Shown one piece after another: positions 1-32,427 of a DNA stretch of 32,427 bases. Each line of letters starts with the position of its first letter. The stretch's first letter is position 1. Source of the DNA: Myxococcaceae bacterium (GTDB lineage: Bacteria; Myxococcota; Myxococcia; Myxococcales; Myxococcaceae). The stretch is taken from the NCBI GenBank assembly GCA_016926755.1, contig JAFGNZ010000391.1, positions 1 through 32,427 on the forward strand, given 5' to 3'. The notes under the pieces were generated by a model. That model saw only the letters and a list, made by a program, of their open reading frames with translations. It searched no databases and was not told the DNA's origin. Both the position numbers and the translations under genes were made by a program.

Positions 1-178
1 CGCCGTTGCCGCAGTTGGCGCCGATCCATCGCGAGTGGTCCATTTCTGGAGAGCAGACCTGGGTCAATTCTCGAGAGCGTCAAAGTGCGAGGCGGCGTGT
101 GGAAAACCGATATACGATGGTGGTGGCTGCACCTCTCCTCTCCGGGCTCGAGTCCCGTCTCATCGCCGGCTGGAGGGC

Positions 179-967
179 TCAGCGCGAGCCGCCGGTCTGG
201 AAGAAGCGCTCGGCGTTCTCGTACGCCACGCGCCGGACGATCCGCTCCGAGAGGTTCGCCTTCGCCAGCAGGCGGGCCACGCGCGCCATCCCGAGGATGT
301 CCCCCGCCCCATCCCCCGCATCCGAGTTGAGCACCAGCCGCTCGCTGCCCAGCTTGCGCACCAGCGCCACCGCGCGCTCGGCCTTCAGCGCCTCCGGGTG
401 CAGCGTCAGCCCCGCCCAGTGCCCACAGCCCAGGATGGCGCCCACCGTCCGCCCCGTGACGTGGTCCACCAGCACGCGCGAGGGCAGCACCCCCGCCGTG
501 CGCAGCAGCCCGAGGATCCGCCGCGTGTGGCGCTCCTTCTCCTGCGTGGGCGTGTGCACCACCACCCGTAGCTTCAGCCGCCGCGCCAGCGCCAGCTGCT
601 CCAGGAAGGCCTCCTCCTCCTCCTCGCCGCCCGCGTGCAGCCCCGTCTCCCCCAGCGCCACCACGCGCCCACCCTGGAAGTAGTCCGGCAGGCGCGAGAG
701 CACCTCCGACAGCCCTCGCCGGGGGATGCAGCGCGGGTGCACCCCCAGCGCCGCGTACGCGCGGATGCCCAGCCGCTCCAGCCGCGGCAGCTGCCGGCCC
801 ACCAGCTCATCGAAGTGCCGCAGCAGCGCCTTGGCCGTGGGCTCCGCGAAGTGATGGGCCACCACCAGCGCCCGCTCCACCCCGAAGAAGCGCATTGACT
901 CCAGGTCCTGGTCGCTCAGGGCCTCCGGGTGCAGGTGCGCGTCGAACAGGGGCGGCAGCTCGGCCAT
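179..967 (-). CDS. TatD-like metal-dependent hydrolase (COG1099 type)
   Basis: 262-residue TIM-barrel amidohydrolase. Visible metal-site motifs are DAHLH (His11, His13), GETGLH (Glu107), VVVHTP (His138), LVDHVT (His169) and LNSDAGDG (Asp216), in the order and spacing of the TatD DNase/hydrolase family. The motifs HHF near residue 38, GVHPRCIP near 75 and NSDAGDG near 214 resemble the COG1099 branch, best known from archaea, more than E. coli TatD. That subfamily placement is from memory of the family pattern. Probably cytoplasmic: no signal peptide is seen. The ATG is preceded by GGAGAG at a spacing of about five bases, which supports this start. It is transcribed away from the glmU side. Substrate unknown; the family includes 3'-5' nucleases and other phosphoesterases or amidohydrolases. 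Confidence 0.85.
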   Translation of the reverse strand: MAELPPLFDAHLHPEALSDQDLESMRFFGVERALVVAHHFAEPTAKALLRHFDELVGRQLPRLERLGIRAYAALGVHPRCIPRRGLSEVLSRLPDYFQGGRVVALGETGLHAGGEEEEEAFLEQLALARRLKLRVVVHTPTQEKERHTRRILGLLRTAGVLPSRVLVDHVTGRTVGAILGCGHWAGLTLHPEALKAERAVALVRKLGSERLVLNSDAGDGAGDILGMARVARLLAKANLSERIVRRVAYENAERFFQTGGSR

Positions 968-1150
968 GGCTCACTCTCCGCGGGCCCCTTGCAGCCTGCG
1001 ACGCGCCGTGTCAGAAGAGGCCCGCCTGTACACGAAGTGTCTCCCGCTCAGCCCGTGTCGGATCTCCAGCCAGTATCCCCGACCTGCTGTCCGCTGTGGA
1101 CGAACTCGCGTACCTGCTACGGGATTTTAATATGGCCACAGAATTTAACT

Positions 1151-1174
1151 TGTACGGGTGTAAGAATCCGTACA
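1151..1174. promoter_or_regulatory. Perfect 7-bp inverted repeat, candidate operator
   Basis: TGTACGG (1151-1157) and its exact reverse complement CCGTACA (1168-1174) flank a 10-base spacer. The repeat sits in a patch (about 1120-1190) that is clearly richer in A/T than its surroundings, as expected for a promoter. It lies about 40 bases upstream of the small gene at 1213 and in the divergent region with the TatD-like gene. A binding protein is inferred, not seen. Confidence 0.4.
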
Positions 1175-1212
1175 TGATGGAAAACGCCATGAGTCGCCCA
1201 CCGGGGGAGGTT

Positions 1213-1380
1213 ATGAGCACCACCGCCGCGAAGCCCATGCAGCAACCCCCTTCACAGGAGAAGAAGGTGAAGGTGATCTACACGCCGCGCTTTGGGATCC
1301 GCGCCCAGGGGTGTGGGGGGCTCTCCGTGGACGTCAGCGCCCTACCCAAGGCTGAGGAGGACGAGCCCCAGCGCGGTTGA
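1213..1380 (+). CDS. Small hypothetical protein upstream of glmU
   Basis: About 55 residues, with no recognised domain. It begins with a polar Gln/Pro stretch, then a basic and hydrophobic core (KKVKVIYTPRFGIRAQGCGG), and ends acidic (KAEEDEPQRG). The ATG at 1213 directly follows GGGGGAGG, an unusually close but strong ribosome site. In-frame ATGs at 1132, 1174 and 1189 are possible, but 1174 lies inside the inverted repeat and 1132 before it, so I prefer 1213 (or 1189). It ends only 6 to 33 bases before the glmU start, so the two are probably cotranscribed. Function unknown; the reading frame just upstream of it is only incidentally open. Confidence 0.5.
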   Translation: MSTTAAKPMQQPPSQEKKVKVIYTPRFGIRAQGCGGLSVDVSALPKAEEDEPQRG

Positions 1381-1413
1381 CGTTCCATGTCGCACTTCCT
1401 ATTTCTCCGCTGC

Positions 1414-2814
1414 ATGTCCTCTCCCTTAGCGGCGGTGGTGCTGTGTGCCGGCAAGGGCACCCGGATGAAGTCGGAGAAGGCGAAGGTCCTTCACCCTCTT
1501 CTGGGCAGGCCCCTGTGTGCATATCCCTTGAAGCGAGCGCTCGAGCTGGGCGCCTCTCCGTTGGTGCCGGTGGTGGGCCACCAGGCCGCCGAGGTGGAGC
1601 AGGCCATCCGGGCGCAGCTCCCCTCGGCCACGCTGCGCTTCGCGCTCCAGCAGGAGCAGCGCGGCACCGCGGACGCCGTGCGCTCGGCGGAGGGGGCGCT
1701 GAAGGAGTTCTCCGGCCGCGTCCTCATCCTCTACGGAGACGTGCCGCTGCTGCGCCGGGAGACGCTCGAGGCGCTGGTGGCGGCGTACGAGGCGGGGAAG
1801 GGCCCGCTCGCGCTGGTCTCCACCGTGCTGGAGGATCCCACCGGCTATGGCCGCGTCATCCGCGAGGGTGGCAAAGAGGGTGGCCAAATCGCGCGCATCG
1901 TCGAGCACAAGGACTGCACCCCGGAGCAGCGCGCGGTGCGCGAGTGCAACGCGGGCATCTACCTGGTGGAGTCCTCCTTCCTGTGGCGCGCGCTGGCGGA
2001 GATCCGGCCGCAGAACGCCCAGGGCGAGTACTACCTCACGGATCTGGTGGAGCTGGCGGCGCGGCTGGGGCCGGTGGCCTCGGTGGAGGCGGACGCCACG
2101 GAGATGGCGGGGGTGAATGACCGGGTGGAGCTGGCGGCGCGCGCCCGGGTGATGCAGCAGCGCATCAACGAGCGCCACATGCGCGCGGGCGTCACGCTGC
2201 TGGATCCGGCCACCACCTTCATCGAGGACGACGTCACCCTGGGCCCGGACACGGAGGTGGGCCCCCTGGTGACGCTGGCGGCCGGCACGGTGGTGGGGCG
2301 CGACGTCACCATCGGGCAGGGCTGTGTGCTGACGGCCTCCACGGTGGCGGACGGCACCTCCATCAAGCCCTACTCGGTGTTCGAGGAGGCGCGCGTGGGC
2401 GAGCGGTGCATCATCGGCCCCTTCTCCCGCCTGCGCCCGGGCACGGAGCTGGCCGAGGAGGTCCACCTGGGCAACTTCGTGGAGACGAAGAAGGCCCGGA
2501 TCGGCAAGGGCTCCAAGGCCAGCCACCTGACGTACCTCGGGGACGCGAAGATCGGCGCCGGCGTCAACGTGGGGGCGGGCACCATCACCTGCAACTATGA
2601 CGGGGTGAACAAGCACGTCACCGAGCTGGGGGACGGCGTCTTCATCGGCTCGGACACACAGCTGGTCGCCCCGGTGAGCGTGGGCGATGGCGCATATGTC
2701 GGCGCGGGGACAACCGTGACGAAAAATGTACCGCCTGGGAGCCTCGCCGTGTCCCGGGTGCCACAGGTCAACAAGGAAGGCTGGGTGGCACGCAAGAAGG
2801 CGAAGCAGGGCTAA
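1414..2814 (+). CDS. glmU: Bifunctional GlmU: GlcN-1-P acetyltransferase / GlcNAc-1-P uridylyltransferase
   Basis: Makes UDP-GlcNAc from glucosamine-1-phosphate in two steps, for peptidoglycan and LPS synthesis in the cytoplasm. The N-terminal nucleotidyltransferase half shows LCAGKGTRM (nucleotide loop), [10 protein letters not shown] and GDVPLL, and closes with GVNDR. The C-terminal half is a left-handed beta-helix of hexapeptide repeats, with the acetyltransferase signatures [20 protein letters not shown] and TCNYDG. Length from this start is 466 residues, against 456 in E. coli. An in-frame ATG at 1387 would add nine residues (MSHFLFLRC), six bases after the previous stop. Neither start has a clear Shine-Dalgarno, and I chose 1414 because the conserved domain begins immediately after it. 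glmS follows 158 bases downstream on the same strand. Confidence 0.95.
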
Positions 2815-2831
2815 GCCCTTGAAGAGAGGGC
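2815..2831 (+). terminator. Weak hairpin after glmU
   Basis: GCCCT (2815-2819) pairs with AGGGC (2827-2831) across a 7-base loop, followed by GGTTT. The same GCCCT can instead pair with AGGGC at 2807-2811, so the two hairpins exclude each other. With only five base pairs it is at best a weak terminator or pause, so read-through into glmS is likely. Confidence 0.25.
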
Positions 2832-2972
2832 GGTTTCCGGGGGCACCCCACGCCGCGATACGATGGCGCGGCTCTTGCTCGGTGAGAAAACCGGTAGGTG
2901 ACCAGGCAGAGTGGCTCGGGGAGCTCCCGGAGTATTCCGGCGGGCGCGGGCGAGCGAGAGAGAGGTCGAATC

Positions 2973-4808
<1,836 letters not shown>

Positions 4809-4835
4809 CTGGTCCACGCCAGGCTGTGCCCCGGA

Positions 4836-4872
4836 GCCCGGGCGCCTCCTCTTCGCGGGGAGGTCCCCGGGC
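4836..4872 (+). terminator. Strong interrupted hairpin after glmS
   Basis: GCCCGGG (4836-4842) pairs with CCCGGGC (4866-4872), and inside it CCTCC (4845-4849) pairs with GGAGG (4859-4863), with a small internal mismatch between them. It starts 28 bases after the glmS stop. The following CTCGTCGCTTTC is only weakly T-rich, so it may be a partial terminator. Confidence 0.5.
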
Positions 4873-4960
4873 CTCGTCGCTTTCATGGCGCAGTGCGCGA
4901 GGTGAGCGCTTCGCCGCCGGTCGGAGCTCCTGTGCTAGCTTCGCGCGCTCCTGTTGGGCG

Positions 4961-4966
4961 AGGAGG
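4961..4966 (+). promoter_or_regulatory. Ribosome binding site fixing the acylase start
   Basis: AGGAGG with five bases to ATG 4972. It makes 4972 the start in preference to the upstream in-frame codon at 4954. Confidence 0.75.
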
Positions 4967-4971
4967 AACTC

Positions 4972-7746
4972 ATGCGTCGTTCTGCTCTCCTGTCTCGGTT
5001 CGGTCTGCTCGTGGCGGTCCTGCTTGGAGGTGTGAGCGGCTGCTCAGACTCGACTGTCGATCCCCCTGTCGATCCTCCGGGGACGAGCAATCCGAAGCTG
5101 CCGGGGCTGGAAGGGCCGGTGGAGGTCGTCGTGGACACGCGGGGGATGCCGCACATCTACGCGTCCTCGCTGCATGACGCGATGCTGGTGCAGGGCTACC
5201 TGATGGCGCGCGACAGGTTCCCGCAGATGGAGATCCTCAAGCGGAACGTGACCGGGCAGCTCGCGGAGTTCATCGGGACGCTGTCGCCCATGGCCTTGGA
5301 GAATGACGTCGCCGCGCGGGTGATCGGCTTCAAGCGGCTCAGCGAGCAGATCTACGCGTCGCTGCCCGAGGGCGCACCGGAGAAGGTCGCGGTCGAGGCG
5401 TTCGCCGCGGGGGTGAACGTCCACATCGCCGAGCTGCGGAGCGGGAGCGCGAAGCTGCCGCCGGGCGCGGAGCTGCTCGGGCTCCTGATGTCCCGGCCCT
5501 CGGCGTTCACCGACTGGAGGCCACAGGACTCGATCGCGATCGGGCGCTACCTGTCGCACGCGCTGTCGTACTCGGCGGGGGAGGAGGTGGCGTTGACGCA
5601 GGCCAGGATGGCCGTCGCGGCGAAGTTCCCCGCGGGCAACCCTCGCGCGGGCCTCTTCCGCGACTTCTGGTCGTTCGCCCCGGCGCGCGAGGTGTTCTCG
5701 CGAGAGGGGTTCTCGAAGGTGGAGGGGGAGGCGAGCGCCGGGCGGGCGGTGCTCCCGGATGGGCAGGCGCTCTCGAAGGCACAGGGGTTCCTCGACGCGG
5801 CGCGGAGGCTGAGGGAGGTGCTCGGCGACGAGAGCCGCGGGTCGAACAACTGGGTGGTGGCCGGGGCGAAGACGGCCTCGGGGGCGCCGCTGCTCGCGAA
5901 TGATCCCCACCTGTCGCTGCCGAGCCCTCCGCTCTTCTGGTACTCGCACCTGAACACGAAGCAGGCGGGAGGGAACCTGGACGCGCAGGGGCTCTCGCTG
6001 GTCGGAGTGCCTGGGGTCATCCTCGGGTTCAACGATCAGATCGCGTGGGGCAGCACCACGGCGAACCACGACGTGACGGACGTGTACGAGGAGACGATCA
6101 CGGAGGGCGTGGACGGGGCGCCGGACACCGTGCTGTTCCAGGGCCAGCAGGTGCCCATCGAGATCATCACGGAGACGATCAAGGTCGCGGGCAAGCCGGA
6201 TGTGGTGCTCCAGCTCGAGCGCGTCCCCCACCACGGGCTCATCCTCCCGACGATCCAGGACGGCGCGGTGGTGCCACGCACCGCGAGCAAGGCCCTGTCC
6301 GCGCGGTGGACGGGGGACGAGGTGTCGAACGAGCTCTCGGCCTTCCTGGGGCTGAACACCGCGACGAACCTGGAGGAGGTGCGCGCGGCGCTCGCGAACT
6401 TCAAGGTGGGCGCCCAGAGCTTCGTGGTGGTGACGCGCGGCGGGGACATCTTCTGGTCCACGCAGTCACGGCTGCCGGTGAGGGATCCCCGGGCGATGAC
6501 GTACGATCCGCAGACGCAGGCCGGGCTGTCGCCCGCCATGGTGCTGCCGGGCGACGGGAGCGCGGAGTGGATCGGCGATCTGGAGGATCGCCTCCTGCCG
6601 CAGGACCTGAACCCGGCCAGGGGCTTCATCGCGACGGCGAACAATGATCTGGTGGGGACGACGCAGGACGGCAACCCGTTCAACGATCCGCACTATATCG
6701 GGTGGGGCTATGATCTCGGGCACCGGATCGCGCGCATCACGGAGCGGCTCCAGGGGCTCGTGGACAAGGGCGGGGTGCGGCCGGAGGACATGGTGGAGGT
6801 GCAGGCAGATCACCGCTCGCCCATGGGCGCGCTGCTGGCGCCGGCGTTCGTGGCGGCGGCGCGGCGGGTGGCGGAGGAGCGGGCCCAGCCGGGGACCCAC
6901 CCTGACCTGGCGCCCTTCGTGCAGCGGTCCACCGCGGCGGACCTGGACCTGCTCGCGCAGCTGGCGGACCGGCTGGCGGCGTGGACCTATGAGACGCCCG
7001 CGGGGGTGGACATCGGGGACGGCGAGCCGCCCGCGGCGGAGGTCGCCGACTCCGTCGCGACGACGCTCTTCAACGCCTCGATGCTGCGGCTCGTCAAGCT
7101 GGCCTTCGATGACGAGCTGAGCGCGCTCGGGCACAGCCCGGGCAGCAACGGGATCGCGAAGGTGCTCCAATGGGCGATCCTGGAGCCGAGCAGGCTCGCC
7201 ACGTACAGCGCCGAGCGGGGCGATACGGTGCTCTGGGACAACCTCGCGACGACCGATGTGATGGAGACGCGCGACGAGCGGATCGCCAGCGCGATGTTGC
7301 TGGGCGGCCTGTACCTGCGGGAGCAATTCGGGGCGGACATGTCGCAGTGGCGGTGGGGGCGGCTGCACACGCTGACGCTGGAGTCGCTGGTGCCCTCGCT
7401 GACGGGCGACAGCGCGGTGACGCTCCCGGCCCCGGGGAACGCGGCGTTCCCCAACGGCTTTCCGCGGCCGGGCGACAACTTCTCCGTGGACGTCGCGTCG
7501 TTCGGGATGTCGGACCCGGAGCGCTTCTCGTACGCGCATGGCCCGGTGCAGCGGCTGGTGGTGGAGATGACGCCCGAGGGGCCGCGAGCATGGAACGCGC
7601 TGCCGGGCGGCCAGCACTTCGATCCCCGGAGCGACCACCACGCGGACGAGCTCGAGTCCTGGCGGCGGAACCAGGCGCCCCGGCTCGCCTTCACGCGGGA
7701 AGAGGTGAACGCGGACAAGGCCTCGAGCCTCTCGTTCGCGCCGTGA
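4972..7746 (+). CDS. Penicillin acylase family Ntn hydrolase, lipoprotein
   Basis: 924 residues. The N-terminus (MRRSALLSRFG, hydrophobic stretch, VSGC) is a lipoprotein signal with Cys24 as the lipidated residue, so the enzyme should sit at the outer membrane or periplasm. The body matches the penicillin amidase (S45) family. The motif RGSNNWVV places the self-processing nucleophile at Ser291, NDPH follows at ~310-313, and ANN (Asn557/558) fits the oxyanion-hole asparagine region. Cleavage before Ser291 would give an alpha chain and a ~630-residue beta chain. Members hydrolyse amide bonds of penicillins, acyl-homoserine lactones or similar acylated amines. The substrate here cannot be told from sequence. 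It follows glmS after 163 bases and ends 34 bases from the convergent kinase gene. Confidence 0.9.
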   Translation: MRRSALLSRFGLLVAVLLGGVSGCSDSTVDPPVDPPGTSNPKLPGLEGPVEVVVDTRGMPHIYASSLHDAMLVQGYLMARDRFPQMEILKRNVTGQLAEFIGTLSPMALENDVAARVIGFKRLSEQIYASLPEGAPEKVAVEAFAAGVNVHIAELRSGSAKLPPGAELLGLLMSRPSAFTDWRPQDSIAIGRYLSHALSYSAGEEVALTQARMAVAAKFPAGNPRAGLFRDFWSFAPAREVFSREGFSKVEGEASAGRAVLPDGQALSKAQGFLDAARRLREVLGDESRGSNNWVVAGAKTASGAPLLANDPHLSLPSPPLFWYSHLNTKQAGGNLDAQGLSLVGVPGVILGFNDQIAWGSTTANHDVTDVYEETITEGVDGAPDTVLFQGQQVPIEIITETIKVAGKPDVVLQLERVPHHGLILPTIQDGAVVPRTASKALSARWTGDEVSNELSAFLGLNTATNLEEVRAALANFKVGAQSFVVVTRGGDIFWSTQSRLPVRDPRAMTYDPQTQAGLSPAMVLPGDGSAEWIGDLEDRLLPQDLNPARGFIATANNDLVGTTQDGNPFNDPHYIGWGYDLGHRIARITERLQGLVDKGGVRPEDMVEVQADHRSPMGALLAPAFVAAARRVAEERAQPGTHPDLAPFVQRSTAADLDLLAQLADRLAAWTYETPAGVDIGDGEPPAAEVADSVATTLFNASMLRLVKLAFDDELSALGHSPGSNGIAKVLQWAILEPSRLATYSAERGDTVLWDNLATTDVMETRDERIASAMLLGGLYLREQFGADMSQWRWGRLHTLTLESLVPSLTGDSAVTLPAPGNAAFPNGFPRPGDNFSVDVASFGMSDPERFSYAHGPVQRLVVEMTPEGPRAWNALPGGQHFDPRSDHHADELESWRRNQAPRLAFTREEVNADKASSLSFAP

Positions 7747-7776
7747 GGCCGCTGTCCGGACAAGCGCTGGCGTGAG

Positions 7777-7790
7777 CGGGCTACAGCCCG
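7777..7790. terminator. Small hairpin between convergent genes
   Basis: CGGGC (7777-7781), loop TACA, GCCCG (7786-7790). It overlaps the stop codon of the kinase gene in the 34-base gap between convergent genes. The stem is short and lacks a T tract, so this is a weak candidate for a shared terminator. Confidence 0.2.
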
Positions 7791-8719
7791 GCGTAGCTCA
7801 GCGTCTTCAGCAGCCAGGACTGCACCTGCTGGCGCGTGGGGCACTGCCCCGCGTCCAGCGCCCACGCGAAGAGCGCCCCGGCGAACTCCCCCGCCGCGCG
7901 GTAGCGGCTGGCCGGATCCGGCGCGAGCGCCTTGCGGATGATCTGGGCCAGCGGCCGGTCCACCGACTCCGGCAGGCTCAGCTTCGCCGCGCGGATGGCC
8001 GCCATCACCACCTCCTCGTTCGTCTCGTCGCGGAGGAACGGGTGGGTGCCCACCACCAGCTCGTGCAGCACGATGCCCAGCGCGAAGAGGTCCGAGGCGG
8101 GCGTGAGCGGCTCCCCCCGCGTCTGCTCGGGTGAGAGGTAGTGCAGCTTGCCTGCCGTGCTGCCGTCCTGGGGACCGATGTCCGCCCCGCGCGCCGTCGC
8201 CACGCCGAAGTCGCCGAGCTTCACGTCCCCTTCGCCCGAGAAGAAGATGTTGGAGGGGTTCACGTCCCCGTGCACCAGCTCCAGCGGCCGCCCGCTCCGC
8301 GTGCGCAGCTGGTGGAAGTAGGCCAGCGCCCGCAGCACCTCGATGCAGACGTGGACGGCCGTGCCCACCGGGATGCTGCGCTTGAGCGTCTCGTGGGCCT
8401 CGATCAGCCGCCGGAGATCCCCCCCGACGAGGAACTCCATGGCGATGAAGGGCCGCCCGAAGGCGTGCCCCGACTCCAGCATGCGCACGAGGTTGGGGTG
8501 ATCCAGCAGCCCCATCAGGTCCGCCTCGTCGGCGAACGCCTCGGGCGGCGCGTCCTTGCGCGCCAGCTTGAGCGCCACCGGGAACGTGTCTCCCCGGGCG
8601 GGGATCGCGTCCGCCAGGAACACCTCCGCCATCCCGCCCTCGCCCAGCCGCGAGCGGACGACGAAACGGCCGTAGCGCCGCGAGGGAATCTCGACGGTCT
8701 TGGTGGCCCCGACTTCCAC
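7781..8719 (-). CDS. Cytoplasmic Ser/Thr protein kinase (Hanks type)
   Basis: 312-residue protein that is essentially only a kinase domain, with no membrane segment or sensor domain. Visible elements are the glycine loop GEGGMAEVF (~26-34), the ATP lysine in VALKLAR (Lys51), Glu65 in helix C, a catalytic loop HGDVNPSN (Asp152), DFG (Asp170), SPEQ in place of APE, and DLFALGIVLHEL. The catalytic aspartate and lysine are kept, so activity is expected. The usual Arg before Asp152 is Gly, making it a non-RD kinase. The start is GTG and is forced: an in-frame TAG lies four codons upstream. It follows the small acidic gene by 32 bases on the same strand, so it is probably the last gene of the sigma/anti-sigma operon and could phosphorylate one of its members. 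That link is inference. Confidence 0.9.
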   Translation of the reverse strand: MEVGATKTVEIPSRRYGRFVVRSRLGEGGMAEVFLADAIPARGDTFPVALKLARKDAPPEAFADEADLMGLLDHPNLVRMLESGHAFGRPFIAMEFLVGGDLRRLIEAHETLKRSIPVGTAVHVCIEVLRALAYFHQLRTRSGRPLELVHGDVNPSNIFFSGEGDVKLGDFGVATARGADIGPQDGSTAGKLHYLSPEQTRGEPLTPASDLFALGIVLHELVVGTHPFLRDETNEEVVMAAIRAAKLSLPESVDRPLAQIIRKALAPDPASRYRAAGEFAGALFAWALDAGQCPTRQQVQSWLLKTLSYAGL

Positions 8720-8751
8720 GGGCCCAGTCTAGGCCACGAAGCGCCGAAGTG

Positions 8752-8991
8752 TCAGTCCTCCTGCCGGGACAGCTCCATCAGCAGCTCGAGGTCCTCCGCC
8801 TCGTCCAGGCTCTCGAGCAGCTCGAGGTTCTCCACCACCTCCCGGTCCTCGGCGGACAGCCTGGGCTCGGCCGGGGTGGGAGCGGGCTCGGTGGTGCGAG
8901 GCGGCGGGGGCGGGGGCGGGCGCTGCTCCTCCGCGGCAGCCGCGCCGGCGTAGAGCCAGGCGGCCAGTGGGATGAAGAGGAGGCGGTTCAC
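8752..8991 (-). CDS. Small exported acidic protein with polyproline linker
   Basis: 79 residues. MNRLLFIPLAAWLYAGAAAA looks like a cleavable signal peptide. The mature part is EEQR, then seven prolines, a Pro/Thr linker, and an acidic leucine-rich tail (VVENLELLESLDEAEDLELL). The tail shares the patterns V[VI]ENLxxLE and LDxxEDLE with the C-terminal tail of the anti-sigma encoded two genes upstream. Its start overlaps the end of the DUF3106-like gene by ATGA, indicating translational coupling. I recognise no family. The likely role, by context, is binding in the cell envelope to the strongly basic protein encoded just upstream or competing with the anti-sigma tail. That is inference. Confidence 0.7.
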   Translation of the reverse strand: MNRLLFIPLAAWLYAGAAAAEEQRPPPPPPPRTTEPAPTPAEPRLSAEDREVVENLELLESLDEAEDLELLMELSRQED

Positions 8992-9485
8992 CGGCGCCGC
9001 CTCTCGCGCATGCGCTCGCGCAGCTCCTGGCGCTGCTCGGGCGTCATCTGCCGCCAGCGCCGCATGTTCTCCATCATCTGCTCGCGCCGCTCCGGGTGCG
9101 CGCGCAGGTACTCCCGCATCCGCTTGCGCAGCTCCGTCTTGCGCTCCGGATCCATGTTCCGGAACTCATGGAAGCGCTCGCGCAGGAGCTTCCGCTCCTC
9201 CGGAGACAGCCGCTGGAACTCGCGCAGGTTGGCGCGCAGCCGCTCACGCTCCTCGGGCGGCAGGCGCTTGAAGCGCTCCAGGTTGGCCCGGATGCGCTCC
9301 TGCTCCTCCTTGGGCAGCGCCTTGAACTCGCGCAGCTTCGCGCGCAGCGCCTCCTTCTGCTCGGGCGAGAGCTTCTCGAAGCGCTCGGCCGCCGTCTGCC
9401 CCTGCCCCGGCTCCTGCGCCCGCGAGGGCACCCCCAGCAGCAACGCCACCACCACGCCGATGATCGTCAGGCTGCGTGCCATCAC
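8988..9485 (-). CDS. Exported DUF3106-like protein of seven 18-residue repeats
   Basis: 165 residues. MMARSLTIIGVVVALLLG with cleavage near SRAQ is a signal peptide. From residue 36 to 161 the protein is seven uninterrupted 18-residue units (36-53, 54-71, 72-89, 90-107, 108-125, 126-143, 144-161), each of the form aromatic-x-x-[LMA]-x-P-E-x-x-x-x-L-[RK]-x-x-[LM]-x-[ER], ending in RRRR. Proline recurs every 18 residues, and the rest is strongly helical and basic. The pattern 'LSPEQ/LPPEER' resembles DUF3106 and loosely the LTxxQ motifs of periplasmic Spy/CpxP/ZraP proteins. The start overlaps the anti-sigma gene by ATGA. Probable role: envelope sensor or chaperone partner of the anti-sigma, inferred from context. 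Confidence 0.8.
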   Translation of the reverse strand: MMARSLTIIGVVVALLLGVPSRAQEPGQGQTAAERFEKLSPEQKEALRAKLREFKALPKEEQERIRANLERFKRLPPEERERLRANLREFQRLSPEERKLLRERFHEFRNMDPERKTELRKRMREYLRAHPERREQMMENMRRWRQMTPEQRQELRERMRERRRR

Positions 9486-9952
9486 CGCACCTCCAGCTCG
9501 TGGAGGTTCTCGATGACCTCCAGGTCCTCGAAGCTGTCCAGGCCCACCACGTCGTAGTCCTCCACCAGCTCCAGGTTCGCCGCCAGCTCCAGCGCCCCCG
9601 CGTCCATCACCTCCAGGCCCCGCGAGTCACGGCCGCTGTAGAAGACGGCCAGCCCCACCGCCGCCGCCAGCCCCAGCGAGGGCATCAGCACCGAGGGGCG
9701 CAGCAGCGCCAGCAGCCGCTCCCTCAGCGGAGGCGGCAGCGCGTCCACCTTCGCCAGCACCGCCCGGCGTGTCTCCGCCGAGGGCGTGAACGCGGGCAGC
9801 TCCACCATCCGGGCCACGGTGCGCCGCAGCAGCGCCTCCGTGCTCTGGCACCCGGCGCACGTCCCCAGGTGCGCCTCGACCTCCGCGCGGCGCGCCGGGG
9901 GCAGCTCCCCGTCGATGTACGCCGTCAGCTCTTCCTCGAACGTGCAGCTCAT
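9482..9952 (-). CDS. Zinc-finger anti-sigma factor, membrane anchored
   Basis: 156 residues from MSCTFEEELTAYIDGEL. The N-terminal domain has the anti-sigma zinc motif His-x3-Cys-x2-Cys (HLGTCAGC), the mark of ZAS/RsrA-ChrR-type anti-sigmas. One membrane segment follows (about residues 87-107), then a ~45-residue acidic tail that should lie outside the inner membrane and contains LELVEDYD and EDLEVIENLHELE. An open frame continues upstream to 10105, but that part is the shadow of the sigma gene, and the true ATG overlaps the sigma stop by ATGA. It is expected to hold the partner sigma inactive until a signal reaches it through the tail. Confidence 0.88.
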   Translation of the reverse strand: MSCTFEEELTAYIDGELPPARRAEVEAHLGTCAGCQSTEALLRRTVARMVELPAFTPSAETRRAVLAKVDALPPPLRERLLALLRPSVLMPSLGLAAAVGLAVFYSGRDSRGLEVMDAGALELAANLELVEDYDVVGLDSFEDLEVIENLHELEVR

Positions 9953-10614
9953 GCCCTGCTCCTCGCGGGTCCGACGCCCGCCTGCAACTCTTCTATCTTC
10001 CGCGCCACCGCCAGCGTGGCTCGGTGGATGAGGCTCTTCACCGCCGCCTCGCTCGCCTCCAGCGCCTCCGCGATGTCCCGGTACGCCATGCCCTCGAAGC
10101 GGCACATGGTGAAGGCCGCCCGCTCCCGCTCGCTCATCCCCTTCAGCGCCTCGCCCACGGCCCGCTCCAGCTCCCGCCCCGCCACCGCCTCGTCGGGCCG
10201 ATCCCCCTCGGGGCCTGCCACCTCCACCCCCGCCTCGGACTCCTCTGTCGGAGATGTGCTCGTATGAGCCACCCGGTACTCTCCGCGTCGCACCTCGTTG
10301 AGGCAGTGGTTGGTCGCCACCCGGAACAGGAACGTCTTGAACTGCGCCGTCGGCTTGTAGGCCTTCGCGTTCCGGTACAGCTTCACGAAGATGTCCTGCG
10401 TCAGCTCCTCCGCCCTCGCCCGATCCCCCACGAAGCGGAAGGCGAAGCGCGCCACGCTGGCGTGATGGCGGTCGAACAGCAGGGCGAAGGCCTTCCGATC
10501 GCCCGCGGCCACCCTCAGCATCGTCTGTGCGTCCGAATCCGCGTCCACGTCCGAACTGAACCCCGTTGCCTTCAGGAAGTTGCGGGCCTCATGCGCTTTG
10601 AACCGCACAGGCAC
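9949..10614 (-). CDS. ECF-family RNA polymerase sigma factor
   Basis: Up to 221 residues. The sigma-2 region spans ~42-110 (FDRHHASVARFAFRFVG, AEELTQDIFVKLY, FLFRVATNHCLNEVRR) and sigma-4 ~152-205 (MSERERAAFTMCRFEGMAYR, IAEALEASEAAVKSLIHRA). The linker is long, acidic and rich in Ser/Thr (HTSTSPTEESE). The start shown is GTG at 10614, two bases from the divergent gene's GTG. A second GTG at 10548, giving MDADSDAQTMLRV, fits usual ECF N-termini better and would leave room for a promoter, so the first ~22 residues are doubtful. The stop overlaps the anti-sigma ATG. It probably transcribes its own operon, as many ECF factors do. Confidence 0.9.
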   Translation of the reverse strand: MPVRFKAHEARNFLKATGFSSDVDADSDAQTMLRVAAGDRKAFALLFDRHHASVARFAFRFVGDRARAEELTQDIFVKLYRNAKAYKPTAQFKTFLFRVATNHCLNEVRRGEYRVAHTSTSPTEESEAGVEVAGPEGDRPDEAVAGRELERAVGEALKGMSERERAAFTMCRFEGMAYRDIAEALEASEAAVKSLIHRATLAVARKIEELQAGVGPARSRA

Positions 10615-10616
10615 TC

Positions 10617-11561
10617 GTGGGTACAGTTTTCAGCGTGGCGATCGCCTCCAGCACACGTCCTCCCACCTCGCAGGAGGCCCCAGACGCCCCCCAGGCCGAG
10701 GGTGTGAGTCACGCCCCCATCTTGACCGAGGGAGAGCCCCAGGAGCCGTCCGCCGGGCTGTCCTGGGCGGAGACGCCAGTTCCCGCCGCGCCAGCGCCGC
10801 CGGCCGAGGCGCCTGGAGAGCGCTCCAGCCCGCTCCCCGGGTGGGAGCGCGACCTGCCCTCCGTGCTGATCGATCCGGCGCAGATCACCTCGCACCCGAG
10901 CGCCCTCCCGCTGCGGGGAGCCAAGACTCCGCCCCCGGAGACGCCGCTGCCGGTGCTGCTGTTGATCGATCAGGCTCGGAGCGCCTCGGGGGAGGAGCGG
11001 CAGGAACTGTCCCGGCGCATCAACCGTTGGCTGGACCAGATGGTGCGCGAGGGCGGTTCACGGCACGTGGCGGACTGGTTCCACCACCTCATCGAGAGCG
11101 AGCGGCTGGAGGGCCTGGCGGATGCCGCGGGCCATGCCTGCCACGAGACGGCCATCCAAGGGCTGCTCGCCATGGGCTTCCCCTACGCGCTGGAGGTGCG
11201 GCCCGAGGACCTGGAGCGCATCAAGCCCCGGGAGCGCCGGCGGCGGGGGCGGGACAAGGACGTGAAGGGGGCGAGCGCGGGCGTCCTGGCGGGGGGGATC
11301 CTCACGGAGCTGGTCCTGAACCTCCTGCGTGCGCACCCCGTCCGGGGGCCGCTCACGGTAGAGGTAGGGCTCTCCCTGCTGGCCATGGTCGCCCTGCTGC
11401 TCAGCACCCCGCGCAGCCCCCTGCGCAATATGGGGCTGGCGGTGCTGCTCGTGGTGTCCCTGCTCTCTGTTTCCCTAGGATTCTTCACGGGTTACGCTGG
11501 AATGGTGGCCGGTCTGGCCGGTCTGGTGGCCGTCCTCTTGTTCGCTCTCCATCGGAGCTGA
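10617..11561 (+). CDS. Hypothetical membrane protein with proline-rich N-terminus
   Basis: 314 residues from a GTG start; a second GTG at 10635 is equally possible. Residues 1-110 are low-complexity, rich in Pro/Ala/Glu and probably disordered. The middle (~120-210) is a polar helical domain with RRINRWLDQMV, ADWFHHLIESERLEGLAD and GHACHETAIQGLL. A basic stretch RERRRRGRDKDVKG follows, then two or three hydrophobic segments in the last ~90 residues ending at LFALHRS. I do not recognise the family. The order cytoplasmic domain, then C-terminal membrane anchor, is inferred from the positive patch before the first segment. It diverges from the sigma operon and ends 131 bases before recA. Confidence 0.75.
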   Translation: MGTVFSVAIASSTRPPTSQEAPDAPQAEGVSHAPILTEGEPQEPSAGLSWAETPVPAAPAPPAEAPGERSSPLPGWERDLPSVLIDPAQITSHPSALPLRGAKTPPPETPLPVLLLIDQARSASGEERQELSRRINRWLDQMVREGGSRHVADWFHHLIESERLEGLADAAGHACHETAIQGLLAMGFPYALEVRPEDLERIKPRERRRRGRDKDVKGASAGVLAGGILTELVLNLLRAHPVRGPLTVEVGLSLLAMVALLLSTPRSPLRNMGLAVLLVVSLLSVSLGFFTGYAGMVAGLAGLVAVLLFALHRS

Positions 11562-11634
11562 GGGGCCTTTCTACAAGGGTGTGTCAGAGGGGTGGACTAC
11601 GGTCTACCCGTCGCGTAGTAATACGAACCGCGTT

Positions 11635-11650
11635 CTGAACGCAGGTTCAG
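11635..11650. promoter_or_regulatory. LexA box upstream of recA
   Basis: CTGAAC-GCAG-GTTCAG is a perfect 6+6 inverted repeat (GAAC-N4-GTTC core). With the next base it matches 15 of 17 positions of the Myxococcus xanthus LexA consensus CTRHAMRYBYGTTCAGS, quoted from memory. It lies 42 bases before the recA ATG. A possible promoter (TGGACT at 11593, TAGTAA at 11616) sits just upstream, so a bound repressor would cover the transcription start. Confidence 0.75.
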
Positions 11651-11692
11651 GTGGGCCGGGGTGGCTCACCTCATACGACTGGAGGAGTAGAG

Positions 11693-12775
<1,083 letters not shown>

Positions 12776-12807
12776 TCGGAGCGCCGCTCCCTCGGAGCGA
12801 AGTGCCA

Positions 12808-12846
12808 GGGGCTGTCCGCCGCGAGGTGGGCAGCCCCTTCTTGCGT
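12808..12846 (+). terminator. Rho-independent terminator of recA
   Basis: GGGGCTGTCC (12808-12817) pairs with GGGCAGCCCC (12828-12837), a 10-pair stem with one G-T wobble and a 10-base loop. It is followed by TTCTTGCGTT, and starts 33 bases after the recA stop. Confidence 0.8.
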
Positions 12847-12990
12847 TGAGAGGCGCCAGGTGAAGGGATTTCCACGCCGGGGCGCGTGGCCGGGCTCCTC
12901 AGGCGCGGCGCGTCAAAACGATGTTTTCCCCGAGGGAGGAAAGCGCCATAGACTCCGCGCCCGCCGGAGGCCCGATGGCCCGGCCTATAC

Positions 12991-12997
12991 GGAGGGG
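12991..12997 (+). promoter_or_regulatory. Ribosome binding site deciding a TTG start
   Basis: GGAGGGG; the GGAGG core is five bases before TTG 13001. No ATG or GTG is placed as well before the Tat-type signal of the PhoD-like protein. Confidence 0.65.
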
Positions 12998-13000
12998 TTC

Positions 13001-15127
13001 TTGTCCCAGAAACTGAACCGCCGCACCATCCTGCAGTCCATCGTCGCGGTCGCGGCGACGACTGCGTTCGGCTGCAGCGACGAAGAGACGACCGAAGAGC
13101 AGGCGGAGGCAGCACGCGCCTATTTCCCGCAGTCCGTCGCCTCGGGAGATCCGCGCCCGAACAGCGTCGTCCTCTGGACGCGCGCGGTGGATCCCAATCA
13201 CGCCAACAGTGACACGACGCTGTCGCTCGAGGTGTCCGAGGACGAGAGCTTCGGACAGCTCGTCGTGAAGCTGGATGGCCTCAAGGCGCTGGTCGAGCAC
13301 GACAACGCCATCAAGGTGAAGGTGACGAACCTTCAGCCGCGAAAGCACTACTACTACCGCTTCGTCTTCGAGCACGACGGCGAGCGCTTCCTCTCGCCGG
13401 TGGGCCGCACCAAGACGGCGCCCGCGGCGGGAGACGACGTGCCGGTGCGCTTCGTCGTCGGCAACTGCCAGGACTACGTGGGGCGCTACTACAACTCCTG
13501 GCAGCGCCTGCTGCAGCTCAACACGGACCTGGACGCGATCGTCTTCCTCGGAGACTACATCTACGAGACGACGGGCGATCCGGCCTTCCAGTCCGCCAGC
13601 ACGACGCGGGACGTCACCTTCACCGAGCCGGACGGCGCGCTGGTGCAGCGCAGCGGCATCTTCCAGTACCTGGCCGCCGCGTCGCTCTCCAACTACCGCG
13701 ACCTGTACAAGAACCTGCGCTCGGACCCCATGATGCAGAAGGTCCACGAGCGCTACGCGTTCATCAACGTCTGGGATGACCACGAGTTCTCCGACGACTG
13801 CTGGGGCTCCAACGCGACGTACGAGGACGGGCGCCGCGACGAGAAGCAGGACGAGCGCCGGCGCAACGCGGAGCAGGCCTTCTTCGAGTACCTCCCCATC
13901 GACACCAGCGGCGCGGCCGCCGAGGGCACGATCGATCCGGGCAGCGAGCCCCGGTACCCGGACACGCGCATCTACCGGGACTTCGACTTCGGTCAGCACG
14001 TGAAGCTCATCGTCACCGACTACCGCACCTACCGGCCGGATCACCTCATCCCCGAGGACGCCTACCCGGCCACCGTGGTGATGGACGCGGCGGTGCTGAC
14101 GGCGCTCGGCGCGGCGCCGGCCTTCACCTCGGAGCTCTTCGCGTACGTGGACATCGACGCGCAGCAGTACGCCCCGTACAAGGGCGCGCTGCAGCAGGTC
14201 TACGTGGCGCTGGCCATGCAGGCGGGGCTGAGCCAGGCCGAGGCCACGGCGAAGGCGGGCACCTGGGTGAAGGGCAACCTGGCGCTGGCCTACGTCAACC
14301 AGGTGCTGGCGCAGCTCCCGGAGGATGTGCGGCCGCCGCCCATCCCCACGGCGGACGCGCCGAGGGGCCTGGCCTACCTCCACATGGGCAAGCAGGGCCT
14401 CTTCGACATCCGGGGCACGCGCTACATCGTGGTGAAGGACACGTACGATCTGTACGCCCAGTACCGCTACGCCACCTCGCAGAAGGCCTCCGAGAACGCG
14501 TGGGGCACCGCGCAGGAGACGTGGGTCCAGGAGAAGCTGCAGGCCGCCAACACCTGGAAGGTGGTGGTCAGCTCCGTGTCGTTCACGTCGCTGGTGTGGG
14601 ATCTGCGCGCCAAGGCGGACATCCCGGATCCCTCGCTGCGGCAGCGCTTCTACTTCAACGCGGACCAGTGGGACGGGTTCCCGACGAAGCGCAGGGAGCT
14701 GCTGGCGGGCATGAAGGACAAGAACGTCATCACGCTGTCCGGAGACATCCACGCCTCGTACGCGTCGGTGGAGGGCGGGGTCCCCGCGCTGACGGGCCCT
14801 GCCATCTCGTCCGGCACGGTGGCGGAGCTGGCGGGCACGGCGGTGGTGGGCGCGGGCTACGCGCAGGGCAGCGCCATCTACGAGCACGCCGTCCGGAACA
14901 TGGATGCCACGCTGAAGGAAGGCAACCCGGGCCTGGTCTTCTCCAACTCGGAGGCCCACGGCTTCCTGGTGGTGGAGCTGCGGGCCAATGAGGCGCTGGC
15001 GACCTACAACCTCATCCCCAGCAGCGAGGTGCGCAAGGACTACTCGCTGCGGAGTGACGGTGAGCTGCAGCGGCAGTTCACCACCCAGGCCTTCCGCATC
15101 CAGGGCGGCGAGATCACCCCCGCCTAG
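13001..15127 (+). CDS. PhoD-like alkaline phosphatase/phosphodiesterase, Tat-exported
   Basis: 708 residues from TTG. The N-terminus NRRTILQSIVAVAATTAFGC has a twin-arginine motif and ends at a cysteine (Cys25) that may be lipidated, so export is folded and through Tat. That agrees with a metal-loaded PhoD enzyme. An N-terminal Ig-like PhoD domain starts at SGDPRPNSVVLWTR. The catalytic metallophosphatase region has GNCQDY (Cys156, an iron ligand in PhoD), FLGDYIYE (Asp185), WDDHEFSDD, TDYRTYRPDH and LSGDIHASY (Asp582, His584). The family releases phosphate from mono- and diesters with Fe3+/Ca2+. An open frame continues 47 codons upstream to 12860, but that part has no signal sequence and the recA terminator region precedes it. 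Confidence 0.9.
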   Translation: MSQKLNRRTILQSIVAVAATTAFGCSDEETTEEQAEAARAYFPQSVASGDPRPNSVVLWTRAVDPNHANSDTTLSLEVSEDESFGQLVVKLDGLKALVEHDNAIKVKVTNLQPRKHYYYRFVFEHDGERFLSPVGRTKTAPAAGDDVPVRFVVGNCQDYVGRYYNSWQRLLQLNTDLDAIVFLGDYIYETTGDPAFQSASTTRDVTFTEPDGALVQRSGIFQYLAAASLSNYRDLYKNLRSDPMMQKVHERYAFINVWDDHEFSDDCWGSNATYEDGRRDEKQDERRRNAEQAFFEYLPIDTSGAAAEGTIDPGSEPRYPDTRIYRDFDFGQHVKLIVTDYRTYRPDHLIPEDAYPATVVMDAAVLTALGAAPAFTSELFAYVDIDAQQYAPYKGALQQVYVALAMQAGLSQAEATAKAGTWVKGNLALAYVNQVLAQLPEDVRPPPIPTADAPRGLAYLHMGKQGLFDIRGTRYIVVKDTYDLYAQYRYATSQKASENAWGTAQETWVQEKLQAANTWKVVVSSVSFTSLVWDLRAKADIPDPSLRQRFYFNADQWDGFPTKRRELLAGMKDKNVITLSGDIHASYASVEGGVPALTGPAISSGTVAELAGTAVVGAGYAQGSAIYEHAVRNMDATLKEGNPGLVFSNSEAHGFLVVELRANEALATYNLIPSSEVRKDYSLRSDGELQRQFTTQAFRIQGGEITPA

Positions 15128-15139
15128 CAGCTCCCGCTC

Positions 15140-15169
15140 GGGAGGCGCAGGCGGTACGCTGCGCCTCCC
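15140..15169 (+). terminator. Perfect 11-bp hairpin touching the GNAT start codon
   Basis: GGGAGGCGCAG (15140-15150) and CTGCGCCTCCC (15159-15169) are perfectly complementary around an 8-base loop. The hairpin begins 12 bases after the PhoD-like stop and ends on the base before ATG 15170. It lacks a T tract. It may end the upstream transcript, or hinder ribosome access to the next gene. Confidence 0.5.
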
Positions 15170-15709
15170 ATGAGCACCTCTGAAGTGAAGCTCGTCCCCG
15201 CGCTCCCCGAGCATGTGGATGTGTGGCTCGCCATCCGGGCCGGCCCCACCACGCGCCGCTTCCTGACCATCGAGGAGAACACTCGCGAGCTCCTCCTCAA
15301 GCGGCTGCGCGAGGCGAGCAGTGCTGTGACGGATCCCCAGGCGAAGAACTTCCGGTGGATGGTGGAGTTCGAGGGCCAGATCGTCGGCACCGTGGCGGCG
15401 CGAGAGCTGTCCCACGTGCATGGCCGGGTGGAGGTGGGCTACATGCTCGCCGAGGAGTTCCTGGGGCGGGGGATCGGCACCCGCGCGGTGACGATCGCGC
15501 TCGAGCGCCTCTTCACGATCCCCTCGCTCCACCGCATCTGGCTGACGACGACGGTGGAGAACCTCGCCTCGCAGGCCCTGGCGCGCAAGCTGGGGTTCGT
15601 CCTGGAGGGCGTGCAGCGGGGGCACTGCGTGGTGCAGGGGCGGCGGGTGGATCAGCAGCTCTGGGGCTTGCTGCGGCCCGAGTGGGAGGCGCGGCGCGGC
15701 GGGCGGTGA
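15170..15709 (+). CDS. GNAT-family N-acetyltransferase (RimJ/RimL-like)
   Basis: 179 residues, one acetyltransferase domain. The acetyl-CoA loop is FLGRGIGTRAV (R-x-x-G-x-G type, ~97-107), preceded by the strand VEVGYMLAEE and followed by RIWLTTTVENLASQALARKL and GFVLEGVQRG, the typical motif order of RimJ/RimL-type enzymes that acetylate protein N-termini or small amines. Cytoplasmic, with no signal. No ribosome site is visible just before the ATG, because that space is taken by one arm of the preceding hairpin. It may therefore be poorly translated or start elsewhere. Substrate unknown. Confidence 0.88.
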   Translation: MSTSEVKLVPALPEHVDVWLAIRAGPTTRRFLTIEENTRELLLKRLREASSAVTDPQAKNFRWMVEFEGQIVGTVAARELSHVHGRVEVGYMLAEEFLGRGIGTRAVTIALERLFTIPSLHRIWLTTTVENLASQALARKLGFVLEGVQRGHCVVQGRRVDQQLWGLLRPEWEARRGGR

Positions 15710-15757
15710 GCAGGAGGGGATTTGTGCTCCTGGCGGGCATTTGGCACAACACCCCCC

Positions 15758-18700
15758 ATGAGTCGATCTCTGAAGGTTGCGTCCCTCGCGTTCTGCGCGC
15801 TGGTCATCACCGCGGGCCTGGCGGGCTGCCCTGGGGGCGAGGAACCTCAGGAGCCCTGCGAGGGTGTCGTCTGCGGCCCCGGCCGCTGTGTGGTGAGCGA
15901 GGGCAGGGCGGCCTGTGAGTGTGAGCCGGGCCATCACCCCGAGGGGCTGACCTGCGTCGAGGACGACCAGCCCCCGAAGAACCCCTGTGAGCCCAACCCG
16001 TGCATGCAGCCGGATCGTGGCCAGTGCTCCAGCGTGGACGGCGGGGCCGTGTGTGGCTGCACCCCGGGGACGCAGGAGGGAGATGGCGGCGTCTGCGTCC
16101 CTCCCAACCCGTGCGAGCCGAACCCCTGCACCACGCCGAACAAGACGGACTGCAGCGTCTCGAATGGGCAGCCAGTCTGCGCGTGCGTGAGCGGCTACCT
16201 CCCCGAGGGGGAGGGGTGCGTGCCGGAGCCGACCATCACCTGCGAGGGCCAGCACTCGGCGGGGGACACCTTCGAGCCGGATGAGTGCCCGGCGCTGGCG
16301 CGGGACGTCGGCCCGGGTGGGGCGCAGAACGAGGGGCACACGCTGTCCCCGGTGGCTGACGAGGACTGGTTCAAGCTCACCGCGGTCGCGGGGCACGTCT
16401 ACGAGGCCGTCGCCACGGGCGCGGCAGGTGCGCGGCTGGACCTGGACCTCTACGCCGCGGATGGCAGCACCGTGCTGGTCTCGGACCACAGCGGGCAGGC
16501 GGGGGTGCAGATCGTCCACAAGGCGACAGTCTCAGGAGCGCTCTTCGTACGGGTCCGCGCGTTCGTCCCTGGCGAGACCGGCGCCTACAGCATCACCCTC
16601 CAGGATCTGGGCGAGGACGACTTCGCGGATGAGCCCGCGCTCGCCACCACGCTGACGGCGCCCAGCGGGACGCCGGTGTCCGGGGCGCTGCAATTCGGAG
16701 GGGATCGAGACGTGGTCAAGCTCGCGCTCAGCGCGGGCCACAGCTATCGCTTCGAGGCCGCGTGGACGGAACCGAGCACGGCCGCGCTCCGGCTTGAGCT
16801 CCTCGCGCCAGACCGGACGACGGTGGTGGGCTCCAACGAAGCAGTGGCGCCCCAGCTGCTCACGCGCATCACGAGCGCGGGGGACTACTACCTGCGCCTC
16901 CAGGAGCCGACCGGAAAGGTGCGCGCGGGCTATGCCTTCACGGTCACGGACCTGGGCGCGGATGATCACGGGGATGGCCCCTCGGAGTCCTCGCCCGTCA
17001 TCATCGACGGCCCGGCGGTGCCCGGTGGCTTCGAGCGCCCCGGGGATGTGGACGTCTTCTCATTCAACGCGCAGGCTGGCCACATCTACGCCTTCACCTG
17101 CAACCCGGGAGGGGGCGCGGCGGACTGCCTGGTGAGCCTCTCGGATTCGGCGGGCGACGTGCTGGCCACCGACAACAATGGGGGCACCGGCTACATCCTC
17201 TACGAGTACATGCAGGCGGGGACGTACTACTTCCGGCTCTCTTCCAGCACGGTCGGGAGCTACACGTACCAGCTGGAGGATCTGGGCTTCGACGACCACG
17301 GCGACACCCGCGAGACCGCCACCGACATCACCTCCTTCGCGACTCCCACCGGCGCGCGGCTGGAGGTGCCCGGAGACGTGGACTTCCTGCGGTTCAGCGC
17401 CGAGACGGAGCGCATCTACTCCTTCACCTGTACCTCGATAGCCTTCCCCTGCGCCGTCGAGCTGCAGGACGCGGCGGGGGCGGTGCTCGCCTCGGGCACG
17501 GCGACCGCCGACTCCCTGGAGCTCAGCCACACCTTCACGTCTGCGGGCACCGCCTACGTGCGGATCTCCTCGGGCGCTGCGAGCGGCACGGGCTCCTACA
17601 CCTGGCTGCTGCGGTCCGAGCACGTCGATGATCACGGCGACACGATCGACACGGCGACGCCGATCAGCGCGGGGGCAGGCGTCGCCACCGGCCAGCTGGA
17701 GGAGCTGGGGGATGTGGACGTCTTCCGCTTCAGCGCGACCGCGGGGCACATCTACCGGTTCACCTGCGGCAGCAATGCGCATGACTGCGATGTGGAGCTG
17801 CTCGACGCCAGCGGTGCCGTCATCGTGAGCGCCACCGGGCCCGAGACGACCGCCATCATCACCTACGAGTTCAACACCGGGGGCGTCTGGTACTACCGCG
17901 TGCGGACCGATGCCTCGGCGACCGGGGCGTACACGTACACGCTGGAAGACCTGGGAGTGGATGACCACGGTGATGCGTCCAGCGATGCGACGGCGCTGTC
18001 GGCGCCAGCCTCGGGGACAGGCAGGCTGGAGCTCGAGGGAGACGTGGACGTCTTCTCGTTCAGCGGTGCCGCGGAGGAGGTCTACGAGTTCACCTGCACG
18101 GGCACCTCGGTCGACTGCAACGTGCTGCTGGTCGACTCCAATGGGACGACCGTGGCGTCCGACACCGCTGCTGGCGCCAACGCGAAGATCACCTACCGAC
18201 TGTCGCAGGCGGGGACCTGGTTCCTGCACGTGAAGAGCACGCCGGAGTCGACTGGCAGCTATGGCTACCAGCTGGTGAACCTGGGGACTGATGAACACGG
18301 CAATACGCCCGGTACCGCGACGCCGGTGGTCGTGGGCGCTCCCGCCGCGGGTGGGCGGATCGACACGCCGGGGGATGTGGACGTCTTCTCCTTCGATGCG
18401 CTCGCGGGCCACATCTATGAGCTCACCTGCACCAGCACCAACCTGAGCTGCGAGCTCCAGCTGATGAATGGCGCAGGGACGGTGCTCGCTTTCGACAGCG
18501 GCGCTAGCGCGAAGATCCTCTATGAGATGGGCCCGGGTGGCACGTACTACACCCGGATCGCCGGCGGCGCTGGCGCGGTGGGGACCTATACGTACCGCAT
18601 CGTGGACCTCGGGCTGGATGACTACGGGGACACGCTGGCCACTGCCACCGCCATCACGGCGGGGGCGCCCGTGGCGACTGGCACGCTGGAGCTCTCGGGT

Positions 18701-21700
18701 GATGTGGACGTGTTCTCCTTCCAGGCCGAGGCGAGCCACCTGTACGACTTCACGTGCACCGGGACGAGCATCGACTGCAACGTGGAGCTGCTCAACGAGA
18801 CAGGGACGGTGCTGGCCGCGGACACCTCTTCCAACGCCTCGGCCAGGGTTCGCCTCCAGCTCACTGCCGCGGGCACGTACTACCTCCGGGTGGTGGGGGG
18901 CGGTGCGGGGAATGCCATGGGGACCTACGGCTACCAGCTGCAGGACCTGGGAGTGGATGACCACGGCAACACGTCCGACACCGCGACGCCCGTGACGCCG
19001 GGTGCACCCGCGCAGAGCGCGAGCATCGACAGCGCCAGCGACGTGGACGTCTTCTCCTTCACTGCGCTGGCGGGCCACATCTACCGGTTCACCTGCGCGG
19101 CGACCTTCGACTGCAACGTGGCGCTGGCGGACAAGGCCGGGGTGGTCCTGGCCTCCGACACAGCCCCCGCTGCGAATGCCGTGGTCGTGTTCGAGTTCAG
19201 CGCCGCGGGGACCTACTTCTACGAGATCTCCAGCGGGAACAGTGAGCTGGGGAGCTATACCTACCAGCTCGAGGACCTGGGCGTGGATGACCACGGGGAC
19301 ACGGCGGCCACGGCCACGCCCATCACCCCGTCCACCACCGCCAGCACGGGCCAGGTGGAGACGCTCGGTGACGTGGACTTCTTCTCGTTCGCGGGCTCGG
19401 CGAACACCTCCTACGCGTTCAGCTGCGCCAGCACGGCCATCGACTGCAACGTGGTGCTCTACGACTCCAACGGGACGGTGCTGCTTTCGGACACGCGCAC
19501 CAGCACCAGCGCCAAGGTGACGTACCTGGTCCGCACCGCCGCCACCTTCTTCGTAAGGGTGTACAGCGGGACCGAGTCGCTCGGCGGCTACACCTACCAG
19601 CTCGAGGACCTGGGGACGGACGATCACGGCGACACGATTGATGACGCCACCCCGGTGTTGCCTTCGACCACCTTCAGCAATGCGAGGATCAACACCGCGG
19701 CGGATGTGGACGTGTTCTCGTTCACGGCGGAGGCCAACCGCATCTACGAGATCGAGTGCCGCAGCACCGTCTTCGACTGCAACGTGGTGCTGATGGACTC
19801 GGCGGGGGGGGAGATCGCCTCTGACACCGGCATCTCCTACAACGCGCGGGTGAGGAGGGAGCTCAGCGCCGCGGGCACCTACTACTTCCGCGTCCAGTCG
19901 GGCTTCTCGGGGCTTGGCGACTACACGTACCTGCTGGAGAAGATGGGGGACGATGACCACGGGGACACGCTGGCCACGGCCACGCCCATCACGCCCATGG
20001 CCAGCAGCGCTCCGAGCCTGATCGAGACGACGAAGGATGTCGATGTCTTCGCCTTCACCGCCACCGCGGGCCACATCTACGAGTTCACCTGTACGGGGGC
20101 CACCGGCGACTGCAACCTCGAGCTGATGGACTCCACGGGGACGGTGCTCGTCCAGGACTACTCCCCGGTCTCCTCCGCCAGTGTCGCCTACGAGATCGGG
20201 ACCGAGGGTACCTATTACGTGAGGCTGCGGTTCGGGAACTACTCGTCGACCCAGACGGGCAGCTATGCCTACCAGCTCAGGGAGCTGGGGATGGATGACC
20301 ATGGGGACACGGCGGCCACGGCCACGCCCATCACCCCGTCCGCCACCACCAGCCCAGGCCGGGTGGAGACGTTCGGCGACGTGGACTTCTTCTCGTTCGA
20401 GGGGGCGGCGAACACCTCCTACGAGTTCAACTGCACTGGCACCACCCTCGACTGCAACGTGGTGCTCTATGACTCCAACGGGACGGTGTTGCTGTCAGAC
20501 ACGGGGCCAAGCGCGAGCGCCAGGGTGACGTACCTGGTCCGGACCGCCGCCACCTTCTTCGTGAGCGTGCATGGCGGGCTGTTCGACATCGGTGACTACA
20601 CCTACCAGCTCGGGGACCTGGGGACGGACGATCACGGCAACTCGATCGGAGACGCCAGCCCCGTGACGCCTTCCGCCACCTTCGCCACCGGGACGATCAA
20701 CGCCGTGGGGGATGTGGACGTGTTCTCGTTCACCGCCGTGGACAACCATGTCTACGAGGTGGAGTGCACCAGCACGGCCATCGACTGCAACGTGGCGCTG
20801 ATGAACGAGCTCGGCGCGGTGATTGCCTTCGACAACAGCAGCTCCACCACCGCGCGAGTGCGCGCGGAGGTGAGCCCCGGGGGCACGTACTCCTTCCGAG
20901 TCCAGCCAGGCACCTCGGCGCTCGGCGACTACTCGTACCGGGTGCGGGACCTGGGGCTGGATGACCACGGGGACTCGCGGGCCACCGCGACGCCCATTGC
21001 GCCCATGGCGAGCAGCGCCTCGGGCCAGATCGAGACGGTGGGGGATGACGACTTCTTCGCCTTCACCGCCGCCGCGGGCCAGATCTTCGAGTTCACCTGC
21101 GCTGCGGCCGCGCATGACTGCAACCTCGCGCTGATGGACTCCAGCGGCACCGTGCTGGCCCAGGACATCACCTCGTCCTTCTCCGCCAGGGTCAGCCAGG
21201 AGCTTGGGGCCGCGGGCACCTACTACGTGAGGCTGTGGTTCTCGAACATCCCCTCTCCGCCGTACGGGGGCTACACGTACCAGCTCAAGGATCTGGGGAC
21301 GGATGACCACGGGGACTCGTTCGCCACGGCCACGCCCATCACTCCGTCCGCCACGAGCAGCACCGGGCGAGTGGAGACGCTTGGGGACCTGGATCACTTC
21401 TCGTTCGCGGGCTCGGCGAACACCACCTACGAGTTCACCTGCTCCAGCAGCGCCATCGACTGCGACGTGGTGCTCTATGACTCCAGCGGGACGCTGGTGC
21501 AGTCGGACACGAGCTCCAGCACCAGCGCCAAGGTGACGTACCTGGTGAAGCTCGCCGGCACCTTCTATGTGAGGGTGTACAGCGGGACGACGACCATCGG
21601 GGCCTATACGTACCAGCTCAAGGATCTGGGGATGGATGACCACGGCAACACCCTGGCCGACGCCACCCCGGTCACTCCCACGAGCACCTTCAGCAACGCG

Positions 21701-24298
21701 AGGATCGACGCCGCGGGGGACGTGGATGTCTTCTCGTTCATCGCGGAGGCCGGCCACATCTACGAGGCGGAGTGCAGCACCACGGCCTTCAACTGCAACC
21801 TGGTGCTGATGGACTCGGCGGGGACGGTGATCGTCTCCGACACCAGCGGCGCTACCTCCGCGTCGGTGAGGGCGGAGCTGAACACGGCGGGCACCTACTA
21901 CTTCCGCGTCCAGCCGGGCTCGTTCTTCGGTGACTACTCATACCGGCTGCGGGATCTGGGGGTGGATGACCACGGGGACACGCTGGCCACGGCCACGCCT
22001 ATCTTGGTGTCCGCCAGCGCCACGAACGCGAAGTTCGAGGTCTCTGGCGACGTGGACTGGCTCTCGTTCACGGCGCAGGCCGGCCACATCTACGAGTTCA
22101 CCTGCGGCAGCGGGATCATCAACTGCAACGTGTACCTGACGGACGCGGCGGGCAACACGCTGGTGTCGGACACCTCGAGCGCTCTCTCCGCGACCGTGCG
22201 CTGGGAGTTCAACGTGGAGGGCACCTACTACCTGAGGGCGGTGGCCGCCAACTGGAGCAGCGCCAACGACTACTCGTACCAGCTGCAGGAGCTGGGGGTG
22301 GATGACCATGGGGACACGCTGGCCACGGCCACCCCCATCGTGCCGCCCACCACCGCAACGGATGCGAAGTTCGAGGTGGCCGGAGATGAGGACTGGTTCT
22401 CGTTCACGGCGCTGGCCGGCCATGTCTACGAGTTCAGCTGCGGCACCACGGCCATCAACTGCAACGTGTACCTGACGGATGCGGCGGGCGTCACCGTGGT
22501 GTCGGACACCGCGACCTCCAACTCGGCCACCGTGCGCTGGGAGTTCAGCGCGGAGGGCACCTACTACCTGAGGGTGGTGGCCGCCAACTGGAACAGCTCC
22601 AACGGCTACTCGTACCAGCTCCAGGAGCTGGGGGTGGATGACCACGGAGACACGCTGGCCACGGCCACGCCCATCGTGCCGACCATCACCTTCGTGGATG
22701 CGAAGTTCGAGGTGGCCGGAGACGAGGACTGGTTCTCGTTCACGGCGCAGGCCGGCCATGTCTACGAGTTCAGCTGCAACAGCGGGGTCATCAACTGCAA
22801 CGTGTACCTGACGGACGCGGCGGGCGTCACCGTGGTTTCGGACACCGCGACCACCAGAGCCGCCACCGTGCGCTGGGAGTTCAGCGCGGGGGGCGTCTAC
22901 TACCTGAGGGTGGTGGCCGCGGACTGGAGCAGCTCCAATAGCTACTCGTATCGGCTGCAGGACCTGGGGCTGGACGATCATGGAGACACGCTGGCCACGG
23001 CCACGCCCATCGTGCCGATCACCACCACCACCTTGACGAGCGCGAAGTTCGAGGTGGCCGGAGATGAGGACTGGTTCTCGTTCACGGCGCAGGCCGGCCG
23101 CATCTACGAGTTCCTCTGCTTCGGCGGCATCCACTGCGACGTGTACCTGGTGGACGCGGCGGGCAACACGGTGGTGTCGGACACCACGACCGCTGGCTTC
23201 GGGACGGTGCGGTGGGAGTTCGACACGGGGGGGACCTATTACCTGAGGGCGGTGGCCATCGACTGGGGCACCAGCTTCGTCAACTACCAGTACCGCCTCC
23301 AGGACCTGGGAGTGGATGACGCCGGGGACACGCAGGCCACGGCAAGATCCATCACGCCGACCCTCTCCTCGCTCAACGCGAAGTTCGAGGTCTCCGGAGA
23401 CGAGGACTGGTTCCGGTTCACGGCCCAGGCCGGTCACATCTACGACTTCCGCTGCGACGCCTCGTCCCTCGGCTGCAACGTGTACCTGTTGGATGCAGCG
23501 GGCAACACGCTGGTGTCAGGCTCCTCGGCCTCCTCCTTCGCCGCCGTGCGCTGGGAGCTCAACACGGGGGGCACCTACTACCTGAGGGTGTTCTCCACGT
23601 TCTGGACCAGCAGCTCCAACAGCTACACGTACTGGCTCCAGGACATGGGGCTGGACGATCATGGAGACACGCTGGCCACGGCCACGCCCATCGCTCCCGC
23701 GGGCAGCTCCACGAACGCGAAGTTTGATGTCCCTGGAGACGAGGACTGGTTCCAGTTCACGGCGCAGGCCGGCCACATCTACACCTTCTACTGCAACAGC
23801 CTGTCCCTCAACTGTGACGCGTACCTGATGGATGCCGCGGGCGTGACGATGGTGTCGGACACCCGGAGCTCCTCCTTCGCGCAAGTGTCCTGGGAGTTCA
23901 GCACAGGGGGGACGTATTACCTGCGAGCCGTGACGGTCGGGTCCTGGAGCAACGGCTCCATCGGCTACCAGTACTGGCTTCGGGATATGGGAGTGGATGA
24001 TCACGGAGACACGTTCGCGACAGCCTCCGTGAGCACGCTGGGCGTCAGCGCCCCCGGCAACATCGAGTTCTCCGCGGACCTGGACTTCTTCGCCTTGAGC
24101 CTGGAGGCCGGCACCTCGTACACGGTGACGACGACTGGGAGCTCCACCACGCTCACCGTGTACGGCCCCGACCAGGCCACGGTGCTGGCCACGGGCTCGG
24201 GGCCTCTCACCTTCACCAGCGGTGCGGCAGGGGCGCACTACATCCAGGTTCAGGGGGTGGGAACGGCCACAGGGGCGTACACGGTGACCGTTCAGTAG
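15758..24298 (+). CDS. Giant lipoprotein: three EGF-like and 24 PPC-like modules
   Basis: 2846 residues. MSRSLKVASLAFCALVITAG followed by LAGC is a lipoprotein signal (Cys24). Residues 34-154 hold three EGF-like units of six cysteines each (34-66, 77-113, 119-154). From about residue 197 to the end there are 24 tandem beta-sandwich modules of ~110 residues, of the form GDVDVFSF..AGHIYEFTC...DCNV.L.DSAGTVL.SDT..GTYYLRV...Y.YQL.DLG, joined by DDHGDTLATATPI. This matches the PPC (bacterial pre-peptidase C-terminal) pattern. Modules 3-23 each carry one close cysteine pair; 1, 2 and 24 do not. No protease or other catalytic domain is present. An alternative TTG at 15722 has a better ribosome site (GGAGGGG) but gives a less usual signal. 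The likely role is a surface-exposed adhesin or structural fibre, by inference. Confidence 0.9.
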   Translation: MSRSLKVASLAFCALVITAGLAGCPGGEEPQEPCEGVVCGPGRCVVSEGRAACECEPGHHPEGLTCVEDDQPPKNPCEPNPCMQPDRGQCSSVDGGAVCGCTPGTQEGDGGVCVPPNPCEPNPCTTPNKTDCSVSNGQPVCACVSGYLPEGEGCVPEPTITCEGQHSAGDTFEPDECPALARDVGPGGAQNEGHTLSPVADEDWFKLTAVAGHVYEAVATGAAGARLDLDLYAADGSTVLVSDHSGQAGVQIVHKATVSGALFVRVRAFVPGETGAYSITLQDLGEDDFADEPALATTLTAPSGTPVSGALQFGGDRDVVKLALSAGHSYRFEAAWTEPSTAALRLELLAPDRTTVVGSNEAVAPQLLTRITSAGDYYLRLQEPTGKVRAGYAFTVTDLGADDHGDGPSESSPVIIDGPAVPGGFERPGDVDVFSFNAQAGHIYAFTCNPGGGAADCLVSLSDSAGDVLATDNNGGTGYILYEYMQAGTYYFRLSSSTVGSYTYQLEDLGFDDHGDTRETATDITSFATPTGARLEVPGDVDFLRFSAETERIYSFTCTSIAFPCAVELQDAAGAVLASGTATADSLELSHTFTSAGTAYVRISSGAASGTGSYTWLLRSEHVDDHGDTIDTATPISAGAGVATGQLEELGDVDVFRFSATAGHIYRFTCGSNAHDCDVELLDASGAVIVSATGPETTAIITYEFNTGGVWYYRVRTDASATGAYTYTLEDLGVDDHGDASSDATALSAPASGTGRLELEGDVDVFSFSGAAEEVYEFTCTGTSVDCNVLLVDSNGTTVASDTAAGANAKITYRLSQAGTWFLHVKSTPESTGSYGYQLVNLGTDEHGNTPGTATPVVVGAPAAGGRIDTPGDVDVFSFDALAGHIYELTCTSTNLSCELQLMNGAGTVLAFDSGASAKILYEMGPGGTYYTRIAGGAGAVGTYTYRIVDLGLDDYGDTLATATAITAGAPVATGTLELSGDVDVFSFQAEASHLYDFTCTGTSIDCNVELLNETGTVLAADTSSNASARVRLQLTAAGTYYLRVVGGGAGNAMGTYGYQLQDLGVDDHGNTSDTATPVTPGAPAQSASIDSASDVDVFSFTALAGHIYRFTCAATFDCNVALADKAGVVLASDTAPAANAVVVFEFSAAGTYFYEISSGNSELGSYTYQLEDLGVDDHGDTAATATPITPSTTASTGQVETLGDVDFFSFAGSANTSYAFSCASTAIDCNVVLYDSNGTVLLSDTRTSTSAKVTYLVRTAATFFVRVYSGTESLGGYTYQLEDLGTDDHGDTIDDATPVLPSTTFSNARINTAADVDVFSFTAEANRIYEIECRSTVFDCNVVLMDSAGGEIASDTGISYNARVRRELSAAGTYYFRVQSGFSGLGDYTYLLEKMGDDDHGDTLATATPITPMASSAPSLIETTKDVDVFAFTATAGHIYEFTCTGATGDCNLELMDSTGTVLVQDYSPVSSASVAYEIGTEGTYYVRLRFGNYSSTQTGSYAYQLRELGMDDHGDTAATATPITPSATTSPGRVETFGDVDFFSFEGAANTSYEFNCTGTTLDCNVVLYDSNGTVLLSDTGPSASARVTYLVRTAATFFVSVHGGLFDIGDYTYQLGDLGTDDHGNSIGDASPVTPSATFATGTINAVGDVDVFSFTAVDNHVYEVECTSTAIDCNVALMNELGAVIAFDNSSSTTARVRAEVSPGGTYSFRVQPGTSALGDYSYRVRDLGLDDHGDSRATATPIAPMASSASGQIETVGDDDFFAFTAAAGQIFEFTCAAAAHDCNLALMDSSGTVLAQDITSSFSARVSQELGAAGTYYVRLWFSNIPSPPYGGYTYQLKDLGTDDHGDSFATATPITPSATSSTGRVETLGDLDHFSFAGSANTTYEFTCSSSAIDCDVVLYDSSGTLVQSDTSSSTSAKVTYLVKLAGTFYVRVYSGTTTIGAYTYQLKDLGMDDHGNTLADATPVTPTSTFSNARIDAAGDVDVFSFIAEAGHIYEAECSTTAFNCNLVLMDSAGTVIVSDTSGATSASVRAELNTAGTYYFRVQPGSFFGDYSYRLRDLGVDDHGDTLATATPILVSASATNAKFEVSGDVDWLSFTAQAGHIYEFTCGSGIINCNVYLTDAAGNTLVSDTSSALSATVRWEFNVEGTYYLRAVAANWSSANDYSYQLQELGVDDHGDTLATATPIVPPTTATDAKFEVAGDEDWFSFTALAGHVYEFSCGTTAINCNVYLTDAAGVTVVSDTATSNSATVRWEFSAEGTYYLRVVAANWNSSNGYSYQLQELGVDDHGDTLATATPIVPTITFVDAKFEVAGDEDWFSFTAQAGHVYEFSCNSGVINCNVYLTDAAGVTVVSDTATTRAATVRWEFSAGGVYYLRVVAADWSSSNSYSYRLQDLGLDDHGDTLATATPIVPITTTTLTSAKFEVAGDEDWFSFTAQAGRIYEFLCFGGIHCDVYLVDAAGNTVVSDTTTAGFGTVRWEFDTGGTYYLRAVAIDWGTSFVNYQYRLQDLGVDDAGDTQATARSITPTLSSLNAKFEVSGDEDWFRFTAQAGHIYDFRCDASSLGCNVYLLDAAGNTLVSGSSASSFAAVRWELNTGGTYYLRVFSTFWTSSSNSYTYWLQDMGLDDHGDTLATATPIAPAGSSTNAKFDVPGDEDWFQFTAQAGHIYTFYCNSLSLNCDAYLMDAAGVTMVSDTRSSSFAQVSWEFSTGGTYYLRAVTVGSWSNGSIGYQYWLRDMGVDDHGDTFATASVSTLGVSAPGNIEFSADLDFFALSLEAGTSYTVTTTGSSTTLTVYGPDQATVLATGSGPLTFTSGAAGAHYIQVQGVGTATGAYTVTVQ
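15857..16219 (+). repeat. Three EGF-like modules within the giant lipoprotein
   Basis: Each unit has the pattern C-x4-C-x(4-7)-C-x(8)-C-x-C-x(10-11)-C. Units 2 and 3 open with CEPNPC. Six cysteines per unit suggest three disulfides each, near the membrane anchor. Confidence 0.75.
16346..24295 (+). repeat. 24 tandem PPC-like modules
   Basis: Module starts, taken at the residue two before the GD of the GDVD-type motif, are 16346 (approximate), 16694, 17036, 17366, 17702, 18032, 18365, 18692, 19031, 19361, 19694, 20027, 20369, 20702, 21035, 21377, 21710, 22040, 22376, 22712, 23054, 23390, 23729 and 24068. Lengths are 109-114 residues except the last, which is 76 and lacks the linker and cysteines. 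Modules 18-23 are close to one another and share GDEDWFSFTAQAGH and TVRWEFS, suggesting recent single-module duplication. Confidence 0.85.
19361..22039 (+). repeat. Higher-order repeat of three modules, 1008-base period
   Basis: Modules 10-11-12 (19361-20368) and 13-14-15 (20369-21376) are two copies of an A-B-C unit with module lengths 111, 111 and 114 residues in both, exactly 1008 bases each. Modules 16-17 (21377-22039) are a third, partial A-B copy. Type A is recognised by VVLYDSNGTVLLSDT and VTYLVRTAATFF, type B by VECTST/IECRST with LMDSAG, type C by an extra three residues near the end. Amplification of a whole three-module block explains this. Confidence 0.85.
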
Positions 24299-24352
24299 GA
24301 GACAGCTCCCGCGCTCGCGATCCAAGCCGCCCCGCACCTCTCAAAGAGTCGT

Positions 24353-24386
24353 ACACGGGGCGCCCAGGCCGGGGGCGCTCCCGTGT
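24353..24386 (+). terminator. Long hairpin after the giant gene
   Basis: ACACGGG-GCGCCC (24353-24365) pairs with GGGCGC-(T)-CCCGTGT (24373-24386): 13 pairs with one bulged T and a 7-base loop. It is followed by CTTC, a poor T tract. It ends just before the ribosome site (AGAGAGG, 24392-24398) of the next gene. Confidence 0.6.
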
Positions 24387-24404
24387 CTTCCAGAGAGGTG
24401 TGAC

Positions 24405-25796
24405 TTGGTGGCAATGAAGCGACAGCTGTGGATGGCCGTGGCGACGCTCGTCCTCGCGGCCTGTGGTGGTAGTGACAACGTTCAGGTGCGCGGCAGGGTG
24501 ACCGACCAGCAGGGCACTCAGCGCCAGGACATCCGCCGGGCCTTCGACAATGGGCTGGGAGGCTCGGGCTCGGTGTCCGCGGCCTCGAAGGTCCAGGTGA
24601 GCACGGTGGGGCCGAATGGAGCGCTCACCGTCGTGGGCGAGGCGGAGCTCTCCGCCCAGGGCAGCTACACGGTCGAGGTCCCTCCGGGCGAGCAGCGGCT
24701 GATCGTCCAGGCGGTGGATGACTCCGGCGCCGTGGTGGCCTCGGCGCTGCTCGACGCCAGCGGGGAGGCGGAGACCGCGGTCGCCCCGCCGATGGACAGC
24801 GAGAGCTCACTGGAGGCCGAGCTCTTCGTCCAGATGGTGGCGGACGGAGCCCAGGCTGCCCAGACCAACACGGTGGACCTGCGCGCTCGCGTCAACACCA
24901 ACATGGCGGCGGCGGTGCAGCAGGGGGCCAGCACGCGTGAGTCGATCAAGGCGCGGGTGAAGGCGCTGGCGGAGGCCGTGCGCGCCGCGCAGGAGGCGGA
25001 GCTCCGCGCCTACTCCCAGGCGGGTGTGCAGACGAGCCAGTCGGCCCTCTTCGAGGCGGAGCTGACCGCGGCCGCGAAGCTCAACGCGGCGCTGGATGCG
25101 GGCACCGCCGTCGAGGCGGCCTACCAGGAGTTCTACGCGGAGCTGGCCGCGGCGGCCGAGCGGCTGGGCGCCAAGGCGCAGGAGCAGGCCCGGGGCGAGA
25201 GCTCCGCGAGCGTGGCCTTCCGCGCCACGGTGAAGGCGCGCCTGTCCGCGCAGGACGCGCAGCCGCTGGTGGATGCGTCCCTGCGCGCCGCGGCGGCGGC
25301 CGAGGCGAGGGCGTCCGGGGCGGCGCTCACGGCCCTCCTCCAGGCGGCGGCCGCCACGGACGCGGCGTCCCAGCAGGCGGCGACGGCGGCGACGACGCTG
25401 CGCTCCAACGTGAGCGCCTCGACGACCGCGGCGGCCGCGGCGCAGGCGTTCGCGGGCTTCTCGGCGAGCGTGGCCACCGGCGCGGACGTGGAGGCCACCG
25501 TGCTGGGCTCCTATCTGAGCGCCAACGTGACCAACCAGCTCGTCATCTCCGGGGCCGTGCAGGCCACGGCGACCGCGGCGGCCACGCTGGACACGGCGCT
25601 GGACGCGGCGGTGGAGGTGGCGGTCACCAGCAGCCAGACGGACTTCACCCGGCTGGCCACGGGCATCGCTGATGCCTACGCCGCCTATGCCGCTGCCGTG
25701 GAGGCCCAGTCCACGGCGCTCGCGGCGTTCGGGACGAAGGCGTCTCCGGCGGTGGAACTCCTGCTGATCTCGGAAGGCTCCTACCGCCTGCGGTAG
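24405..25796 (+). CDS. Alanine-rich lipoprotein with N-terminal beta domain
   Basis: 463 residues. MVAMKRQLWMAVATLVLAAC is a lipoprotein signal (LAAC, Cys20). Residues ~26-110 look like a small beta-sandwich of the carboxypeptidase-regulatory kind (VRGRVTDQQG, QGSYTVEVPPGEQRLIVQAV). From ~120 onward the protein is almost entirely helical and extremely rich in Ala, with long stretches such as AAAAEARASGAALTALLQAA, likely an extended helical bundle or coiled coil. No enzyme motif is seen. AGAGAGG lies six bases before TTG 24405; an ATG at 24414 is too far from it, so I prefer TTG. It lies 106 bases after the giant lipoprotein gene, with a hairpin between, so it may be a separate or partly coupled unit. 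Function unknown. Confidence 0.82.
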   Translation: MVAMKRQLWMAVATLVLAACGGSDNVQVRGRVTDQQGTQRQDIRRAFDNGLGGSGSVSAASKVQVSTVGPNGALTVVGEAELSAQGSYTVEVPPGEQRLIVQAVDDSGAVVASALLDASGEAETAVAPPMDSESSLEAELFVQMVADGAQAAQTNTVDLRARVNTNMAAAVQQGASTRESIKARVKALAEAVRAAQEAELRAYSQAGVQTSQSALFEAELTAAAKLNAALDAGTAVEAAYQEFYAELAAAAERLGAKAQEQARGESSASVAFRATVKARLSAQDAQPLVDASLRAAAAAEARASGAALTALLQAAAATDAASQQAATAATTLRSNVSASTTAAAAAQAFAGFSASVATGADVEATVLGSYLSANVTNQLVISGAVQATATAAATLDTALDAAVEVAVTSSQTDFTRLATGIADAYAAYAAAVEAQSTALAAFGTKASPAVELLLISEGSYRLR

Positions 25797-25816
25797 TGCT
25801 CCAGGACGAGCTGGCA

Positions 25817-25835
25817 TGAGGGGCTCGGCCCCTCG
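25817..25835 (+). terminator. Compact hairpin after the alanine-rich lipoprotein gene
   Basis: GAGGGGC (25818-25824), loop TCG, GCCCCTC (25828-25834), extendable by a T-G pair. It starts about 21 bases after the stop. No T tract follows. The rest of the 195-base gap before tex shows nothing clear. Confidence 0.45.
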
Positions 25836-25991
25836 TGTCGAAGGCTGTAGGGGTGCCCGGGGAGGGAGGGGCTGGATGGGCGGGGAGGGGGCGGTGGACG
25901 TCGCGGGAGGGTTCCCTCTCCGGGCACTCGTTGTCACGCCCCAGGCTGGGAAGCAGGCGGCGGAGGCCGCGGGTGATAGGGTGGCGCTGCC

Positions 25992-28322
25992 ATGCACGCC
26001 TATTCCGCCGAGCTGTCCCAGGAGCTGGGCCTCAAGCCCGAGCAGGTGGACAAGACCCTGGCCCTCAACGCCGAGGGCGCCACGGTCCCCTTCATCGCCC
26101 GCTACCGCAAGGAAGCCACCGGCGGGCTGGACGAGGTCCAGATCCAGACGATCCTCGATCGCGCCGCCGAGCGCTCCGAGCTCGATGCCCGGCGTGACAC
26201 CATCCTCCGCACCATCGAAGGCCAGGGCAAGCTGACGCCGGAGCTGGAGAAGGCGCTCCAGCGGGCCCGGACCCGCACCGAGCTGGAGGACCTGTACCTC
26301 CCCTACAAGCCCAAGCGGCGCACCCGGGCCGCCATCGCTCGGGAGCGCGGGCTGGAGCCGCTCGCGGACCTCCTCTGGAAGCAGGAGGGCCAGCGCGGCG
26401 AGGACCGGAGCGCGCTCGTGCGCCCCTTCATCGACGCGGAGAAGGGCGTGCCCGACGTGGACACTGCGCTCGCGGGCGCGCGGGACATCTGCGCCGAGCG
26501 CGTGGCCGAAGATGCCGGCCTGCGGCGCGCGGCGCGCGAGCTGTGCCTCCACAAGGGCCGCCTGCGCTCGGATGTCGCCCCCGCGAAGAAGAACGAGCCC
26601 ACCAAGTTCGAGTCCTACTACGAGCACGAGGAGCCGCTCGCGCAGGCCCCCTCCCACCGCGTGCTGGCGCTGCTGCGCGGCGAGGCAGAGCAGGTGCTCC
26701 GCGTGAAGCTCTCCTTCCCGGATGACGAGGCCAGGGCCCTGCTCACCTCGCGCGTGGTGACGAGGCCGCAGGCCCTCTTCGCCTCGGAGCTGCGCGCGGC
26801 GGCGGAGGATGCCTGGGAGCGGCTGCTGGGCCCCTCCCTGGAGTCGGAGCTGCGCGCGGAGCTGAAGGAGCGCGCGGACCGGCAGGCCGTCGGCGTGTTC
26901 GGCGAGAACCTGCGCCACCTGCTGCTGGCGCCGCCGGCCGGCACGCGGCCCGTGGTGGCGTTGGATCCGGGCCTGCGCACCGGCGTGAAGCTGGTGATGC
27001 TGGACGCCACCGGGAGCGTGGCGGAGACGGCCACCCTCTACACCGAGCGCTCCCCCGACGAGCGCGCCCGCGCCGCCCGGCAGCTCGCCGCGGTGGTGCA
27101 GAAGCACGAGCCCGAGCTGATCGCCGTGGGCAACGGCACCGGCAGCCGCGAGGCGGAGGGGTTCGTCAAGGAGGTGCTCCAGCAGCTCGGCGCGAAGGTC
27201 CCCGTCGTCTCCGTGAGCGAGCAGGGCGCCTCCGTGTACTCGGCCTCCGAGGTGGCCCGCGAGGAGTTCCCCGAGCTGGACGTGTCCCTGCGCGGCGCGG
27301 TGTCCATCGGGCGCCGGCTGCAGGATCCGCTGGCGGAGCTGGTGAAGATCGATCCCAAGAGCATTGGGGTGGGGCAGTACCAGCACGACGTGGACCAGGG
27401 GCTGCTCAAGAAGAAGCTGGGCGAGGTGGTGGACTCGTGCGTGAACGCGGTGGGCGTGGACGTGAACACCGCGTCGCCCCAGCTCCTGGAGCACGTGTCC
27501 GGCGTGGGGCCCTCGCTGGCGAAGAAGCTGGTGGCCCACCGGAGCAAGAAGGGGGCCTTCACCACGCGGCGCGAGCTGCTCAAGGTGAGCGGCCTGGGGC
27601 CCAAGACGTTCGAGCAGGCCGCGGGCTTCCTGCGCGTGCGCGGCCCCGAGCCGCTCGACGCGAGCGCCGTCCACCCCGAGCGCTACCCCGTCGTGGAGCG
27701 CATGGCGAAGGAGCTGGGCGTGGAGGTGAAGGCGCTGGTGGGCAACGCCGCGCTGGTGCGGAAGATCGATCCCAAGCGCTACCTGGGGCCCGAGCTGGGC
27801 GAGCTGACGCTCCAGGACATCCTCGCCGAGCTGGAGAAGCCCAGCCGTGATCCGCGCGGGGACTTCTCCGCGCCCACGCTGCGCGACGACCTGAAGTCGC
27901 TGGAGGACGTGAAGGAGGGCATGGTGCTCCAGGGCGTGGTGACCAACGTCACCGCGTTCGGCGCCTTCGTGGACGTGGGCGTGCACCAGGATGGGCTCGT
28001 CCACGTGTCCCAGCTCTCCACGCGCTTCGTGAAGGATCCCTCCGAGGTGGTGAAGGTGGGGGACCGGCTCACGGTGAAGGTCCTCTCCGTGGACCTGGCG
28101 CGCAAGCGGCTGGGCCTCTCGGTGCGAGCGGCGCAGGAGGGGAGCGGGGCGCCGCAGCCGTCCTCGGGCCGGGCCCCGGGGGGCAGCGCGGGCCGGGTGA
28201 CGGCGGGCGGCACGGCCGCGAAGGGCGCTCCCCCAGGCCGGCCCCCCGGGAGCAGGCCCGCCCCGGTGGAGAAGCAGGGCCCCGAGCCCTTCAACAACCC
28301 CTTCCGCAACCTCAAGCGCTGA
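25992..28322 (+). CDS. tex: Tex family RNA-binding transcription accessory protein
   Basis: 776 residues. The order of domains is that of Tex: helical N-terminal part with VPFIARYRKEATGGLDE and LYLPYKPKRRTRA (1-~200), YqgF/RNase H-like domain starting at VVALDPGLRTG (~320-445), tandem helix-hairpin-helix region (LLEHVSGVGPSLAKKLVAHR, ~498-560), and S1 RNA-binding domain (VKEGMVLQGVVTNVTAFGAF to RLGLSVR, ~640-712). A disordered Gly/Pro/Arg tail of about 64 residues follows, ending FNNPFRNLKR, longer than in many homologues. Tex binds nucleic acid and influences transcription; its exact role in this group is not clear. The ribosome site is weak. It ends 31 bases from the convergent lipoprotein gene. 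Confidence 0.95.
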   Translation: MHAYSAELSQELGLKPEQVDKTLALNAEGATVPFIARYRKEATGGLDEVQIQTILDRAAERSELDARRDTILRTIEGQGKLTPELEKALQRARTRTELEDLYLPYKPKRRTRAAIARERGLEPLADLLWKQEGQRGEDRSALVRPFIDAEKGVPDVDTALAGARDICAERVAEDAGLRRAARELCLHKGRLRSDVAPAKKNEPTKFESYYEHEEPLAQAPSHRVLALLRGEAEQVLRVKLSFPDDEARALLTSRVVTRPQALFASELRAAAEDAWERLLGPSLESELRAELKERADRQAVGVFGENLRHLLLAPPAGTRPVVALDPGLRTGVKLVMLDATGSVAETATLYTERSPDERARAARQLAAVVQKHEPELIAVGNGTGSREAEGFVKEVLQQLGAKVPVVSVSEQGASVYSASEVAREEFPELDVSLRGAVSIGRRLQDPLAELVKIDPKSIGVGQYQHDVDQGLLKKKLGEVVDSCVNAVGVDVNTASPQLLEHVSGVGPSLAKKLVAHRSKKGAFTTRRELLKVSGLGPKTFEQAAGFLRVRGPEPLDASAVHPERYPVVERMAKELGVEVKALVGNAALVRKIDPKRYLGPELGELTLQDILAELEKPSRDPRGDFSAPTLRDDLKSLEDVKEGMVLQGVVTNVTAFGAFVDVGVHQDGLVHVSQLSTRFVKDPSEVVKVGDRLTVKVLSVDLARKRLGLSVRAAQEGSGAPQPSSGRAPGGSAGRVTAGGTAAKGAPPGRPPGSRPAPVEKQGPEPFNNPFRNLKR

Positions 28323-28353
28323 GCAGCATGGGGTGTTGTTGGAGGGTTCGCCA

Positions 28354-29076
28354 TCAGTCCCGGCTGACCTCGAACGGGATGCTCAGCTCGCCGAAGGGCT
28401 CTCCCGTGTTGGCGTCCACCAGGCGCGCCTGGAGGGAGACCTGGCGCTCGCGGTCGGCGACGCCCTGGAAATAGAGGAAGCCACGGACGGTGCCTCCGTT
28501 GCCCAGGGTGCCCTCGGGGAGCGCCAGCTCCAGCATGTCCTGGGTCGGCAGCGGCTCCTCGCAGCGTGTGGAGTAGGGCGGCCCGTAGAACGGATCGTAA
28601 TAGGGCCCGTAGAACGGATCATAGTAGGGGCCCGGTCCCCAAGGCTGGGCCCATGGGTAGGTTCGCCACCTCCGGGACGGGCCCCAGCTGAGGTGCAGGC
28701 CCCAGTAGCCGGGCGTGTACCCGGACACGCACAGGGGCTGCCTGTCGCTGGCCTCGTCGAGGACCAGCGGTGAGAGCGCGGCGTACTGGAAGTTCGTGCC
28801 GCCCACGAGATCGAAGTGCGCGTAGCGGATGCTCAGCGGCCGCCCGCTATGGTTCTCCACGCGGATCTCCACGGGAGTCAGGCGGCGCTCGAGGTTGCGG
28901 GGGTGCGCATCCCAGGAGGCGCCGTCCGCCACCAGCCGCACCCCCGCGGCCTCGGCGACAGCGGCGCTCGTGTCCCCCGCGAGCGCCCGAGCGTCCGGCC
29001 GAGGCTGGAGCTGAGCCTCGGGGATGCACCCGACGACGATCACCATCCACAGCCATCCAAGTCCGCGCGCACGCAT
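28354..29076 (-). CDS. Lipoprotein with Tyr/Pro-rich tandem motif
   Basis: 240 residues from ATG 29076. MRARGLGWLWMVIVVGC is a short lipoprotein signal (Cys17). An AGAGG element lies about eight bases upstream, which favours this ATG over the one ten codons earlier. The middle contains a beta-rich region (LTPVEIRVENHSGRPLSIRY) and then a low-complexity aromatic stretch with YYDPFYGP repeated twice. The C-terminal part (LELALPEGTLGNGGTVRGFL, FQGV) looks like a beta-sandwich for protein contacts. I do not recognise the family. It is encoded 86 bases downstream of the TPR lipoprotein on the same strand, so the two are probably cotranscribed and may act together at the outer membrane. Confidence 0.8.
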   Translation of the reverse strand: MRARGLGWLWMVIVVGCIPEAQLQPRPDARALAGDTSAAVAEAAGVRLVADGASWDAHPRNLERRLTPVEIRVENHSGRPLSIRYAHFDLVGGTNFQYAALSPLVLDEASDRQPLCVSGYTPGYWGLHLSWGPSRRWRTYPWAQPWGPGPYYDPFYGPYYDPFYGPPYSTRCEEPLPTQDMLELALPEGTLGNGGTVRGFLYFQGVADRERQVSLQARLVDANTGEPFGELSIPFEVSRD

Positions 29077-29162
29077 GGGGGGAGCCTCTTCGGGGAAGAT
29101 AGGCACTGCCCAGGTGGGTGCGGCGACGGCTCGTGAAGCCTGCAGGCAGGCGCCGCCTTGGG

Positions 29163-30992
29163 TTACGGCGTGCTGCCGCCCGCCCAGACCTGGCGCGGTT
29201 CGACCTGCAGGGTGGCGGTGCTGCCGTTCGCGGAGCGCACCGACACGGCGCCCTGGGCGAGCTGCTCGGCGGACACCGTGGCGTCCAGCAGCAGGTCGCG
29301 GTCGTTGGCATCCACATCCCAGACCAGGAGCCGGAGCTGCTCGCCGGGCTGCACGTAGAGGCTGACGTTCGAGGCGGCCCAGCGGGCTTCGTAGAGATTG
29401 TCGAGCTGGGGGCTGCGGTAGATCACCCGTCCGCCCTGGATGAGCTCGACGACGAGCTCGGCGGCGCCTTCGTCCGGCTCCACGGCGAGATCCATGGGCT
29501 GCACCACGGCCTGCACCCCTCTCAGCCGGTAGCCCGCGGAGTGGGCGGTGGGCATCGAGTAGTCCTGCGCGAGGTTGGAGCCGTCATACAGCGGGGACAT
29601 GTTGGCGAACATGCCATCGGCCAGGCCCTTGGCGGGATCGATGGTGAGCTCCAGCCCCGCGACCGACTGATTGCTGAGCTGGGCCTCCCGGCGCCGGACG
29701 ATCTCACCCAGGGGGAACTCCACGGTGCCGACTTCCTCGAAGTACTCGGCGTTCCCGTGGACGACGCGCAGGGTCAGCCGCCGCTCGTCGAGGGAGTTGG
29801 TCGCCACGACGAACTCCGAGTCGTACGTCACGTACAGGCCATGGACGGCGGGGGTGGACAGCAGCGATCCGTCCGGCATGGTGACGCGGACGGAGAGCGT
29901 GGGGCGGTTCTCCGGGGGGAGGCTCATCGCGGCCTCGATCAGCCTGCGGCCGCCTCGGCTCCCGCGGGCGCCGACCTCACGGGTGAACATGCTGATGAGG
30001 CGGCTCATGTAGGGGTTCATGTTGCCGACCCACGGCCTGCCATCGGGGCGCATCGGCCGGGCGAGCACCGAGCGGATCCGCACCACGTAGGGCCGCACCT
30101 CGACGAGGTTCAGCTGGGTGGCGGCGTAGCCACTCGTGTCCTGTCCGGACTCGACGGCCTGGCGGTAGCCCTGCGCCGCGTTGAAGTAGTCCCGGCGGGC
30201 CAGGGCTGCCTCGCCGGCGGCCACCCCGGCCGCATAGCGCGCGAGCGGCTCGGCCCTCCCGCCCGGGCGCATGTTCAGGGCGGCCGTGTAGCGGGCCTCC
30301 GCCGCGGCCCAGTCCCGGCGGGCCAGCGCCTCATCTCCCTCCTGGGCCAGCCGCTCGTATTCGGCCGAGCGGAACGCCTCGTACTCGCGCTGGAGCGCGT
30401 CGAGCTTGCCCTGCTTCGAGGAGTCGATGGACACGGCGACGGTGAGGGCCTCCACCGCCTGGGGGTAGGACTTGCTCTGGCGCAGGCGCTCCGCCCCGGC
30501 CTCCGCCATGGAGGCGAGGCCCGCCCGAGCCGTCGCCGCCTCCTGGGACACGGTGGCGTCGCTGGAGAGGGCCCTGGCGCGTTCGATCAGGTCCAGCGCT
30601 TGCCGGTAGTCGCCCTTCGTGGCGTGCTCGTGGGACTGGGAGATCTGCTGAAGGGCGAGCGAGCGGGCGGCGTTGGCGCGGAAGGAGGCGATCTCCGCGT
30701 TGCCACCGTCGACCTTGAGCGCGAAGTCCGCCTCGCCTACCGCGCAGCTCCAGTCCCCAGCGGCGGCGCAGGCCTGGGCCTTCTTGTAGGCATCGGCCAC
30801 GGCCTCGCGCTTTGCGTGCTCGTACTTCGCCTTCAGCTCCGGCGAGTCCGGCTCATTGGCGAGCGCTTGGCCGTAGTGATTCAAGGCCGCCTCCCAGTTG
30901 CCCAGCGCCGCGGCCTGATCACCGGACTTCTCGTGCGCGATGCACGCGGTCATCGCCAGGGCCACGATCAGGGCCCATCCCAGTCTCTTCAT
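29163..30992 (-). CDS. TPR lipoprotein with C2-like C-terminal regions
   Basis: 609 residues. MKRLGWALIVALAMTAC is a lipoprotein signal (Cys17). Residues ~22-285 form TPR-like helical pairs (GNWEAALNHYGQALANEPDS, GDYRQALDLIERARALSS, RDWAAAEARYTAALNMRPGG, RDYFNAAQGYRQAVESG). The C-terminal half is beta-rich. Residues ~490-590 read like a C2 domain, with RVIYRSPQLDNLYEARW and then LRLLVWDVDANDRDLLLDAT, where the aspartates could bind calcium. A weaker C2-like region is at ~295-430. This combination on a lipid-anchored protein suggests a scaffold at the membrane. I know of no named family. It is divergent from the 31150 gene. Confidence 0.85.
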   Translation of the reverse strand: MKRLGWALIVALAMTACIAHEKSGDQAAALGNWEAALNHYGQALANEPDSPELKAKYEHAKREAVADAYKKAQACAAAGDWSCAVGEADFALKVDGGNAEIASFRANAARSLALQQISQSHEHATKGDYRQALDLIERARALSSDATVSQEAATARAGLASMAEAGAERLRQSKSYPQAVEALTVAVSIDSSKQGKLDALQREYEAFRSAEYERLAQEGDEALARRDWAAAEARYTAALNMRPGGRAEPLARYAAGVAAGEAALARRDYFNAAQGYRQAVESGQDTSGYAATQLNLVEVRPYVVRIRSVLARPMRPDGRPWVGNMNPYMSRLISMFTREVGARGSRGGRRLIEAAMSLPPENRPTLSVRVTMPDGSLLSTPAVHGLYVTYDSEFVVATNSLDERRLTLRVVHGNAEYFEEVGTVEFPLGEIVRRREAQLSNQSVAGLELTIDPAKGLADGMFANMSPLYDGSNLAQDYSMPTAHSAGYRLRGVQAVVQPMDLAVEPDEGAAELVVELIQGGRVIYRSPQLDNLYEARWAASNVSLYVQPGEQLRLLVWDVDANDRDLLLDATVSAEQLAQGAVSVRSANGSTATLQVEPRQVWAGGSTP

Positions 30993-31042
30993 CGTCTCGC
31001 CTCCCAGAGTGTGGGGGCAGTCTAGCCGACTCTGGCGAGGGG

Positions 31043-31070
31043 CCGGGCGGGGCCCCGCCTGGCTCTTTTA
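31043..31070 (+). terminator. Rho-independent-type terminator in a gene leader
   Basis: CCGGGCGG (31043-31050), loop GGCC, CCGCCTGG (31055-31062), with one G-T wobble, then CTCTTTTA (31063-31070). On the + strand this is a good intrinsic terminator, yet no + strand gene ends just upstream. It lies between divergent genes, 80 bases before ATG 31150. It may be an attenuator or may stop antisense transcripts. Confidence 0.6.
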
Positions 31071-31149
31071 CGAGGAGTGAAGCGCTGGGATTGCACGGTG
31101 GGAGGGAGGTGCCCACCCTGGCCTGTGAAGAAGCCAACAGGAGGAGAGC

Positions 31150-31611
31150 ATGGCTCGTGCAAAGTCAGGCGTGAGGTGGGGGGGCGCGCTGCTCGGCGCG
31201 CTGCTGCTGGCCGGTGGGGCCGTGGCGTCGCCGGAGAGAGGCAAGGGGCGAGGAGGAAGCGGCTCGGCGGGCACGGATCACTGCGCGCAGTTGGGCGAGA
31301 TGATCCAGGAGCTCGAGAGCAAGGCCCGAGCGATGGCGGTGGCCGACGGGTGCGCGGACGTCAGCCAGTGCAAGGCCGCGCCCGTGGGTGCCAGGGCGTG
31401 CGGCGGGCCGAGGGACTACCTCGTCTACTGCGCGGCGAGGACCGACGAGAGCGCGCTCCAGCAGGCGTTGACGCGGCTCCAGCGAGAGGAGGAGCGGTAC
31501 AACCAGCAATGCGGGATCGTCTCCACCTGCATCTTCCTGGACGAGCCGAAGGTCGAGCTGGTGGACGGCGTGTGCCAGAAGGTGGAGGCCGCGCCCATCG
31601 AGCTGCCCTGA
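31150..31611 (+). CDS. Exported eight-cysteine hypothetical protein
   Basis: 153 residues. The N-terminus (MARAKSGVRWGGALLGALLL, AGGAVASP) is a signal peptide with cleavage near AVA-S. The mature protein has a Gly/Ser-rich start, then eight cysteines (HC, GC, QC, AC, YC, QC, TC, VC), consistent with four disulfides, and a charged helix LTRLQREEERYNQQC. No known family is recognised. The ribosome site AGGAGG (31139-31144) is five bases before the ATG. A strong terminator-like hairpin lies in its leader. The downstream protease remnant begins within about 50 bases. Confidence 0.75.
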   Translation: MARAKSGVRWGGALLGALLLAGGAVASPERGKGRGGSGSAGTDHCAQLGEMIQELESKARAMAVADGCADVSQCKAAPVGARACGGPRDYLVYCAARTDESALQQALTRLQREEERYNQQCGIVSTCIFLDEPKVELVDGVCQKVEAAPIELP

Positions 31612-31657
31612 GCGAGCAGGACCAGGAGCGCTCGCCAGTCCAGGAGCGCTTCCTTTC

Positions 31658-32388
31658 GATGGCCGCATCTACCTGACCGCGGGCAAGCCGGATTTCGGCA
31701 ACCAGTATCCCTCCACCGTCATGATCGCGACGGGTGGCCTGCTGGCGGCGACAGAATGCAGCGGCGTGCTCCTCACCCCACGGCTCGTCCTCACGGCCGC
31801 CAATTGCGTGTGCTCGAAGCGAGAGATCACTTCTCCAGAGAGCGGAAAAGCCACCCTGATCGACAGCTCCGCGTGCGCCGAGCGTGCATACGTCACCACC
31901 ATTGTCTATGGCAAAGCCGTGAATGAGTTCATGGCGCATATGCAGGTTCAGCCCTACATCGGCGTGGTTCGTCCCCATCCCGACTTCAAGCTTCTTCTGG
32001 ACGAGCAGCAAGCCGTGGTGGCTCGTCGCGCGGACCTGGCCGTCATCACCCTGCAAGTCCCTGTCGAGAGCAGGATTCCGCCCGTCTCCCTCTCAGCCAC
32101 CGAAGCACGCGCGGAGGAGCGCCTCACCATGACTGGCTACGGGTACGGGAAGAAGTTCGGCCAGATCTTCGGCCTCCGCTTCATCCGAAGAGACAAGGTC
32201 CTGAGAGGAGGGACTGCCGGTGACGGCAGGTTCCTCTACGAGCAGCAGGGGACATTCCTCTACGAAGGCTTCAATGGTGGCCCCTGCTTCCGCGAAGAAA
32301 GGACCTCCTGCTGAATATATGGAGCACGGGCATGCCGCAGTCCCCGGTAGTCGCAGGCGGGTTGAAGCAGCGAGCTGATCACGGATGA
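31658..32388 (+). pseudogene. Decayed trypsin-like serine protease
   Basis: The reading frame shows S1 protease landmarks: GRIYLTAGKPDFGNQYPSTV, ECSGVLLTPRLVLTAANC (normally TAAHC), ADLAVITL (catalytic Asp kept), MTGYGYGK, and GFNGGPCF (normally GDSGGP). The catalytic His is Asn (AAT for CAT) and the catalytic Ser is Asn (AAT for AGT), each explainable by one base change. No signal peptide or good start codon precedes the domain; the first ATG is at 31721, inside it. The frame stops at 32314, but one base shift at the A-run 32298-32300 restores a plausible end, KDLLLNIWSTGMPQSPVVAG, stopping at 32388. Third positions are less G/C-rich than in neighbouring genes. I call it a pseudogene; a shortened pseudoprotease from 31721 to 32314 is the alternative. 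Confidence 0.7.
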
Positions 32389-32427
32389 CCCTGGGGAGGG
32401 AAGGCGAGAGCACCAGGCACGAAGCCA

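Follow-up and report, generated by a model that had tools for sequence, protein, structure and literature searches.

Gene content and boundaries of the unit

Which genes make up the signaling unit at this locus, and how might their products control an ECF sigma factor from outside the inner membrane? Myxobacteria are soil-dwelling bacteria, and the first-pass annotation of the window (the whole stretch of myxobacterial DNA analyzed here, 32,427 nucleotides) had proposed an envelope-signaling operon of five genes, in which control by an anti-sigma factor and control by a Ser/Thr kinase meet. Open reading frame and Pfam checks found all five predicted genes on the minus strand, with domain matches for the sigma factor, anti-sigma factor, DUF3106 protein and kinase and an open reading frame for an acidic protein, as annotated. 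By sequence comparison, the unit is nevertheless one of four genes, encoding an ECF sigma factor, a zf-HC2 anti-sigma factor, a DUF3106 protein and a small acidic exported protein, which we read as a self-activating envelope-stress cassette (probability about 0.55). The analysis supports the annotated envelope-signaling ECF operon and its pair of exported accessory proteins, but not the kinase as a fifth member. Successive overlaps between the four genes are 4 nt each as described, though they read ATGA, GTGA and GTGA rather than ATGA throughout.

The sigma factor gene (positions 9949 to 10548, minus strand) encodes both ECF domains above cut-off (Sigma70_r2, PF04542, 62.3 bits; r4_2, PF08281, 56.0 bits). 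Its open reading frame is open to 10614, and a start at that position was ruled out because a conserved promoter (10559 to 10586) falls inside the supposed beginning of the frame; coding conservation begins at GTG 10548, which was adopted as the revised start. The anti-sigma gene (9482 to 9952, minus strand) encodes 156 residues with a cytoplasmic zinc-finger domain (zf-HC2 profile, 44.4 bits against a cut-off of 22.2) and weak sequence matches to the solved structures of RsiW, DdvA and ChrR. Zinc ligands H28, C32 and C35 were invariant among 13 aligned sequences, and HxxxCxxC was found in 57 of 73 homologues (Cx23-29HxxxCxxC in 45 of 73). A transmembrane helix is predicted at about residues 86 to 106 (low-confidence AF2 model, and a hydrophobic stretch by reading), followed by an acidic outer tail at residues 119 to 152 (9497 to 9598, minus strand; AF2 pLDDT under 50), and such tails had a median charge of -13.

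The gene for the basic, exported DUF3106 protein (8988 to 9485, minus strand) was assigned by PF11304 (92.0 bits against a cut-off of 24.3), a family without assigned function. Its predicted helices begin at residues 40, 58, 76, 94, 112, 130 and 148, a step of 18 residues (AF2 mean pLDDT 75.7, pTM 0.40), and net charge had a median of +14 across 81 sequences. Foldseek with this model returned no match at E up to 0.001, and a fold comparison with 53 chains gave a best Z of 3.9, under the tool's meaningful level for helical proteins, with CpxP at Z 3.0 amid unrelated rows. A sequence search of the PDB reached a best E of 0.049, there was no match in plasmid records, and DUF3106 was not found by name in the literature searched. 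The last of the four genes (8752 to 8991, minus strand) encodes an acidic exported protein of 79 residues, identified as an open reading frame and by sequence comparison, with no Pfam family over cut-off.

Recurrence and loss of the four genes as a block

The order sigma, anti-sigma, DUF3106 on one strand was found in 67 of 80 fetched loci, a count that depends on these loci having been selected for encoding DUF3106. Within the family of the window, the order was kept in 57 of 58 loci, the sole exception being cut by a contig end; by call or by match, the acidic gene was present at 57 of these 58. With “cassette-bearing” denoting genomes in which a DUF3106 relative was found, 59 of 96 family genomes carried the cassette and 37 did not (among the matches listed). 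Two cassette-less genomes record how it was lost. In G078, a deletion of 1,842 bp relative to G080 (flanks 96 to 97% identical) begins within the -10 element, takes out everything up to and including the acidic gene, and leaves the kinase gene open; in G118, about 1.75 kb was lost blockwise relative to G115, and the cassette's own promoter is kept as a deletion remnant. Because gene order is conserved and both genomes lost these genes blockwise, we are confident that the four genes are gained and lost together and that the kinase is separable from them. In G138, the anti-sigma gene with its tail is present and the contig ends at that point. These natural deletions also provide ready-made knock-outs.

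Promoter of the cassette and its probable regulon

Alignment of 28 upstream regions with that of the window identified a conserved ECF-type promoter, CCCGCAACTT-N13-GGGTT (10559 to 10586, minus strand), that ends 10 nt 5′ of the sigma GTG, so that the transcript may be leaderless or nearly so. In a survey of 70 sigma sequences, five lacked an anchor and one (L129) was anchored wrongly. Another conserved alignment block (10598 to 10627, plus strand; TTGAAC-N18-TACAGT) may serve the divergent gene as a sigma70-like promoter. Across the 96 family genomes, the exact ECF-type motif occurred at 71 sites and its reversed pattern at 2. Of the 59 cassette-bearing genomes, 44 contained the exact motif, compared with one of the 37 without a cassette (P = 3 × 10−13; among the matches listed), namely G118 with its remnant promoter. 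The remaining 15 of 59 cassette-bearing genomes had no exact motif (among the matches listed), and variants of the motif were found in many distant loci. Outside the cassette, 40 sites fell in cassette-bearing and none in cassette-less genomes (remnant in G118 excluded; among the matches listed). By a strict criterion, an open reading frame with a signal peptide or lipobox began within 70 nt of 33 of these 40 sites, compared to 40 of 927 other GGGTT words and 178 of 6,000 random positions (3 to 4%), both control sets having been drawn from DNA surrounding the cassette. Recurrence of the conserved promoter 5′ of genes for exported proteins in cassette-bearing genomes makes it most likely that the sigma factor drives expression of its own operon together with that of a small exported-protein regulon. 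This provides a promoter and exported target genes for the ECF sigma factor of Corallococcus, Myxococcus/Pyxidicoccus, Archangium and Hyalangium relatives. Six regulon proteins were compared with Pfam and matched no family over cut-off; one showed sub-cut-off EF-hand signals. In the genome of the window, there was no second exact site and two-mismatch sites were about as frequent as in the control (30 against 25), which singles out no regulon members in this strain; relatives of two regulon proteins were absent there at E up to 10−6.

A possible contest for DUF3106 outside the inner membrane

The C-terminus of the acidic protein (residues 48 to 76; 8764 to 8850, minus strand) resembles the outer tail of the anti-sigma factor. 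A profile of 73 anti-sigma tails scored a median of 20.6 bits against 60 acidic C-termini (median charge -10.5), 59 of which lay above the best of 1,200 shuffles. In the reverse search, 62 of 73 tails exceeded the shuffled 99% level and 28 of 73 did not beat the best shuffle, and two hhalign comparisons of tail and acidic C-terminus gave P = 5 × 10−6 and 1 × 10−4. In the profile searches, the bias term was added to the score, with real and shuffled sequences treated alike, and related sequences in these counts overstate their independence. For the window protein itself, the HMMER score was 11.7 bits and its bias term 11.0. The shared stretch is short, acidic and leucine-rich, and its alignment requires a 5-residue gap. 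Applied to 81 sequences, those of 80 loci and the window, the automatic rule, which demands acidic composition, called the acidic gene in 60. Among the 21 loci without a call, eight belong to family f3 and have a large exported protein instead, four have an acidic open reading frame that the rule overlooked (L089, L090, L095 and L101), one has the motif within a longer frame (L118), one has the gene by tblastn match only (L113), one ends near a contig end (L126), and six were left unclassified (L086, L088, L092, L139, L141 and L142).

In the proposed cassette, the zinc-finger anti-sigma factor would hold the sigma factor at the inner membrane, and the basic, helical DUF3106 protein would bind its short acidic outer tail as a periplasmic brake. 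The acidic exported protein, bearing a similar motif, would compete for DUF3106. Whether the anti-sigma factor keeps the sigma factor or releases it, perhaps via intramembrane proteolysis, would depend on how the tail, DUF3106, the mimic and an envelope stress ligand balance one another. We hold this combination of sigma retention, brake and competition tentatively, at somewhat less than even odds, and the direction of the DUF3106 effect is uncertain; it does give DUF3106 a concrete, testable role. Sister families bear on how general such a device might be. At all 9 loci of family f2, an anti-sigma-like gene lies next to a DUF3106 gene; an acidic relative was matched in 6 of the 9, and no sigma factor was matched in any. 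A gene for an RseP-like M50-PDZ protease and a gene for an FHA protein lie directly 5′ of this trio in 6 of 9 loci (of the others, one has the M50-PDZ gene about 5 kb away and two are cut by contig ends), and M50-PDZ relatives were absent from the fetched loci outside f2. Since the trio there stands beside an FHA protein and a protease instead of a sigma factor, it might be a general membrane-signaling unit with exchangeable cytoplasmic outputs, and a modular periplasmic partner switch, in which the acidic tail mimic competes for DUF3106 and so tunes the ECF sigma factor, is conceivable but more doubtful than not.

Alternatively, both exported proteins could be mere products of the regulon that do not act on the anti-sigma factor, with DUF3106 serving the envelope as chaperone or polymer binder and its acidic partner keeping it soluble. 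Their opposite charges would suit such a pair, and the same promoter precedes other genes for small exported proteins. We consider this unlikely given the likeness of the acidic motif to the anti-sigma tail and given that, in f2, DUF3106 adjoins an anti-sigma-like gene at loci without a matched sigma factor. A slightly less credible possibility is that the likeness reflects convergence of short acidic amphipathic helices with no common partner, DUF3106 acting on the anti-sigma factor through a different surface, much as RseB or CnrX act on their own anti-sigma factors. The low complexity and the HMMER bias term are consistent with convergence, as are 8 of 11 loci of family f3, where an exported protein of roughly 530 residues replaces the acidic one, so the proposed mimic is not universal; composition-preserving shuffles, however, failed to reach the observed scores.

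The neighboring Ser/Thr kinase

The kinase gene (7781 to 8719, minus strand) lies directly downstream of the cassette on the same strand, after the 32-nt gap that had been annotated, and encodes a predicted soluble Hanks-type kinase (PF00069, 123.7 bits against a cut-off of 31.7) whose catalytic HRD reads HGD. Counting matches with E up to 1.6 × 10−110 as orthologues, 24 of 59 cassette-bearing genomes lacked the kinase and 9 of 37 cassette-less genomes had one (among the matches listed); co-occurrence was above chance (Fisher P = 0.001, uncorrected for kinship among these related genomes; among the matches listed). Conservation of the kinase beside the other four genes, on which the first-pass annotation had staked its five-gene set, was largely wanting: among the 59 cassette-bearing genomes, 18 have the kinase at a distance of 2.5 kb or less from DUF3106 (among the matches listed). 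A putative promoter, CTGACA-N18-TAGACT (8726 to 8755, minus strand), ends 6 nt 5′ of the kinase GTG, and a TANA(A/C/T)T box was found 9 to 23 nt 5′ of the start in 21 of 32 kinase genes (shuffles: mean 0.9, maximum 4). The argument for an own promoter is weakened by cassette-less kinase loci, only 3 of 7 of which have the box, and read-through from the cassette into the kinase gene may occur. The Ser/Thr-rich sigma linker, suggested as a target of phosphorylation, is present in the window but not conserved (T118 to S121 are Ser/Thr in 21 to 40% of 70 sequences), and the acidic sigma2.2 pair E-E is kept in 68 and 69 of 70, which speaks against anti-sigma and kinase control meeting here as had been envisaged. 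The kinase is probably just a neighbor of the cassette: an operon of five genes in which it phosphorylates the sigma or anti-sigma factor as a second input draws on its position, its co-occurrence and the phosphothreonine-binding FHA protein beside the f2 trio, which keeps a Ser/Thr-kinase link thinkable, and is very improbable in view of the genomes that carry one without the other, G078 among them, the -10-like box, the retained acidic pair and the unconserved linker.

Comparison with known systems

If tail competition is real, it would be a case of mimicry that controls a signal on the outer side of the inner membrane, for which the excerpts of the literature searched offered no precedent. 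Among kinase-associated systems, EcfP/PknT and EcfK/PknS (ECF43) likewise encode an ECF sigma next to a Hanks-type kinase. The acidic sigma2.2 motif is typically missing from ECF43 sigmas, which occur together with their kinase (excerpts of PMC13147305), whereas the cassette sigma keeps the motif and the neighboring kinase is variably present. RpoE/RseA/RseB of Escherichia coli similarly unites genes for an ECF sigma factor, a membrane anti-sigma factor and a third, exported protein, RseB, which binds the outer part of RseA (excerpts of PMC4598750 and PMC8103513), and the M50-PDZ protease gene adjoining the f2 trio recalls RseP. Here, in contrast, DUF3106 is encoded in place of RseB, a second exported protein has a tail-like end, and the anti-sigma factor combines a zf-HC2 cytoplasmic domain with an outer tail of about 45 residues. 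In Cupriavidus metallidurans, CnrYXH pairs an anti-sigma factor with a periplasmic sensor protein, a part that DUF3106 might play here, and the excerpted account of it describes no further acidic protein (PMC4598750); DUF3106 reaches 28.1 bits for PF13801 (Metal_resist), below the cut-off of 29.2. The logic of competition through mimicry is shared with the EcfG/NepR/PhyR partner switch, in which a protein mimics the sigma factor (excerpts of PMC8103513), whereas the mimic proposed here would copy the outer tail of the anti-sigma factor.

Gene content and conservation of the sigma factor cassette

Five genes lie on the minus strand of the window, encoding an ECF sigma factor, a zf-HC2 anti-sigma factor, a DUF3106 protein, a small acidic exported protein (an ORF) and a Ser/Thr kinase. 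The first-pass annotation had proposed them as a candidate operon; its gene identifications, the shared strand and the 32-nt gap between the acidic and kinase genes stand, as do the successive 4-nt overlaps of the first four genes, although these read ATGA, GTGA and GTGA rather than ATGA throughout. Across the order, 84 of the 145 genomes had a DUF3106 relative among the matches listed; 96 of these genomes belong to the window's family, and 59 of the 96 had one. For comparison, 80 loci were fetched around DUF3106. Sigma, anti-sigma and DUF3106 genes occurred in that order on the same strand in 67 of the 80 loci (window's family, 57/58; a further family of the order, 8/11; elsewhere, 2/2; sister family, 0/9), the single exception in the window's family being a locus cut by a contig end. 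The acidic gene was called or matched in 57 of the family's 58 loci. Compared with G080, genome G078 lacks 1,842 bp between flanks that are 96 to 97% identical, one end of the deletion junction falling inside the −10 element and the other after the acidic gene. Genome G118 lacks about 1.75 kb relative to its sibling G115, natural loss having left a cassette remnant (locus L216) that keeps the promoter and first sigma codons; no kinase orthologue of G118 or G115 was among the matches listed.

Membership of the kinase as a fifth gene did not survive the neighborhood search: among the matches listed, orthologues occurred in 44 of the family's 96 genomes (35/59 with the cassette, 9/37 without), with a start no more than 600 nt from DUF3106 in 15 genomes and no more than 2.5 kb away in 18, and on a different contig in 8. 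Cassette-less genomes G078, G045, G047, G048 and G055 show the order recA, divergent gene, kinase. Taken together, the constant cassette order, the blockwise deletions and the scattered kinase distribution argue from sequence comparison that the four genes behave as a block with the kinase outside it (probability roughly 0.9). Of 32 kinase loci, 21 carry a TANA(A/C/T)T box beginning 9 to 23 nt upstream of the start codon (500 shuffles: mean 0.9, maximum 4), including both loci with the cassette elsewhere (L230, L231) and three of seven cassette-less loci (present in L225, L227 and L228; absent from L223, L224, L226 and L229). In the window, CTGACA-N18-TAGACT, a putative kinase promoter, ends 6 nt upstream of the kinase GTG; transcription may also read through from the cassette. 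The kinase (7781-8719) has HGD in its catalytic loop where HRD is expected. Convergent to its gene is that of a large penicillin-amidase family protein (4954-7746; 526 bits), matched in 1 of 58 loci of the family.

A RecA gene (Pfam) was found near the cassette in 42 of these 58 loci, some of them short, and the divergent gene in 32. The window's divergent gene (10617-11561, plus strand), which adjoins recA in many relatives, had no match in a Pfam scan; its true start is probably downstream of the listed GTG, because that GTG lies upstream of a putative −10 box.

Promoter and regulon

DNA alignment of the window with 28 relatives placed CCCGCAACTT-N13-GGGTT, or near variants, immediately upstream of the conserved sigma coding start, with wider variants in more distant loci. 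Searching the family's 96 genomes for the exact motif returned 71 sites versus 2 for the reversed pattern; it occurred in 44 of 59 cassette-bearing genomes versus 1 of 37 others, that one being the G118 remnant. Thirty sites were the cassette's own promoter, one was the remnant and 40 lay elsewhere, 33 of which are followed within 70 nt by an ORF that passed a strict signal-peptide or lipobox test (controls in DNA around the cassette: other GGGTT words, 40/927; random positions, 178/6000). The seven sites failing this strict test (L179, L180, L181, L201, L158, L215 and L222) each still precede an ORF with a hydrophobic N-terminus. Regulon targets include small helical exported proteins, basic repeat proteins, EF-hand-like lipoproteins and others, in sets that vary by genus. 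At L159, L165, L193, L197 and other loci the ECF promoter precedes small exported proteins, some ending in QKHDxQxR and others in GIxFDN plus a few residues; the two examples scanned matched no Pfam family. In the window's own genome the exact motif occurs only at the cassette promoter, and no relatives of two target families were found there.

Tail likeness and proposed mechanism

The outer tail of the anti-sigma factor (family pattern ELAxNLELVEDYxVVGLxSxEDLEVVxNLHELE) resembles the C-terminus of the acidic protein (EDxEVVENLELLESLDxAEDLELLLELS). When 60 acidic C-termini were scored with a 73-tail profile, the median was 20.6 bits and 59 beat the best of 1200 composition-preserving shuffles; with the reverse profile, 62 of 73 tails exceeded the shuffled 99% level and 45 the best shuffle (score plus bias, real and shuffled alike, for a short acidic stretch in related sequences). 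Alignment by hhalign gave P = 5 × 10−6 (wide set) and 1 × 10−4 (two small sets). Median net charges were +14 for DUF3106, −13 for tails and −10.5 for acidic C-termini. In the DUF3106 model, the export signal is followed by seven long helices that recur every 18 residues (mean pLDDT 75.7, pTM 0.40); no solved fold stood out in fold searches with this model, and DUF3106 may or may not be related to Spy/CpxP/CnrX. For the anti-sigma factor, the zinc domain is modelled with confidence and residues 86-106 form a helix; the two helices in the tail have pLDDT values below 50.

Most likely, the anti-sigma factor would retain sigma at the membrane, DUF3106 bound to its outer tail would act as a brake, and the acidic protein, from the same transcript, would compete for DUF3106. 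An envelope ligand occupying DUF3106 would then shift the balance, and released sigma would raise expression of its own operon and of the exported proteins. Comparison supports the cassette, promoter and regulon; we infer every binding step and the direction of control.

Sister arrangements and known systems

No sigma gene was matched in the nine sister-family loci; an acidic relative was matched in six. In six loci (L084, L086, L089, L090, L094 and L141), the anti-sigma-like and DUF3106 genes come immediately after genes for a PDZ-containing M50 peptidase (183.7 bits) and an FHA protein (42.1 bits), as at L094 5108-8018, where the anti-sigma-like protein falls just under the zf-HC2 cut-off (21.0 versus 22.2). 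The M50 match is partial and about 5 kb off in L095, and contig ends truncate L093 and L140. No M50 relatives were found in the other fetched loci. RseP is likewise an M50 protein with PDZ, and this likeness makes regulated proteolysis of the tail-bearing protein an attractive idea in the sister family. The row lacking a matched sigma is a sister arrangement with another possible output. In 8 of 11 loci of the further family (L085, L087, L096-L100 and L102), DUF3106 is followed not by the acidic protein but by a large exported one of about 530 aa, which begins with a stretch like an export signal and may be an outer-membrane protein.

Within the partial coverage of the literature searched (PMC13147305, PMC4598750, PMC7694542 and PMC8103513 among it), there was no mention of DUF3106, PF11304 or DUF3619, and no title or opening abstract on periplasmic anti-sigma mimicry or ECF systems of related genera describes the four-gene set. 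Linker Ser/Thr residues had been proposed as kinase targets, combining kinase and anti-sigma control; that stretch is not conserved among 70 sequences. Like the retained acidic pair below, this speaks indirectly against the proposal, and phosphorylation elsewhere is possible. The sigma2.2 acidic pair is kept (68/70 and 69/70), unlike in kinase-requiring ECF43 sigma factors, in which, according to PMC13147305, acidic residues of this region are mostly replaced.
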